A stretch of DNA of 64,000 bases from Thiobacillus sp. (lineage in GTDB: Bacteria > Pseudomonadota > Gammaproteobacteria > Burkholderiales > Thiobacillaceae), in the NCBI RefSeq assembly GCF_030696885.1, contig NZ_JAUYRI010000027.1, forward strand, positions 1 through 64,000, written 5' to 3'. The notes below the pieces were generated by a model. That model was not told the DNA's origin and did no database searches. It worked only from the letters and a program-made list of their open reading frames with translations. This document shows, piece after piece, positions 1 to 64,000 of this stretch. The position numbers were made by a program, and so were the translations under genes. Position 1 is the first letter of the stretch. The number at the start of each line of letters is the position of its first letter.

Positions 1-696
1 TACCAGTTCCAGGTGGTGCTCAAACCCGCGCCGGCGGAAATTCTGGAGTTGTATCTCGGCTCGCTCGAAGCGCTGGGCTTCGATCTGAAGAAGAACGACG
101 TGCGCTTCGTCGAGGACGACTGGGAGAATCCCACGCTGGGCGCCTGGGGGCTGGGCTGGGAGGTGTGGCTGAACGGCATGGAGGTGACGCAGTTCACCTA
201 CTTCCAGCAGGTCGGTGGAATCGACTGCAAGCCAATCACCGGCGAAATTACCTACGGCCTCGAGCGCCTCGCCATGTACCTGCAGGGCGTGGAAAGTGTG
301 TACGACCTCGTCTGGACCGAGGGCCTGACTTACCGCGACGTCTACCACCAGAACGAGGTTGAGCAGTCAACCTACAATTTTGAGCACAGCGACGTCGATT
401 TCCTGCTCACTGCGTTCGGCGCGCACGAGAAGAAGGCGCAGGAACTGATGGGCGCGCATCTCGCCCTGCCGGCGTACGAACAGGTATTGAAAGCCGCACA
501 CACCTTCAACTTACTCGATGCGCGCGGCGCGATTTCGGTGACCGAGCGTGCGGCCTACATCGGCCGCATCCGTAATCTGGCGCGTGCGGTGGCGAAGAGT
601 TATCTCGACAGCCGCGCTCGACTCGGATTTCCGATGGCGCCCAAGGCCTGGGCAGACGAAGTGCTGGCACAGATTGAAAAGAAGGCCGCAGCATGA
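1..696 (+). CDS. glyQ: Glycyl-tRNA synthetase alpha subunit, 5' end truncated by window start
   Basis: [28 protein letters not shown]...[22 protein letters not shown]; reading frame stays open to the left edge; followed directly by glyS. Confidence 0.96.
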
Positions 697-2828
697 CCGC
701 CGCAAATTTGCTCGTTGAACTTTTTGTCGAAGAACTGCCGCCCAAGGCGCTGAAAAAGCTGGGCGAGGCCTTTGCCGAGAAAATATTTGAAGGCTTGAAG
801 CTGAATGATTTTCTGGAACCGGGCTCCCAGCTGACATCCTATGCCACGCCGCGTCGGCTGGCCGTTCACATCACCAGTGTTCGAGGCATTTCACAACCCC
901 GCCCCCAACCCCCAAAAACACTCATGCCTGCCTCAGTGGGCCTCGATGCGGAGGGTAAACCGACCGCTCCGCTTCTCAAGCGATTGCGTTCGATGTATCA
1001 CGATGATGTAGATATCCAGTGGTTAATGAGCGAACGAGTTTTCGTTGAAGAGGAGGCTGGGAAAAAGGTACTTAAGCACCGCGATGATCTCGCTGCGGGT
1101 GCTCCTTTATTCATCAGTTTGGAAGGTGCACTTGAAGACGCACTGGAAAACCTACCCATCCCCAAGGTGATGACATATCCCAATCCATCAGGCGATGGCT
1201 GGGAAACTGTTAATTTCGTACGCCCCGCCCACAGCCTGATTGTTATGCATGGCGGCGAGATCATGAAAGAAGTTTCCGTGCTGGGCTTACAGGCTGGGTG
1301 CAATACACAAGGCCATCGCTTTGAAGCGCGTGTGAACCCGGTCGTTGTACAGAATGCAGACAGCTACGCTAGCCAATTGAAAGACGACGGCGCGGTGATC
1401 GCGAGCTTCGCCGAACGGCGTACGGAGATCATCCGCCAGCTGCAGGCGGCTGCTGCCCCGTCAGGCTTGAAGCCGATCGAGGACGATGCGCTGCTGGACG
1501 AGGTCACGGCACTGGTCGAGCGTCCCAATGTGCTGGTCGGCAAGTTCGAGGAGGCTTTCCTAGAAGTGCCGCAGGAATGCCTGATTCTGACCATGAAGGC
1601 AAACCAGAAATACTTCCCTCTGCTCGACGCCGCAGGCAAGCTGACCAACCAGTTCCTCATCGTTTCAAACATCTCGCCTGCCGACGCGTCTGCCGTGATC
1701 CAAGGCAACGAACGCGTGGTGCGTCCGCGTCTGGCCGATGCCAAGTTCTTCTTCGACCAGGACCGGAAGAAGGCGCTGGATTCGCGCGTGCTGGGGCTTG
1801 CCAAGGTGGTCTACCACAACAAGCTTGGGACCCAGGGCGAGCGTGTGACGCGGGTGCAGGCGATTGCCCGCGCTATCGGTGAAAAGCTGGGCGGCGAGAC
1901 CTTGGCATTACGGGCCGACCAGGCTGCGCTGCTCGCCAAGGCCGACCTGCTCACCGACATGGTCGGCGAGTTCCCCGAGCTGCAGGGCATCATGGGGCGC
2001 TATTACGCGCAGCACGATGGGCTGTCGGACGACATCGCCTTTGCCATCGAGGATCACTACAAGCCGCGCTTTGCTGGTGACGAACTGCCGCGCAGCGATG
2101 TGGGCGTATGCGTGGCGCTGGCGGACAAGCTGGAAACACTGGTGGGGTTGTTTGGCATTGGTGAGAAGCCGACCGGCGACAAGGACCCGTTCGCGCTGCG
2201 CAGGCACGCGTTGGGAGTCATCCGCATGCTGATCGAGAAGAGCTTGCCGCTGAGCCTGGACGATCTGGTCAACATCGCCTTCGCCGGTTTCCGGAAGGGC
2301 ATGCTGGGACAGGCGCACACCGATGTGTACCAGTTCGTGTTCGAGCGCTTGAGCGGGGCGATGCGCGAACAGGGCTATTCCGCAAATGAGGTCGATGCGG
2401 TGCTGAGCCTGAATCCAACGCAGATATATCTGGTGCCCAAGCAACTGGAGGCGGTGCGGGCCTTTGCGGGCTTGCCCGAAGCCCCCGCGCTCGCTGCCGC
2501 CAACAAGCGCGTCGGCAACATCCTGAAAAAGGCCGAGGGCGAAGTAGGCGGTACGGCTGACCCGGCGCGCTTCGTTGAAGCGGCGGAAACGGCGCTGTTT
2601 GCCGCGCTTTCGGAGATCGCGCCGCGCGCCGATGTGGCCTTTGCCGCGGGCGACTACACTGGCTCGCTGCAGGCGCTGGCTGCGCTCAAGACCCCCGTCG
2701 ATGCCTTCTTCGACAGCGTAATGGTCAACGCCGACGATCCCGTCCTCAAGGCCAACCGGCTGGCGCTGCTGAACCAGTTGCACCGGACGATGAACCGGGT
2801 TGCGGACTTGTCGCGTCTGGCGGCGTAA
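693..2828 (+). CDS. glyS: Glycyl-tRNA synthetase beta subunit
   Basis: [19 protein letters not shown]..., IPKVMTY, NFVRPAH, 4-nt overlap with glyQ. Confidence 0.96.
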
Positions 2829-2838
2829 ACTTTCGTTT

Positions 2839-3381
2839 ATGAAACTGATCATTCTCGACCGCGACGGGGTCATCAACTTCGGCTCCGAGCAGTTCATCAA
2901 GACGCCCGACGAGTGGAAACCCATTCCCGGCAGCCTGGAGGCGATCGCGCGTCTGACGCGTGAGGGCTGGCGCGTGGTGGTGGCGACGAATCAATCCGGA
3001 CTGGCGCGAGGGCTGTTCGAGATGGCGACGCTCAATGCCATCCACGCCAAGATGCACAAGGCGGCGGCGCAGGCGGGCGGTCGTATCGAGGCGGTTTTTT
3101 ACTGCCCGCACGCGGCCGAGATGGAGTGCGACTGCCGCAAGCCCAAAGCGGGTCTGTTCGACGAGATTGCCGCGCGCTATGGTCGTGACCTTGCCGATGT
3201 GCCGGCGGTGGGCGATTCGCTGCGCGACCTGATGGCGGCGACCAGCGTGGGGGCACGACCGGTGCTGGTGCGCACCGGCAAGGGCGAAAGAACACTGGCT
3301 GCGGGCGGCCTGCCCAAAGACACGCCGGTGTTTGCCGATCTGAACGAGGCCGTCGAATTCTTGTTGTCGACAGCAGCATGA
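2839..3381 (+). CDS. gmhB: D-glycero-beta-D-manno-heptose-1,7-bisphosphate 7-phosphatase
   Basis: MKLIILDRDGVIN HAD motif, CPH...CDCRKPKAG zinc motif. Confidence 0.93.
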   Translation: MKLIILDRDGVINFGSEQFIKTPDEWKPIPGSLEAIARLTREGWRVVVATNQSGLARGLFEMATLNAIHAKMHKAAAQAGGRIEAVFYCPHAAEMECDCRKPKAGLFDEIAARYGRDLADVPAVGDSLRDLMAATSVGARPVLVRTGKGERTLAAGGLPKDTPVFADLNEAVEFLLSTAA

Positions 3382-4100
3382 GTCTGGTGCGCTCGCTGAT
3401 TTTCGCGGCCTTGCAGACCGTACTGACGATCTTTTTCAGCCTGGTTGCCTTCCTCAGCTTTCCGTTTTCGGCGCATGCGCGCTACCAGCTGATCACCGGC
3501 TATAACCACACGGTGATCTGGCTGGCGCGCTGGGTGCTGGGCATCCGCTATGTGGTGGAAGGGCGCGAGCACCTGCCGACGCAGCCCGCGATCATCCTCG
3601 CCAAGCATCAATCGGCCTGGGAAACGGTTGCTTTTCTTTTCCTGTTCCCGCCTGTCGCCCCGGTCATCAAGCAGGAGTTGCTGAACGTGCCGTTCTTCGG
3701 CTGGGCGTTTCGCCTGCTGTCGCCGATTGCGATCGACCGCAGCGCCGGACGCGAAGCCTTGAAGCAGATCGTCAGCCAGGGCCGCGACAAGCTGGCACAG
3801 GGATTCTGGGTGCTGGTGTTCCCCGAGGGCACGCGCGTGGCGCCAGGCGAAAAGGGCCGCTACGGCATCGGCGGCGCCTGGCTGGCGGCGGAGACCGGCG
3901 CGCCGATCGTTCCGGTGGCGCACAACGCCGGCGAAGTGTGGCCGAAGAATGCCTTTATTAAACACCCCGGAACCATCACCGTGCGCATCGGCCCGGTGAT
4001 CGACAGCACCGGCAAGAGCGCGGCCGAGCTCACGCGTGCGGTCGAGGCCTGGATCGAGACTGAAATGACGAGGTTGCCCCCTGCTGCCGCGCGTCAATAA
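3378..4100 (+). CDS. plsC: 1-acyl-sn-glycerol-3-phosphate acyltransferase
   Basis: KHQSAWET (HX4D-like acyltransferase block) and FPEGTR motif. Confidence 0.88.
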   Translation: MSLVRSLIFAALQTVLTIFFSLVAFLSFPFSAHARYQLITGYNHTVIWLARWVLGIRYVVEGREHLPTQPAIILAKHQSAWETVAFLFLFPPVAPVIKQELLNVPFFGWAFRLLSPIAIDRSAGREALKQIVSQGRDKLAQGFWVLVFPEGTRVAPGEKGRYGIGGAWLAAETGAPIVPVAHNAGEVWPKNAFIKHPGTITVRIGPVIDSTGKSAAELTRAVEAWIETEMTRLPPAAARQ

Positions 4101-4104
4101 TGGC

Positions 4105-4788
4105 GTGCTGCAGCTCGGCGACGTCGACGTGCCGTACCAGCTGCGGCGCTCGCACCGCCGTCGCACGCTGGGCCTGACCGTCACGGCCAACGAAGTGCGT
4201 ATCCATGCGCCGAGCTGGACCCCGCGTGCCGAAATCGAATGCTATGTGCTGCTGCAGCGCGACTGGCTGCGCCGGACCTGGGCGCGCATGCGGGTGCGCA
4301 AGCCGGACATGCGGGCAGACAAGGCAGGCGAGGTGCGCTACCTCGGCCGCATGCTGGCGCTCGACATTCGGGATTCCCTGTTCGTCGAGGTGCAGCGACA
4401 TGGCGACACGCTGCGCGTGCATGCACCGCTGGATGCCGATATCGGATCCCTTGTACGCGCCTGGTTAAGCGCGCAGGCCCAGCGCCTGCTGGCCTGGCGG
4501 CTCGCGCGCCTGGCCCGCAAACTGGGACGCGCCCCCAGCCGCTTTGCCTTGTCCGACGCACAAACGCAATGGGGCAGCTGCACCCGCCACGGCCACATTC
4601 GGCTCAACTGGCGCCTGGTGCAGGCGCCGCTGGCGCTGATCGACTACGTCGCCGCGCACGAACTCGCCCATCTCGTCCATCTCGATCATTCGCCGCGCTT
4701 TTGGGCCCAGGTGGGCGCGCTGTATCCCGACGCCTTGGCAAGGCGGACCGAGTTGCGCAAAATGGGTCAGTCCTTGTTTCAAGTGTAA
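4105..4788 (+). CDS. YgjP/DUF45-type zinc metallopeptidase
   Basis: AHELAHLVHLDHSPRFW HExxH-type motif; WGSCTRHGHIRLNWRL block. Confidence 0.88.
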   Translation: MLQLGDVDVPYQLRRSHRRRTLGLTVTANEVRIHAPSWTPRAEIECYVLLQRDWLRRTWARMRVRKPDMRADKAGEVRYLGRMLALDIRDSLFVEVQRHGDTLRVHAPLDADIGSLVRAWLSAQAQRLLAWRLARLARKLGRAPSRFALSDAQTQWGSCTRHGHIRLNWRLVQAPLALIDYVAAHELAHLVHLDHSPRFWAQVGALYPDALARRTELRKMGQSLFQV

Positions 4789-4929
4789 CTCTTATGCGCA
4801 TTCTTCACACCATGCTGCGGGTGGCGCCCAGAAGCGTTGGGCGAGGGGCCCCCGCAGGGGGATCGACCCGCAGGAGGGATGCCCCTACCCGCATGTGGAT
4901 GTTCAAACGAAGCCAGAAGGGATAGCCCC

Positions 4930-5343
4930 ATGAGATTACTTCATACCATGTTGCGGGTAGGCGATCTCGATCGTTCGATCGATTTCTACACCCATGTCCT
5001 CGGCATGAAGCTGCTGCGCCGCAAGGACTATCCCGGCGGCAAGTTCACGCTGGCCTTCGTCGGCTACGATACTGAAGACAAGGCGGCTGTACTCGAACTG
5101 ACCTACAACTGGGGCGTGGACAAATACGAGGTCGGCAGCGGCTACGGCCACATCGCGATCGAGGTCGATGATGCCTATGCCGCCTGCGATGCCGCTGCGG
5201 CCAAGGGCGGTAAGGTGCTGCGCCCGGCCGGGCCGATGTCGCACGGCAGCACGGTGATTGCCTTCATTGAAGACCCGGACGGCTACCCGATCGAATTCAT
5301 TCAGAAGGGCACCGCAGGCTGGGTCAAGGAGTGGGCTGAGTAA
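4930..5343 (+). CDS. gloA: Lactoylglutathione lyase (glyoxalase I)
   Basis: [46 protein letters not shown]. Confidence 0.95.
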
Positions 5344-5366
5344 TATCCTTGCTCGCGCCAGGCCGG

Positions 5367-5960
5367 TTAGCTGATCGCCTTGGTGATCAGCGGCACCAGG
5401 GATTCCGGCAGCGTGAGCTGGCCGGACAGCGCAAAGGCCTGGGCTCGCTTTGACATTTTCTTCCACGTCTTGCGGATGATTTCCAGCCACTTCGCCTCGT
5501 CGTAATCGGGCTTGCTCTGCGCAAAGGCCAGCATGTAGTGCTCGATGAAGACCAGGCTGGCGACGTCCTCCAGCATCTGCGTCTCGGGATTGCTCTTGAT
5601 GCCGCGTTTCCCCACCGCCTTCTTGACGCGCTCGATCATCACGTCGTCATGGCCGGCCTGGCGCATCAGGTCGCCGGCCGTGTCTGCCTGGAACGCATAC
5701 AGCCCGGTGCGCCACGCGTGGTAGCCTTCCTTCGTTATCGGGTAGGTGTTGCGCGGCACTTTCCAGCGCTGGATATGCTGGGCGCGCACCGCCAGCTGCG
5801 CCGCTTCGGAGGCGTCCGGCGCAAAGCGGGCGATCATGTCCGACATGCGCTGGGCGTATAACAGCTCTTTCGGCTGGCCTTCATCCCGATTGGGATCCTG
5901 CGCATTGGCGGCATCGAACAGCGCGAGGGTTCGATTGAAGCGTTCCTGATTCTCGATCAT
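5367..5960 (-). CDS. DUF4202 family protein
   Basis: FNRTLALFDAANAQDPN...HIQRWKVPRNTYP...GYHAWRTGL. Confidence 0.8.
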   Translation of the reverse strand: MIENQERFNRTLALFDAANAQDPNRDEGQPKELLYAQRMSDMIARFAPDASEAAQLAVRAQHIQRWKVPRNTYPITKEGYHAWRTGLYAFQADTAGDLMRQAGHDDVMIERVKKAVGKRGIKSNPETQMLEDVASLVFIEHYMLAFAQSKPDYDEAKWLEIIRKTWKKMSKRAQAFALSGQLTLPESLVPLITKAIS

Positions 5961-6074
5961 CTTGGTCCTTGTTCGCGGGGCGCGGCGGAAACTTTATGGC
6001 CCTTGCCGTCCTCAACACACATTGATATTGATTATTCCCACTCGCCCTCGAGGCGCACCTCAAAGGATTCCAAC

Positions 6075-7154
6075 GTGACTGATTTGTTTTCGCCGGCCCG
6101 CTTCGGCGCCATCGACCTCGCCAACCGGGTGGTCATGTCTTCGCTGACGCGCAACCGGGCCGGTGCCGGCAACATGCCGACGCCGCTGATCGCGGAATAT
6201 TATCGCCAGCGCGCATCGGCGGGGCTGATTCTCACCGAGGCGACGCCAATCTGCGCCGAGGGCCACGGCTATCCACGCACGCCGGGCATTCATACGGCCG
6301 AGCAGATTGCCGGCTGGAAGCAGGTGACACAGGCGGTGCAGGGCGCCGGCGGCAAGATCGCGCTGCAGTTGTGGCATGTCGGGCGGATTTCGCACCCCGA
6401 CCTGCAGCCGGACGGCGCGCTGCCGGTTGCGCCGTCGGCGATTCGTCCCGCCGGCCAGGTGTTCACCGAGCAAGGCATGAAGGATTACGTCACCCCGCGT
6501 GCGCTGGAGCTGGCGGAAATCCCCCGCCTGATTGCGCAGTTTGCCCAGGCTGCGCTCAATGCGATGGAGGCGGGGTTCGACGGGGTTGAAATTCATGCCG
6601 GCAATGGTTATCTGCTGGACCAGTTTTTGCGCGCGTCGACCAACCACCGCACCGATGCCTATGGCGGCAGCAAGGAAAAGCGCGCGCGACTGCTGCTGGA
6701 AGTGCTGGACGCGGTGTGCAGCGCGATCGGCAGCGACCGCGTCGGCCTGCGACTGTCGCCGGTGACGCCGTTCAACGACATTGCCGATGACGATCCACAA
6801 GCCACTTTCGAGTATGTCGTGACGCAACTCAATCCGCTGAAGCTGGCCTTCCTCGACGTGCTGCAGGGGACCGGTGGTGCGCCCCGTGAACAGTGGCCTC
6901 TGTTCGACTATGACAGGCTGCACGCGCTGTATGAAGGCAATTTCATTCGCAACAACGGCTATGACTTCGAGACGGCCCAGCAGGCGGTGGTCTCCGGCGC
7001 GGCCGATGCGATTGCATTCGGCCGGCTGCTGCTGGCCAATCCCGATCTGGTCGAGCGCTTCCGCCGCGGCGCACCGTTGAACGCGCCCGATTACGACAGG
7101 CTCTACACGGGCGAGGAAAAGGGCTACACCGACTATCCCTTTCTGGCTGACTGA
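6075..7154 (+). CDS. Old yellow enzyme family alkene/flavin oxidoreductase
   Basis: Likely GTG start: MTDLFSPARFGAIDLANRVVMSSLTRNR...HAGNGYLLDQFLRASTNHRTDAYGGS. Confidence 0.93.
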   Translation: MTDLFSPARFGAIDLANRVVMSSLTRNRAGAGNMPTPLIAEYYRQRASAGLILTEATPICAEGHGYPRTPGIHTAEQIAGWKQVTQAVQGAGGKIALQLWHVGRISHPDLQPDGALPVAPSAIRPAGQVFTEQGMKDYVTPRALELAEIPRLIAQFAQAALNAMEAGFDGVEIHAGNGYLLDQFLRASTNHRTDAYGGSKEKRARLLLEVLDAVCSAIGSDRVGLRLSPVTPFNDIADDDPQATFEYVVTQLNPLKLAFLDVLQGTGGAPREQWPLFDYDRLHALYEGNFIRNNGYDFETAQQAVVSGAADAIAFGRLLLANPDLVERFRRGAPLNAPDYDRLYTGEEKGYTDYPFLAD

Positions 7155-7157
7155 GCT

Positions 7158-7940
7158 TTATCCAGCGGACCGTTGCAAGCCGGAGAGGTGCCGAGTGATG
7201 GCCTCGTAGTCGGCGACGGCGAGATTCTCGGCGCGCTTGCCGGCGTCGATCCCGATCGCCGCGAAGTCTTCCGGTTTCATCAGGCTGCCGAGCGTGTTCC
7301 GCAGCGTCTTGCGGCGCTGCGAAAACGCGGCGGCAACCACGCGCGAAAACAGCGCTTCGTCGAGGGCGACGATTTCTGCAGGCGTTTTCGGGATCAGCCG
7401 CACCACGGCCGAGTCGACCTTGGGCGGCGGATTGAACGCGGTGGGCGGCACGTCGAGCAGCCATTCCAGGTGGAAGCGGCGCTGCAGCATGATCGACAGC
7501 CGCCCGTAATCGCCGCTGGACGGTTCGGCGACCATGCGCTCGACCACTTCCTTTTGCAGCATGAAGGTCATGTCGCGGATGTGCGCAGCGAACTCCATCA
7601 GATGGAACAGCAGCGGCGTGGAAATGTTGTAGGGCAGGTTGCCAATGATGCGCAGCTCGTGGCCCAGCGAGCCGAAATCGAACTTCAGCGCGTCGCTGCT
7701 GTGCAGCGTCAGCCGCTCGGCCGGCCAGGTGCGCTGCAGGCGCGCAACGATGTCGCGGTCGAGTTCGACGGCATGCAGGTGTGGCAGGCGCTCGAGCAGG
7801 GGCCGGGTCAGTGCGCCGAGGCCGGGACCGATCTCGACCACGGTTTCGTTCGCCTGCGGGCGCACCGCGTTGACGATGGCATGGATGATGCCGTCGTCGA
7901 TCAGGAAGTTCTGGCCGAAGCGTTTGCGCGGGGTATGCAT
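7158..7940 (-). CDS. rsmA: 16S rRNA dimethyladenosine transferase
   Basis: [14 protein letters not shown]...[16 protein letters not shown]...[12 protein letters not shown]. Confidence 0.97.
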
Positions 7941-8008
7941 GTTAGGGGCCAGGAATTAGGGGCTCGGGGTTTTGGAGAAGCGCGGCGAAGCCGCACATCC
8001 CCTAAATC

Positions 8009-9001
8009 CTAGCTCCTGGATCCTATCTCCTTTTTCTCCACCATCTCCATCGCCACTTGAATCGCCATCAGCAGACTGCCGACTTCCGCGCGCCCGGTAC
8101 CGGCCAGATCGAGCGCGGTCCCATGGTCGACCGAGGTGCGGATGAAGGGCAGGCCCAGCGTGATGTTCACGCCGGCGCCGAAGCTGGCGTATTTCAGCAC
8201 CGGCAGCCCCTGGTCGTGGTACATCGCCAGCACGGCGTCGCAGGGTTCGCTGCGAATGCGCGAGAACAGCGTGTCGGCCGGTAGCGGGCCGACCAGATTC
8301 ATGCCTTCGTCGCGCAGTCGAGCGAGCGTGGGTTCGATGAGGTCGATTTCCTCGCGCCCGAGGTGGCCGGATTCACCGGCGTGCGGGTTGAGTCCGGCGA
8401 CCAGGATACGCGGCCGGGCGATGCCGAATTTGTCCCGCAGGTCGGCGTTCAGGATGCGGATCACCGCGTCGAGCAGCGCCGGCGTGATCGCATCGGCCAC
8501 CGCGCGCAGCGGCAGGTGGGTGGTGGCCAGCGCGACGCGCAGGCCACCGCCGGCGAGCATCATCACCACTTTATGCGTGCCGCTGTGGTCAGCCAGGTAT
8601 TCGGTGTGGCCGGTGAAGGCGAAGCCGGCATCGTTGATGATGCCCTTGTGCACCGGCGCGGTGACGATGGCGTGATAGGCGCCGTTCAGGCAGCCCTCGA
8701 TCGCAGCATCCAGCAGGGCCAGCACGTGGGCGCTGTTGTCGGCATCGAGCACGCCGGGGGTGACGGGCGACGCCACCGGGATGTGGCGCACGTGCAGCGC
8801 GCCGGGCGTGTGTTCTGGAATGGCATCCCCGTCCAGGAAGTCGACCGCGATGCCGAGTAGCGCAGCACGTGCGCGCAGCACTTCAATATCGCCCAGTATC
8901 GTCAGTCGGCACGGCAGCGTCTGCTGCGACAGCGCAATGCAGAGGTCGGGGCCGATCCCGGCGGGCTCGCCCGCGGTGAGCGCGAGCACGGGCAGTTCCA
9001 T
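8009..9001 (-). CDS. pdxA: 4-hydroxythreonine-4-phosphate dehydrogenase
   Basis: TAGEPAGIGPDLC...TAPVHKGIINDAG...GHTEYLA...YHDQGLPVLKY. Confidence 0.96.
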   Translation of the reverse strand: MELPVLALTAGEPAGIGPDLCIALSQQTLPCRLTILGDIEVLRARAALLGIAVDFLDGDAIPEHTPGALHVRHIPVASPVTPGVLDADNSAHVLALLDAAIEGCLNGAYHAIVTAPVHKGIINDAGFAFTGHTEYLADHSGTHKVVMMLAGGGLRVALATTHLPLRAVADAITPALLDAVIRILNADLRDKFGIARPRILVAGLNPHAGESGHLGREEIDLIEPTLARLRDEGMNLVGPLPADTLFSRIRSEPCDAVLAMYHDQGLPVLKYASFGAGVNITLGLPFIRTSVDHGTALDLAGTGRAEVGSLLMAIQVAMEMVEKKEIGSRS

Positions 9002-9012
9002 GCCAGGGTCGG

Positions 9013-10326
9013 TCAGTCGAGCGGGCGCAGTTCGACGTAGGCCGAATCGCGGATCTGGCGCACCCAGTCCTCGAAAGCCTCCGCAGCCTTGCGCTCACGC
9101 AGGGCCTGGCGTGCCACGAATTTCTGGCGTTCCTGCGTGACGTCCTGGTCGCGGCGCTCCAGCACCTGGATCAGGTGCCAGCCGAACGGCGACTGGATCG
9201 GCGCACTGACCTGGCCCGGCTGCAGGGCATCCATCGCCTTCTCGAAGTCGGGAACGGTGTCGCCGGGGTTGATCCAGCCGAGGTCACCGCCCTTGGCGGC
9301 GGAGCCATCCTCGGAATGCAGGCGCGCCAGTCCGTCGAATTTCACGCCGTTGTCGATGCGCTCCTTCAATTGCAGCAGACGGGCGCGGGCATCGGCTTCG
9401 GAGGTGATCTCGTTGGTCTTGATGAGGATGTGGCGGACGTGCGTCTGGGTGACGCTGAGCGTGGCATCGAGGCCGCGCTTGTCGTGCAGCTTGAGGATAT
9501 GGAAACCGTTGCCGCTTCTCAGCAGTGGGCTGACCTGGCCGGGTTGCAGCGGCTTCAGGGCTTCGGCGTACAGGGTTGGCATCTTGCCGCTGGCACGCCA
9601 GCCGAACGTGCCGCCCTCCAGCGCGTTGGGCGCGTCGGAGTGGCTGGCGGACAACTGGGCGAAATCGACGCCGCTGGCCAACTGCGCCAACACGTCCTCG
9701 GCGCGGGCGCGACGTGCCTGCACCTGCTCGGACGACGCGTTTTCCGGCACCGTGACGAGGATGTGGGAAAAGTTGTATTCGGTCTCGACCCCCTGCTGCA
9801 CCTGCGTTTGCAGATAGCCCTCGATCTCGGCGTCGCTGACTGTGATGCGGTTGTCGACATCGCGTTCGCGCGCGCGCGCGATCAGCATTTCGTTGCGGAT
9901 GGTGGCGCGCATGCTGTCGAGCGTCTGGCCTTCGCGCTCCAGCGCGGCGGCCAGGCCCGCCATGTCGAGCTTGTTCTGTGCGGCGATGCGCTGCACCGCA
10001 CGCTCGACCAGCGTGGGGTCGATCCGCACGCCGGTGGTGCGGGCATGCTGCTGCAGCGCCAGTTCGGTCACCATGCGCTCGAGCAGCTGTTTCTCGATCA
10101 CGTCGCGCGGCGGCATCGGCGTGTTCTGGCGCGCGAGGTTGCGGGTGACCTCGGCGTAACGCCGGTTGAGTTCCTGGCGCGTGATGATCTCGTCGTTGAC
10201 GACGGCGACAATGTGGTCGAGCGGCGTGATGGCCGCGTGCACCGGCAGCAGCGTCGAGGCGGCGATCAGCAGCAGTGCCAGCACGGACTGCGGGCGATAC
10301 CATTCAGGGCGTTTGAAGGAGTTCAT
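9013..10326 (-). CDS. surA: Peptidyl-prolyl isomerase / periplasmic chaperone SurA
   Basis: N-terminal SurA domain plus two parvulin domains (FSHILVTVPE, VRHILIKTNE); downstream of lptD. Confidence 0.94.
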   Translation of the reverse strand: MNSFKRPEWYRPQSVLALLLIAASTLLPVHAAITPLDHIVAVVNDEIITRQELNRRYAEVTRNLARQNTPMPPRDVIEKQLLERMVTELALQQHARTTGVRIDPTLVERAVQRIAAQNKLDMAGLAAALEREGQTLDSMRATIRNEMLIARARERDVDNRITVSDAEIEGYLQTQVQQGVETEYNFSHILVTVPENASSEQVQARRARAEDVLAQLASGVDFAQLSASHSDAPNALEGGTFGWRASGKMPTLYAEALKPLQPGQVSPLLRSGNGFHILKLHDKRGLDATLSVTQTHVRHILIKTNEITSEADARARLLQLKERIDNGVKFDGLARLHSEDGSAAKGGDLGWINPGDTVPDFEKAMDALQPGQVSAPIQSPFGWHLIQVLERRDQDVTQERQKFVARQALRERKAAEAFEDWVRQIRDSAYVELRPLD

Positions 10327-12553
10327 TGCTTGGCCTGTATCCGGGAACACTTTGTTTCAAAACGTCGAGCGGGTTGGAGCCGAGACGCCCCATGCCGCTC
10401 AACTCGAGCTGGAAGAACAGCGCATCGGTGGACTGGTCTTCCTTGGTGGCCAGGCGCTGGAACACCGCGCGCACTGCCCAGCAGCCGCCATTGTATTCAA
10501 CCCCAGCCAGGCCTTCGACAAGCTTGTCGTCCTGGAAGGAATAGTTGTAGCGGAACATGCCGTACCAGCGATCGCCCAGCGGCCATTGCCCCGACAGATC
10601 GATCTGCTCCGTGGTTTGGTCAATGAAGCGGTAGCCGAAGTTCAACGCGCGGCCGGGGCTGGGCCGGTAGGATGCGCCCAGGTTCTGGCGGATGGTGGTG
10701 CCGTTCTGGGTGTCGAACTGCCAGGCAGTGTTGATGCGCCAGTCGCGCGTGATCTGTCCGCTGACGGCCACCAGCAGGTCTGTCGCATTGCTGGTGCGCG
10801 GCGCCACGCCGGGCAGCGTCACCAGCTGGTCACTGAAATAATAGCGCTGGCCGAGGGTGACCTGCAGCCGTTCCAGTCCGCTGCCCGCTTCGACGAAGCG
10901 GCTGGTGATGGCGAACGTCAGCTGGTTGGCGTCGTTGATGCGGTCGCCTCCGACGAACTGGTTTTCGGTGAACATCTGGGCGTAGCTGAAGTCCATCGCT
11001 CCCGTGTCGAATATCGGGATCGCGCTTTGGTCGCGATAGGGCGCATACACATAATAGGCGCGCGGCTCCAGCGTCTGCTCGTAGTCCACACCGGCAAACC
11101 GGAACGGACGGTCGAATGCCACGCCGGTGTCGAGGCTGAAGATGGGCACATTGCGTGTGATACGGCGCTCGGGTGCACTGTCGTCCAGCGCGTAATGGCT
11201 GCTGTGCCAGCCGATCTGCGGGGTGAGGAAACCGAATTGGTTGGTGAGCGGCAACCGCAGCGTGGGGTAGGCCAGCAGCCGGGTCCCTTCGATATTGGTG
11301 GGGTGGGCAAACCGGGTGGCCTCGCTGTCCAGCTTGAACTCCAGGCCATTGCCGAATGTGCGCCACGTGCCGAGGCGCGCGTGCGGCAAGCGCGCATAGG
11401 GCTCGGCAATGGGCGTGAGCGAGGTGGAATCCTGCAGCGTCTGGAAGCTTTGCGCGCGCAGATCGGCATACCAGTTGGCATGCTGCGTGGTGACCCATGC
11501 TTCGCGGTTGAGGTGGGTGATGGAGGTGATGGAAATGAGGTTGGACAGGTCGCGAAAATAATCGTCGTCCGACACGCGGTTGAACTGCATGCCGGCGTGT
11601 GTCTGCGCGTTCAGGCGATAGGTGTTGTTGAGCACCGCGCTCCAGCGCGAGCGGCCGGCTTGGTTGTCATTGGGCAGGTACTCGAGGCGGTTGTCCCCGT
11701 AGGCGTTATCCAGCAGGTAGCGGAATTCACCGCCCAGCTGTACGCCCCGCTTGGACAGCAGGCGGGGATACAGCGTGGCGTCGTAATTGGGCGCGAGGTT
11801 CAAATAGTAGGGCACCAGGATGTCGAGGCCGCTGCGTTCGGTGGTGCCGATGGTGGGTGCCAGCATGCCGGTCTTGCGCTGATTGTCGAGCGGGAAGTTC
11901 ATCCACGGCGTATACAGGATGGGGGCGCCGAGAAAATGCAGCGAGGCATTGCGCGCAGTGCCCACGTTGCGGGTCTTGTCGATGTCGAGGTCGGCCACCT
12001 TGAGGTACCAGTCCTCGTTGTCGGCCGAGCAGGTGGTGTAGGTGGCGTCGCGCAGCTTGTAATGGTTCTTGTCGATGAAGTCGATGTGTTCGGCATCGCC
12101 GCGCCCCGGCTGGTCCGTCAGCTGGTACACCGGCTGGGTGAGCTCGCCGCTGTAGTCATCGAGATCGAGTTTGAGCAAATCGCCGCTCACCAGCAGCGCA
12201 GGCTGCTCCAGCCGCACCTGGCCCCGCGCCTCGACGGAATTGAGTGAGGTATCGTAGCGCAGCCAGTTGGCAAAGAAATTCTGCCCGGCCTGACGGGCTT
12301 CGACATGGCCGCTGGCTTCGATGACATTGGGCTCGGTCGATTCGATGCGGTCGGCGGTCAGGAACATCGGGCCGTCCGGGCCGGCCACACCAGAGCCTTG
12401 CAGTTCGACATCCTTTTTCAGTGCGAGTCCGTCCGCCGCTGCGGACGAGGCAGCCAGCAACAGGACGACATACGCAAAGCCGGGCAGGGTGGGCAAGGAT
12501 GTAAAATCCGGAAGTTCGTTATTCGGAGCAGTGTGGCTGTGGAACGTTTGCAA
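10304..12553 (-). CDS. lptD: LPS-assembly protein LptD
   Basis: OstA-like N-terminus (ADRIESTEPNVIEASGHVEARQAGQNFFANWLRYD) and long beta-barrel; lptD-surA-pdxA-rsmA order. Exact start uncertain. Confidence 0.95.
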   Translation of the reverse strand: MQTFHSHTAPNNELPDFTSLPTLPGFAYVVLLLAASSAAADGLALKKDVELQGSGVAGPDGPMFLTADRIESTEPNVIEASGHVEARQAGQNFFANWLRYDTSLNSVEARGQVRLEQPALLVSGDLLKLDLDDYSGELTQPVYQLTDQPGRGDAEHIDFIDKNHYKLRDATYTTCSADNEDWYLKVADLDIDKTRNVGTARNASLHFLGAPILYTPWMNFPLDNQRKTGMLAPTIGTTERSGLDILVPYYLNLAPNYDATLYPRLLSKRGVQLGGEFRYLLDNAYGDNRLEYLPNDNQAGRSRWSAVLNNTYRLNAQTHAGMQFNRVSDDDYFRDLSNLISITSITHLNREAWVTTQHANWYADLRAQSFQTLQDSTSLTPIAEPYARLPHARLGTWRTFGNGLEFKLDSEATRFAHPTNIEGTRLLAYPTLRLPLTNQFGFLTPQIGWHSSHYALDDSAPERRITRNVPIFSLDTGVAFDRPFRFAGVDYEQTLEPRAYYVYAPYRDQSAIPIFDTGAMDFSYAQMFTENQFVGGDRINDANQLTFAITSRFVEAGSGLERLQVTLGQRYYFSDQLVTLPGVAPRTSNATDLLVAVSGQITRDWRINTAWQFDTQNGTTIRQNLGASYRPSPGRALNFGYRFIDQTTEQIDLSGQWPLGDRWYGMFRYNYSFQDDKLVEGLAGVEYNGGCWAVRAVFQRLATKEDQSTDALFFQLELSGMGRLGSNPLDVLKQSVPGYRPSNELLQTP

Positions 12554-13546
12554 GCATTACAGGACTGGGCCGCCCGACAGCTGGGGGGCGATTCACTCGA
12601 TATCGCCCCGGCGTCGGCGGACGCCAGCTTTCGCCGTTATTTTCGCGTCACTGCCAAAGGCCGCGATTATATCGTGATGGACGCCCCCCCGGCGCACGAG
12701 GATTGCCGGCCTTTCATTGCGGTCGCTCGGCTGTTTGCCGACGCCGGGGTACATGTGCCGCAGGTGCTGGCGCAGGACTTGGACCAGGGCTTTTTGTTGT
12801 TGACCGACCTCGGCGACACCACGTACCTGTCGGCGCTCAGCGAAGCCGGAGCCGATCAGGGCGCGGTGCGCGCGCTCTATCTGGCGTCGAACGACGCGCT
12901 GATCCGCATTCAGCAGGCCAGCCGCCCCGGCGTGCTGCCGGACTATGACCGCGTGCTGCTGACCCGCGAGCTGATGCTGTTCCCGGACTGGTACGTGACG
13001 AAGCACCTGGGCGTCGACATGAAAGACGAGCAGAAGGCCCTCCTCGACACCGTGTTCGAACGGATCCTGACCAGCAACCTGGCGCAGCCGCAAGTCTACG
13101 TGCACCGCGACTGGCATTCGCGCAACCTGATGGTGTCCGACCCCAACCCCGGCATCCTCGACTTCCAGGACGCGGTCTACGGCCCCATCACCTACGACCT
13201 CGCGTCGATCTACCGCGACGCCTACGTCCAGTGGGACGAGGAGCAGCAGCTCGACTGGGTGATCCGCTACTGGGAGAAAGCGCGAGCCGCCCGTCTGCCG
13301 GTACCCGAGGATTTCGGCGCATTCTGGCGTGATTTCGAATGGATGGGCGCGCAGCGCCACATCAAGGTGCTCGGCATTTTTGCACGGCTGTATCACCGTG
13401 ACGGCAAGGACGGGTATTTGAAGGACATGCCACGGGTGATGGGCTACTTGCGGCGGGTGTGCGAGCGGTATGACGAGTTGAAGCCGTTGCTGTTTTTGCT
13501 GGATGGGTTGCAGGATAAGCAGCCGCAGGTGGGGTATACGTTCTAA
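12533..13546 (+). CDS. amgK: N-acetylmuramate/N-acetylglucosamine kinase
   Basis: Aminoglycoside phosphotransferase fold: VYVHRDWHSRNLMV...GILDFQDAVYGPITYDLASI; divergent from lptD; probable GTG start. Confidence 0.87.
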   Translation: MAVERLQALQDWAARQLGGDSLDIAPASADASFRRYFRVTAKGRDYIVMDAPPAHEDCRPFIAVARLFADAGVHVPQVLAQDLDQGFLLLTDLGDTTYLSALSEAGADQGAVRALYLASNDALIRIQQASRPGVLPDYDRVLLTRELMLFPDWYVTKHLGVDMKDEQKALLDTVFERILTSNLAQPQVYVHRDWHSRNLMVSDPNPGILDFQDAVYGPITYDLASIYRDAYVQWDEEQQLDWVIRYWEKARAARLPVPEDFGAFWRDFEWMGAQRHIKVLGIFARLYHRDGKDGYLKDMPRVMGYLRRVCERYDELKPLLFLLDGLQDKQPQVGYTF

Positions 13547-13602
13547 TTTGGAATTCCGTTGGCCGGGGGCAATGTGATTTAACCCCAAGTTGGAGAACTA
13601 CC

Positions 13603-14133
13603 ATGTGGGGGTTTCGTAAAGCGATAGTGTCGGTAATGGTCAGTTTTAGCTTTAACTATTCTTCTGCAGCCGATATTCCAAGAACAGCAGATGAATTAAA
13701 TATGCGAAACGCAGAACAGCAGGTCCCCCGCTGTCTTGAGGATTACACGGGAGTATCAAATCGGCCCCGTCGGTTTTTTGTTGGGGTCAACAGCATTATT
13801 CGTGACCAAGCTTTTGCCCACTATGCAAAGCGTTGGGCTGAATTGCTTCAGAAAGAGATGGACCGCGATCAGGCTATGTTGAAGGCGACTTCCAATGTTG
13901 GCCCAGAGCTTCGGTTAACAGTCGAGACTTTCCCGAGAGGACAAGTTGGTTCAGTGGACATTGATAAAACTTCAGGTTCGAATGCATTCGATGGTTTGAT
14001 GACGGCGCTTATTAAAAGCGTTGCTGTGCATGTGCCATTTCCGCCGGAGGTGTGTATGAAAGCGGACATCGTGTACCTTACGATCAGCATTGAAAACACA
14101 GTCAATGGTCCTCGTGTTCTTCAGCCAAAATAG
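13603..14133 (+). CDS. Exported protein with TonB C-terminal-like domain
   Basis: Signal-like N-terminus; FVGVNSIIRDQAFAHYAKRWAELLQ and LRLTVETFPRGQVGSVDIDKTSGSNAFD resemble TonB_C; AT-richer than its neighbours. Confidence 0.6.
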   Translation: MWGFRKAIVSVMVSFSFNYSSAADIPRTADELNMRNAEQQVPRCLEDYTGVSNRPRRFFVGVNSIIRDQAFAHYAKRWAELLQKEMDRDQAMLKATSNVGPELRLTVETFPRGQVGSVDIDKTSGSNAFDGLMTALIKSVAVHVPFPPEVCMKADIVYLTISIENTVNGPRVLQPK

Positions 14134-14166
14134 TGTGGTCTGGGATTGTCTTTGGTAGGTAGAAAA

Positions 14167-14883
14167 TTGATTAACACTTCCCAAAAAACAGCCATGATCC
14201 TCGCCGCCGGCCGCGGCGAACGCATGCGTCCGCTCACCGACCGCACGCCGAAGCCTTTGTTGCAGGTCGGCGGCAAGCCGCTGATCGTCTGGCATATCGA
14301 GCGCCTGCGTGCGGCGGGTTTTGACCGCATCGTCATCAACCACGCCCATCTCGGGCAGCAGATCGAGGATGCGCTGGGGGAGGGGGCGGCGTTCGGCGTG
14401 ACGATTGCGTATTCGCGCGAGGGCAGCGCGCTGGAAACGGCGGGCGGCATTGCCACGGCGTTGCCGCTGATCGGGGTCGACGTTTTTCCGGTGGTCAACG
14501 GCGACATCTATTGCGAATACGATTTCAGTCGGCTGGCCGAGCCGATGGCGCGGCTTGCTGCCGGGCAGGACCAGGCGCACCTGGTGTTGATCGACAACCC
14601 GCCGCATCATCCGCAGGGTGATTTCGTGCTGGAAGCTGGCCGCGTGACAGCTACACCCCTAGCCCCTAACCCCTCACCCCTGACCTTCTCGGGCATCGGG
14701 GTTTACCACCGCGCGCTGTTCACCGACACCCCGGCGGGCGAAAAAGCGCCGCTGGCGCCGCTGCTGCGGCAGGCGATCGACGCCGGGCGTGCGAGCGGCG
14801 AACATTTCGGCGGCCGCTGGGTCGATGTAGGGACGCCCGAACGATTGCAACAACTCGACGAAAGCCTGCGCACCCATGTTTGA
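14167..14883 (+). CDS. murU: N-acetylmuramate alpha-1-phosphate uridylyltransferase
   Basis: MILAAGRGERMRPLTDRTPKPLLQVGGKPLI nucleotidyltransferase signature; near amgK. Confidence 0.88.
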   Translation: MINTSQKTAMILAAGRGERMRPLTDRTPKPLLQVGGKPLIVWHIERLRAAGFDRIVINHAHLGQQIEDALGEGAAFGVTIAYSREGSALETAGGIATALPLIGVDVFPVVNGDIYCEYDFSRLAEPMARLAAGQDQAHLVLIDNPPHHPQGDFVLEAGRVTATPLAPNPSPLTFSGIGVYHRALFTDTPAGEKAPLAPLLRQAIDAGRASGEHFGGRWVDVGTPERLQQLDESLRTHV

Positions 14884-16174
14884 CCCTGCCATCCACGCCG
14901 ACCGCCGCGCGCGGCTTGCCGCCCAGCTTGGCGACGGCATCGCCATCGTTGCCACCGCGCCGGAAGTGCCGCGCAACCGCGACACCCACTACCCTTACCG
15001 GCACGACAGCTATTTCTACTGGCTAAGCGGTTTCGCCGAGCCCGAGGCGGTGGTGGTCGTGATCGGCGGCGACGCGCCCGAGACCATTCTGTTCTGCCGC
15101 GACCGGGACGAGACGCGCGAGATCTGGGACGGGTTCCGCTATGGTCCGGCGGCGGCGCAGGCGCACTTCGGCTTCGACGCCGCCTATTCGATTACCGAGC
15201 TCGACGCCCGGCTACCCGACCTGATGGGCAACCGCACGCGCCTCGCCTACGCGGTGGGACAGGATCCGGCGTGGGATGCGCGGGTGATCGGCTGGCTCAA
15301 CGCAGTGCGCACGAAGACGCGGCAGGGCATTCTCGCGCCGGGCGAAATCCTCGACGTGCGGCATGCACTCGACGAGATGCGCCTGATCAAGGATGCCCAC
15401 GAGTTGGCCCTGATGCGCCGCGCCGCCGAGATTTCCACCGGCGCGCATCGCGCCGCCATGCGCGCCACCCGGCCGGGCGGTCACGAATACGAGATCGAGG
15501 CGGAGCTGCTGTCCGCCTTCCGCCGCGGCGGTGCCGAAGCGCCGGCCTATACCTCCATCGTCGCCAGCGGCGCCAACGCCTGCGTGCTGCATTACGTCTT
15601 CAACAACCAGCCACTCAAGGACGGCGACCTGCTGCTGATCGATGCCGCCGCCGAGTTCGGCAGCTATGCGGCCGACATCACCCGCACCTTCCCGGTCAAC
15701 GGCCGCTTTTCGCCGGCGCAGAAAGATGTGTACGAACTGGTGCTGGCGGCGCAGGCGGCGGCCATCGACGCGGTGCGCCCGGGCAATCACTGGAATGCGC
15801 CGCACGACGCGGCGGTGCGCGTGCTGACCCAGGGCATGGTCGATCTCAAGCTGCTGGCGGGCGAGGTCGACGGCCTGATCGAATCGAAAGCCTACGACCG
15901 CTTCTACATGCACCGCACCGGCCACTGGCTGGGGCTCGACGTGCACGATGCCGGTGAATACAAGCTCAATGGCGCGTGGCGGCCGTTGCAGCCCGGCATG
16001 ACGCTGACCGTCGAGCCCGGACTCTATATCCGCCCGGCGGACGACATTCCCGAAGCGCTGTGGAATATCGGCATCCGCATCGAGGACGACGTGGCGGTGA
16101 CCGAATCCGGGTGCGAGGTGCTGACCACGCCGCCGAAAACCGTGGCGGAGATCGAAGACTGGATGCAGCAGTGA
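14876..16174 (+). CDS. pepP: Xaa-Pro aminopeptidase
   Basis: RDTHYPYRHDSYFYWLSGF...LLIDAAAEFGSYAADITRTFPVNGRFS...HRTGHWLGLDVHD. Confidence 0.95.
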   Translation: MFDPAIHADRRARLAAQLGDGIAIVATAPEVPRNRDTHYPYRHDSYFYWLSGFAEPEAVVVVIGGDAPETILFCRDRDETREIWDGFRYGPAAAQAHFGFDAAYSITELDARLPDLMGNRTRLAYAVGQDPAWDARVIGWLNAVRTKTRQGILAPGEILDVRHALDEMRLIKDAHELALMRRAAEISTGAHRAAMRATRPGGHEYEIEAELLSAFRRGGAEAPAYTSIVASGANACVLHYVFNNQPLKDGDLLLIDAAAEFGSYAADITRTFPVNGRFSPAQKDVYELVLAAQAAAIDAVRPGNHWNAPHDAAVRVLTQGMVDLKLLAGEVDGLIESKAYDRFYMHRTGHWLGLDVHDAGEYKLNGAWRPLQPGMTLTVEPGLYIRPADDIPEALWNIGIRIEDDVAVTESGCEVLTTPPKTVAEIEDWMQQ

Positions 16175-17307
16175 GCAGCGTGCTGATCGTCGGCGCCGGT
16201 CCGGTTGGGGCAGTGTGTGCGCTGGCGCTGCAGCAGCAGGGTATCGCGGTGCAGGTGATCGAGGCGCAGCCTGAAGACGCCCGTGCCGACAGCCGCACCC
16301 TGGCGCTGTCGCACGGCGCGCGGCTGATCCTCGAGCGGCTCGGCGTGTGGGACCGGCTCGACCCTGTCACCCCGATCACCCGCATCCATGTTTCGCAGCG
16401 CGGCGCACTGGGCGTCGCGCGCTTGTCGGCGGATGAAGTCAAGGTGCCGGCACTCGGCTATGTGCTGCCCTACGCCACGCTGACAACGGCATTGAAGCAG
16501 GTGCTTGCCGATGCCGCTATCGCGATCGATTACGGCGTGGCGGTGGAGCGCATCGAATCTGCTGCGGACGCGGCGACGCTGCATCGGGCCGATGGACGAA
16601 GCGACAGCGCCCCCCTGGTCGTGGTGGCCGACGGCGGACGCGGCGAAGCCGTACCCACACCCAAGTTCGAACGCGATTACGACCAAATGGGGGTGGTGTG
16701 CGACGTGCAGACCGAGCTGCCACACGCCAACCAGGCTTACGAGCGCTTCACCCCCGAAGGGCCGGCGGCGCTGCTGCCCAAAGGTGAACACTATGCCCTG
16801 GTGTGGACAGCCAGCCGCGAAGACGCCGAACGCATTGTCCAGTTGACCGACGCCGAATTTCTCGCGGCGCTTTATCGCCACTTCGGGGGACGCCAGGGCC
16901 TTTTCCTGCAGGCCAGCCCGCGCAAGGCTTTCCCGCTGAAGCTCGTCTATGTCGGCAGCGAGGCCGCCGACCGCGTGGTGCGCATCGGCAACGCCGCGCA
17001 GACGCTGCATCCGGTGGCCGGCCAGGGCTTCAACATCGGCCTGCGCGACGCCTGGGAACTGGCGGCGCTGTGCGGGGAGTCGCCGACCGGTGAAATCGGC
17101 AGCGCCGCCATGCTGGCCGCCTACGCGCGGGGGCGGCGCGTCGACGTGCTGGGCGGCGTCGGCTTCACCGATTTTCTGGTGCGGGTGTTCTCCAACGACA
17201 TTGGGCCGCTACGCCACGCGCGGGGGCTCGGCTTGCTGGCGCTGGAAGTGCTGCCGCCGCTGAAAAGCTTTGTCGCGCGGCGGATGATGTTCGGGGCGCG
17301 CGGATGA
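16171..17307 (+). CDS. UbiH/UbiF-family FAD-dependent monooxygenase
   Basis: VLIVGAGPVGAVCALALQQQG; RIGNAAQTLHPVAGQGFNIGLRD; GTG start. Confidence 0.9.
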   Translation: MSSVLIVGAGPVGAVCALALQQQGIAVQVIEAQPEDARADSRTLALSHGARLILERLGVWDRLDPVTPITRIHVSQRGALGVARLSADEVKVPALGYVLPYATLTTALKQVLADAAIAIDYGVAVERIESAADAATLHRADGRSDSAPLVVVADGGRGEAVPTPKFERDYDQMGVVCDVQTELPHANQAYERFTPEGPAALLPKGEHYALVWTASREDAERIVQLTDAEFLAALYRHFGGRQGLFLQASPRKAFPLKLVYVGSEAADRVVRIGNAAQTLHPVAGQGFNIGLRDAWELAALCGESPTGEIGSAAMLAAYARGRRVDVLGGVGFTDFLVRVFSNDIGPLRHARGLGLLALEVLPPLKSFVARRMMFGARG

Positions 17308-18461
17308 GTGGCGACCGTTACCAGATCGTCATCGTCGGTGCCGGCCTGGTGGGCGCCGCTGCGGCACTCGCGCTCGGCCGTCAGGGCCTGCGCGTTGCGC
17401 TGATTGAGCGCCAGCCGCCCCAGTGTCCAGTCGAAACCTGGGACACCCGCATCTACGCCATCAGCCCCGCCAGCCAGCGCTTTCTCGAGCGCCTGGGCGC
17501 CTGGCAGCGGCTGGATCGCGATCGCGTGCAGCCGGTCTTCCGCATGGACGTGGCGGGCGATGCCAGCGGTGCGATCCGTCTCGATGCCTATGAAGCCGGC
17601 GTGTCGCATCTGGCCGCCATCGTCGAAAGCGGCCGTTTGCAGGACGCCTTGTGGCAGTCGCTGCAGGCCGACGGCAGCGTGGTGCTGCATTGCCCGGCCG
17701 CGATCACGTCGATCGAATCTGGCACGCCGTATACGCGGATCGAGCTGGACGACGGGGTGGTGCTCGAAGCCGAACTCGTTGTCGGCGCCGACGGCGCCGC
17801 CTCGCGCATCCGCGAATGGGCGGGCCTGGCGTCCACGCAGACGCCCTATGGCCAGAGCGGTGTGGTGGCCAATTTCGACTGCGAGCGGCCGCATCGCGGC
17901 ACCGCGTTCCAGTGGTTTTTCGAGGGCGATATTCTGGCCTGGCTGCCGCTGGGCGGAACCCGGATGTCGATGGTCTGGTCTACCCAGTCGGCGCATGCGG
18001 ATGCGCTGCTCGCGCTGGATCCGGCCGCGCTGGCCGCCACCGTGCAGGCGGCAGGCCACGACCGGCTCGGCGCGTTGCGCGTGCTGACGCCGGCGGCGGC
18101 TTTTCCGTTGCGTCTGATCCGGGTCGAGGCCATTGTGGCGCCGGGTGTGGCACTGATCGGCGACGCCGCGCACGGCGTGCATCCGCTGGCGGGACAGGGC
18201 GTCAACCTGGGTTTTGGCGATGCCGAAGCGCTGGTTGAAACGCTTGCACAGCACCGCCGAACCCGTTTGGGCGATCTGCGGGTGCTGCAATCCTATGCCC
18301 GCCAGCGGGCCGAACCGGTGCAGCGCATGCAGGCGCTCACCCATGGCCTGCATCATTTGTTTTCCGGCAGCCGGGCTGCCTGGCTGCGCAATGCCGGCAT
18401 GACGCTCGTCAACCAGGTGCCGCCACTGAAGGCTGCGCTGGTGCGCGAGGCCATGTCCTGA
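17304..18461 (+). CDS. UbiH/UbiF-family FAD-dependent monooxygenase (second copy)
   Basis: QIVIVGAGLVGAAAALALGRQG; ALIGDAAHGVHPLAGQGVNLGFGD. Confidence 0.9.
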   Translation: MSGDRYQIVIVGAGLVGAAAALALGRQGLRVALIERQPPQCPVETWDTRIYAISPASQRFLERLGAWQRLDRDRVQPVFRMDVAGDASGAIRLDAYEAGVSHLAAIVESGRLQDALWQSLQADGSVVLHCPAAITSIESGTPYTRIELDDGVVLEAELVVGADGAASRIREWAGLASTQTPYGQSGVVANFDCERPHRGTAFQWFFEGDILAWLPLGGTRMSMVWSTQSAHADALLALDPAALAATVQAAGHDRLGALRVLTPAAAFPLRLIRVEAIVAPGVALIGDAAHGVHPLAGQGVNLGFGDAEALVETLAQHRRTRLGDLRVLQSYARQRAEPVQRMQALTHGLHHLFSGSRAAWLRNAGMTLVNQVPPLKAALVREAMS

Positions 18462-18489
18462 TTTTTTTGTTTTTCCCCTGGAGCTTTAA

Positions 18490-19200
18490 ATGAAATTCAC
18501 TTCTCTGGCGCTGGCCGCTACCCTGATGTGTGCCGCGACCGCGCAGGCCAACGAATCCGTCATCCGCAAGGCACTGTCGGAGCAGTTTCCCGGCGCGCAA
18601 ATCAGTTCGGTGACGAAGACGCCCTACAGCGGCCTGTTCGAGGTCTATCTCGACGGCCAGATCGTCTACATCGATGCCAAGGGGCAATACGTGTTCATTG
18701 GCGACATGGTCGATCTGAAAAACCGTACCAACCTGACGCAGGCCCGGCTGAACAAGCTGCAGGCGGTCAAATGGGACACGCTGCCGCTCAACAATGCTTT
18801 GAAGACCGTCAAGGGCAAGGGCGAACGCAAGCTGGTGGTGTTCTCCGACGTCGATTGCCCCTACTGCCGCAAGTTCGAGGAAGAGCTGGTCAAGGTCGAC
18901 AACATCACCGTTTACACCTTCCTCTATCCGATCGAGGGCTTGCACCCCAAGGCGGTGCAGACCTCGAAGCAGATCTGGTGCGCGCCAGACCGCAACAAGG
19001 CGTGGAACGACTACATCACGGGCGGCACCGTACCGCGCAACGATGGCAAATGCGCCAACCCGGTCGACGCCACCATCGCGCTCGGCAGCAAGCTTAAAGT
19101 GTCGGGTACGCCGACGCTGATTTTTGCCAACGGCCAGCGCGTGCCCGGCATGGTGCCAGCGGCGCAACTCGAGCGCCTGCTTGTCACCAATGCGAAGTGA
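18490..19200 (+). CDS. dsbC: Thiol:disulfide interchange protein DsbC
   Basis: Signal peptide; VVFSDVDCPYCRKFEEEL CxxC; GTPTLIFANG cis-Pro loop. Confidence 0.93.
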   Translation: MKFTSLALAATLMCAATAQANESVIRKALSEQFPGAQISSVTKTPYSGLFEVYLDGQIVYIDAKGQYVFIGDMVDLKNRTNLTQARLNKLQAVKWDTLPLNNALKTVKGKGERKLVVFSDVDCPYCRKFEEELVKVDNITVYTFLYPIEGLHPKAVQTSKQIWCAPDRNKAWNDYITGGTVPRNDGKCANPVDATIALGSKLKVSGTPTLIFANGQRVPGMVPAAQLERLLVTNAK

Positions 19201-19802
19201 GTTCGGATTTCTGGAACGCGCGCTACGCCACTAACGACTACATCTTCGGCACCGCGCCGAATGTTTTCCTGGCGAGCCAGAAAGACCTGATCCGCCCCGG
19301 CATGCGTGCGCTGGCGATAGCCGACGGCGAAGGCCGCAATGGCGTATGGCTGGCCGAACAGGGCGCCTCGGTCCACGCCATCGAGGTGTCGCCCCGCGCA
19401 TTGGACAAGGCGCGCAAGCTCGCTGCCGCGCGCGGCGTGACGCTGGAATTCGAACAGGCCGACGTGCTCGACTGGCGCTGGCCGGAGGCGGCCTACGATC
19501 TGGTCGCGGCGATCTTCATCCAGTTCGTCGCGCCGCCCGAGCGCGATCGCATCATCACCGGCATCCGCCGTACGCTGAAGCCGGGCGGCACGCTGATCCT
19601 GCAGGGCTACACGCCCAGGCAGATCGAATTCGCCACCGGCGGGCCGTCCAACCCGGCCAATCTGTATACCGCCGAGCTGCTGCGTGCGTGGTTCGGCGAC
19701 TGGGATATCGTGCATCTGCATGAACACGAATCCATCATCAGCGAAGGCACGCACCATCACGGCATGTCGGCGCTGATCGACCTGGTCGCGAAGAAGCCCT
19801 GA
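19197..19802 (+). CDS. SAM-dependent methyltransferase
   Basis: WNARYATNDYIFGTAPNVFL...ALAIADGEGRNGVWLAEQGASVHAIEVS. Confidence 0.88.
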   Translation: MSSDFWNARYATNDYIFGTAPNVFLASQKDLIRPGMRALAIADGEGRNGVWLAEQGASVHAIEVSPRALDKARKLAAARGVTLEFEQADVLDWRWPEAAYDLVAAIFIQFVAPPERDRIITGIRRTLKPGGTLILQGYTPRQIEFATGGPSNPANLYTAELLRAWFGDWDIVHLHEHESIISEGTHHHGMSALIDLVAKKP

Positions 19803-19834
19803 AAAAAAAGAGCCCGTCAGGCTCCTTTTTCGTT
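19803..19834. terminator. Bidirectional intrinsic terminator between methyltransferase and hmp
   Basis: aaaaaaaaa GAGCC cgtca GGCTC cttttt hairpin. Confidence 0.85.
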
Positions 19835-21027
19835 TAGTGCGTCACTAAACGCGTACTGGGTCCGAACACCTCGTAGTGCAATTGCGCGTCCGTGTAGCCC
19901 ATGTCGAGCAGCTGGAGATTGACCGCAGCCATGAAGGGCCTGGGCCCGCAAAAATACACGTCGGCGTCCGGTTGCGTGAGCCAGCGCGAAAGGACAGGCC
20001 GGTCGAGGTAGCCCTGGTGGTCGGCACTGCTGCCGGTTTCGTAGCTGACGTAGTAGTGGAAACCGTGCTGGGTGCTAAGCAGGCGCAGCTCATCCCGCAT
20101 CACATGGTGCGCCTCATCCCGGCAGCAATGGATGAAGATCAGGTCGGTGACGTCCGCGCCGCTTTCGATGCGATGCAGCAGCATGCTCAGCAAAGGCGTG
20201 ATGCCGACGCCACCCGCGATCAGAACCAGCTCCCGGTCGGGATGCTTGATGGTGAAATCCCCGGTCGGCGGCTGCACCCACACCCGGTCGCCCGGCTGGG
20301 CGCCGTGCAGATGATTGGAAACCTTGCCTTCGTGGCTCGGCGGCGTGCTTTCAGCCTTGACGGTGATGCGATAGGTGTCCTTGCCGGGTGCATCCGAGAG
20401 TGAATACTGGCGGATCTCGTCGTATTCGTGCCCGGGCACCCTGACCTTGATGCCGAGATATTGGCCGGGCTCGAAGCCGGCGATGGGCTGGCCGTCCTCG
20501 GCTTGCAGATACACCGACTTGATGTCGCGGGCCTCGTCCCGGATCTCACGCACGACAAACGGGCGGAAGCCGCGCCAGCCGCCGGGTTTCATTGCATTGT
20601 GGCTGTAGATGCCTTCCTCGGTCTGGATGAAGATGCCGGCCAGCTGGGCATAGGCTTCGGCCCAGGCGCCGAGCACGGGATGGTCCGCTTCCAGGCCCAA
20701 TTGGTCCTGGATGGCTTCCAGCAGATATTTCCCAACGATGGGATAGTGCTCGGGCGCAACCTGCAGGCTGGCGTGTTTGTGGGCGATGCGGCTGACCATC
20801 GGCCCCAGGTTCTGCAGCTTGTCGATGTGGGTGGCATACATGAACACCGACTCGGCCAGCGCGCGCGATTGCTCGCCCTGCGCCTGATTGGCCATGTTGA
20901 AGATGTGCTGCAATTCCGGATGCTGCGCGAACAGCTTGGAATAAAACAGGTCGGTAATCGCCTTGCCCTGCTCGGCGAGGAGGGGAGCGGTGGATTTGAT
21001 CGTGGCCAGCGTTTCTGCAGACAGCAT
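19834..21027 (-). CDS. hmp: Flavohemoprotein / nitric oxide dioxygenase
   Basis: Globin domain (MLSAETLATIKSTAPLLAEQG), FAD domain RQYSLSDAPG, NAD domain GGVGITPLLSML. Confidence 0.96.
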   Translation of the reverse strand: MLSAETLATIKSTAPLLAEQGKAITDLFYSKLFAQHPELQHIFNMANQAQGEQSRALAESVFMYATHIDKLQNLGPMVSRIAHKHASLQVAPEHYPIVGKYLLEAIQDQLGLEADHPVLGAWAEAYAQLAGIFIQTEEGIYSHNAMKPGGWRGFRPFVVREIRDEARDIKSVYLQAEDGQPIAGFEPGQYLGIKVRVPGHEYDEIRQYSLSDAPGKDTYRITVKAESTPPSHEGKVSNHLHGAQPGDRVWVQPPTGDFTIKHPDRELVLIAGGVGITPLLSMLLHRIESGADVTDLIFIHCCRDEAHHVMRDELRLLSTQHGFHYYVSYETGSSADHQGYLDRPVLSRWLTQPDADVYFCGPRPFMAAVNLQLLDMGYTDAQLHYEVFGPSTRLVTH

Positions 21028-21057
21028 GGGTTCTCCCTTGAATAAGACCGTTCAAAC

Positions 21058-21102
21058 ATTCATATCATATGAATCAAAGAATGCGAATATTAGGTGAATC
21101 TT
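21058..21102. promoter_or_regulatory. Candidate NsrR operator region between hmp and nsrR
   Basis: Perfect palindrome ATTCATATcATATGAAT (21058-21074), then imperfect dyad AAGAATGCGAATATTAGGTGAATCTT (21077-21102). Confidence 0.6.
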
Positions 21103-21152
21103 ATGGGGCGGGTCAACTAGAATGACGCCATTCGCTTAACGGGTGTCGACAC

Positions 21153-21590
21153 ATGCGGCTTACCAAACATACGGACTACGCATTCCGGGTGCTGATTTAT
21201 CTGGCGTCGATGCCGGAGGATCGGCTGTCGACCGTGCAGGAGATTGCCGAGAAATTCGACGTGTCGCGCAGCCACATCATGAAGATTGTGCACAAGCTGG
21301 CAGGAGCTGGCCTGATCCATGCAAGCCGCGGCCAGCAGGGCGGAATCCGGCTTGGGCAGCCGAAGGACGCGATCAATCTGCGCAGCGTGATCGAGCTGAT
21401 GGAAGCCACGCTGGTGCCGGTCAATTGCGACGACCCGGTGTGCCTCATCCGAAAAAACTGCACGCTGAAAAACATCCTGTTCGAGGCGCAGCGGCAGTTC
21501 CTCGAGCATGTCGAGCAGTACACGCTGGCCGATCTGGCAGAGCCGGCGGTGGCGATCGTCAGTCTGCTGAACCGGCCCCGGCGGGCCTGA
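21153..21590 (+). CDS. nsrR: Rrf2-family nitric-oxide-sensing repressor NsrR
   Basis: MRLTKHTDYAFRVLIYLA; cluster cysteines NCDDPVCLIRKNC; divergent from hmp. Confidence 0.92.
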   Translation: MRLTKHTDYAFRVLIYLASMPEDRLSTVQEIAEKFDVSRSHIMKIVHKLAGAGLIHASRGQQGGIRLGQPKDAINLRSVIELMEATLVPVNCDDPVCLIRKNCTLKNILFEAQRQFLEHVEQYTLADLAEPAVAIVSLLNRPRRA

Positions 21591-21597
21591 GCAGCGC

Positions 21598-22449
21598 TCA
21601 GCCGGCTTGCTCTTCGCGTGCCAGGGTGCGCAGGCCGTCGAGCGCATTCCGGAGTGTGGCGCTGTCGTTGTCGCGCGGGAACACCATCCAGGCGGGCAGC
21701 TTGAACTGCGGGCTGTCGGGCACGCGCCACAACTGCCCCGCCTCGATATAGTGCCGCACCAGGCGCCGCGGGAAATAGCCGCTGCCGCCGTAGGTCAGCA
21801 ACTGCTGCACGCCCAGCCAGCCAATGTTGGCGACCAGTGTGGGTGGCGGCGCATCGGGGTAATGGTCGCTGAACTGGGCGTGGAATTCCGGCCCCCAGTC
21901 GATGTGGATGTAGCCTGCGTCGGGCCAGCCGCGCGCCAGATCGCTGGTCACCAGCAGCAGGGTCTCGTCGAACAGAGGTTCCACCACGAGGCCGGCGCGC
22001 GAAGTCGGCGTGTACATCACGCCGATGTCGACCGTGCCTTCGATCAGGCCCTGCATGATGTCGGCTTCGAAGCCGATCTCCAGCCGCAGCGACACGTCCG
22101 GCGCGGCCTCGCGCATCCACGCCACCCAGTGCGGCAGAAAGCCTTCCCACAGCGCGATGCGTCCCGACAGCGTCAGCACGTCATGGAAGCCCTGCGGCAG
22201 ACCGACGTCGTGCACCGCCTGCTCGACCGTGCGCACCAGATGTTTGGCGTGGCGCAGGAAGCGCTTGCCGGCAGGCGTCAGTTCCGCGCCATTGCGACCG
22301 CGCTGGAACAGGCGTGCGCCGAGTGTGGTCTCCAGCGTGTGGATGCGTGCGCTGACAGTCGACTGCGTGACGTGCAGGCGGCTGGCGGCGGCGACGAAGT
22401 TGCCGGTGGCGGCAACGGTCAGGAAAGTGCGCGCGAGTTCAGTGTCCAT
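21598..22449 (-). CDS. LysR-family transcriptional regulator
   Basis: MDTELARTFLTVAATGNFVAAASRLHVTQSTVSARI HTH. Confidence 0.92.
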   Translation of the reverse strand: MDTELARTFLTVAATGNFVAAASRLHVTQSTVSARIHTLETTLGARLFQRGRNGAELTPAGKRFLRHAKHLVRTVEQAVHDVGLPQGFHDVLTLSGRIALWEGFLPHWVAWMREAAPDVSLRLEIGFEADIMQGLIEGTVDIGVMYTPTSRAGLVVEPLFDETLLLVTSDLARGWPDAGYIHIDWGPEFHAQFSDHYPDAPPPTLVANIGWLGVQQLLTYGGSGYFPRRLVRHYIEAGQLWRVPDSPQFKLPAWMVFPRDNDSATLRNALDGLRTLAREEQAG

Positions 22450-22551
22450 GGCTGTATATCGATATTTCCGATATTAAACACCAAAATTAATCGTTGGATG
22501 GATATATAAGAATTCCCTAAACTGGCTTCAACGTATGTAAAGGAGCCAGCC

Positions 22552-22890
22552 ATGAACCAAACATCCGATCTGACGGCCGTGATGCCCGAGCGCGATGCCG
22601 AGGGCTATCTGGTCGAGCCCGAAAACTGGAACGAGGACATCGCCCAAGTCCTCGCCCAGGAGGAGAACATCGAACTCGACGACGACCACTGGGACACGAT
22701 TCACTTCATGCGCGATTATTTCGACGAGCACCAGGTCATCGCCGATGCCCGTTTCGTCATCAAGCACCTGGCCGAGCGCTACGGCCGCGACGCGCAGAAG
22801 AAGCTGTTCGAACTGTATCCCTACGGCTACGTGAAGCAGGCCTGCAAGATCGCCGGCATGCGGCGCCCACGCGCCTGGAGCACGGGCTGA
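22552..22890 (+). CDS. TusE/DsrC/DsvC family sulfur relay protein (one C-terminal Cys)
   Basis: DAEGYLVEPENWNEDIAQVLAQEENIEL...HWDTIHFMRDYF...YGYVKQACKIAGMRRPRAWSTG. Confidence 0.9.
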   Translation: MNQTSDLTAVMPERDAEGYLVEPENWNEDIAQVLAQEENIELDDDHWDTIHFMRDYFDEHQVIADARFVIKHLAERYGRDAQKKLFELYPYGYVKQACKIAGMRRPRAWSTG

Positions 22891-23609
22891 TGGTGCGCAA
22901 GCTCGCCTATACCGTCTCGGAGCGCGAACACTGGATCTCGGCGACCGGCGGCCTGCTCGCCATGCTCGCGGTGTGGTGGATCAGTTCGCTCATGCTCGAC
23001 AGCCAGGGCGCGGTGCTGGTCGCCACGTCGATGGGCTCGACCGCGGTCATGCTGTTCGCCGCGCCGCACGGCCCGATGTCGCAGCCGTGGCCGCTGATCG
23101 GCGGGCATCTGGTCTCGGCGCTGACCGGGGTGGCTTGCGTGCAATGGCTCGGCAGCGAGCACGTGCTGACGGCGCCACTTGCCGTCGGATTGTCGATCGC
23201 AGCAATGTACAGCCTGCGTTGCCTGCATCCGCCGGGCGGCGCCACTGCGCTGGGCGCCGTGCTGGGCGGCGAGTCGGTACTGGCGTTGGGTTACGTCTAC
23301 GTGCTCAGCCCCATCCTGCTGAATGCGCTGGTCATTCTGGTGGTGGCGGTGGCGTTCAATTATCCCTTTGCGTGGCGGCGCTACCCGCAATGCTGGCATC
23401 GCCGCGAAGAACCGGCGGACGAGCCCGACGAGAAGCACATGATTCCGCATAGCAGCCTCGTCTATGCCTTGAGCCAGATCGACACTTTTGTCGACGTCAG
23501 CGAAGACGACCTGCAGCGGATTTATGCGCTGGCACTGGGACAACACCATCCTGCCCCGGCCAAGGAATCCCCCTCAGGGCAGGCCAAGCCCGCCGAGGCG
23601 CTGCGCTAG
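22890..23609 (+). CDS. HPP-family membrane protein
   Basis: HWISATGGLLAMLAVWWIS...ATSMGSTAVMLFAAPHGPMSQPWPLIGGH...LHPPGGATALGAV. Confidence 0.92.
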   Translation: MVRKLAYTVSEREHWISATGGLLAMLAVWWISSLMLDSQGAVLVATSMGSTAVMLFAAPHGPMSQPWPLIGGHLVSALTGVACVQWLGSEHVLTAPLAVGLSIAAMYSLRCLHPPGGATALGAVLGGESVLALGYVYVLSPILLNALVILVVAVAFNYPFAWRRYPQCWHRREEPADEPDEKHMIPHSSLVYALSQIDTFVDVSEDDLQRIYALALGQHHPAPAKESPSGQAKPAEALR

Positions 23610-23633
23610 CCGCGCCGCCGGGCCGGGCGAGCC

Positions 23634-24566
23634 TCAGCCCAGCGTGGTATCCAGCACCATCATCACCGCAAATCCCGCCATCAGGCCGAGCGTCGCCGGG
23701 GTCTGGTGGCCGTTGCGGTGGGTTTCCGGAATCACTTCGTGGCTCACTACGAAAATCATCGCGCCGGCCGCCAGGCCGAGACCGATCGGATAGGCCAGCA
23801 CCAGCCCGCTCGCCAGCCCGATGCCGAGCAGTGCACCGACCGGTTCCATCAGCCCGCTCAAGGCCGCGATCCCCACCGCGCGCTGCGGGGAGAGGCCGGC
23901 GGCCTTGAGCGCCATCGCGACCGCGAGCCCTTCGGGGATGTCCTGGATGGCGATCGCGGTGGTGAGCGGCAGGCCCACGGCGAGGTCGCCCTGAGAAAAC
24001 GACACGCCGATCGCCATGCCTTCCGGCAGGTTGTGCAACGCGATCGCGAATACGAACAGCCACACCCGGCTGACCCGGTCGCTGCCTGCGCCGTGGGTCC
24101 CGAGGTGTTCGTGCGCATGCGGCGTGAACTGGTCGAGGCCGAGCATCAGCAGCACGCCCAGCCCGAGGCCGGCGACCACGGTCAGCGCGCCGAGCGTGGC
24201 GCTTCCAGTAAGCGATTCACCGGCCGCCAGGCCCGGCAGGATCAGCGAGAAGGAGCTCGCGGCCAGCATCATGCCTGCGGCCAGGCCGAGCATGGTGTCC
24301 TCGGTACGACTGGACAAGTTACGCAGGAACAGCGCCGGCAGCGCGCCGAGCGCAGTGGCGACAAAGCCGGCCATGCCGCCCAGCAGTCCCAGCCGCAAGG
24401 CCGCATCGGCCTCGCCCTGGCTCACCCGCCACACGCTGGCCAGCAACAGCCAGACAACGACCGCGACCGCCAGCGCCAGTCCGGCGCTGGTATAGGGATG
24501 GGCGTGCGCCTGCGCGAGCCAGGTGGCGCGCCAGCTGAGCGGCGCTTCGTTGTGGGCGAGTTCCAT
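23634..24566 (-). CDS. ZIP-family metal transporter
   Basis: ALHNLPEGMAIGVSFSQGD...AIQDIPEGLAVAMAL; His-rich loop HAHEHLGTH. Confidence 0.93.
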   Translation of the reverse strand: MELAHNEAPLSWRATWLAQAHAHPYTSAGLALAVAVVVWLLLASVWRVSQGEADAALRLGLLGGMAGFVATALGALPALFLRNLSSRTEDTMLGLAAGMMLAASSFSLILPGLAAGESLTGSATLGALTVVAGLGLGVLLMLGLDQFTPHAHEHLGTHGAGSDRVSRVWLFVFAIALHNLPEGMAIGVSFSQGDLAVGLPLTTAIAIQDIPEGLAVAMALKAAGLSPQRAVGIAALSGLMEPVGALLGIGLASGLVLAYPIGLGLAAGAMIFVVSHEVIPETHRNGHQTPATLGLMAGFAVMMVLDTTLG

Positions 24567-24641
24567 GCGCGTGTGGCCTCCTTTTTTATTCCAGATGCCG
24601 AGCGTTATCGCTTCGCCGTAGGCAGCGGCAAGGCGTTCGAC

Positions 24642-25163
24642 TCAAGCGTGCGCGGTCAGCCAGAAGCGATGCGGATAATCGCGTGCCGGGTCTTCGACCG
24701 GTAGCGCGTGCAAGCCGCGCGATTTGAAAAACGCAACGGCCGCTGCCTGCGCCTTGACCAGCACGCCATCCAGATCTTGCGCCCGTGCGGCCGCTGCTGC
24801 TGCATCAAGCAGCCGGCTGCCGACGCCGCGGCGTTGACGATCCGGATCAACATAGAGGCCATGCAGCAGCAGTCCACGCCGCCCGGCCGGCAGATCGCGC
24901 GGGTGGGCCGGCTCCCAGGCGGCGACGCCGACGGCGATGCCGCCGGCATCCTCCGCTAATACCAGATGCAGATGATCGAGATCGTGCGGCTGATAGCAGT
25001 AGCTCGGCAGCGTCAGGCGCTTCACGCGCTCGGGCAGCGGCCAAGTGGCGATGGCGCGCTCGATCACGCCGTTGAGCGCGGGCAGGTCTGCCGCGTGCGC
25101 CGGTCGCAGGCGGAAGCCGGTCGTCGGCGATTGCACGAAGACTGCAGGCCTCATTCCGGCCAT
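24642..25163 (-). CDS. GNAT-family N-acetyltransferase
   Basis: HGLYVDPDRQRRGVGSRLLDAAAAAAR acetyl-CoA motif A. Confidence 0.85.
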   Translation of the reverse strand: MAGMRPAVFVQSPTTGFRLRPAHAADLPALNGVIERAIATWPLPERVKRLTLPSYCYQPHDLDHLHLVLAEDAGGIAVGVAAWEPAHPRDLPAGRRGLLLHGLYVDPDRQRRGVGSRLLDAAAAAARAQDLDGVLVKAQAAAVAFFKSRGLHALPVEDPARDYPHRFWLTAHA

Positions 25164-25259
25164 TCCAGCGTCACGCCTTCGAGGCCGGCGCCGAGCAGCG
25201 CCAGCGCGGCAAGCAGGTGATCTCGTACGTTCCCGATCATGGTGGAATTCTCCTTCCGT

Positions 25260-25565
25260 CTACAAATACTGGATGCGGCTGCGCACGTCTTCGATGTCCG
25301 TTGCGACGTCGCGCAACGTGGCGCCGTCGTCGGCGGTGCCGACAATCACTGCGCGGCCCGATACCGGAATGATGCGGTCGATCTGGAAGCGTCCGCCGGT
25401 GCCGCGCAGGAAGCATTCCTCGTCGAAAAACAGGCGGTCGCCTGCGGTGCCGACGGCGTCGGATTCGAGCGTGTCGTAGCCGACCAGTCGGACGATGTCT
25501 GCGTGGTTGTCGAGGTCGACGGTTTCAATGCTGCGGGTGTCGGGTGTGATCAATAGCGCTTTCAT
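25260..25565 (-). CDS. Conserved hypothetical protein, about 101 aa
   Basis: MKALLITPDTRSIETVDLDNHADIVRLVGYDTLESDAV...; internal start within the longer ORF. Confidence 0.65.
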   Translation of the reverse strand: MKALLITPDTRSIETVDLDNHADIVRLVGYDTLESDAVGTAGDRLFFDEECFLRGTGGRFQIDRIIPVSGRAVIVGTADDGATLRDVATDIEDVRSRIQYL

Positions 25566-25633
25566 GGGTCCAGCCTTAAGAAAAGTTGTTCGGTGCACGG
25601 CGCCTGCCCGGCTCTGGCAGGCGCCTGCCTCCA

Positions 25634-27895
<2,262 letters not shown>

Positions 27896-27931
27896 CTAGA
27901 ATGGATCCATTGACAAAATCGAACGGATGTC

Positions 27932-28837
27932 ATGACCCTGCAAGAATTGAAATATCTGGTGGCGCTCGCCGACCACGGCCACTTCGGGCGCGCGGCCGAG
28001 GCCTGCTTCATCACGCAGTCTACGCTGTCGACCCAGATCAAGAAGCTGGAGGATTTTCTCGGCGTGACGCTGTTCGACCGCAGCCTCAAGCGCGTCAGCC
28101 CGACGCCGATCGGTCGCGAGATCCTGCAGGCGGCGCGCAACATCGTCGAGGAGGCCGAGCGCATCCGCGAAGTCGCCAAGCACGCGCAGGATCCGATGAC
28201 ACGCACGATTCATCTCGGCGTCATCCCCACGCTGGGGCCGTATTACCTGCCGCATGCGCTGACGCTGGTGCACAAGAAGCATCCCGGTCTGCGCCTGCTG
28301 TTGCGTGAGGAAATGACACCGCAGATTCTTGAGCATCTGGCTGAGGGCAAACTCGATGCCGGCCTGCTGGCACTGCCGGTCACCGACGACAGCCTGCGCG
28401 CCGAACCGCTGTTCTACGAGCCGTTTTATGCTGCGCTGCCCGCCGGGCATCCGCTCGCCAAGCGCGATGTGCTGAAGGTGTCAGACATCATGGCGGAGAA
28501 ATTGCTGCTGCTCGATGAAGGGCATTGCCTGCGTGACCAGGCGCTCGATGTCTGCGGCACCGGCTCGCGCGGCCGCGAGGAGGTGCGCGCGACCAGCCTG
28601 GAAACCCTGCGTCAGATGGTGGCCATGGGTCTGGGACTGACGCTGCTGCCGGCGCTGGCGGTAGATGCCGCGCCGCGCGTCAACAAAAAGGCTGTCGAGA
28701 TCCGTCCCTTCAAGGCGCCGCCGCCGGGCCGCACCATCGCGCTGGTGTGGCGTAAGCGCGCGCCGTTTCCGGAAACGTTCGAGCGCCTCGCGCAGACGCT
28801 GAAAAATGCGCTGCCCGCCGAGGTGGACGCAGTTTGA
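27932..28837 (+). CDS. oxyR: LysR-family peroxide regulator OxyR
   Basis: MTLQELKYLVALADHGHFGRAAEACFITQSTLSTQIKKLE; LLDEGHCLRDQALDVC; divergent from katG. Confidence 0.95.
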   Translation: MTLQELKYLVALADHGHFGRAAEACFITQSTLSTQIKKLEDFLGVTLFDRSLKRVSPTPIGREILQAARNIVEEAERIREVAKHAQDPMTRTIHLGVIPTLGPYYLPHALTLVHKKHPGLRLLLREEMTPQILEHLAEGKLDAGLLALPVTDDSLRAEPLFYEPFYAALPAGHPLAKRDVLKVSDIMAEKLLLLDEGHCLRDQALDVCGTGSRGREEVRATSLETLRQMVAMGLGLTLLPALAVDAAPRVNKKAVEIRPFKAPPPGRTIALVWRKRAPFPETFERLAQTLKNALPAEVDAV

Positions 28838-28920
28838 ATCACCGCAGCGCCCTGACGATCGTGTCAGCCTGTCCTAGCGGAGCGGGTCGGCGGAACTTGC
28901 TTGCGCCTGCCGGGGTCGTG

Positions 28921-30334
28921 ATGAGACGCGTTCCGAATCGGCCCCCCTTGAGCATCGTCCCGCTTTCCCTGTTGATGTGCGCCTTGCTGTGGCCGCTTGC
29001 GTCTCATGCGGCTGCGCTCGACCTGCCCGATCGCCCCGGCAGCTTCTGGCTGCAACTCGACCGGCTCCCCGAACAGCCCGGGGCGCCAGCGCTACAGACC
29101 GATACCCTGCGCTTCGACAGTCTGGCCGCGTTGACTGAGCACGCGCTGCGCGCGCGCCCGGAAACGCGCGCGGCCTGGCTCGGCATCCAGGCCGAGGCGG
29201 CGCGGCTTGATGCTGCAACGGCCGCCAACTGGCCGACACTGACCGGGCAGATCGGCTTCACGGTGAGCCGCGCGCTGTCGAGTTCCGGCGCGAGTGCCCC
29301 GACGTTGCACCGCTACGGTCCCAGCCTGGGCCTCGCCTATGTGCTGTATGACTTCGGCGCGCGCGCGGCCAGCATCGATGCACAGCGTTATCAATTGATC
29401 GCCACGCTCTTGAGCAACAACCGCAACCTGCAGGACAGGGTGGTCGAAGTCGAAACCGCGGCCTTTGCGTTGCTGGCCGCGCGCGCAGGTGGCTGCGCAG
29501 GCGGAGCAGGAGGCCTCGCTGCGCACCAGCCTCGATGCTGTCGACGTGCGACTGCGCGGCGGGCTGGCCTCGCGTGCCGATCAGTTGCGCGCGCGCGCGG
29601 CGCTGGCCGAGGCGCAACGCATTCGCCAGACTGCCGAGCGCGACCAGGCACGTGCGGAAGCAGCGCTGAAGCAGGCAGCGGGTGTCGCGCAGACGCAGAC
29701 GCTGGCGCTTGACTGGAACCCCGCGCTGCCCACGCTGCTGGAAGCCGATACCCTGCTGGCCGATCTGCTGGCCGAAGCGCAGCGCCAGCGCCCCGACCTG
29801 CAGGCGCTGCAGGCGGCCGCTGCCCGAGCGCGCGCCGATGCCGATCGCGCACGCGCGGCACGCTGGCCGAGCCTGGCGTTGACCGCCAACGTGGGCCGCA
29901 CCTATTTTCTGGAAGACGACCGCACCGCGTCCAACACCTACAACGCCGGCGTGAACGTGTCGGTTCCGTTGTTCGACGGCGGCCGCCTGGCGGCCGAGGC
30001 GCGCGCGGCTGCGCGCGATGCCGAACGCCTGCAGGCCGAAACCGAGACGCAGCGCAGCCTGATCGCGCGCGCCGTGACCGAGGCCTATCACGATGTGCGT
30101 CATGCACAGGCCCAACGCGCCGGCGTGGCGGTGCAATTCGACAGCGCGAGCGAGTCGGCACAGGCGGCCGAGGCGCGCTATCGCGCCGGCGTCGGCAACC
30201 TGCTCGAATGGCTGACCGCGCAGGCCGATCTGGCGCGCGCGCGCCAGGTCCAGGCGCAGGCCGACGCCGACTGGCTGGCCGCCTTTTCCCGTTTGAACCA
30301 CGCGCTGGGCCGCCTGCCGACGGCAACCCCATAA
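28921..30334 (+). pseudogene. TolC-family outer membrane efflux protein, split by an apparent frameshift near 29478-29487
   Basis: N-terminal half in the frame of ORF 28834..29712 (to ...ETAAFALLAARA), remainder in the frame of ORF 29465..30334 (QVAAQAEQEASLRTSLDAVDVRL...). Joining them gives a continuous TolC-like protein. Confidence 0.8.
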
Positions 30335-30342
30335 GGACAACC

Positions 30343-31506
30343 ATGAAAACCCGCATCCTGCTTGCCGTTGTCGTGCTGGCGCTCGTCGCCGGCGTCGTCT
30401 ATCGCACCCAGTTCGAATCTGCCGATGGTCCGGCAGGCGGGGGCGGCGGCGCGATCGAGGTGAAGACCGTTGCAGTGGACGTGAGCGACTTTCCCCTCGT
30501 GATCGAATTGCCCGGCACGCTGGAAGCCGCCCGGCAGGTGGACATCCTGGCGCAGGTCGGCGGCAGCCTGATCAAGCAGCACGTGCAGGAAGGTGACGCG
30601 GTGCGTGCCGGGCAGGTGCTGTTCACCCTCGATGCGCGTCCCGCGCAGGCGCGTATGGCGCAAAGCCAGGCGGCGCGCGCCGGCGCGCGCGCCGAGACCG
30701 CCGAAGCGGAACAGAAGCTCGAGCGCCTGGCTCCGCTGATGCAGTCCGGCTACATCAGCCGCCAGGAATACGACGAGGCGCGGGTGGCGTTCGAGTCGGC
30801 GCGCGCGCGCGTCGGCACGACCACAGCCGAGCTCGAAGTGGCGCGCCTCGACGCGCAGTATGCGCAGATCCGCGCGCCCATCGACGGCCGCGTCGGCCGC
30901 ATCAACGTGCGGGCCGGCGCGCTGGTGCAGGCCGGGGGCGAGGCGCTCACCACGATCGTCGCGCCGGGTGCGCTCGACGTGCGCGCCTGGCTGCCCGAAG
31001 TCGACTGGGCCGCGGTCGTCGCGGCGCGCGCGGCCGGCAAGATCGCAGCCGAGATCCATTCGGACGCATTGACGCAGGCTGACCGCGGCACGCCGCTGGC
31101 GCAAGGCGAACTGGTGTTCATCGATGCGCAGGTCGATCCCGCCACCGGCGCGGTACCGATCAAGGTGCGGATGCAGGACCGGCCTGTTGCGCTGCTCTCC
31201 GGGCAAGGGGTGCACTTGCGGCTGCTGCTGGGCAAGGCCTCGGGCAGCAAGGTGCTGCCCGAGGCCACGCTGCAGCACGGCCAGCAGGGCACGTATGTGT
31301 ATGTCGTGCGCGACGGCGTCGCCGCGGTGCAGCCCGTGACAGTGAAGCACCGGCTCGACGGCATGCTGGCGATCGAGGGCGAACTCGCGGCCGGCGAACG
31401 GGTGCTGCTTGAAATTCCCAAGCGGCTGAAGGCCGGCGGCAAGGTGCGGCTCGAAGGCGAGCAGCCCGCCGGCAAGCAGGGCGCGGACAAGCGCGCGCAG
31501 CCATGA
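30343..31506 (+). CDS. RND efflux periplasmic adaptor subunit
   Basis: VDILAQVGGSLIKQHVQEGDAVRAGQVLFTLD; IRAPIDGRVGRINVRAGALVQ. Confidence 0.93.
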   Translation: MKTRILLAVVVLALVAGVVYRTQFESADGPAGGGGGAIEVKTVAVDVSDFPLVIELPGTLEAARQVDILAQVGGSLIKQHVQEGDAVRAGQVLFTLDARPAQARMAQSQAARAGARAETAEAEQKLERLAPLMQSGYISRQEYDEARVAFESARARVGTTTAELEVARLDAQYAQIRAPIDGRVGRINVRAGALVQAGGEALTTIVAPGALDVRAWLPEVDWAAVVAARAAGKIAAEIHSDALTQADRGTPLAQGELVFIDAQVDPATGAVPIKVRMQDRPVALLSGQGVHLRLLLGKASGSKVLPEATLQHGQQGTYVYVVRDGVAAVQPVTVKHRLDGMLAIEGELAAGERVLLEIPKRLKAGGKVRLEGEQPAGKQGADKRAQP

Positions 31507-31525
31507 GCCAGCACAGGGCTGCCGC

Positions 31526-34500
31526 ATGAATCTCTCGCGTCCCTTCATCGAGCGGCCGGTCGCCACGCTGATGCTGGTGCTGGCGATGGTCCTGTTCGGC
31601 ACCATCGCCTACAAGCAACTGCCGGTGAACGACCTGCCGCAGGTCGACTTCCCCACGTTGCGCATCACTGCCTCGCTGCCCGGCGCCAACCCCGAGACCA
31701 TGGCCAACACCGTGGCGATGCCGCTGGAGCGGCAGCTGGCGACGGTGCCGGGCATCGAGTCGATGAGTTCGCAATCGAGCCAGGGCACGACGTCGATCAC
31801 GCTGCAGTTCGAGTTGTCGCGCGACATCGACGCTGCCGCGCAGGACGTGCAGACGGCGATCGCGCAGGCGCAGCGCAACCTGCCCGCCGGCATCGATCCC
31901 CCGCAATTACGGAAAATCAACCCGGCCGACTCGCCCATCCTGTTCCTGGCGCTGTCGTCCGACCGCCTGCCGCTGACCGAGCTCGACCACATTGCCGACT
32001 CGCGTGTGGCGCAGCGCATGTCGGGCATGAGCGGCGTCGCCCAGGTTCAGGTATTCGGCTCGCAGAAATATGCGCTGCGCCTGTACGTCGATCCGGCCAA
32101 ACTTCAGCAGCGGGGCCTGAGCTTTACCGAGGTGATCACGGCGGTGCAGACCGCCAACGCCAACCTGCCCTCGGGTACGCTCGACGGCGCCACCCAAAGC
32201 TATTCGGTGAAGGCGCCGGTGGCGCTTGCCAACGCCCGGGACTTCGGCGAGATCATCGTTGCCTACCGGGATGGCGCCGCGATCCGGCTGAAGGATCTCG
32301 GCCGCGCCGAGGACAGCGTCGAGAACGACAAGGCGCGCACCTGGTACAACGGCAACCGCGCCATCGTGCTCGCGGTGCAGCGCCAGCCCGGCGCCAACAC
32401 GGTCGAGGTCGCCGAACGAATCAAGGCGCTGCTGCCGCAGATCGAAGCCGACCTGCCCGACGGCGTGCGTCTGGAAACCTTCATTGACCGCGCGGTCTTC
32501 GTCAAGGACACGCTGCACGAGGTCAACATCACGCTGGTACTGGCACTGGTGCTGGTGATCCTGGTCATCTTCGCCTTCCTGCACAACGTGCGCGCCACGC
32601 TGATCGCCGCGCTGGTGCTGCCGAGCTCGCTGCTCGGCACCTTCGCCTTCATGCACCTCGCCGGCTACAGCCTCAACAACCTGTCGCTGATGGCGATCAT
32701 CCTGGCGATCGGTTTCGTCGTCGATGACGCGGTGGTGGTGATCGAGAACATCGCGCGCCACATGGAAATGGGCAAGCCGCGCTACCAGGCCGCGGTCGAC
32801 GGCGTGCAGGAAATCGGCTTCACCGTGGTGTCGATGACGGTCTCGCTCGCCGCCGTGTTCCTGCCGATCCTGTTCATGGGTGGCATGATCGGCCGCCTGT
32901 TCCAGGAATTCGCCGTCAGCATCGGCGTCGCCGTGCTGCTGTCCGGCGTGGTGGCGCTCACGCTTACCCCCATGCTGTGCGCGCGCGGCCTGTCGCACGA
33001 AACCCTCAACAATCCGCTGTCGCGCGGCTTCGAGCGTGCTTTCCTCGCTTTCCGCGATTTTTACGGCGACACCCTGCGCGCCAGCATGCGCCACCGCGGC
33101 GCGATGCTGCTGCTCTCGGCAGCGGTGCTGGGCGCCATGGTGTGGCTCGCTGGCGAGGTCAAGCAGGGTTTCATCCCGCGCGTAGACTCGGGGCGCATCT
33201 TCGCCAGCATCCAGTATCCGGAGGGCATTCCCTTCGAGGAACTGTCGCGCCGGCAGCAGCAGATTGCGGACATCGTGGCGAAGCATCCTGCGGTCGATGC
33301 GCTCATGTCGTCCGCCGGGCAGGGCGGCGGCGGCGTCACCGGCAGCAACATCGGCCGCCTGGTGATCCGCCTCACACCGCCCAACACGCGCATTGGCGCC
33401 GATGCGCTCATCGAGGAACTGCGTGCCGCCACGCGCGGCGTCGGCGGCGCCAACATCAGCTTTCAGAATCCCGCCTCGATCAACGTGGGGTCGCTGATTT
33501 CCAGCAGCGACTACCAGCTCACCCTGACGTCGATCGATTTCGAGGCGCTCAAGGCCACGGCGCAGGAAGCCGAAAAGCGCCTCGACCAGGTGCCGCTGCT
33601 GATTGACGTCAACAGCAACCTCGAACTGCGCAACCCGGAACTGCATGTCGCGCTCGACCCGGTGCAGGCGGCCCGATTGGGCATCACCGCGCGGCAGGTG
33701 CAGCAGGTGCTGTACGACGCGCTCGGCGACCGTCGCATCAGCGAAATCTACGGCGTCGACGACCAGTACACGGTCAGTCTCAAGATCCTGCCCGAAGCGC
33801 AGCTCGATCCCGCCATCATCGGCCAATTGCCGCTGCGCACCGCCTCGGGCGAGCTGACAAGGCTCGACGCGGTGGCGAAGGTCGAGGCCGGCGTCGGCCC
33901 GATCGCCGTGCACCGCTACGGCCAGCAGCTCGCGGTCACGCTGTCGTTCGGGCTCGCGCCCAACGTGTCGCTCGACGTCGGTCTCAATGCCGCGCTGGAC
34001 GCGGTGGGCGAGGCGCTGCCGGCCGAGGTTAGCGTGGAGCTGACGGGGGCGGCGCAGAAATTTCAGGAATCGACCGTCACGCTGCCGCTATTGCTGCTGT
34101 TCACCATCGTCATCATCTACATGGTGCTGGCGGTGCTGTACGAGCACCTCGGCCATCCGCTCACCATCCTGACCGCGCTGCCGCTGGCCGGGTTTGGCGC
34201 GCTGCTGGTGCTGCTCTTGACGGGCGAGGAACTCAACATCTTTAGCTTCGTCGGCCTCATCCTGTTGGTCGGTCTGGTGAAGAAGAACGGCATCATGATG
34301 ATCGACTTCGCACTGACGCGGCAGCGCGCCGGCATGAGCGCCGAGGACGCGATCGTCGAAGCGTGTCTCGTCCGCCTGCGCCCGATCATGATGACGACGC
34401 TGTCTGCGATTGTCGCCACCCTGCCGATCGCGATCGGCTTCGGTGCCGGCGGCGAGGCGCGCCGCCCGCTCGGCATCGCCGTGGTCGGTGGCCTGGTGTT

Positions 34501-34615
34501 CTCACAGTTCCTCACGCTCTACATCACGCCCACCTTCTACGTCAGCATGGCGCGCATGGAAGGCTGGGTGCGGCGCAAGACCGGCAAGCTGGACGAGGCA
34601 CCTGCGTCCAGGTAG
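31526..34615 (+). CDS. RND-family (HAE1-type) efflux permease
   Basis: FIERPVATLMLVLAMVLFG; GFVVDDAVVVIENIARHME; 1029 aa. Confidence 0.96.
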   Translation: MNLSRPFIERPVATLMLVLAMVLFGTIAYKQLPVNDLPQVDFPTLRITASLPGANPETMANTVAMPLERQLATVPGIESMSSQSSQGTTSITLQFELSRDIDAAAQDVQTAIAQAQRNLPAGIDPPQLRKINPADSPILFLALSSDRLPLTELDHIADSRVAQRMSGMSGVAQVQVFGSQKYALRLYVDPAKLQQRGLSFTEVITAVQTANANLPSGTLDGATQSYSVKAPVALANARDFGEIIVAYRDGAAIRLKDLGRAEDSVENDKARTWYNGNRAIVLAVQRQPGANTVEVAERIKALLPQIEADLPDGVRLETFIDRAVFVKDTLHEVNITLVLALVLVILVIFAFLHNVRATLIAALVLPSSLLGTFAFMHLAGYSLNNLSLMAIILAIGFVVDDAVVVIENIARHMEMGKPRYQAAVDGVQEIGFTVVSMTVSLAAVFLPILFMGGMIGRLFQEFAVSIGVAVLLSGVVALTLTPMLCARGLSHETLNNPLSRGFERAFLAFRDFYGDTLRASMRHRGAMLLLSAAVLGAMVWLAGEVKQGFIPRVDSGRIFASIQYPEGIPFEELSRRQQQIADIVAKHPAVDALMSSAGQGGGGVTGSNIGRLVIRLTPPNTRIGADALIEELRAATRGVGGANISFQNPASINVGSLISSSDYQLTLTSIDFEALKATAQEAEKRLDQVPLLIDVNSNLELRNPELHVALDPVQAARLGITARQVQQVLYDALGDRRISEIYGVDDQYTVSLKILPEAQLDPAIIGQLPLRTASGELTRLDAVAKVEAGVGPIAVHRYGQQLAVTLSFGLAPNVSLDVGLNAALDAVGEALPAEVSVELTGAAQKFQESTVTLPLLLLFTIVIIYMVLAVLYEHLGHPLTILTALPLAGFGALLVLLLTGEELNIFSFVGLILLVGLVKKNGIMMIDFALTRQRAGMSAEDAIVEACLVRLRPIMMTTLSAIVATLPIAIGFGAGGEARRPLGIAVVGGLVFSQFLTLYITPTFYVSMARMEGWVRRKTGKLDEAPASR

Positions 34616-34617
34616 GA

Positions 34618-34768
34618 TGCGGCCGTCATTGGGGAGTAGTCGCCCGCAGCAGGTTCAGCGGGGCGTGCGTCAACATACTTGGCCGTTCGGTCATGGCACA
34701 CGCGGCACCCACGCTTGGCAAGACCTTTGACCTGATTGCCCCGGTTGGCCGGCGTGGCAGTCGGGTCA
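34618..34768 (+). promoter_or_regulatory. yybP-ykoY (manganese) riboswitch with downstream expression-platform hairpin
   Basis: TTGGGGAGTAG..., GTCAACATACTTGGCC, GGCAAGACCTTTGACC hallmark segments; hairpin TGACCTGATTGCC/GGCAGTCGGGTCA at 34728-34768; directly upstream of a TMEM165/UPF0016 gene. Confidence 0.9.
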
Positions 34769-34795
34769 TTGCGTGGAACCGGCCCGGAGCTTCAA

Positions 34796-35371
34796 TTGGA
34801 CGCATTCCTTATATCTACAGGCGTGGTGGCGCTGGCCGAAGTCGGCGACAAAACGCAGCTGCTCGCCTTCCTGCTCGCCGCGAAATTCCGCAAGCCGCTG
34901 CCCATCATTCTCGGCATCCTCGTCGCCACGCTGGCGAACCACGGCCTGGCCGGTGCACTCGGCGCCTGGATCACCACGCTGCTTTCGCCCGAAGTGCTGC
35001 GCTGGGTGCTGGGCCTGTCGTTCATCGCGATGGCGGTGTGGATCCTGATTCCCGACAAACTCGACGAGGGCGACGCCCGGCTGGTCCAGTTCGGCGTCTT
35101 CGGCACCACGCTGATCGCGTTCTTCCTGGCTGAAATGGGCGACAAGACCCAGATCGCCACGATTGCGCTGGCGGCACAGTACGGCGATTTCCTGTGGGTG
35201 GTGGCGGGCACCACGCTCGGCATGATGATCGCCAACGTGCCGGCGGTGTATCTCGGCGATCGCGTGGCCCATCGCATACCGGTGAATCTGGTGCACGGCA
35301 TCGCCGCGGCGATCTTTGCGGTGCTCGGCGTGGCAGTCCTGTTCGGGTTGGGCGAGCGTTTCGGCTTTTAA
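34796..35371 (+). CDS. TMEM165/GDT1 (UPF0016) family cation exporter; probable TTG start
   Basis: Two EVGDKTQ/EMGDKTQ motifs: VVALAEVGDKTQLLAFLLAAKFRKP and FFLAEMGDKTQIATIALAA. Confidence 0.93.
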   Translation: MDAFLISTGVVALAEVGDKTQLLAFLLAAKFRKPLPIILGILVATLANHGLAGALGAWITTLLSPEVLRWVLGLSFIAMAVWILIPDKLDEGDARLVQFGVFGTTLIAFFLAEMGDKTQIATIALAAQYGDFLWVVAGTTLGMMIANVPAVYLGDRVAHRIPVNLVHGIAAAIFAVLGVAVLFGLGERFGF

Positions 35372-35378
35372 GCCGCGC

Positions 35379-35786
35379 CTACATCAGCCAGGCCAGCGCA
35401 GCGTAACGACCGAGCTTGCCGAGCGTCACCAGCAGCAGGAAGACCGGCACGCCGACCCGCAGCACGCCGGCCACCAGGCATAGCGGATCACCGACGACCG
35501 GCAGCCAGGCGAACAGCAGACTGGGCCGGCCGTAGCGAGCAAACCAGCGCTCAGCGCGGGCGGCGCGCAGCTCGGCTTTTTCGCTGCGCCGCACCGCCTG
35601 CCGGCCGAAGCGCCCCATGCCGTAGGTGATCAGGCTGCCGAGCACATTGCCGACGGTGGCCGTCGCCACGCTGGCGAACGGATCGGCGCCCTGGTGCAGG
35701 CGGTACAGCAGCAGCGCTTCGGAGCCGCCGGGAAACAGGGTGGACGACAGCAGCGCCGACCCGAACAGCGTCCAGTCCATTGTCAT
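35379..35786 (-). CDS. YqaA/DedA-like small membrane protein
   Basis: LFSSTLFPGGSEALLL...TATVGNVLGSLITYGMGR. Confidence 0.85.
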   Translation of the reverse strand: MTMDWTLFGSALLSSTLFPGGSEALLLYRLHQGADPFASVATATVGNVLGSLITYGMGRFGRQAVRRSEKAELRAARAERWFARYGRPSLLFAWLPVVGDPLCLVAGVLRVGVPVFLLLVTLGKLGRYAALAWLM

Positions 35787-36224
35787 TCAGCGCAGCGTGC
35801 AGTCGCCGATCCGCCGGGCTTGCGCGCGCTGGGTGAATTCGCGCATGCCCTCCAGCGACGGGACGTAACGGCCGCCCATCAGGACGTCCCAGCCGGTTGC
35901 GTGGCTGCTACCGCTGGCGCGGCCGACCATGCGCCCGCCACCGGATGTCGGACAGGTGAAGTGGTAATTCACCTTGTCGCCGTATTGCTGTAGCCGGCTG
36001 ACCGTGCAGGGCAGTCTGGTCTCGCTGGCCGCATAGGCGCTGCCGTTGACGATCTCGCGCGGCGTGACGCATTGCTGCACCACCCGCACAGGCAGTTGCA
36101 GCGGCGTGCCGCGCATCATCAGTTGCAGCGAGACTTCGTACAGGCCGGGCTGCAGCGCGGCGGCGCTTGCGACGGCGGGCAGCGCCGCCAGCACGAGCGG
36201 GGCGAGGCGGAACAACGGGTGCAT
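35787..36224 (-). CDS. DUF3617-type exported protein
   Basis: Signal peptide; LQPGLYEVSLQLMMRGTPLQLPVRVVQQCVTPREI; conserved cysteines. Confidence 0.75.
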   Translation of the reverse strand: MHPLFRLAPLVLAALPAVASAAALQPGLYEVSLQLMMRGTPLQLPVRVVQQCVTPREIVNGSAYAASETRLPCTVSRLQQYGDKVNYHFTCPTSGGGRMVGRASGSSHATGWDVLMGGRYVPSLEGMREFTQRAQARRIGDCTLR

Positions 36225-36530
36225 GGGGTTCTCCGGAACAGCTTCAGGGGGCAGTGTTACACAGCCCCGGCGCGGATTGAAGCGAAAGACTCAGGGGGGC
36301 GATCGCGGCGGCGGGCCGGCGGGGATGTGCCGGGTTTTCAGCCAGGTCCCGGGTGCGCCGGGGGCCAGCGGCTTGCGCATGTAATTGTCCTGCGCGTGCA
36401 TCGCATCCAACATAGCGATTGATGACGTCAATCGAATATATACATATAATCCGTTGGATCGATTTATTGATGATCTCTACCATGGCACCTGTCTTGATTG
36501 ACATTGCAAATCAACTTACAGGAGCCCACC

Positions 36531-37004
36531 ATGCAGAATACGACGTCCCCGACCATCCAGAACCTCGAGGCCGCCTTTGCCGGCGAGTCGATGGCCCACA
36601 TCAAGTACATGTGGTTTGCCCGCCAGTGCCGCAAGGTCGGCGACGAAGCGACCGCCAAGGTGTTCGAGGACACCGCCGCGCAGGAAATGCTGCACGCCTT
36701 CGGCCATGCCGAGCTGCTGTTCGCCGACGAGACGATGACGCCGGCCAAGTGCCTGCAGTACGCGATCGATGGCGAGACTCACGAGTACACCGAGATGTAC
36801 CCGAAATTCCGCCACGAGGCGATGATCGAGGGCAACACCGCCGCGGTGACCGAGATGGACGAGCAGATCGCCGAATCGAAGGAACACGCGGAAATGTTCA
36901 AGCAGGTGCTGGAAAAGGCCGCCAAGCGCTTCGCCGCGCTGGCCAAGGTCGAAGAAAAGCACGCAAAGCACTACCAGGCACAAAAAGACGCGATTGCGGC
37001 CTGA
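36531..37004 (+). CDS. Rubrerythrin-type ferritin-like protein
   Basis: QNLEAAFAGESMAHIKYMWFARQCRKVGDEATAKVFEDTAAQEMLHAFGHAELLF. Confidence 0.92.
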   Translation: MQNTTSPTIQNLEAAFAGESMAHIKYMWFARQCRKVGDEATAKVFEDTAAQEMLHAFGHAELLFADETMTPAKCLQYAIDGETHEYTEMYPKFRHEAMIEGNTAAVTEMDEQIAESKEHAEMFKQVLEKAAKRFAALAKVEEKHAKHYQAQKDAIAA

Positions 37005-37048
37005 GCGATACCCGAACACTCTTTATTGACTGAATGAAAGGACACATC

Positions 37049-37222
37049 ATGAAAGCTTGGCAATGCATCGTTTGCGGTTATGTTTACGACGAATCCAAAG
37101 GCGACCCGGAGCACGGCATCGCCCCCGGCACCCGCTGGGAAGACGTGCCGGAGAGCTGGGAATGCCCGGACTGCGGCGTCTCCAAGGCCGATTTCGACAT
37201 GGTCGACGTCACCGCAGTCTGA
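37049..37222 (+). CDS. Rubredoxin
   Basis: [52 protein letters not shown]; two CxxC knuckles. Confidence 0.97.
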
Positions 37223-37283
37223 CTGTGCGCTGTACCGGGAGGCGCGTGATGCGCCTCCCGCCATCTGAATCCAGGAGCTTGTC

Positions 37284-38480
37284 ATGCACGCCCTCTCCCC
37301 AACCCTCTCCCCCCAAGGGGCGAGGGAGCAAACGCCAGGCCCAAACCGATCAATCGTCATCGTCGGTTCCGGCCTCGCCGGCTACACCCTGCTGAAGGAA
37401 ATCCGCAAGCGCGACGCTGCCACGCCGGTCACGCTCGTGACGGCAGACGATGGCGCCTTCTACTCCAAGCCCAACCTGTCGAACGCCCTGGCTACCGGCC
37501 GCACGGCTGCGGCGCTCGCCAGCGCCAGCGCGGAAAAGATGGCGGTCGATCAGAATGCGACGGTGCTGACGCACACCCGGGTCACCGCGATCGACACACA
37601 GGGTCAGCGCGTCCGCACTGAAAACGGCGAACTTGAATACAGTCAACTGGTGCTTGCGCTTGGCGCCGACCCGTTCGCGCACGGCCTGTCCGGTGACGGT
37701 GCGGGAGACGTACTGACGGTGAACGATCTGGCCGATTATGCAGCCTTCCGCAGCGCTATCGACGGCAAGCAACGTGTCACCGTACTCGGCGGCGGTCTCA
37801 TCGGCTGCGAGTTCGCCAACGACTTGGTGCATGCCGGGTTCGCTGTCGACGTGGTGCACCTGGGCGAGTGGCCGCTGGAGCGCCTGCTTCCGGTGGAAGC
37901 GGGTCAGCGCCTGGCCGACAGCCTCGCTGCCCTCGGGGTGAACTGGCATTTCGGTCGCACCGGAAAAAGCGTCGAGCGGACGGCAGCGGGCTATTCGATC
38001 ACGCTCGACAACGGCGAAACCGTCGCGGCCGACGTTGTCCTGTCGGCGATCGGCCTCAAGCCGCGTACCCAATTGGCGCAGGTGGCCGGCATCAAGGTCG
38101 GCCGCGGCATCCAGACCAATGGCCTGCTCGAAACCAGCGCGCCCCATGTGTACGCGATGGGCGACTGTGCCGAGGTCGAAGGCCTCAACCTGCCTTACGT
38201 GCAGCCGTTGATGGTGCAGGCGCGCGCGCTCGCCGCCACGCTGACCGGCACGCCGATGCCGGTGGTCTACGCGCCGATGCCGGTGATGGTGAAAACCCCC
38301 GCGCACCCGGTGGCGGTGCTGCCGCCGAAAATCGGCGCAGCCGGTGGCTGGAATGTCGAATGCAGCGACACCGGCATCTGCGCGCTGCATACCGACGACT
38401 CGGGCCGACTGCAGGGCTTCGCGCTCACCGGCAGCGAAACCGGGCGGCGCAATGCGCTGGCGAAGGAAATCGTGGCCTGA
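37284..38480 (+). CDS. Rubredoxin reductase-like FAD/NAD(P)-dependent oxidoreductase
   Basis: SIVIVGSGLAGYTLLKEIRKRD; VTVLGGGLIGCEFANDL; YAMGDCAEVEG. Confidence 0.92.
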   Translation: MHALSPTLSPQGAREQTPGPNRSIVIVGSGLAGYTLLKEIRKRDAATPVTLVTADDGAFYSKPNLSNALATGRTAAALASASAEKMAVDQNATVLTHTRVTAIDTQGQRVRTENGELEYSQLVLALGADPFAHGLSGDGAGDVLTVNDLADYAAFRSAIDGKQRVTVLGGGLIGCEFANDLVHAGFAVDVVHLGEWPLERLLPVEAGQRLADSLAALGVNWHFGRTGKSVERTAAGYSITLDNGETVAADVVLSAIGLKPRTQLAQVAGIKVGRGIQTNGLLETSAPHVYAMGDCAEVEGLNLPYVQPLMVQARALAATLTGTPMPVVYAPMPVMVKTPAHPVAVLPPKIGAAGGWNVECSDTGICALHTDDSGRLQGFALTGSETGRRNALAKEIVA

Positions 38481-38483
38481 AAT

Positions 38484-38891
38484 TCAGACCGCTGGGGAGG
38501 CGGGTTGCAGCGCGGCAATCAGCGGGCAGCTCACCTTGCCGCGGCTGGCTGCGCAGCAATCCACCAGCTTGGCCAGCGCGGTCTCGATACGCTGCAAATC
38601 CTGCAAGCGCTGGCGCACATCCGCGAGCTTGTGCTCGGCGATTGCCCGCGCTTCCGAACAGCGGGTCCCGTCGTCCAGTTGCAGCAATTGCGCAATCTCG
38701 TCCAGCGTAAAGCCGATGCGCTGGGCCGCCTTGATAAACAGCACCCGAGCCACTTCGGCTTCGTCGTAACGGCGGATGCCGCCCAAGGGTTTGGCGGGCT
38801 CGATCAATAGCCCGCGGCGCTGGTAGAAGCGGATGGTTTCGACGTTGACGCCCGCTGCCTGCGCCAGGCCGGAAATGGTCGTGGTCTGCAT
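38484..38891 (-). CDS. MerR-family metal-responsive regulator
   Basis: [24 protein letters not shown]; metal-loop-like Cys residues ([21 protein letters not shown]). Confidence 0.92.
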
Positions 38892-38892
38892 C

Positions 38893-38925
38893 TTGACTCC
38901 GTACTTGGGTACGGAATTTATACTA
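38893..38925 (+). promoter_or_regulatory. MerR-type operator/promoter with distorted spacer
   Basis: TTGACT CCGTACttggGTACGG aatt TATACT. Confidence 0.85.
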
Positions 38926-38953
38926 CGCCCCTTTCAGCCATCCGGAGCAGTCC

Positions 38954-39205
38954 ATGCACGCTCAGTCAGATTTGGGCCCCAATGCTGTCGTGCTGGAATC
39001 CACCCTGACCTGCCCCCTCTGCGGTCACGCCAAAATCGAGACCATGCCGACCGACGCCTGCCAGTGGTATTACGAATGCGAAGGGTGTCAGGCCGTGCTG
39101 ATGCCCCTGCCGGGCGACTGCTGCGTATTCTGTTCCTACGGCACGGTGCCGTGCCCGCCGATCCAGCGGGCGGGCAGGCCGGGTAGTTGCTGCGGGGCGG
39201 CCTAG
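38954..39205 (+). CDS. GDCCVxC-motif small protein
   Basis: TLTCPLCGHAKIETMPTDACQWYYECEGCQAVLMPLPGDCCVFCSYGTVPCPP. Confidence 0.9.
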   Translation: MHAQSDLGPNAVVLESTLTCPLCGHAKIETMPTDACQWYYECEGCQAVLMPLPGDCCVFCSYGTVPCPPIQRAGRPGSCCGAA

Positions 39206-39648
39206 CAGGTCTTGCAGGGTTCCACCGGCAGCCCGCGCGCGACCCAGCCCGGCCCGGCACCGCTACCGACCATGCCTTCCTTGATGTTGTAGACCTGGGT
39301 GAAGCCCGCTTCGCGCAGTGCCTTTTGCATATGCGTCGTGCGGTTGCCGGTGCGGCAGATCAGGCCGATCGGCGTGTCGCGTTGTCCGTCGAGTTCGGCA
39401 CTCACCTGCTGCACGAAGCCGCTCGCGCCCTGCGGGTGAACCATGTTGATCCGCAACGCGCCGTCGGCTACGCCGGTCTTGCGCCATTCATCCGGACGGC
39501 GAATGTCGATCAGCGTCAACTGGCCGTTCTGGTGCTTTTCAAAGGCCTCGGGCGCGGTCAGGGTGGGGCCGGATTCCGTGGAGCAGGCGCTGATCGACAG
39601 CAGGGTCAAAGCGGCGGCGGCCGCGACGGTCAGGCGTTGCGCAAACAT
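39202..39648 (-). CDS. Rhodanese-like domain lipoprotein
   Basis: Lipobox-like LLSISAC; LTLIDIRRPDEWRKTGVADGA; active-site-like ICRTGNRT. Confidence 0.88.
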   Translation of the reverse strand: MFAQRLTVAAAAALTLLSISACSTESGPTLTAPEAFEKHQNGQLTLIDIRRPDEWRKTGVADGALRINMVHPQGASGFVQQVSAELDGQRDTPIGLICRTGNRTTHMQKALREAGFTQVYNIKEGMVGSGAGPGWVARGLPVEPCKTC

Positions 39649-39759
39649 GAAGACTCCAAAAGTGAGAAACGAATATGCGATTGTTAAATCGGGCGGAAGT
39701 TCAGTTTTGCCCCGCAGGCGGCCCGGTCGCGGCAGACCGGGTTAGCCCGCCGCCCGCCC

Positions 39760-40797
39760 TCATTGCCCATACAACTGAACCAGCAGCGCCTGGAACGCTG
39801 ACTGTCGTTCCGGCGGCGTGGCGCGCACGATGCCTTCGCGCTGAAACACGTCGATCAGCTTGTGCGGCGTGACGCCGGATTCGCCGACGATTTCGACGTG
39901 CCCGGCGACGACCTCGACATCGGTGGTGAGGGCTGCGCGGGTGACGGGCGGGTGCCGCTGTTCGTTCAGGCTGAAAATGTAATCGCTCTCGATGCAGCGG
40001 CCGGTGTCGCTGCGACGCCGGCAGGAGTCGCGTTCGTCGGTGACGACCTTGAGGTGGCGGCTGACCTGCGTGGCGAGGCTACCCGGCTTCTGGATGAAAT
40101 CCGAGGCGGCCGTGATCTCGTACCAGTTGTCGCCGCTGATGAGCCAGCAGACCAGGTCGTTGAGGCCAAGCGTGGCCACGCGCAGTGCCGAGGCCGCGCA
40201 CATGCGCGCCGCGGCAATGCCGGAAAACGGCGCCGAGACCGTCACCAGCCGCAGGTCGATCTGCGTGTTGCGCACCGGTTCCGGGCGGTCTGCGATCAGC
40301 GCCTTGCGGGCAACCAGGCCGCCCATGCTGTGGCCGATCACCGTGATTTGCGGCGTATCCAGATGCAGCGCGAGCGTATCGACTGCGTGGGCCAGCTGGC
40401 CGGAACTCACCATCAGGCTGTCGCGGTCGTTGTAGGCGAGGCAGGCGCTTTGCTGGCCATGAAAGGCGAGCACCTCGGCCAGCGCGTGGAACCGCCCGGT
40501 GGATCCGTTGCAACCATGCACCAGGATGTTGACCGGCTGGCTGGGGTCGATGTGCAGCGTATTCGACGCCCCATCGTTGCACGGGCGCAGCCCGGGAACG
40601 CTTACCGCTTTTTGGGCGGAGGGCAGGCGTCCCGGATCCGCCGCCTCGAGGGCAGACTCGCGTTGCGGGGTGGCGCAGCCGCCCAGGCTCAAGGCCAGCA
40701 GCAGGGCGACGAACGCAGCCGTCGCCGCCATGCCGGCCAATGCGATCGATTGTGTCCAGATTCTTATGGCGCAAGTGCCCATCATGTCAGCCTCCAC
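39760..40797 (-). CDS. Exported/lipoprotein alpha/beta hydrolase
   Basis: LVHGCNGSTGRFHALAEVL; VIGHSMGGLVARKALI (GHSMGG nucleophile elbow); LSLGGC lipobox-like. Confidence 0.85.
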   Translation of the reverse strand: MEADMMGTCAIRIWTQSIALAGMAATAAFVALLLALSLGGCATPQRESALEAADPGRLPSAQKAVSVPGLRPCNDGASNTLHIDPSQPVNILVHGCNGSTGRFHALAEVLAFHGQQSACLAYNDRDSLMVSSGQLAHAVDTLALHLDTPQITVIGHSMGGLVARKALIADRPEPVRNTQIDLRLVTVSAPFSGIAAARMCAASALRVATLGLNDLVCWLISGDNWYEITAASDFIQKPGSLATQVSRHLKVVTDERDSCRRRSDTGRCIESDYIFSLNEQRHPPVTRAALTTDVEVVAGHVEIVGESGVTPHKLIDVFQREGIVRATPPERQSAFQALLVQLYGQ

Positions 40798-41050
40798 CGG
40801 GATTCCATCCGCAGCTTGATCGTTGGCGCGGGTTCAGCCTGGCTCGGGTGTTGCCAGTGAACCGCATTGGGGAGACATGGTGCCATTATTTGGCGGACAG
40901 TTCATCCGGCAAAGGTCTGCCGGGCTTCAATCGAAAGCGGGCGTTGCGCAACAGGCCATTGCAATGACGCCCGGGCTGCGCGGAGGGCACAACGATGCCC
41001 TTGCCGCGTGCCGGCATGGTCAGCGCTCCTGAGTTGCGCGAGAATGTCGC

Positions 41051-41404
41051 ATGGACATCTTCCGCATCTTCCATCTGCAATGCGCGCGGCGCCTGCCGGC
41101 GCTGCCCGCTTCCCATCCCTGCGCGCGTCTGCATGGCCATTCGTTCGAGGTCGAATTGATCGTCAGCGGCGAGGTTGACCCGGCACTCGGCTGGGTGCTC
41201 GACTTCGCCGACATCGAGGCGGCATGGCAGCCCATCCACGCGGCGCTCGACCACCGCTATCTGAACGAGATCGCCGGGCTCGACAACCCCACCAGCGAAA
41301 ACCTAGCGGTGTGGCTGTGGGGCCAGCTCAAGCCGGTGCTGCCCGGCCTGTCGCAAATCAAGGTGATGGAAACCCACGACTCGGGCTGCATCTACCGCGG
41401 ATAA
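41051..41404 (+). CDS. queD: 6-carboxytetrahydropterin synthase-like protein
   Basis: [30 protein letters not shown]...VLDFADIEAAW...LDHRYLNEIAGLDNPTSENLAVWLW. Confidence 0.87.
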   Translation: MDIFRIFHLQCARRLPALPASHPCARLHGHSFEVELIVSGEVDPALGWVLDFADIEAAWQPIHAALDHRYLNEIAGLDNPTSENLAVWLWGQLKPVLPGLSQIKVMETHDSGCIYRG

Positions 41405-41425
41405 GCCGGCCCCCGGCGGGACGAA

Positions 41426-41473
41426 ACCAAGGCCTGCTTCTGACGGAAACATCCGTCGGAAGCAGGCCTTGGT
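41426..41473. terminator. Long near-perfect hairpin between convergent queD and small secreted ORF
   Basis: ACCAAGGCCTGCTTC t GACGGA aaca TCCGTC g GAAGCAGGCCTTGGT. Confidence 0.7.
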
Positions 41474-41510
41474 CAGGTCTGGAACAGCGGGGCGTACGCC
41501 CCGGCCGGTC

Positions 41511-41681
41511 TTAACGACCCATACTGGAAAAATCCAGCGTGCCGTGCGGCGTGTCAGCCACGTTTTCGTCGATCATCAGATAGATGTCTTCGTCGACGAT
41601 GTCTGCAGCGGGGTGGTGGGCAAAAGCCGAGAACGAGGCGAGCATGGCGGTGAGTACGGCAGCGGTCATAATGCTTTTCAT
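41511..41681 (-). CDS. Small secreted peptide, 56 aa
   Basis: MKSIMTAAVLTAMLASFSAFAHHPAADIVDEDIYLMIDENVADTPHGTLDFSSMGR; signal peptide with AFA cleavage motif; SD-like AAAGGA upstream. Confidence 0.7.
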   Translation of the reverse strand: MKSIMTAAVLTAMLASFSAFAHHPAADIVDEDIYLMIDENVADTPHGTLDFSSMGR

Positions 41682-41855
41682 GATCTGTTTCCTTTGAAAA
41701 TTAAAAAATGGAACGAGCCATTCAGCTGGCGGCGGTTGCGTCGTGCTGCGTTTGCGTCGGCTGATGAAAAGCATTATGAAAATCCGGCGTGCCTGTGGCA
41801 TGTCCGGGCGGTGTCAGTGTGTGGCAGTGTGTTTCACGGGCCATCAATCATGACC

Positions 41856-41894
41856 ACAAAACAAAGGGGCACACGAATCGTGTGCCCCTTTGTT
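41856..41894 (-). terminator. Intrinsic terminator downstream of the Ser/His/Gly-rich protein gene
   Basis: AACAAAGGGGCACACGA a TCGTGTGCCCCTTTGTT, 17-bp perfect arms, followed by a T-rich tract on the minus strand. Confidence 0.8.
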
Positions 41895-41911
41895 GCTACC
41901 AACTGCCGGAA

Positions 41912-42223
41912 TTAATGGCTGTGCTCGGTGCCACCCTCTTCGTGGTCGCCGCTGCCACCCTTGCCGTGGAAGATCTTGCTTTCCGCCGACTTGCTGCCGC
42001 CTTTCGCGCCGTCATGGTGCGAACTGCCGCCCTTGTGCGAACTGCTGCTGTGGCTGGAGCCACGGTCGCCGCCCATGTACTTCGGTCCCTTGCCCTTGCC
42101 ACCCGAGGTGTGTCCGGAGGAATGGCCGTCGTCGTGGCTGTCGGCCGCGTAGGCGGTTGCCGTGCCTGTTGCCAGGCCTGCAGCCAGCAACGCGATCGTT
42201 GCCCATTTGCTGTAAGCGTTCAT
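41912..42223 (-). CDS. Secreted Ser/His/Gly/Lys-rich low-complexity protein
   Basis: Signal peptide MNAYSKWATIALLAAGLATGTATAYA then DSHDDGHSSGHTSGGKGKGPKYMGGDRGSSHSSSSHKGG... Confidence 0.72.
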   Translation of the reverse strand: MNAYSKWATIALLAAGLATGTATAYAADSHDDGHSSGHTSGGKGKGPKYMGGDRGSSHSSSSHKGGSSHHDGAKGGSKSAESKIFHGKGGSGDHEEGGTEHSH

Positions 42224-42250
42224 GCTGATGACTCCTGTTGCGTGTGTTGC

Positions 42251-42272
42251 ACCGGGCGGCGAACCGCCCGGT
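42251..42272. terminator. Hairpin between two secreted-protein genes
   Basis: ACCGGGCGG cgaa CCGCCCGGT. Confidence 0.6.
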
Positions 42273-42279
42273 CTGGCGA

Positions 42280-43425
42280 TTAACGAACCGCGTTGTCGTG
42301 CACGAACTCGATCACCTGCAGGTAGTCGTTCGCCGCGGCCGCGAAGTCGTCAGCGCCGCCCACTGCGGTCGGGTCGACCCAGTTGGTACTGCCGAACACA
42401 GCCTCGTACAGATTCACCACGGTCGGCACATACACGCCGTCCTTCAGCACCAGCACGGAGGCGGTCGCATCCTTCCAGGCGGTGTAGCGGTCGTAGCTGA
42501 CGGTGGAGAAGTCATAGTAAGTCGTGCCGCTGTTGATCCCCAGGATGGAGTTCATGTACACCACGGTGTCGACGCTGACGGCGCCGGTTTTGTCCGCAGC
42601 AGCAGCCAGCAGTGCAGCCGGGTTGAAGTTGGCCGGCAGCGTAACGCCAGGCAGCGTGCCCGAAGTCATGTACTTGTCGTACAGCGCCAGATTCTCCAGC
42701 GGCGAGTCGATGGTCGCGCCGTCCACCACCAGGCGGCCAGTCGAATCGAGTGTCACCGTTCCCGAGGTCAGCTTCGACAGCGCTTCGGTCAGGGCGTGGT
42801 CGAGCACCTTGCTCGGCGAACGGCTCACGCTCAGGCGACCCAGATCGACCTCGGCACCGTAAACTTCATAGGTGGTGGTGCCGAGGGTGACGGTCGGCAG
42901 CAAATCGCCTTCCGCATTGCGGGGAATGATTACCGGGCTACCGTCCGGGTTGGTCAGCGGAACCAGCGTGGTGCTGCCGGTCGGATAGTAATAGGCGATC
43001 ACCTGAACCAAGCCATCGGCCAGAATCGGTGCGCCATTGACGTCGCGCAGCAACACGACCATATCGCCGTACAGGTCGCCCTTCTTGCTGCCGGCACCGG
43101 CCGGCTTGCCGCCGCCGCCCGACTTGCCGCCCTTGACGCCAGCCCAGACGGGGCGGTCGCTGTCTTCATCGACGCTCGAAACCGGTGCGCGGAAAATCCT
43201 GTCGCTGCCCTTGCCCTGGCCGCCCTTGTTGGCTGCCCCCTTTTGGCTACCGCCCTTGCTGGCAGCACCTTTCTTGGCACCGCCATCTTCTGCGGCCTGC
43301 GCGGACGAAATCACGCTCAGATTCATGCCCGTCACGGTATTGACAGCCATCGGAACGGCCAGCATGGCGAACATCGTGCCGCCAGCGAGAATGAGTTTTT
43401 TGATATTGAATGCGGGGTGTTTCAT
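42280..43425 (-). CDS. Exported protein of unknown function with Lys/Gly-rich linker
   Basis: Signal peptide; EDGGAKKGAASKGGSQKGAANKGGQGKGSDRIFRAPVSSVDEDSDRPVWAGVKGGKSGGGGK; long frame with coding character. Confidence 0.8.
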   Translation of the reverse strand: MKHPAFNIKKLILAGGTMFAMLAVPMAVNTVTGMNLSVISSAQAAEDGGAKKGAASKGGSQKGAANKGGQGKGSDRIFRAPVSSVDEDSDRPVWAGVKGGKSGGGGKPAGAGSKKGDLYGDMVVLLRDVNGAPILADGLVQVIAYYYPTGSTTLVPLTNPDGSPVIIPRNAEGDLLPTVTLGTTTYEVYGAEVDLGRLSVSRSPSKVLDHALTEALSKLTSGTVTLDSTGRLVVDGATIDSPLENLALYDKYMTSGTLPGVTLPANFNPAALLAAAADKTGAVSVDTVVYMNSILGINSGTTYYDFSTVSYDRYTAWKDATASVLVLKDGVYVPTVVNLYEAVFGSTNWVDPTAVGGADDFAAAANDYLQVIEFVHDNAVR

Positions 43426-43582
43426 GTGTTTCTCCCAGATGAATTGAGGACTACGGCCTTCTGCGACTGATCGTGTGACCGATCACAAAGTTATCTTCAC
43501 TACTATTTCAGACTAGCAAGTCCGGTATAAAAACACATTGATGAATCGCAATTTCACCGGGCTTTTTTGATGGAGCGACCAC

Positions 43583-46258
43583 TCAGAACCGGAAGCCCAG
43601 ACCCAGTCGAACCAGGGTTTCGCTGTTCTTGAAGTTCATGGCATCGGAGTTGCCATGCGTGGTCACGAAACTGACCGGGTCATCATAGCGGGTGTAGCTG
43701 TAATCCATGCGAATAAAGGCGTTGTCCGTTGCCGGGATCTCGGCGCCGAGGCCAAAGCGGGTGCCGTCGAGCTTGTCGCTCTGGTCGATCCAGTTGGCAG
43801 CGCTGCCGCCCTTGACATAGCTCGTGTTGAAACGGGTGCGCACGGCGCCGACGCGGCCGTACAGCAGGCTGCCATTGTTGAGTACGTAGCCGAGGCGTAG
43901 CCCGGCGCCGTAGCTGCCGCGTTTTTCGACCGAGAAGTCGCGGCCGCCATCGGCGTCGCCGCCGGTCTGGCGCTCGTGATTCCAGCCGAGGTTGGAGGCT
44001 TCGGCGTCGAGTTCCAGGCCGACGTAGACCTGATTGAAGGTGTGGCCGTAGCCGGCGAAGAAACCGCCGGTGAAGCCGGTGTTGGCGAAATCACCGGTGA
44101 AGTCGTAGGGGCCGCCACCGCTGTCGTTATGGGTGCCGGTCAGCTCGGTGCCCAGGGTGCCATGTCCGAGGCTGGCGCCTGCGTACAGGCCGCGCAGCTC
44201 GGTTGCGGAGCGCGTGGCCACTTCGGGACGTGCGCCGCCGAAACGCCAGCCAAGGCCGACGCTGAACACGCTGTCGCGGGTGTCGAAATCGTCCGTCGTG
44301 TAGAGGGGGCCGACGTCGGACTGGCGCGTCACGCCGTAGCTGCCGTAGTCGGTATAGCGATAGTCGGTGCGCACGAACAGGTTGCGCGAGGCGGGGATTT
44401 CCAGGCCGAGGCCGAAGCGGGTACCGGTCTCGGCCTGGTCGCGGTTGAAGGCGCCGGCGGGGAACTGGTTTTCCGTGTAGTAGGTGCGGAAGTCGGTGCG
44501 CACCGCGCCGATGCTGCCGACCAGCAGGCCGCCGTCGAACTGGTAGCCGACGCGCAGGCTGGCGCCGTAGCTGGTGTCCTTGTCGACGAACACGGTCGGT
44601 GCTTCCGGTTTGTCCTTGCGGTGATACCAGCCGGCGTCGCTGTCGCCGGCGTCGAGCTCGACGCCGAGATACCAGTTGCCGACCTCGGTGCCCCAGCCGC
44701 CGAACAGCGCGTAGCTGGCGCCGAAGCCGCCCATGTCGGCGGCGTCGAAGCCGCCGCCGTCGCGCGGGCCGATGGTCGCGGTGGTGAGGCCACCGTGGCC
44801 GAGCTGGGCGCCGAGGTAGAAGCCGGACAGCGTGCCCTGTGCGCGCGGCGAAGCGGGGGCGCCGGCTTCGCGTTCGGGGATGATCGAATAGTCGCGATTG
44901 CGCGCCGGCGTGTAGCCCACGCTGACGAACACCTGATTGCGGCTGTACTGGGCATCGCGGTTGTCGGAGTCGCGGTCGGTCACGCGCAGGTCGGCGCCGA
45001 TGTAAACCTGCGGCAGCACGTAATAGCGCAGACCGGCGCCGGCATCGATGATGCTGTCGCTGCGATCGAAATTCTGGAAATCGCTCTGCGTGTAGGCGGC
45101 GCGACCGCTAACCGACAGCTTGCTGGTCAGACGGCGCTCCACTTCGAAGCCGTAGGTGGTGTCGAGCGAGCCGGATGAATAGTCGACTCCGGTAAACACG
45201 GTGGTCTCTTCCAGCGAGCGGTCGATGAAACCGGTCACCGTCGTCACCGAAGTCGGTTTCCACTCGGCCAGCGCGCCGAAATACGGCTTCTTGAGATCGG
45301 CGAAGCCGCTGTAGTCGTAGTTCTGGCGCATCACGCCGGCGAACACTTCGCCGGTCAGGCGCTGCGGCTGCAGGGTGAACTTCATGCCGACCGCGGCGCG
45401 GGTGCCATCCGAATCGCGATTGTAGAGTTGGGTGGGGATCAGGTTGTCGTAATTGCGGGTGTCGGTGGCGAATTGGCCGAATACTTCAATGGCCGGCGAC
45501 AGCACATAGCCCAGGCGCGCTGCCAGCGAGTTCAGTTCATGGTCGCGGTAGTCATTGTCGACGGCGCCCAGGGTGGAAACACCGTCCTTGTAGTCGTAGC
45601 GGTCCCAGGTGCCGCCGGCGCGCAAACGGAAGGCGCCGAAAGCGTGCGCTACGCCCAGATGCGCCTCGTCGTGGTCGTAGCGGGTCGGTTCGGTTTGCGC
45701 GCCTGGATTCAGCGCGCCGGGGGTCGAGCGGTCTTCGTGATCGCGTGAATGGCGGGCACCGCCGAAGACGTTGGTGCGTGGGCTGATGTCGTAGCGGCCG
45801 TCGATATCCAGCCAGTAGTCGTTGACGTCTTCACTGTCGTTGTTGCGGTAGCGGTCGAAATCCGCGCCGAGACCGAAGTTGAGCGCGTGCTGGGCCCATT
45901 TCGACTTGAACTCGACCGAGGGCGACAGGGTATAGACCATGTCCTCGACGACATCCCTGCGCTCGGCGTAGATGTTGTCGTCATAGGTGGCGGCCAGCGA
46001 TATGTCCGGAAACACCAGGAACGAGCCCCAGGCGATGCCGGGGAATTCTTTCGGCTGGGCCGGGAACACCGAAGTCATCGGGCGGGTGGCCAGCACCGGG
46101 GGAAGCGTTGCGGTCGGGGTACTAGTGCCCTGCTGGGGGCCGCTGGGACTCTGGGGCTGCACAGGGGGTGGGGCGGGCGGGGCCGCCAGGATGTTCAGGG
46201 GCGTCAGGCCAAACGCAGCCGCCAAGCACGCGGCAAGAGGAGTCAAAGCGAACTTCAT
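43583..46258 (-). CDS. Outer-membrane protein with three apparent beta-barrel modules (891 aa)
   Basis: Signal peptide; Pro-rich linker; N-terminal outer-membrane barrel; two tandem homologous modules beginning LSGFYLGAQLGHG and LRGLYAGASLGHG and ending VGLGWRFGG and LGLGFRF. Confidence 0.82.
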   Translation of the reverse strand: MKFALTPLAACLAAAFGLTPLNILAAPPAPPPVQPQSPSGPQQGTSTPTATLPPVLATRPMTSVFPAQPKEFPGIAWGSFLVFPDISLAATYDDNIYAERRDVVEDMVYTLSPSVEFKSKWAQHALNFGLGADFDRYRNNDSEDVNDYWLDIDGRYDISPRTNVFGGARHSRDHEDRSTPGALNPGAQTEPTRYDHDEAHLGVAHAFGAFRLRAGGTWDRYDYKDGVSTLGAVDNDYRDHELNSLAARLGYVLSPAIEVFGQFATDTRNYDNLIPTQLYNRDSDGTRAAVGMKFTLQPQRLTGEVFAGVMRQNYDYSGFADLKKPYFGALAEWKPTSVTTVTGFIDRSLEETTVFTGVDYSSGSLDTTYGFEVERRLTSKLSVSGRAAYTQSDFQNFDRSDSIIDAGAGLRYYVLPQVYIGADLRVTDRDSDNRDAQYSRNQVFVSVGYTPARNRDYSIIPEREAGAPASPRAQGTLSGFYLGAQLGHGGLTTATIGPRDGGGFDAADMGGFGASYALFGGWGTEVGNWYLGVELDAGDSDAGWYHRKDKPEAPTVFVDKDTSYGASLRVGYQFDGGLLVGSIGAVRTDFRTYYTENQFPAGAFNRDQAETGTRFGLGLEIPASRNLFVRTDYRYTDYGSYGVTRQSDVGPLYTTDDFDTRDSVFSVGLGWRFGGARPEVATRSATELRGLYAGASLGHGTLGTELTGTHNDSGGGPYDFTGDFANTGFTGGFFAGYGHTFNQVYVGLELDAEASNLGWNHERQTGGDADGGRDFSVEKRGSYGAGLRLGYVLNNGSLLYGRVGAVRTRFNTSYVKGGSAANWIDQSDKLDGTRFGLGAEIPATDNAFIRMDYSYTRYDDPVSFVTTHGNSDAMNFKNSETLVRLGLGFRF

Positions 46259-46370
46259 GAAATTCTCCGCAGGCGGATGATCCGCCTTCTTATTTGAGTT
46301 CTGGTTCTAACAATTAAGAATCGATTGTGAGTCTGATGTTACGAGGTTTTAATGGGGAGCGGAGAAGCGA

Positions 46371-46384
46371 TTGATTTTTGTCAA
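46371..46384. promoter_or_regulatory. Candidate FNR-type box upstream of the triple-barrel gene
   Basis: TTGATttttGTCAA, one mismatch to TTGAT-N4-ATCAA. Confidence 0.5.
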
Positions 46385-46415
46385 TAAGACACTGTGACTA
46401 TTACGCAACGCAGTC

Positions 46416-47120
46416 TTAGGCGGACGCGAGACGCGTCAGGCCGGCGTGGTTGCAATCGACGTAGGTCCCTTTTTCCACATGAACCAGACCGCGCCGTCTG
46501 AACTCGGCCATGATGCGGCTGGCGGTTTCGGTGGTGATCCCGAGCAGCGCGCCCATGTCCTCGCGGCCGGGCAACACAAATTCCACGCCGGCGTTGGCAC
46601 AGCCGAGCGTGAGCAGCAGCCGGGCCATGCGTGATTCGGCCGGGCCGGTCGAGAGCGCGGTAATGAAATGATCGGCTTGATCGATCGAGCGCTGCCAGCG
46701 TTGCAGCAACGCCTGATGCACTGCGGGGCTGGTGCGGTCCAGATGCAGCACCACTTCACGCGGAATGCGGCAGACATCGGCCTCGTGCAGGGCGATCGCG
46801 GTGTGGTGGTAGCGGTCTCCCACCAGGGTTTCCAGGCCCGCAACGTCGCCCGGTCGCAGCAACCTCACGATGCGCTGGCCGCCATTGGGCAGCTCGATCT
46901 TGAGCTTGATGAGCCCGCTGCGCACGGTGTAGACGCTGGGCGCCTCGTTCCCCTGTTCGTACATCACCGCATGCTGTGGCACATGCAGGTTGTCGACGGG
47001 CTGCAGGATGGTATCCAGATCGTGCGGCGATAGTCCCGAGAACAGGACGAAATTGCGAACTTCGCACACTGCGCATTTGGCCCGCCCCTGCCACTGAACA
47101 TCGGTGCAATTCGGTTTCAT
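46416..47120 (-). CDS. Crp/Fnr-family regulator, FNR-like
   Basis: N-terminal cysteines NCTDVQWQGRAKCAVC plus DVCRIP; HTH ETASRIMAEFRRRGLV (ExxSR). Confidence 0.9.
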   Translation of the reverse strand: MKPNCTDVQWQGRAKCAVCEVRNFVLFSGLSPHDLDTILQPVDNLHVPQHAVMYEQGNEAPSVYTVRSGLIKLKIELPNGGQRIVRLLRPGDVAGLETLVGDRYHHTAIALHEADVCRIPREVVLHLDRTSPAVHQALLQRWQRSIDQADHFITALSTGPAESRMARLLLTLGCANAGVEFVLPGREDMGALLGITTETASRIMAEFRRRGLVHVEKGTYVDCNHAGLTRLASA

Positions 47121-47485
47121 GGGGCGGCCTCCTCCCGTGGAGAAATGCCTGGGTACTGCTGATGACCATGATGCATTGGATTCCGCTCATTATTTTCTGG
47201 AAGTGCGCCTGATGGGCGCGCCGGACACGGGGCCGGCCGGCTGGTATATACCAGACCCTATTCTGCACCTCATTGCGAATAATCAATTTTTTAGAAAAAT
47301 GGGCCGGCCGGGGCTGCATGGACCGGTTCACGCCCGACACACCGCGCAGTCACGCTGAAGTGATTGGCGTGATCGTGACCGGGTCCGCCGAACTTTCCCC
47401 TCCGTGAGCGTCAGCCGTGGGCCAGACGACAAGGGCGGCGCCCGTCTGCGGACGCCGCCCTTTGCACGCGTTGATACAGGCCGGG

Positions 47486-47929
47486 TTACTGGATTGCCAG
47501 TTTTTTGGCCGAGTTGGCCACCTTTTTGGGCAGGGTCAGTTCCAGCACCCCGTCACTGTATTTGGCCTGGGCGTTGGTTTCGTCGACGTCGTGCGCCAGA
47601 GTGAAGCTGCGCGCCACCTTGCCGCTGTAGCGCTCGGAACGCAGCACTTTCTCGCCTTCCTTCACGTCCTTTTCCATCTTCGTTTCGGCGCTGATCGAAA
47701 TCTGGTTGCCGTCGATGCTGACGTGGATGTCTTCTTTCTTCACGCCCGGAATGTCGGCGTGAACGGTATACGCGTTGTCGTTTTCCTTCAGGTCCAGCTT
47801 GATCTGCATCTGCGGCTGGCCCTCGAACAGCGCGGGGCGCACGAAAAAGCCCTTGAGCATGTCGTCGATATCGCTGAACGGATCGATGCGGGCAAGATTG
47901 AGGGGGTCGTAACGACTGAGGTTGGGCAT
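47486..47929 (-). CDS. Hsp20/alpha-crystallin family small heat shock protein
   Basis: DLKENDNAYTVHADIPGVKKEDIHVSIDGNQISISAE...GVLELTLPKK. Confidence 0.95.
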   Translation of the reverse strand: MPNLSRYDPLNLARIDPFSDIDDMLKGFFVRPALFEGQPQMQIKLDLKENDNAYTVHADIPGVKKEDIHVSIDGNQISISAETKMEKDVKEGEKVLRSERYSGKVARSFTLAHDVDETNAQAKYSDGVLELTLPKKVANSAKKLAIQ

Positions 47930-48119
47930 GATTTTCACTCCTGAAAAAGACCTTGGATAAGCATCCGAGCCGACGGGGCGGCTGTGTATTCAATCTAGAT
48001 GCGCATCAGGTGATTTCAAGACCCTTGCGACCCGAACGGCGGGCACCGGTCCGGATAGCGGAATCCGGCCGCTCTGCGGGAATGCGGCGGTACGGGCTAA
48101 AATGGAGACGCCCCTCATC

Positions 48120-49514
48120 ATGAATACCAGCCTCCCCCTCAGCAAAGTCATGGATCTGCTGCTCGACGCGGTCTGCGTCGTAGACGCACGGGGTGTCTTC
48201 GTCTTCATCAGCGCAGCGGGCGAACGCATCTTCGGTTACCGGCCGGAAGAAATGATCGGCCGGCCGGTGCTTGATTTTGTGCATCCCGACGACCGGGCAA
48301 TAACGCTGCAGACGATCGATGACATCCTGGTCGGCCAGCCCCAGCCCCATTTCGAGAACCGCTATGTGCGCAAGGACGGCCAGATCGTCCACATCATGTG
48401 GTCGGCGCGCTGGTCGGCGCCCGACCAGTTGCGAGTGGCGGTGGCGCGCGACATTACCGAGCGCAAGCACGCCGACGCCATGCAGGCCGCGCTCTATGCC
48501 ATTGCCGAAGCGGCACATGCCGCCGAAGACCTGGTCGCCCTGTTCGAGCGCATCCATCAGATCATTGGTGAGCTGCTGCCGGCGGTCAATTTCTTCGTCG
48601 CGCTGTACGACGCCGGCGAGGACGTGTTGACCTTTCCCTACTGCGCCGATGAATTCGGCCAGGCCCCCGCCCCGCAGAAGCTGGATTCGGCGGCGATGAG
48701 CGCCGAGGTCATCCGTACCGGCCAGGTGCTGTTGCTGTCGCCGCAGGCCAACGCCGGTCTGAGCGGCCAGGTCTGGCCCGATGTCAGCCGTAACGCGCTG
48801 CACTGGCTGGGTGTGCCACTGTCTGCGAAGGAGAACGTCATCGGTGCCCTGGTGGTGCAAAGTTATGACAGCGAGGTGCGCTACACCCAGAAGGACATCG
48901 AGCTGCTGCAGTTCGCCGCCAATCAGGTCGCCCCGGTGATCGAGCGCAAGCAGATGGAGCTCTGGCTGCAGCACATTGCCCGGCACGATCCGCTCACCGA
49001 TCTGCCCAACCGCGAGCTGTTCCACGACCGGTTGCAAACTGCGCTGCGCCTGTCCGAACGCAACCCGTCGCCGCTGTGCCTGCTGTACCTCGACCTGGAC
49101 CGGTTCAAGCAGGTCAACGACACGCTGGGGCATTCCATCGGCGACCTGCTGTTGCAGGAGGTCGCGCGCCGTCTGCGGCGCTGCGTGCGCGAATCGGATA
49201 CGGTGGGACGCATCGGCGGCGACGAATTCCTGGTGCTGCTCAACGGCATCGATCCGCCGGAACAGGCCCTGGCGGTCGCCGAAAAGATCCGCGCTGCGCT
49301 CGACCAGCCCTTTGAACTGGCCGGCCAGCAGGCGCGGGTTTCGCCGAGCATCGGGGTGGCCTTCTATCCCGGGCATGGCCGCGACTACAAGCAGCTGATT
49401 CGCTATGCCGACGAGGCGATGTACGACGCCAAAAAGAAGGGCGGCAACCGCGTCCAGGTCAGCCTCCGTCCCAACCTGCTCGATCCGCCGCGCGCGAACC
49501 AATCCACGCCCTGA
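48120..49514 (+). CDS. PAS-GAF-GGDEF diguanylate cyclase-type protein
   Basis: PAS (VCVVDARGVFVFISAAGERIFGYRPEEMIGRP), GAF-like middle, RHDPLTDLPNRELF...RIGGDEFLVLL. ORF extends to 48102. Confidence 0.92.
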   Translation: MNTSLPLSKVMDLLLDAVCVVDARGVFVFISAAGERIFGYRPEEMIGRPVLDFVHPDDRAITLQTIDDILVGQPQPHFENRYVRKDGQIVHIMWSARWSAPDQLRVAVARDITERKHADAMQAALYAIAEAAHAAEDLVALFERIHQIIGELLPAVNFFVALYDAGEDVLTFPYCADEFGQAPAPQKLDSAAMSAEVIRTGQVLLLSPQANAGLSGQVWPDVSRNALHWLGVPLSAKENVIGALVVQSYDSEVRYTQKDIELLQFAANQVAPVIERKQMELWLQHIARHDPLTDLPNRELFHDRLQTALRLSERNPSPLCLLYLDLDRFKQVNDTLGHSIGDLLLQEVARRLRRCVRESDTVGRIGGDEFLVLLNGIDPPEQALAVAEKIRAALDQPFELAGQQARVSPSIGVAFYPGHGRDYKQLIRYADEAMYDAKKKGGNRVQVSLRPNLLDPPRANQSTP

Positions 49515-49520
49515 CCCGGC

Positions 49521-49535
49521 GCACCAATTTGCGGC
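49521..49535 (+). promoter_or_regulatory. Candidate NtrC site upstream of nasA
   Basis: GCACCAATTTGCGGC, 13/15 to GCACYAWWWTGGTGC. Confidence 0.45.
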
Positions 49536-49631
49536 ACCCCGCTTGGCGCATGCACTGCCGCTGAGCATGGCGGCCGTCATTTGCCCGGCCGGATTGGGCC
49601 AAACTCTTGAATTCATTGCGCTGCAGGCTTC

Positions 49632-49647
49632 TGGCACAGACCCTGCT
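49632..49647 (+). promoter_or_regulatory. Candidate sigma-54 promoter of nasA
   Basis: TGGCACagacccTGCT; GG and GC at exact -24/-12 spacing. Confidence 0.5.
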
Positions 49648-49670
49648 GACAGACAGGGCGAGGAGCCATC

Positions 49671-52352
49671 ATGTCTGTCGTTTCATCTGTCTGCTGTTAT
49701 TGCGGCACCGGTTGCGGGGTGCTGATCGAGGCCGACGCCGGAAAAATCACCGGCGTGCGCGGCGATCCCGCGCACCCGGCCAACCGCGGCAAGCTGTGCA
49801 CCAAGGGTGCGGCGCTGGCGCTGTCGGCGCAGGCGTCCGGGCGTGCGCTCTATCCCGAGCTGCGCGCCGACCGCGCCTCGCCGCGGCGGCGGGTGAGCTG
49901 GGACGCCGCGCTCGACCACGCCGCCGAAAAATTCCGTACGGTCATCCTCGAGCACGGCCCTGATGCCGTCGCCTTCTATATTTCCGGCCAGCTCACCACC
50001 GAGGCGTATTACGTCTTCAACAAGCTCGCCAAGGGCCTGATCGGCACCAACAACGTCGACACCAATTCACGCCTGTGCATGTCGTCTGCGGTGGCCGGTT
50101 ACAAGGCCACCCTTGGCGCGGATTCGCCGCCGGGCTGTTACGACGATATCGATCATGCCGGCACGATCTTCATCGCCGGCTCCAACACGGCCTATGCGCA
50201 CCCGATCCTGTTCCGCCGCATCGAAGCGGCGAGGAAGGCCCATCCGGACCTCAAGCTGATCGTGGTCGACCCGCGCCGCACCGACACCGCCGACGAGGCA
50301 GACCTGCATCTGGCCATCCTGCCCGGCACTGACGTTGCGCTGTTCCACGCCATGCTCAACGTGATGCTGTGGGAGGAACTGATCGACCGCGCCGCCATCG
50401 CCGCTCACACCGAAGGCTGGGAGGCGCTGCGCGATCTGGTGCGCGACTACACCCCGGAGAAAGTTGCGCCGATCTGCGGCGTGGCGGCAGGCGATATCGT
50501 TCAGGCGGCGCGCTGGTTCGCCGCCGGGCCGACACTGTCGCTGTATTGCCAGGGGCTCAATCAATCCAGCTGCGGCGTCGATAAGAACGCCGCGCTGATC
50601 AACCTGCATCTGGCCAGTGGACAGATCGGCAAGCCCGGTGCCGCGCCGTTTTCGCTCACCGGCCAGCCCAATGCGATGGGCGGTCGCGAGGTCGGCGGGC
50701 TGGCCAACCTGCTGTCCGCCCACCGCGACATGAACAATCCCGAGCACCGCGCCGAAGTCGCGCGGCTGTGGGGGGTGGATGACGTGCCGGCGACGCCGGG
50801 CAAGACCGCGGTGGAAATGTTCGAGGCGGTGCGGCGTGGCGAGATCAAGGCGATCTGGATCGCCTGTACCAACCCCGCGCAGTCGATGCCCGACCAGAAT
50901 CTGGTGCAGCAAGCCCTGGAGGCCGCCGAATGCGTGGTGCTGCAGGAAGCGTTTGCCGACACCGAAACCGCGCCGTTTGCGGATCTGCTGCTGCCCGCGT
51001 CCAGCTGGGGCGAAACCGACGGCACCATGACCAATTCGGAGCGCTGCATCACGCGCGTTCACGCTGCCGTGCCACCCCCGGGCGAAGCACGCGCCGACTG
51101 GGCCATCGTCACCGACTTTGCGCAGCGTCTGATGCCCGACCTGGGTGCGCGCCTGTTCCCCTACACCAGCGCCGAAGCCGTGTTCAACGAGCACCGCGAA
51201 ACCACGCGCGGGCGCGATCTCGACATCACCGGTCTCTCCTATGCGCTGCTCGACCAGGCGCCGCAACAATGGCCGTTTCCCGAAGGCGCGGCCTCGGGCC
51301 AGGCGCGCCTGTATGCCGACGGCGTCTATCCGACCGCCAGCGGTCGCGCGCGCTTTCATGCCGCACCCTACCGACCGGTGGCGGAAGCGATCGACGCGCG
51401 TTTTCCGCTGCATCTCAACACCGGCCGCCTGCGCGACCAGTGGCATGCGATGAGCCGCACCGGCCGCGTGGCGCGGCTGTTCGCCCACGCCGACACGCCT
51501 GTGCTGAGCATGAACGCGCGCGACCTCGAGCTGCGGCGGTTGAACGCAGGCGACCTGGTCCGGGTGAAAAGTCGTCGCGGCGAAGTGGTCGTGGTGGCCG
51601 AGGCCAGCGACAGCGTGCGCCCCGGACAGTGTTTCCTGCCGATGCACTGGGGCGCGCGCTTCATGGGCGGGCGCGGCATCAATGCGCTGACCCTGCCGGC
51701 ATTCGACGCGGTGTCGAAGCAGCCCGAGCTCAAGCACGCTGCGGTGCAGGTGGCCAAGGCCGTGCTGCCCTGGCGCATGGCCGCGCTGGCGGTGGGCGAC
51801 GGGGCGAAAATGCTCGATGCCGTGCAGCCACTGCTGCGCGCCTGCGACTACGCCGCGGCGGGGCTGGCCGGGCGCGACCGCGATGTACTGACGCTGCGCC
51901 TCGCCCACACGCAGCCGCTGCCCGAATCGTTGTTGGCCGAACTCGACGCCGCGCTGGGGCTGGACGATCCGCTTGCTGTGATGCATTACGAAGACCGTCC
52001 ACGCGGCATATCCAAGCGCGTGCGGGTCGACGGCGGCACGGTGACCGCCGCGCGGCTGACCGGTGAGACCGCCGCCTTCGACTGGCTGCGCGACGTCATC
52101 GTCGATGGCATCGACGCCGCCTCGCTGCGCGCCTGGATGCTGGCACCGGTGGCGCGTCCGCCAGCAGGCGGGGCAGGGCGCGGACGCATTGTCTGTAATT
52201 GCTGGAACGTGGCCGAGCCCGACATCCTCGCTGCCATCACGGCCGGCGCCGACCTCGCCACGCTGCAGGCCACGCTCAAATGCGGCACTGAATGCGGTTC
52301 GTGCGTGCCGGAACTGAAACGCCTGATCGCAGGCAACCGGGCGGCGGCATGA
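49671..52352 (+). CDS. nasA: Assimilatory nitrate reductase catalytic subunit with C-terminal BFD-type [2Fe-2S] domain
   Basis: CCYCGTGCGV 4Fe-4S motif; molybdopterin motifs (NTNSRLCMSSAV, GSNTAYAHPI); C-terminal CNCWNVAEPDI...CGTECGSC. Confidence 0.93.
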   Translation: MSVVSSVCCYCGTGCGVLIEADAGKITGVRGDPAHPANRGKLCTKGAALALSAQASGRALYPELRADRASPRRRVSWDAALDHAAEKFRTVILEHGPDAVAFYISGQLTTEAYYVFNKLAKGLIGTNNVDTNSRLCMSSAVAGYKATLGADSPPGCYDDIDHAGTIFIAGSNTAYAHPILFRRIEAARKAHPDLKLIVVDPRRTDTADEADLHLAILPGTDVALFHAMLNVMLWEELIDRAAIAAHTEGWEALRDLVRDYTPEKVAPICGVAAGDIVQAARWFAAGPTLSLYCQGLNQSSCGVDKNAALINLHLASGQIGKPGAAPFSLTGQPNAMGGREVGGLANLLSAHRDMNNPEHRAEVARLWGVDDVPATPGKTAVEMFEAVRRGEIKAIWIACTNPAQSMPDQNLVQQALEAAECVVLQEAFADTETAPFADLLLPASSWGETDGTMTNSERCITRVHAAVPPPGEARADWAIVTDFAQRLMPDLGARLFPYTSAEAVFNEHRETTRGRDLDITGLSYALLDQAPQQWPFPEGAASGQARLYADGVYPTASGRARFHAAPYRPVAEAIDARFPLHLNTGRLRDQWHAMSRTGRVARLFAHADTPVLSMNARDLELRRLNAGDLVRVKSRRGEVVVVAEASDSVRPGQCFLPMHWGARFMGGRGINALTLPAFDAVSKQPELKHAAVQVAKAVLPWRMAALAVGDGAKMLDAVQPLLRACDYAAAGLAGRDRDVLTLRLAHTQPLPESLLAELDAALGLDDPLAVMHYEDRPRGISKRVRVDGGTVTAARLTGETAAFDWLRDVIVDGIDAASLRAWMLAPVARPPAGGAGRGRIVCNCWNVAEPDILAAITAGADLATLQATLKCGTECGSCVPELKRLIAGNRAAA

Positions 52353-52416
52353 TGAGCCAACGCAATTCCCGTCATTGCGAGTACCCAAGCTTCGCATCCT
52401 TCGCGGATACAAAACC

Positions 52417-53382
52417 ATGAGCTACGCGACCCTGATCCGCCAGATCGAAGCCGGCGAGGACCTGAGTTTCACCGAGTCGCGCGCATTGGGGGCGGCCCTG
52501 CTCGACGGCGGCGTGCCGGAACTGGAGACGGCGGCCTTCCTGGTCGCCTTCAATCAGCACAACCCGGGGCTCGATGCCTGGCTCGGCCTGCACGCGGCAT
52601 TGGCCGAGCGACTGCCCGAATTCGGGGTGCCGTCGGGCCCGTTTCGTACCGTGGTGCTGCCCACCTATCACGGTGTACGTGGGTTTCCGCACCTGACGCC
52701 GCTTTTGGCCCTGCTGCTCAAAAGCTTTGGCATTCCGGTGCTGATCCATGGCGTGCTCGAAGGCGGCGGCGGCACGGCAGCAGCCTACGTGCTACGCGAG
52801 CTCGGCATCATGCCGTGCAGCACCGCGGCGCAGGTCAATGCGGCATTGCTGGATGAGGGCGTCGCATTTGCGCCGGTGGCGCTGTTGAGTCCCGGCCTGG
52901 CGTCGCTGCTGGCGCTGCGTTCGCGACTCGGCATCGACGGCTGGGTGACGCGGTTGGCGATGCTGGCCGACGTGGCGGGCGCGCACTCGGTACGGGTGAC
53001 GCCGGTGCCGACGGCCGCTGACCTGCCTGGCGTGCGCAGCGTGCTGGAAGCGCTGGGCGGGCACGCCCTGCTGCTGCAGGGCTGCGAGGGCGAAGCGTTT
53101 GCCGACCCGTTGCAGCGGCCCGAGATGGTGCTGGTACAGGACGGGCAGTCCCTGCCGGTGTACGAGGCACAATCGACGCCGTCGGTGCAGGCCAATCTGC
53201 CCGAGGGGGATGCGCGTGCGACCGGCGCCTGGATCGACAGGGTGATGCGCGAGCAGTTGCCGCTGCCGTTGCCGATCCGCAATCAGCTGGCGGTGTGCCT
53301 CTTTGCAGCGGGCTATACCGAGGACCTCAACCAGGCGCGCGCAATCACGGCCATCAATGGTTTCGGGCGGGCGGCCGCGTAG
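52417..53382 (+). CDS. ybiB: YbiB/TrpD2-like glycosyltransferase/phosphoribosyltransferase-fold protein
   Basis: IRQIEAGEDLSFTESRALGAALLDGGVPELETAAFLVAF...GVRGFPHLTPLLALLLKSFGIPVLIHG. Confidence 0.8.
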   Translation: MSYATLIRQIEAGEDLSFTESRALGAALLDGGVPELETAAFLVAFNQHNPGLDAWLGLHAALAERLPEFGVPSGPFRTVVLPTYHGVRGFPHLTPLLALLLKSFGIPVLIHGVLEGGGGTAAAYVLRELGIMPCSTAAQVNAALLDEGVAFAPVALLSPGLASLLALRSRLGIDGWVTRLAMLADVAGAHSVRVTPVPTAADLPGVRSVLEALGGHALLLQGCEGEAFADPLQRPEMVLVQDGQSLPVYEAQSTPSVQANLPEGDARATGAWIDRVMREQLPLPLPIRNQLAVCLFAAGYTEDLNQARAITAINGFGRAAA

Positions 53383-53385
53383 ACG

Positions 53386-53421
53386 TGGTGCACGCGCTGC
53401 GGTTTGGCACTGCGTTGGTGC
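53386..53421 (+). promoter_or_regulatory. Candidate pair of NtrC sites upstream of nirB
   Basis: TGGTGC half-sites at 53386-53391 and 53416-53421, 30 bp apart; the second lies in GCACTGCGTTGGTGC (53407-53421). Confidence 0.5.
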
Positions 53422-53497
53422 ATGGCGCCTCGCGCCGATCCCGATGGCCCGAAAAGAATCCCTGTTAAAACAATACCGTTTGCGTGCCCAGCCCGCA

Positions 53498-53513
53498 TGG
53501 CATAGCGATTGCT
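53498..53513 (+). promoter_or_regulatory. Candidate sigma-54 promoter of nirBD
   Basis: TGGCATagcgaTTGCT, near-consensus TGGCAC-N5-TTGCW. Confidence 0.7.
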
Positions 53514-53588
53514 AGGTGTAGGGCAGGTAGACCGAATGCAACGGCGTATCTCGGTCATCACTTTTGATTTTTCGTTTGGAGTGGTGAG

Positions 53589-56045
53589 ATGGATATGAGT
53601 ACGCCGATGGGACAGGGTCCCAAAATGAAACTCGTGATGGTCGGCAACGGCATGGCCGGAGTGCGCACGCTGGAAGAGCTGCTGAAGCTGGCGCCCGACC
53701 TCTACGACATCACCGTGTTTGGCGCCGAGCCGCACCCCAACTACAACCGGATTCTGCTCTCCCCGGTGCTCGCCGGCGAGCAGACGGTCGACGACATCGT
53801 GCTGAACCCGCTCGACTGGTACAACCAAAACAACATCACGCTGCACCTGGGCAAGAAGGTGGTGAAGATCGACCGCACCGCGCGCGCGGTCGAAGCCGAC
53901 GACGGCACCCGCGCCGGCTACGACCGCCTGCTGCTTGCCACCGGCTCCAATCCCTTCATCCTGCCGGTGCCCGGCGCCGACCTGCCTGGTGTCATCAGCT
54001 TTCGCGACATTGCCGACGTCGACGCGATGATCCGCGCTTCCAGCCAGTATCGTCATGCCGTCGTCATCGGCGGTGGCCTGTTGGGTCTCGAAGCCGCCAA
54101 TGGCCTGATGAAGCGCGGCATGGACGTGACCGTCGTGCACATCGGTCCGTGGCTGATGGAGCGCCAGCTCGATGAACCGGCCGCGCGCCTGCTGCAGAAG
54201 AGCCTGGAAGAAAAAGGCATGAAGTTTCTGCTTCAGAAGCAGACGGCCGAGTTGGTTAAGGGCGAGTCCGGAAGGGTGTGTTCGATCAAGTTCAAGGACG
54301 GCGACAGCGCGCCGGCCGATCTGGTCGTGATGGCCGTGGGCATCCGTCCCAACACCGAACTCGCCGAATCATCGGGCCTGCACTGCAACCGCGGCATCGT
54401 CGTCAACGACACGATGCAGACCTTCGACCCGCGCATCTACTCGATTGGTGAGTGCGCCGCGCACCGCGGCATCGCCTACGGTCTGGTTGCGCCGCTGTTC
54501 GAGCAGGCCAAGGTGTGCGCCAACCATCTCGCACACTACGGCATCGGCCGTTATCAGGGCTCGATCACCTCGACCAAGCTCAAGGTCACCGGCATCGATC
54601 TCTTCTCGGCCGGCGATTTCATCGGCGGCGAAGGCACCGAGGCGATCCTCTATTCCGACCCCATCGGCGGTGTCTACAAAAAGCTCGTCATCAAGGACAA
54701 CAAGCTGGTCGGCGGCGTGATGTACGGCGACACCGTCGACGGCGCCTGGTATTTCTCACTGCTGCGCGACGGCAAGGACGTGTCCGAGCTGCGCGACCAC
54801 CTGATGTTCGGCCAGGACCATTGCGGCAACCTCGGCCACCAGGGCATCAACAAGGCCGCGACCATGACCGACGACATGGAAGTGTGCGGCTGCAATGGCG
54901 TATGCAAGGGCGACATCGTCAAGGCGATCCGCGAGAAGGGCCTGTTCACGCTGGAAGATGTGCGCAAGCACACCAAGGCCTCGAGCTCTTGCGGATCGTG
55001 CACGGGTCTGGTCGAACAGATCCTGGCGGTCACCGCGGGCGGCGATTATTCCGCCACGCCGAAGACGAAATCTATGTGCGGCTGCACCGACCACACCCAC
55101 GAAGCGGTACGCGAAGCAATCCGCCAGAACAAGTTCCTGACGATTCCGCAAGTCATGACCTTCATGGAATGGCGCACCCCAAACGGCTGCGCAAGCTGCC
55201 GCCCGGCGCTGAATTACTACCTGATCTCCACCTGGCCGGGCGAGGCGGAGGACGATCCGCAGTCGCGCTTCATCAACGAGCGCGCCCACGCCAACATTCA
55301 GAAAGACGGCACCTATTCGGTGATCCCGCGCATGTGGGGCGGGCAGACCACGCCGTCCGAGTTGCGCCGCATCGCCGACGTCGCCGACAAATACGCGATC
55401 CCGTCGGTCAAGGTCACCGGCGGTCAGCGCATCGATCTCTTGGGCGTGAAGAAGGAAGACCTGCCGGGCGTATGGGCCGACCTCGACATGCCGTCGGGCC
55501 ACGCCTATGGCAAGGCGCTGCGTACGGTGAAAACCTGCGTCGGCTCGGAGTGGTGCCGCTTCGGCACCCAGGATTCGACCCAGATGGGCATTGACCTGGA
55601 GAAGGTGTTCTTCAAGATGTGGGCGCCGCACAAGGTCAAGCTCGCGGTATCCGGCTGCCCAAGGAACTGCGCCGAAGTCGCGATCAAGGACGTCGGCATC
55701 ATCGGCGTCGATTCCGGCTGGGAAATCTACGTCGGCGGTAACGGCGGCATCAAGACCGAGGTCGCGCAGTTCCTGGTCAAGGTGAAAACCCCCGACGAGG
55801 TGCTCGAATACTCCGGCGCCTTCCTGCAGCTGTATCGCGAAGAGGCGCGCTACCTCGACCGCACCGTGCATTACCTCGAGCGCGTCGGCCTCGACTATGT
55901 GAAGAAGAAAATCCTCGACGACAACGAAGGCCGGCATGCGCTGTACGAGCGCCTGCTGTTCGCCCTGTCGGTCGAACGCGACCCCTGGGTCGAGCGCGCC
56001 AAGGAAGGCAAGCTCAAGCACGAATTCGAAACCGTCGCCGCATAA
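53589..56045 (+). CDS. nirB: Nitrite reductase (NAD(P)H) large subunit
   Basis: FAD/NAD domains, BFD-type CGCNGVCKGDIV...CGSCTG, siroheme/4Fe-4S site GSEWCRFGTQDST...SGCPRNCAE. Confidence 0.97.
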   Translation: MDMSTPMGQGPKMKLVMVGNGMAGVRTLEELLKLAPDLYDITVFGAEPHPNYNRILLSPVLAGEQTVDDIVLNPLDWYNQNNITLHLGKKVVKIDRTARAVEADDGTRAGYDRLLLATGSNPFILPVPGADLPGVISFRDIADVDAMIRASSQYRHAVVIGGGLLGLEAANGLMKRGMDVTVVHIGPWLMERQLDEPAARLLQKSLEEKGMKFLLQKQTAELVKGESGRVCSIKFKDGDSAPADLVVMAVGIRPNTELAESSGLHCNRGIVVNDTMQTFDPRIYSIGECAAHRGIAYGLVAPLFEQAKVCANHLAHYGIGRYQGSITSTKLKVTGIDLFSAGDFIGGEGTEAILYSDPIGGVYKKLVIKDNKLVGGVMYGDTVDGAWYFSLLRDGKDVSELRDHLMFGQDHCGNLGHQGINKAATMTDDMEVCGCNGVCKGDIVKAIREKGLFTLEDVRKHTKASSSCGSCTGLVEQILAVTAGGDYSATPKTKSMCGCTDHTHEAVREAIRQNKFLTIPQVMTFMEWRTPNGCASCRPALNYYLISTWPGEAEDDPQSRFINERAHANIQKDGTYSVIPRMWGGQTTPSELRRIADVADKYAIPSVKVTGGQRIDLLGVKKEDLPGVWADLDMPSGHAYGKALRTVKTCVGSEWCRFGTQDSTQMGIDLEKVFFKMWAPHKVKLAVSGCPRNCAEVAIKDVGIIGVDSGWEIYVGGNGGIKTEVAQFLVKVKTPDEVLEYSGAFLQLYREEARYLDRTVHYLERVGLDYVKKKILDDNEGRHALYERLLFALSVERDPWVERAKEGKLKHEFETVAA

Positions 56046-56054
56046 GGAGCCGAC

Positions 56055-56387
56055 ATGAACCAATGGACCGACATCCTGGACCTGAACGACATCCCCAAAC
56101 TCGGCGCCCGCGTGGTGCGCCACGGCAACCTCGACATCGCGGTGTTCCGCACCGCAGACGATGAAGTCTTCGCGCTGGAAGACCGTTGCCCGCACAAGGG
56201 CGGGCCGCTGTCGCAGGGCATCGTGCACGGCAAAAAGGTGACCTGCCCAATGCACAACTGGAACATCGAGCTTGATTCCGGCTGCGCCATCGCGCCGGAC
56301 CAGGGCTGTGCACGGGAATTTCCCGTCAAGCTCGAAGGCGGGCGCGTGTGGCTGGATCTGTCGACGCTGGCGCGAGTCGCCGCCTGA
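56055..56387 (+). CDS. nirD: Nitrite reductase (NAD(P)H) small subunit, Rieske-type
   Basis: EDRCPHKGGPLSQGIVHGKKVTCPMHNWNI. Confidence 0.96.
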   Translation: MNQWTDILDLNDIPKLGARVVRHGNLDIAVFRTADDEVFALEDRCPHKGGPLSQGIVHGKKVTCPMHNWNIELDSGCAIAPDQGCAREFPVKLEGGRVWLDLSTLARVAA

Positions 56388-56503
56388 GCTGCGCCTAACC
56401 CGCCGCTCAAGAGGAACGCTTCGCCGGCAAGCGGGCTTCGTGCTCCTGAGATAGCACCTTGGACGAGTGGGGGTAGGGCTTTTAGGAAAGGAGATTGGCC
56501 GTA

Positions 56504-57565
56504 ATGTCCTCAAACCATAAAAACGTTACGCCGGAACGGATCAACGTATTGTCGGATAGCATCCAGAAAAAGCTGGCCAAGTCCCTGAGTGAAATCAACC
56601 AGATCAATATGCAGGCGCACTTGCTGTCGTTGAACGCGCAGGTGGAAGCGGCGCGGGCGGGGGAGGCGGGGCGTTCGTTCGCGGTGGTGGCGATATCGAT
56701 GCGGGATTTGTCGGAGGAGACGAAGAGCGCCGCCGACTGGTTGGCGAGCGAAGTGCAGCATGACATCGGAGAGCTGTCGCATATCAGCAAGCAGCTGGCG
56801 ACCGATGTGCGCGGCCAGAGGCTTTCTGACCTGGCATTCAACAACATCGATTTGATCGACCGCAACCTCTACGAGCGCTCGTGTGACGTGCGTTGGTGGG
56901 CAACGGATCCGAGCATGACGGCGGCGTGCAAGGCGCCGGACAACGCGGAACTGGCGAAACATGCCTCAAAGCGGATGGGCGTGATCTTGAACGCGTACAC
57001 GGTTTATTTCGATTTGGTTTTGTGTGCGCCGGACGGCAGGATCATCGCCAACGGGCGTCCGGGAGAGTTCCGGACGGTGGGAATGCAGGTCGCTCAGTGC
57101 CGGTGGTTCAAGGAGGCCTTGGCCACACGGTCGGGAGATGAATTCGGGTTCGAAACGGCGCACGCGACGCCGCTGGTCAACGGGCAGCGGATCTTGGCGT
57201 ATTCCTGCGCGGTACGTGAAGGCGGCGAGAGCCACGGAAACATCGTGGGAGTGCTGGGCATCCTGTTCCGCTGGGATGCCCTGGCGCAGACAGTGGTGAG
57301 CAATACGCCGCTGCTGGAGAGCGAGAAGTCCAGCACGCGCGTGATGATCGTGGACAAGACGGGATTCGTGCTGGCCGACACGGGCGACGGGACGTTGCGG
57401 GACCGGCTGGATTTCAAGGGCATGAATGCGCTGTTCGAGCAGAAGAAGGGCTTTGTATTGACTGACTACAAAGGCGGCCCGGCGATGGTGGCCCACGCGT
57501 TTTCGCGAGGATTCGAAACGTATTCGACGGGCTGGCATTCCGTGATCGTCCAGAGCTTGCGGTAG
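56504..57565 (+). CDS. Soluble chemoreceptor-like protein: N-terminal MCP signalling tip plus C-terminal Cache-like domain
   Basis: INQINMQAHLLSLNAQVEAARAGEAGRSFAVVAISMRDLSEET (MCP tip) then LYERSCDVRWWATDP...VYFDLVLCAPDGRIIANGRPGEF; no obvious TM segment. Confidence 0.85.
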   Translation: MSSNHKNVTPERINVLSDSIQKKLAKSLSEINQINMQAHLLSLNAQVEAARAGEAGRSFAVVAISMRDLSEETKSAADWLASEVQHDIGELSHISKQLATDVRGQRLSDLAFNNIDLIDRNLYERSCDVRWWATDPSMTAACKAPDNAELAKHASKRMGVILNAYTVYFDLVLCAPDGRIIANGRPGEFRTVGMQVAQCRWFKEALATRSGDEFGFETAHATPLVNGQRILAYSCAVREGGESHGNIVGVLGILFRWDALAQTVVSNTPLLESEKSSTRVMIVDKTGFVLADTGDGTLRDRLDFKGMNALFEQKKGFVLTDYKGGPAMVAHAFSRGFETYSTGWHSVIVQSLR

Positions 57566-57715
57566 CAGTGTAGGTCCGGGGGAGCGCTTTCATGTTGGTG
57601 GGTTAAACATGGGAGGGAGAGACGAAGGCGTCGAAGACTGATCGGCGCCGCACGCGGCGGCCAAGCGAACGGCTCGGCTACACTGCACGCATCGCGATCT
57701 CGCCCAATCACCCAT

Positions 57716-57890
57716 GATGCCCGTCGACGATGCGCTGTGCCTGCTCGGTGCGCGCTTCCTCGAATCGAGCGGCTTCGCGATCGAGCGCGTGGCGTTCGCC
57801 CATTACCCCTACCGGCCCGGCCTGCGCGGCGCGCTGGCGCACGTCGTGTTCGCCGTGCTGCCGCGTTGCTTCCGCCGCGTCCAGGTATCA
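57716..57890 (+). pseudogene. Possible truncated/degenerate ORF
   Basis: MMPVDDALCLLGARFLESSGFAIERVAFAHYPYRPGLRGALAHVVFAVLPRC looks protein-like, then degenerates. Confidence 0.3.
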
Positions 57891-58110
57891 CCGTGCGACC
57901 GGGGCCGGGGCTGTCGCCACGGGCCTGAGTGCGGCCGCACCAGCGTGGTGCGACACTTCACGCGCGCGCCCCACGTTCGTCCACGGTGCCCCCCTGGTTA
58001 CACCGCGTTGCCGGACACATGCTTGATTCCAATAGGGTTTCGTTTCCTGGCATGACTAATGCACTAAGCTGGATACGGGCATGGCGTGCGCCCGAAAAAC
58101 GGAGACTGGC

Positions 58111-59565
58111 ATGAAGATCGATTGCGGGAGCTACCCGCTGATGGGCGGGTATGACGAGTTGCTGGAAGCGCCGGGCAAGCCGCGCGACGGCGCAGGCGGC
58201 CTGTGCGATTACTTCGCCGAGTTGCCTGCGGATGAACTCGAGGCGCGCCACCATGCCGTCGACGCGGCCATCATGGCGGCGGGGATCACCTTCACCGTGT
58301 ATTCCGAGGCGGGCAATATCGACCGTGCCTGGCCCTTCGACGTGGTGCCGCGCATCATCGACAAGCTCGAGTGGGACCACATCGAGGCCGGGCTGAAGCA
58401 GCGCCTGAAGGCGCTCAACTGCTTCATCGACGACATCTATCACGCGCAGACGATCGTCCGCGACGGCGTGTTTCCGGCCGAGGTGCTGGCCGATTCGAAG
58501 AATTTTCGTGCAGCCTGCGTCGGCGCTAATCCGCCGTTCGGCGTGTGGGCGCACATTTGCGGCACCGATCTCGTGCGCGACGGCGACGGCACGGTCTACG
58601 TGCTGGAAGACAACCTGCGCGTGCCCTCGGGGGTGTCCTACATGCTGGAAAACCGCCAGCTGATGAAGCGGCTGTTTCCCGAACTGTTCGCGCGCTACGA
58701 CGTGCTGCCGGTCGACGATTACACCGCGCAGCTCTACGACACCCTGGCCGCGCTGTCGCCGCGCGAGGACGAGCGGCCGGAAATCGCGGTGCTCACGCCC
58801 GGCGTCTTCAACTCGGCCTACTTCGAGCATTCCTATCTGGCGCAGCAGATGGGCGCGCATCTGGTGGAGGGCCCCGACCTGGTGGTGCTGGACGACGACT
58901 GCGTGTACATGAAGACGATCGAGGGGCTGACCCGTCTCGACGTCATCTACCGCCGCATCGACGACGATTTCATCGACCCGGAAGTCTTCCGCGCCGATTC
59001 GGCGCTGGGCGTGCCAGGCCTGATGCGCGCCTGGAAGGCCGGCAAGGTCGGCATTGCAAATGCGCCCGGCGCAGGCGTGGCCGACGACAAGGTGGTGTAT
59101 GCCTATGTCCCCGAAATGATCCGCTACTACCTCGGCGAGGACGCGATCCTGCCCAACGTGCCGAGCTATCTGTGCATGAACGAGGCTGACCGCGAGTACG
59201 TGCTGGCGAATCTGGACAAGCTGGTGGTCAAGCCGGCCAACGAGTCGGGCGGCTACGGCATGCTGGTGGGGCCGAAGTCGACCGCGGAAGAGCAGGCGAT
59301 CTTCGCCGACCTGATCCGCGCCAACCCGCGCAACTACATGGCGCAGCCGACCCTGTCGCTGTCCACCGTGCCGACGCTGTGCGACGGCGCCATCGAGCCG
59401 CGCCACGTCGACCTGCGTCCGTTCATCCTGCAGGCGCGGGACATGTACGTCACGCACGGCGGGCTCACCCGCGTGGCCCTGCGGCGCGGGTCGCTGGTGG
59501 TGAACTCGTCGCAGGGCGGCGGCAGCAAGGACACCTGGATCATTCAGGGAGACGCATCGTGCTAG
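58111..59565 (+). CDS. Circularly permuted ATP-grasp protein (COG2308/DUF404-407 type)
   Basis: FDVVPRIIDKLEWDHIEAGLKQRLKALNCFIDDIY...VLEDNLRVPSGVSYMLENR...VKPANESGGYGMLVGP. Confidence 0.93.
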   Translation: MKIDCGSYPLMGGYDELLEAPGKPRDGAGGLCDYFAELPADELEARHHAVDAAIMAAGITFTVYSEAGNIDRAWPFDVVPRIIDKLEWDHIEAGLKQRLKALNCFIDDIYHAQTIVRDGVFPAEVLADSKNFRAACVGANPPFGVWAHICGTDLVRDGDGTVYVLEDNLRVPSGVSYMLENRQLMKRLFPELFARYDVLPVDDYTAQLYDTLAALSPREDERPEIAVLTPGVFNSAYFEHSYLAQQMGAHLVEGPDLVVLDDDCVYMKTIEGLTRLDVIYRRIDDDFIDPEVFRADSALGVPGLMRAWKAGKVGIANAPGAGVADDKVVYAYVPEMIRYYLGEDAILPNVPSYLCMNEADREYVLANLDKLVVKPANESGGYGMLVGPKSTAEEQAIFADLIRANPRNYMAQPTLSLSTVPTLCDGAIEPRHVDLRPFILQARDMYVTHGGLTRVALRRGSLVVNSSQGGGSKDTWIIQGDASC

Positions 59566-60515
59566 CCCGCGTCGCCGAAAACCTGTACTGGATGGCGCGC
59601 TATCTCGAGCGCGCCGAGGACACCGCGCGCCTGATCAACGCCGCCACCATGATGCTGATGGACATGCCGCGCGGCGCCAGCTTCGGCTGGGAGGACCTGC
59701 TCAGGGTGGTGGGTCTGGACGAGGATTTCCACCAGCACTACGACGAGGCGAGCGAAACCGCGGTGATGAGCTTTCTGATCCAGGACGAGCGCAATCCGTC
59801 GTCGATCTTCGCCTGCGTGCGCCACGCGCGCGAGAACACCCGCACCTTCCGCGAGGTGCTGCCGCGCGAATCGTGGGAGTGGGTCAACGAGCTCTACCTC
59901 TACACCAGCACGCACAAGAGCAGCGCGCTCGACCGCCGCAAGCGCATCGAGGTGCTGACCGAGATCATCCGCCGCCGCCAGGCCGTGGTCGGTCTGCTGT
60001 CCGGCACCATGAGCCGCGACGAGGCCTTCCAGTTCATGCGGCTGGGGCGCAATATCGAGCGCGCCGACATGACCACGCGCGTGCTCGACGTCAGCTATGC
60101 CATCAACCTGCCGTTCCAGGACAGCCAGTACCACGACCTCATCTGGATGAGCGTGCTGCAGGCCCTGTCGGCGCACCAGATGTACCGCCGCCACGTCAGC
60201 GTGCATGCCAAGGGCCACAAGGTGCTGGCCTTCCTGCTCAACGATATTCAGTTCCCGCGCAGCGTGCGCCACTGTCTGCACGAGATCCAGTTCGCCCTCG
60301 ACGAGTTGCCCGGCGTCGAGCCGATGCGGCGCCTGCAGGGCATGCTGAACCTGGTGGACGGCGCCGATTACCGTGTGCTGGCAAAGAACGGGCTGCACGA
60401 ATTCTGCGACGACATCCAGGCCCGGCTGGCCGACCTCAACACGGTCATCGGCGAGACCTACTTCCGCGCGGCGCATCCGCAAAAGATGAGCCAATCCCTG
60501 TTTAACCTGGTTTGA
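59559..60515 (+). CDS. Alpha-E domain protein (COG2307/DUF403)
   Basis: MLARVAENLYWMARYLERAEDTARLINA; GTG start overlapping the upstream stop. Confidence 0.93.
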   Translation: MLARVAENLYWMARYLERAEDTARLINAATMMLMDMPRGASFGWEDLLRVVGLDEDFHQHYDEASETAVMSFLIQDERNPSSIFACVRHARENTRTFREVLPRESWEWVNELYLYTSTHKSSALDRRKRIEVLTEIIRRRQAVVGLLSGTMSRDEAFQFMRLGRNIERADMTTRVLDVSYAINLPFQDSQYHDLIWMSVLQALSAHQMYRRHVSVHAKGHKVLAFLLNDIQFPRSVRHCLHEIQFALDELPGVEPMRRLQGMLNLVDGADYRVLAKNGLHEFCDDIQARLADLNTVIGETYFRAAHPQKMSQSLFNLV

Positions 60516-60519
60516 CCCC

Positions 60520-61752
60520 ATGGCCGCATCGCTCGGTTTTCCCCGCTTCGGCGACAAGCAGAACTCGCCCCAGTTCGAGGACTACCTCGGCCAGTTGCTG
60601 GAGGAGCGCGACCGCATCGGGCTGACCGAAGCCATCCGCCAGATCGATGCGCTGATGATCACTGTCGAGCCCAGCCATTCGGTCGCCTATGTCGCCGAGC
60701 TGTGCGTGATGACGCCCTACCATTATTTGGTCACGCTCGAATCGGAATCGCACTTCACTCACATCCTGCGCATCGACATGAGCGCGCCCGACCTCCTGGT
60801 GCGCGAGGTCAAGGACCCCAATGTGCGCGGCATCTTCCGCAGCCTCAACGAGGTCTATCCCATCGGTGCGGTCAAGCCCAACTCGCGCTACATGGGCGAG
60901 GTGCTGCGCGTCACCGACCCGCACGCCGTGGTCGACATGCAGAAGGCGCGCGACATCCGTTTCTTCAACCAGGACCAGATCCGTAAGCTCGAACTGCCCG
61001 GCAACATGGCCGTGGTCAAGCCCAGCCCCTACACCCACAACATCGTCGCCTATTGGGAGCGCCCCGAGTCCGATGTCCGCGTCTATGCGCTGGGCTGGAG
61101 CAGCATCCGCGACGACATGCAGGCCGCTTACGAAGGCGCGAAGGCCACGCAGAAAAAGCTCGGCATCGACGAACTGTTGCTGCCGATCGACCATCTCGCC
61201 ACCCGCATCTACAGCCAGAACCGCGAAGCCGCCATCCTCGAATACCTCACGCTGTCGAGCTATTACTACTGGGGTTCCTATGACATCGCCGACCAGAACT
61301 CGTCGACCAACGTCACCAAGAGCGTGCATTTCGCCAACGAGCTCGAATCCCCGGCCAAGGTGTTTACCGCGGCGAACCATCCCTACTTCATGAACCATTT
61401 GCTGACCGAGTCGCCCACCGAAGCCTTCGTGCGCAACTTCGGCCCGCGCCTGCATCACATCGCGGTGGCCGTAAAGGATGGCGAAACCGAAGCCCAGGCC
61501 AACATCGATTACGTCGTGGCCTCGCTGCGCGACTGCGGCCAAAAATTCCTGCTCGACGTCATCGGTTCGAAGGAAGCGGGTTTGAAGCAGATCTTCTCCA
61601 GCGCCTCGGAATATTCCTCGCTCATCGTCGAATACGTCCAGCGCTTCGGCGGCTTTCAGGGATTCTTCACCAAGGACAACGTCGCCGAGCTCACGCATGC
61701 CGCGGGCGTGGAGGAAAGCCTGCGCGCGTTGCAGAAAGAGGCGCAGGCGTGA
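60520..61752 (+). CDS. VOC-superfamily protein with 4-hydroxyphenylpyruvate dioxygenase-like C-terminus
   Basis: LPIDHLATRI, RLHHIAVAV, LKQIFSSASEYSSLIVEYVQRFGGFQGFFTKDNVAELTHA match HPPD-like metal-ligand blocks (DH, HHIA, E-x-x-QR). Confidence 0.65.
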   Translation: MAASLGFPRFGDKQNSPQFEDYLGQLLEERDRIGLTEAIRQIDALMITVEPSHSVAYVAELCVMTPYHYLVTLESESHFTHILRIDMSAPDLLVREVKDPNVRGIFRSLNEVYPIGAVKPNSRYMGEVLRVTDPHAVVDMQKARDIRFFNQDQIRKLELPGNMAVVKPSPYTHNIVAYWERPESDVRVYALGWSSIRDDMQAAYEGAKATQKKLGIDELLLPIDHLATRIYSQNREAAILEYLTLSSYYYWGSYDIADQNSSTNVTKSVHFANELESPAKVFTAANHPYFMNHLLTESPTEAFVRNFGPRLHHIAVAVKDGETEAQANIDYVVASLRDCGQKFLLDVIGSKEAGLKQIFSSASEYSSLIVEYVQRFGGFQGFFTKDNVAELTHAAGVEESLRALQKEAQA

Positions 61753-61840
61753 TCGTCTAAACTCTGAAATGTCTGGAGGCAGCCATGAAAGTGGCTGTGC
61801 GGCCGGTTCTCCCCATCATCCTCGGGTGCCAAAAATCCCC

Positions 61841-62737
61841 ATGATTCATATCCGGTTTTCGATCGACCTCAGCTACGAAGTGATTGGCCGGCCAGCCGAT
61901 TTCATTTTCAATATCCACGCTGCGCCCACCGCCCATCAGCTCATCCTTAGGGAATCACTGACGATCAGCCAGCCGCTGTCGTCGACCATTTACGATGATC
62001 CGCTGCTTCGTCACCGGCTGCTCCGTCTGCGCGCCAACCCGGGTCCGCTCAAGATCAGCTATCAGGCAGAAGTCGACATCCGCCATCATGTCGCCCAGCC
62101 GGAAAAGATTGCGGAAATGCCGATTGCCGATTTGCCGACGGAAGTGCTGCCCTATCTTTACCCGAGCCGGTATTGCGAATCGGACAGGCTGCAGCAACTG
62201 GCCAACCAGACCTTTGGCCACCTGCCGCCCGGCTACCAGCGGGTTGAGGGCATCCGTAAATGGGTGCAGGAACGCACCCACTTCACCTCCGGCAGCAGCA
62301 ATTTCACCACCTCCGCCATCGACACCTACCAGCAGCAGGCGGGCGTTTGCCGTGATTTCGCGCATCTGATGATCGCCCTGTGCCGCGCCCTCAACATCCC
62401 CGCGCGCTTCTGTTCGGGCATCGATTACGGCGCCGACCCAGCCTTCGGGCCGACCGACTTTCATGCCTATGTCGAAGTCCTTCTCGGCGGGCGCTGGTTT
62501 ATTTTTGACCCGTCGGGCATGGCCGTGCCGATGGGTTTTGTGCGCATCGGCACCGGGCGTGACGCGGCGGATATTTCCTTTGCCACCATCTTCGGGGATA
62601 TCAAGTCCGACGTGCCCGTGCTAGCCATCGAGGCGATCGATGACCCAACCCGCGGCTACGTGCTGCCCTGGCGCTGCCCCGAAGCCCTGTCGACCGATGC
62701 GCTGATTGCCATCCCCGGTAAAGGCGGTGAGGAATAA
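61841..62737 (+). CDS. Transglutaminase-like (COG1305) protein
   Basis: QQQAGVCRDFAHLMIALCRALNIPARFCSG...DFHAYVEVLLGGRWFIFDPS Cys-His-Asp triad. Confidence 0.93.
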   Translation: MIHIRFSIDLSYEVIGRPADFIFNIHAAPTAHQLILRESLTISQPLSSTIYDDPLLRHRLLRLRANPGPLKISYQAEVDIRHHVAQPEKIAEMPIADLPTEVLPYLYPSRYCESDRLQQLANQTFGHLPPGYQRVEGIRKWVQERTHFTSGSSNFTTSAIDTYQQQAGVCRDFAHLMIALCRALNIPARFCSGIDYGADPAFGPTDFHAYVEVLLGGRWFIFDPSGMAVPMGFVRIGTGRDAADISFATIFGDIKSDVPVLAIEAIDDPTRGYVLPWRCPEALSTDALIAIPGKGGEE

Positions 62738-63013
62738 CACATCGCTTTGGCGTCGCGCATCCCCCGAAAACGGCCGGCGCTCCAAGGCACGATGCCCCGC
62801 AATGAGCCGTGTCGAAAAAATTTACACATCAAGCCGACAGTCGCGGTCGCGAACCTGAAAATACATTCTAAGCAAATGAATTTATACAAATAATTATTAT
62901 TGGGAATGTTTTTTGCTACACCCGGTTTGCCGGCACAGACCCAAGCGCGTCGCCCGGCCCGGGCAATCGACCAGGAACACCCATATCAATCAAGCCCGTA
63001 CAAGGAGAACGGC

Positions 63014-64000
63014 ATGATTCTGAAGTTCGGCATGGCAACGGTGGCAATCGCCAGTACGATAATGTTTTCGAATACACACGCGGCGGTCATGTACGATTCC
63101 GGCGCGCTGGCATTCGCAAGCTCGGGTCAGAGCATGTGGGATTCGGGTGGTGCCTTCCGCAAGGAAGATTCGGTCTTTCTGGGTTCCACCTGGACCAACA
63201 AGACGGCCACCATCGGCGGTATTGCAGGCAACGCCAATGAAGTCGTGATTCCGGCCATCGGCGCCATTACCGTCCCGATATACGAGCCCCGCATATGGGT
63301 GCCGACGCCGACATGGAGCAATCCCCTTAAAGGTTACTTTACCGGTTGCGGCTGCACCAAAAATGTCACGATCAAACCCGCCACCAACGCGGTCACGGTC
63401 GACACCCGAACAGGCGCCCAGCTGAATGTGCATACGTCCGGCAAGGTCGGGCTCGAGTTCGGGTACAGCATCGACAGTGGCTCGGTCGATACCACCGCGA
63501 CCTTTCAGGCGATGGCGGAACTGCCTGACACCATTCAGGCGGCTGAATTCTTCAGCATCAATACCGACAGCATTTTCGCCAAGGGCACGATCGAGACCCA
63601 GTCGCCCAAAGCCGAGGCGTATATCAGCGCCATCATGCAACTGTCTGGTTCCATCGATGCGCAGGCCTGCGCGTTGACCTTTGGATGTGCCAATTCAGGC
63701 TCTGTCGCGTTGCCTACCGTCAATATGGATCAACGGATCCTGTCGATCGACCCCAGCAGTCTGAAAATACTGGACGGCATCATGCCCAGCGGCGAAGCCT
63801 TTGCCGAAGTGCCCATACTCAACCAGAGTCTGGTGCTGGAGGGCGGCGCTACCGTGGCACCGCCCGTGGTTGGCTTCAAGCTGACGGGGCCAGGCGGGCT
63901 GACCCTTGCGACCAGTTTGCCGCCGACGCCGGCAGTCTCTGTCGATTTGGCTGAACTGACCGTGTTCGTCCCCGACATCGCCACCAACGGAACGGGGTCG
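63014..64000 (+). CDS. Exported protein of unknown function, 3' end beyond the window
   Basis: ATG at 63014 gives 329 uninterrupted codons to the edge: MILKFGMATVAIASTIMFSNTHAAVMYDSGALAFASSGQSMWDSGGAF...; SD-like AAGGAGA; absent from the supplied ORF list because it has no stop. Confidence 0.82.
   Translation, partial: MILKFGMATVAIASTIMFSNTHAAVMYDSGALAFASSGQSMWDSGGAFRKEDSVFLGSTWTNKTATIGGIAGNANEVVIPAIGAITVPIYEPRIWVPTPTWSNPLKGYFTGCGCTKNVTIKPATNAVTVDTRTGAQLNVHTSGKVGLEFGYSIDSGSVDTTATFQAMAELPDTIQAAEFFSINTDSIFAKGTIETQSPKAEAYISAIMQLSGSIDAQACALTFGCANSGSVALPTVNMDQRILSIDPSSLKILDGIMPSGEAFAEVPILNQSLVLEGGATVAPPVVGFKLTGPGGLTLATSLPPTPAVSVDLAELTVFVPDIATNGTGS

Follow-up and report, generated by a model that had tools for sequence, protein, structure and literature searches.

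A predicted triple-barrel outer-membrane protein of Thiobacillus and its conserved linkage to a secreted partner and an FNR-type regulator

How many barrels does a single outer-membrane chain hold, and what might the additional ones be for? The question is raised by a minus-strand open reading frame (43583-46258; 891 amino acids plus stop) in a 64,000-nucleotide stretch of Thiobacillus DNA, the whole of which is called the window below. At exactly this position an earlier note, made from the letters alone, had placed a signal peptide, a Pro-rich linker, a barrel of about 400 residues and two tandem modules of about 200 residues, and the domain searches bore this arrangement out. The putative signal peptide (residues about 1-25; 46184-46258, minus strand) has a charged start, a hydrophobic core and an ILA-AP end, with a helix predicted at residues 6-15; it is followed by a Pro-rich, probably periplasmic linker (residues 26-72; 46043-46183, minus strand) that is modelled without structure (pLDDT <50). 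A Pfam search assigned residues 71-448 to BBP2_2 (PF10082) with 313.1 bits against a cut-off of 23.7 (E 3e-93) and near-full coverage of the profile (positions 4-375 of 378), which places the protein in this family. The C-terminal modules belong to OMP_b-brl (PF13505), matched in three stretches with 118.9 bits against a cut-off of 28.7 (E 4e-34). When the window's own genome was searched with the first module (M1), the second (M2) was recovered at 42% identity (E 3e-29), a resemblance that, as judged from the sequences, lies far beyond chance, and no further copy of the small module was found there. The motifs listed in the earlier note recur in the sequence with minor misreadings: module 2 has VYVGLELDA rather than GVELDA, and module 1 has YGASLRVGY. 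The module limits, given in that note as about 470-687 and 688-891, come out at about 479-673 and 689-891. Purifying selection acts on each of the three parts, with dN/dS at 0.18-0.40 in comparison with relatives, and is weakest in module 1. No Rfam matches were found in 41000-50000.

AlphaFold2 modelling of the full-length protein from an alignment of 20 sequences gave a mean pLDDT of 77 and a pTM of only 0.67, with low-confidence stretches at residues 1-71 and 452-471. On this model, 18 strands were counted in the BBP2_2 porin domain (barrel 1; residues 80-449; 44912-46021, minus strand), eight in M1 (barrel 2; residues 479-673; 44240-44824, minus strand; end VFSVGLGWRF) and eight in M2 (barrel 3; counted over residues 689-890 of a domain spanning 689-891; 43586-44194, minus strand; end LVRLGLGFRF). 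The predicted barrels are joined by short linkers, the first at residues 450-478 (44825-44911, minus strand), where pLDDT is low, and the second, of 15 residues, at 674-688 (44195-44239, minus strand). Modelled alone, the tandem pair again gave 8 + 8 strands, at a pLDDT of 90.5 and a pTM of 0.88. NspA, a solved 8-strand barrel, was matched by Foldseek with a TM of 0.61 of NspA's own length, in alignments that extended over both small barrels; profiles of the full-length protein and of the tandem pair found no PDB chains related by sequence at E up to 1. A single large barrel, or a 16-strand barrel built from both small modules, is very improbable: Foldseek threads the strands along FadL, TonB-dependent receptors and other large barrels, but at an rmsd of about 14-31 Å and with TM values that do not rise above about 0.3, each module by itself makes up a full repeat of eight strands and matches PF13505, and a standalone single-module relative is known (L022). 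The single-barrel reading was rejected on the strand counts and the failed superpositions, and these, together with the model confidence, strongly suggest that each barrel closes separately. Three barrels in one chain, as the earlier note had proposed, are thus predicted with high confidence.

The triple-barrel gene or its fragments were detected in 18 of 56 Thiobacillus genomes, this one included, and the full-length copies are 69-78% identical. An assembly artefact is ruled out, since the frame is intact in many independent genomes, among them a one-contig Thiobacillus genome and T. thioparus DSM 505. The same three-module order recurs in other families of the order and of the class, including Pseudomonas oligotrophica. 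A search for homologs by module number, as the earlier note had advised, returned the porin alone, the three-barrel form and a standalone module. Strong PF10082 matches in the scan of the order were either about 400-550 aa long (porin alone) or 870-930 aa, and no BBP2_2 protein with a single small barrel was found in about 670 genomes searched for PF10082. The tandem pair occurred only behind BBP2_2 (6/6 full-length matches within long ORFs; 300 genomes of the order), and the standalone relative of 200 aa within the genus, L022, covers PF13505 positions 2-175 of 175. In the module tree, a 99/100 branch separates all M1 sequences from all M2 sequences, which points to one duplication older than the spread of the gene; by this tree, both 8-strand modules are products of one old tandem duplication. 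Two irregular loci were seen: L092 carries an in-frame stop within module 1 of the barrel gene, and in L067 the N-terminal end of the triple-barrel gene is present twice, the extra copy, which covers residues 1-41 and includes a stop, lying about 350 bases upstream of 10354.

The end strands of the barrels bear on how such a chain could be assembled. According to the earlier note, the BAM signal normally sits on the last strand only; this does not describe the present protein, in which the internal M1 also has a conserved terminal strand in every lineage examined, kept as GLGW[RKQ][FL] in nearly all rows of the alignment. The M2 aromatic end strand is mostly RLGLG[FYW]RF across the lineages examined. 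Barrel 1 ends in GYTP or similar, without a terminal Phe; its nearest unfused relatives likewise end without one, so loss of a barrel-1 beta-signal upon fusion is not claimed.

Synteny and co-occurrence link the triple-barrel gene to a secreted partner of 381 aa (42280-43425, minus strand) with a signal peptide and a Gly/Lys-rich stretch. Its segments include GDLYGDM-LRD, followed by a core with RLSVSRSP and IDSPLENLALY, and no Pfam or NCBIfam family was found for it. Each of the 18 Thiobacillus genomes that hold the barrel gene also holds the partner, which occurs in 19 of the 56 genomes overall; 37 genomes have neither barrel gene nor partner, and one has a partner fragment only. The conserved order in Thiobacillus is regulator, triple barrel, 381-aa secreted protein and a small secreted His/Gly/Ser-rich protein of 103 aa (41912-42223, minus strand), which is conserved downstream and also found in P. 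oligotrophica L068 and in L078; this protein possibly binds metal. Its KGPKYMGG motif resembles that of the partner family. In almost every other lineage a relative of the partner directly follows the porin gene, and this holds as well where BBP2_2 is not fused. Two tandem partner genes follow the triple barrel in L090-L092 (genomes G715, G622 and G512); the partner is on a different contig in G137 (L072/L085) and about 5 kb downstream in Gallionella. Nearly all lineages with a C-terminally extended porin have the GDLYGD...LRD segment, with spelling variants in L096 and L103, and the segment was found in none of the porin-only loci checked; the exception is L086, a triple barrel without it. 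The association is suggestive and partly follows phylogeny. Other neighbours in the window encode a PTPS (QueD-like) protein, a rhodanese, Hsp20 and a GGDEF protein (48102-49514).

Upstream of the barrel gene, in the same orientation, lies a gene for a Crp/FNR-family regulator (46416-47120, minus strand; PF00027 and PF13545, with an NCBIfam Fnr-like match below cut-off). Its cysteines C5, C16, C19 and C117 are conserved in 13/13 Thiobacillus copies examined and in L086; four such cysteines would presumably suit an iron-sulfur FNR sensor, although their spacing is unlike that of E. coli FNR. Between the regulator and the triple-barrel gene is an FNR-like palindrome, TTGACAAAAATCAA (46371-46384, minus strand), the one stretch of the window that fits the FNR consensus TTGATNNNNATCAA with <=1 mismatch. 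A similar palindrome occupies the same place in most other Thiobacillus; several relatives (L064, L067) have a weak box or none at all upstream, and in most of the loci from outside Thiobacillus no box was detected. Expression of the barrel gene probably responds to oxygen or redox state by way of the adjacent FNR-type regulator. When up to 2 mismatches are allowed, the window (1-64000) contains 30 FNR-like sites; shuffles give an expectation of about 10.

Domain order, predicted strand counts, conservation and linkage to partner, regulator and box come directly from these computations. As to function, we propose that the triple-barrel protein forms one half of a conserved cassette, the half in the outer membrane, and that the downstream secreted Gly-rich protein or proteins make up the other. 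The 18-strand barrel would form a pore through which the partner, or material that the partner organises, leaves the cell, and the pore-less 8-strand barrels would act as covalently tethered surface domains holding the partner at the cell surface, possibly through the conserved extracellular residues W544, K548 and K550 in M1 and W759, R763 and R773 in M2. The FNR-type regulator, acting via the FNR-like box, would make this a redox-controlled outer-membrane unit. On average, conservation is lower in the extracellular parts than in those within the membrane, so the docking idea rests on few residues, and, as both proteins have signal peptides, they may merely share the envelope. Taken as a whole, with anatomy, export or display, docking and redox control together, we regard the proposal as falling just short of probable; the export or display mechanism itself is offered more tentatively.

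Two other readings of the function have to be weighed. The protein might be a polysaccharide or small-molecule porin like BBP2_2/EpsL, with small barrels that anchor or stabilise it and neighbours that are exopolysaccharide matrix proteins, which we consider unlikely but worth keeping in view. Barrel 1 shares PF10082 with EpsL and gives a sub-threshold match to it (TIGR03014), and c-di-GMP genes occur near BBP2_2 loci (GGDEF/EAL in L080, GGDEF in L094 and the GGDEF gene of the window); however, the 50.8 bits of that match miss the equivalog cut-off of 275, the immediate neighbourhood is without polysaccharide synthesis genes, and the constant neighbour is a secreted protein. Membership of EpsL itself was rejected on this score and on the lack of an exosortase/exopolysaccharide locus among the neighbours; the present protein also differs from EpsL by its added C-terminal barrels. 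Somewhat less likely again is a tethered oligomer, in which fusion would fix the stoichiometry of the porin and two small barrels for assembly or stability and the partner would be unrelated. The linkers are short, each barrel has an even number of strands and so starts and ends on the periplasmic side, and the small barrels are always two, never one, all of which would suit such an arrangement. Against it, genomes with an unfused BBP2_2 porin and the partner have no separate small-barrel gene nearby by the module profiles, a different strand-rich domain takes the same place in Gallionella, and co-occurrence with the partner is strict.

Export or display of a secreted partner by a multi-barrel chain can be set against several known systems. 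Solan and colleagues reportedly found in 2021 that 8-strand combinations prevail among multi-barrel proteins and that these originate by lineage-specific fusion. The present protein, with serial Pfam domains and an AF2 count of 18 + 8 + 8, has by prediction more than one complete barrel per chain, which is the defining property of that class. The earlier note was right to call multi-barrel chains unusual, but they already form a class described by Solan et al. (PNAS 2021, doi 10.1073/pnas.2104059118; cited in PMC11494523 and PMC9603273). The 18 + 8 + 8 combination with a fixed secreted partner, three barrels of two kinds, looks new. GfcD/YjbH likewise has two predicted barrels in one outer-membrane chain, is heat-modifiable and acts with operon partners (PMC11494523, PMC8592465). 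It differs in having 12 + 13 strands, a periplasmic middle domain and a group 4 capsule operon (PMC11494523, PMC8592465); membership was rejected, as no such Pfam match was obtained and the linkers here, of 29 and 15 residues, are domain-free. Modules 2 and 3 match the profiles and the fold of OMP_b-brl and OmpA/NspA-type 8-strand barrels (PF13505, PF01389), but stand in tandem, fused behind a porin. Membership of OmpA was also rejected: PF01389 is weakly matched (33.4 against 21), but there is no peptidoglycan-binding C-terminal domain and the chain ends with a barrel. The amyloid exporter FapF, a separate 12-strand trimer, resembles the present protein in that it too is a barrel of the outer membrane whose gene accompanies those of low-complexity secreted proteins, a likeness for which no sequence relationship is shown. 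As far as we checked, the partner family, its strict linkage to the barrel gene and the apparent exchange of barrels are undescribed.

A purpose is known for few of the multi-barrel outer-membrane proteins. The triple-barrel system has a clear genetic partner, and Thiobacillus thioparus DSM 505 and Pseudomonas oligotrophica are isolates that carry it. Loci with only the porin serve as natural controls, and in one case the C-terminal part appears to have been exchanged in nature. Two questions thereby become testable: how BAM folds three barrels per chain when the middle barrel retains a beta-signal of its own, and what a porin gains from small barrels tethered to it.

The apparent exchange was found in Gallionella, where BBP2_2 is fused to about 740 residues of a different strand-rich protein (L074:9974-13552). 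In the BBP2_2 tree L074 groups with a triple-barrel protein (support 98/95), which suggests that the C-terminal part was exchanged. This domain matches the GSU2204 family weakly and below the cut-off (E 5e-5), no PDB relatives of it were found by sequence at E up to 1, and the gene directly upstream (L074:8952-9959) encodes a protein with ten CXXCH motifs, a decaheme cytochrome; on these sequence features, L074 possibly joins an electron-conduit barrel to BBP2_2. A fusion of this type was absent from 60 relatives. A further fusion, L093:6573-9176, has a TolC-type (OEP) domain N-terminal to BBP2_2 and adjoins a separate OEP gene, HlyD, an RTX/Calx-beta protein and a partner homologue. Each of the two fusions is represented by one draft genome.

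A broader reading, which we hold to be doubtful, is that BBP2_2 and its Gly-rich secreted protein constitute an undescribed export or display system whose porin has repeatedly gained extra barrels or channels in the same chain. The gained parts would be two 8-strand barrels, possibly an MtrB-like domain in Gallionella and a TolC-type domain in another lineage, and barrel swapping would, if this is true, be a route to new surface functions for one secretion unit. Porin-only loci have 2-3 further Gly-rich secreted proteins behind the porin, none with a Pfam match. Operons in which a BBP2_2 porin is followed by two to four Gly-rich secreted proteins were seen at L080:3998-6772, L082:1250-3494 and L087:8019-11246. 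Among those of their Gly-rich proteins that were scanned, none has a Pfam family; a helical core at the C-terminus, with LAGTYLGL, PVT and AE-QR motifs, seems to be common to the proteins of these operons.

Follow-up and report, generated by a model that had tools for sequence, protein, structure and literature searches.

The HPPD/HMS lineage is known for herbicide and nitisinone targets, and the VOC scaffold on which its members are built also serves several non-oxygenase reactions. HglS (2-oxoadipate dioxygenase/decarboxylase; PF07063, DUF1338) is an Fe(II) enzyme with a VOC-like fold that acts on a 2-oxo acid. Our other point of reference is the operon of the proteasome homologue Anbu. In the sections of two structure papers that deal with this operon, ATP-grasp, Alpha-E, transglutaminase and Anbu are presented as a conserved four-gene unit of unconfirmed function, for which roles in making peptides or tags, or in protein degradation, are proposed (PMC5666114, PMC6376114). 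According to the same sections, Anbu showed no activity towards standard proteasome substrates, opinion is divided between peptide synthesis and degradation, and a rise in Anbu under nitrogen limitation is reported for P. putida (PMC5666114, PMC6376114). No dioxygenase or glyoxalase is mentioned in these operon descriptions of PMC6376114 and PMC5666114, and a literature search pairing Anbu with a dioxygenase gave nothing relevant among the matches listed.

We focus here on a gene in a 64,000-nucleotide stretch of Thiobacillus sp. DNA (contig NZ_JAUYRI010000027.1, positions 1 to 64,000), which as a whole we call the window. The family of putative HPPD-like metalloenzymes that it represents is new; the HPPD/HMS fold and the four-gene Anbu operon are already known. 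With HPPD (TIGR01263) and HMS (PDB 2r5v) the protein has in common the predicted two-domain, four-module VOC fold over its whole length and a putative His-His-Glu triad whose order and strand positions match. Its second ligand spacing, however, is about 20 residues shorter than that of HPPD, and its N-terminal half carries no HPPD sequence signal. HglS, on the other hand, shows no profile similarity to it (HHalign probability 0.1%), nor is there a Pfam match to PF07063, and an HglS/DUF1338 identity was rejected because this profile similarity is absent. As for the Anbu operon, the neighbours of the gene are the operon's own proteins and carriers of the gene have Anbu, whereas the operon, in the sections cited above, comprises four genes; the HPPD-like gene comes on top of these, as an accessory that a minority of Anbu genomes possess.

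A constrained gene in a narrow family

The gene encodes 410 amino acids and occupies 60520..61752 of the + strand; its assignment to a new family of putative HPPD/HMS-fold VOC metalloenzymes draws on conservation, predicted fold and profile alignment. The reading frame had been proposed from the letters of the DNA, and it proves to be a real and constrained gene: comparison with close Thiobacillus-like orthologs gives dN values of 0.037-0.050 and dS values of 0.42-0.55, a dN/dS of about 0.08-0.1. An antisense ORF of 398 codons (60502-61698, - strand) covers nearly the whole of it. This frame was rejected as the gene, and is probably a high-GC artefact, because the strong purifying selection is on the + strand.

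A single pattern scan across GTDB genomes turned up 206 relatives of the protein, and the locus analysis covers the best 80. These 80 come from Thiobacillus and other Hydrogenophilales, Gallionellaceae, Acidithiobacillus, Methylophilaceae, Methylomonas and others. The orthologs show 61 to 95% identity to the protein, and the most divergent intact member, L151, is 61.5% identical. The family is narrow, with matches in 23 of 274 genomes in a profile search of the class of one Methylomonas carrier. At two series of loci (L016-L038, L065-L071) the ATP-grasp and Alpha-E neighbours are less well conserved than the HPPD-like protein itself (72% and 52% identity versus about 82%, for example), which suggests tight constraint on the latter. 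One genome (G361) holds two full-length copies on separate contigs (L142, L155). Broken or partial copies occur at L152/L156, L153/L158/L159 and L154; in G474 a break near residue 222 divides the frame, stops and frame changes interrupt the copy of G524, and in G581, where the adjoining ATP-grasp and Alpha-E genes look intact, no more than the N-terminal 40 residues match. Some lineages appear to have lost the enzyme. Plasmids, viral contigs and the PHROGs and PADLOC models gave no match to the protein, and a phage, plasmid or defence origin was rejected on these grounds.

Predicted fold and metal triad

Since sequence searches of the PDB with the protein gave nothing significant, its link to HPPD rests on fold and profile comparison. 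NCBIfam, TIGR01263 included, likewise gave no match even at E <= 1, and the best Pfam match, Glyoxalase_4, reached 13.8 bits, under the cut-off of 27. AlphaFold models were obtained for the protein of 60520-61752 (47 sequences, pLDDT 72.7, pTM 0.78) and for its L151 ortholog (68 sequences, pLDDT 79.5, pTM 0.84), and the strands and helices of both can be read as four beta-alpha-beta-beta-beta modules, at roughly residues 39-97, 125-195, 220-285 and 311-373. In Foldseek searches with the two models, all 50 PDB matches listed per search are HPPD, HMS or an HPPD fusion, the best being 2r5v for the former (E 2.3e-11) and 8im2 for the latter (E 2.6e-12), each at probability 1.00; full-length TM is about 0.5-0.56 with an rmsd of about 6 A, so that domain orientation is uncertain. 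The models support a predicted full-length HPPD/HMS architecture of two domains and four VOC modules. An HPPD C-domain joined to an unrelated N-domain was rejected, as VOC modules are predicted throughout both models. The sequence-only reading had held that about 200 N-terminal residues do not look like HPPD. This stands for the sequence of that region, in which nothing resembles HPPD, but not for its fold, since the region is predicted to form two VOC modules like those of the HPPD N-domain.

The same reading had picked out His225, His313 and Glu371, within the motifs DH, HHIA and VEYVQR, as candidate metal ligands. All three are present as described and are invariant in every intact ortholog aligned, whether in a set of 81 sequences or in one of 68 that is more diverse. 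His225 (codon 61192..61194, + strand; context D224-H225) lies in the first strand of module 3 and aligns to the His of HPPD DHLTHNV. His313 (61456..61458, + strand; H312-H313-I-A) lies in the first strand of module 4 and aligns to the His of GIQHIA, and Glu371 (61630..61632, + strand; V370-E371-Y-V-Q-R), in the last strand of that module, aligns to the Glu of FFEIIQR. In both models, the three residues fall on strands of modules 3 and 4 that are the counterparts of those bearing the iron ligands in HPPD and HMS, and so, at strand level, are not predicted to lie apart.

A free profile-profile alignment with 30 bacterial HPPDs placed H225, H313 and E371, unprompted, on the HPPD iron ligands, in the order that had been expected of an HPPD-type dioxygenase. 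This alignment scored 32.6 against 27.9 for the best of 300 column shuffles, and a broader one (68 sequences) scored 32.4 against 26.2 for the best of 200. As the score is above all 500 column shuffles, the coincidence of the putative triad with the HPPD ligands is, as far as profiles can tell, more than chance, and profile-profile comparison does recover similarity to a VOC protein; the HHalign probability to HPPD is low, at 15-16%, with P 0.0016 for the alignment at 16%. The two ligand spacings are 88 residues (H225-H313) and 58 residues (H313-E371), versus about 78 and about 79-82 in the bacterial HPPDs extracted here. The second value had rightly been thought short for HPPD, and in the profile-profile alignment the gap falls immediately ahead of the QIF strand. 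The C-terminal likeness to HPPD noticed at the outset also holds, in the form of a QIF ... E-x-V-Q-R ... G-F ... N block common to both. In the pocket, Q357 and F359 of the QIF motif and the C-terminal Asn, N387, are kept, N286 matches by eye only, and two positions differ from HPPD: His312 stands in place of the Gln that precedes the second His ligand, and a Pro aligns with a further pocket Gln. Because the pocket is partly kept and partly changed, the substrate is expected to differ from that of HPPD. The fold and the triad of the family are thus supported, and the view of the protein as a divergent HPPD relative with a complete putative metal triad is upheld by the Foldseek matches and the profile similarity.

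Genomic association with the Anbu system

What the sequence-only reading missed is the company that the gene keeps, namely the ATP-grasp, Alpha-E and transglutaminase genes that flank it and the link to Anbu. Upstream, a circularly permuted (CP) ATP-grasp ligase (PF14403, Pfam E 2.7e-166; 58111..59565, + strand, likely start ATG 58111) is overlapped at its stop by the ORF of an Alpha-E protein (PF04168, Pfam E 1.5e-86; 59559..60515, + strand, likely start GTG 59559), which 4 bases separate from the HPPD-like gene. Downstream lies a transglutaminase-like protein (PF01841, Pfam E 1.6e-22; 61841..62737, + strand, likely start ATG 61841), the ortholog of which beside L151 is 61% identical. Beyond the window, the same contig holds another transglutaminase-like ORF (contig 65388-66242; L161 1888-2742). 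The Anbu gene of this genome, whose identity is confirmed by its similarity to Anbu chains of solved structure (best E 7.5e-77), is at contig 80420-81202, about 19 kb downstream of the HPPD-like gene, and a TGase-DUF2126 putative amidoligase (contig 67769-71179; L161 4269-7679) lies between the two.

Among the best 80 of the 206 relatives, Alpha-E or ATP-grasp is directly upstream in tandem at 47 loci, and one or both are found in the fetched stretch at 59, in tandem, divergent and downstream arrangements; the 21 loci with neither in the fetched flank (5 of which have short flanks) include most of those from Acidithiobacillus. Anbu itself falls within the fetched flank at 15 of these 80 loci. 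It is directly upstream of the HPPD-like gene and co-directional with it at L041 and L051, and at L166, where the most divergent ortholog sits, a co-directional run of six genes reads ATP-grasp, Alpha-E, Anbu, TGase-DUF2126, HPPD-like gene, TGase. Nif genes adjoin the cluster at L166. In the window, just upstream of the cluster, 56495-57565 encodes a protein in which a Cache sensor domain comes, unusually, after a methyl-accepting chemotaxis signalling domain. Further upstream of the Anbu-type genes, 49671-56387 carries nitrate-assimilation genes, for a molybdopterin nitrate-reductase-like protein, NirB and NirD, with a YbiB-like protein between; several Thiobacillus loci also have nitrate-assimilation genes beside the cluster, and NirB is upstream also at L001, L002, L004, L008, L010 and L013.

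At the level of whole genomes, Anbu is present in 20 of 20 carriers of the HPPD-like gene and CP-ATP-grasp in 19 of 20. In a sample of the phylum, Anbu was found in five of six carriers versus 101 of 299 genomes (34% of the Pseudomonadota sampled), and CP-ATP-grasp in all six versus 157 of 299 over the cut-off (Fisher tests within this sample, P 0.018 and 0.020, respectively). Over the two sets, in both of which the genome studied here figures, 24 of 25 distinct carriers have Anbu, relatedness being ignored, and the carrier with no Anbu match is G108. Pooled binomial values for the co-occurrence are far smaller than the Fisher P values, again with relatedness ignored. An association of the HPPD-like gene with the Anbu system in genomes is supported. 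The gene is nevertheless an accessory and not a core component of that system, because most Anbu genomes are without it. The nitrate-assimilation genes here and the nif genes at L166, together with the rise of Anbu in P. putida described above, suggest nitrogen conditions as a lead to a phenotype.

Candidate chemistry and competing explanations

On balance we favour the explanation that the family is a new HPPD/HMS-type mononuclear metal enzyme with a 2-His-1-Glu triad, accessory to the Anbu/CP-ATP-grasp/Alpha-E/transglutaminase(-DUF2126) system, and that it would oxidise a 2-oxo-acid-like compound that the amide ligases of this system use or make. From the HPPD/HMS lineage we infer the use of O2, a 2-oxo-acid-like substrate and the place in the pathway. 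By this analogy, H225, H313 and E371 would hold the metal, probably Fe(II), and the substrate would chelate it through a 2-oxo-acid or similar group; O2 would be activated and the substrate oxidised, a step that in HPPD and HMS goes with decarboxylation. The substrate itself would be a building block or a product of the system's amide ligases, ATP-grasp and DUF2126.

The main rival keeps the fold and the partnership but makes the enzyme a VOC-type lyase, epimerase, hydrolase or decarboxylase, in which the metal would serve a non-oxygenase reaction and for which the system would supply a peptide or amino-acid derivative as substrate. VOC enzymes are generally known to carry out several such reactions on the same scaffold, the pocket residues are partly unlike those of HPPD, and the one carrier genome with nif genes beside the cluster suggests at least some low-oxygen lifestyles. 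The nearest folds, however, all belong to HPPD/HMS-type oxygenases with the same 2-His-1-Glu set, and we regard a non-oxygenase as unlikely, though well worth bearing in mind. We give distinctly less credence to an enzyme that acts alone in ordinary 2-oxo acid metabolism, with its adjacency to ATP-grasp and Alpha-E a habit of lineage that has no functional meaning. Its separation from these genes in most Acidithiobacillus and at several other loci would fit such an enzyme, as would the many Anbu-containing genomes, the majority, that do without it, yet the same partners recur in several different arrangements, and those unlinked carriers that were tested encode CP-ATP-grasp and Anbu at other places in their genomes.

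That the protein is a divergent HPPD serving tyrosine breakdown, as its fold, triad and C-terminal block might invite one to think, is hardly credible, given that TIGR01263 is unmatched even at E = 1 and that HmgA is above cut-off in none of 20 carrier genomes (with one weak match). HPPD is above cut-off in one of these 20 and absent in the other 19, and the lone bearer has its true HPPD in addition to the HPPD-like gene. The genome studied here has neither a TIGR01263 match nor HmgA, and the remark in the sequence-only reading that tyrosine-catabolism neighbours are absent proved correct. With no HPPD model match and no homogentisate pathway, identity as a true HPPD was rejected.

An HPPD-lineage oxygenase accessory to the Anbu system, the explanation that we favour, would tie a metabolic enzyme to a proteasome homologue and would extend the HPPD/HMS lineage to a setting without tyrosine catabolism. 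Anbu is common (about one-third of the Pseudomonadota sampled), and an enzyme with recognisable chemistry is consistently found to accompany it. Its presence suggests that the Anbu system includes a step on a small molecule or a modified amino acid, and so gives a chemical clue to that system. More tentatively, and with somewhat less than even confidence, we propose that the Anbu/ATP-grasp/Alpha-E/transglutaminase-DUF2126 set may make or process an amide-linked small molecule or tag, which in many sulfur oxidisers, methylotrophs and their relatives would be oxidised by a hitherto undescribed Fe(II) oxygenase of the HPPD lineage. The family offers a target for gene deletion, a protein for assay and a metabolite worth seeking.
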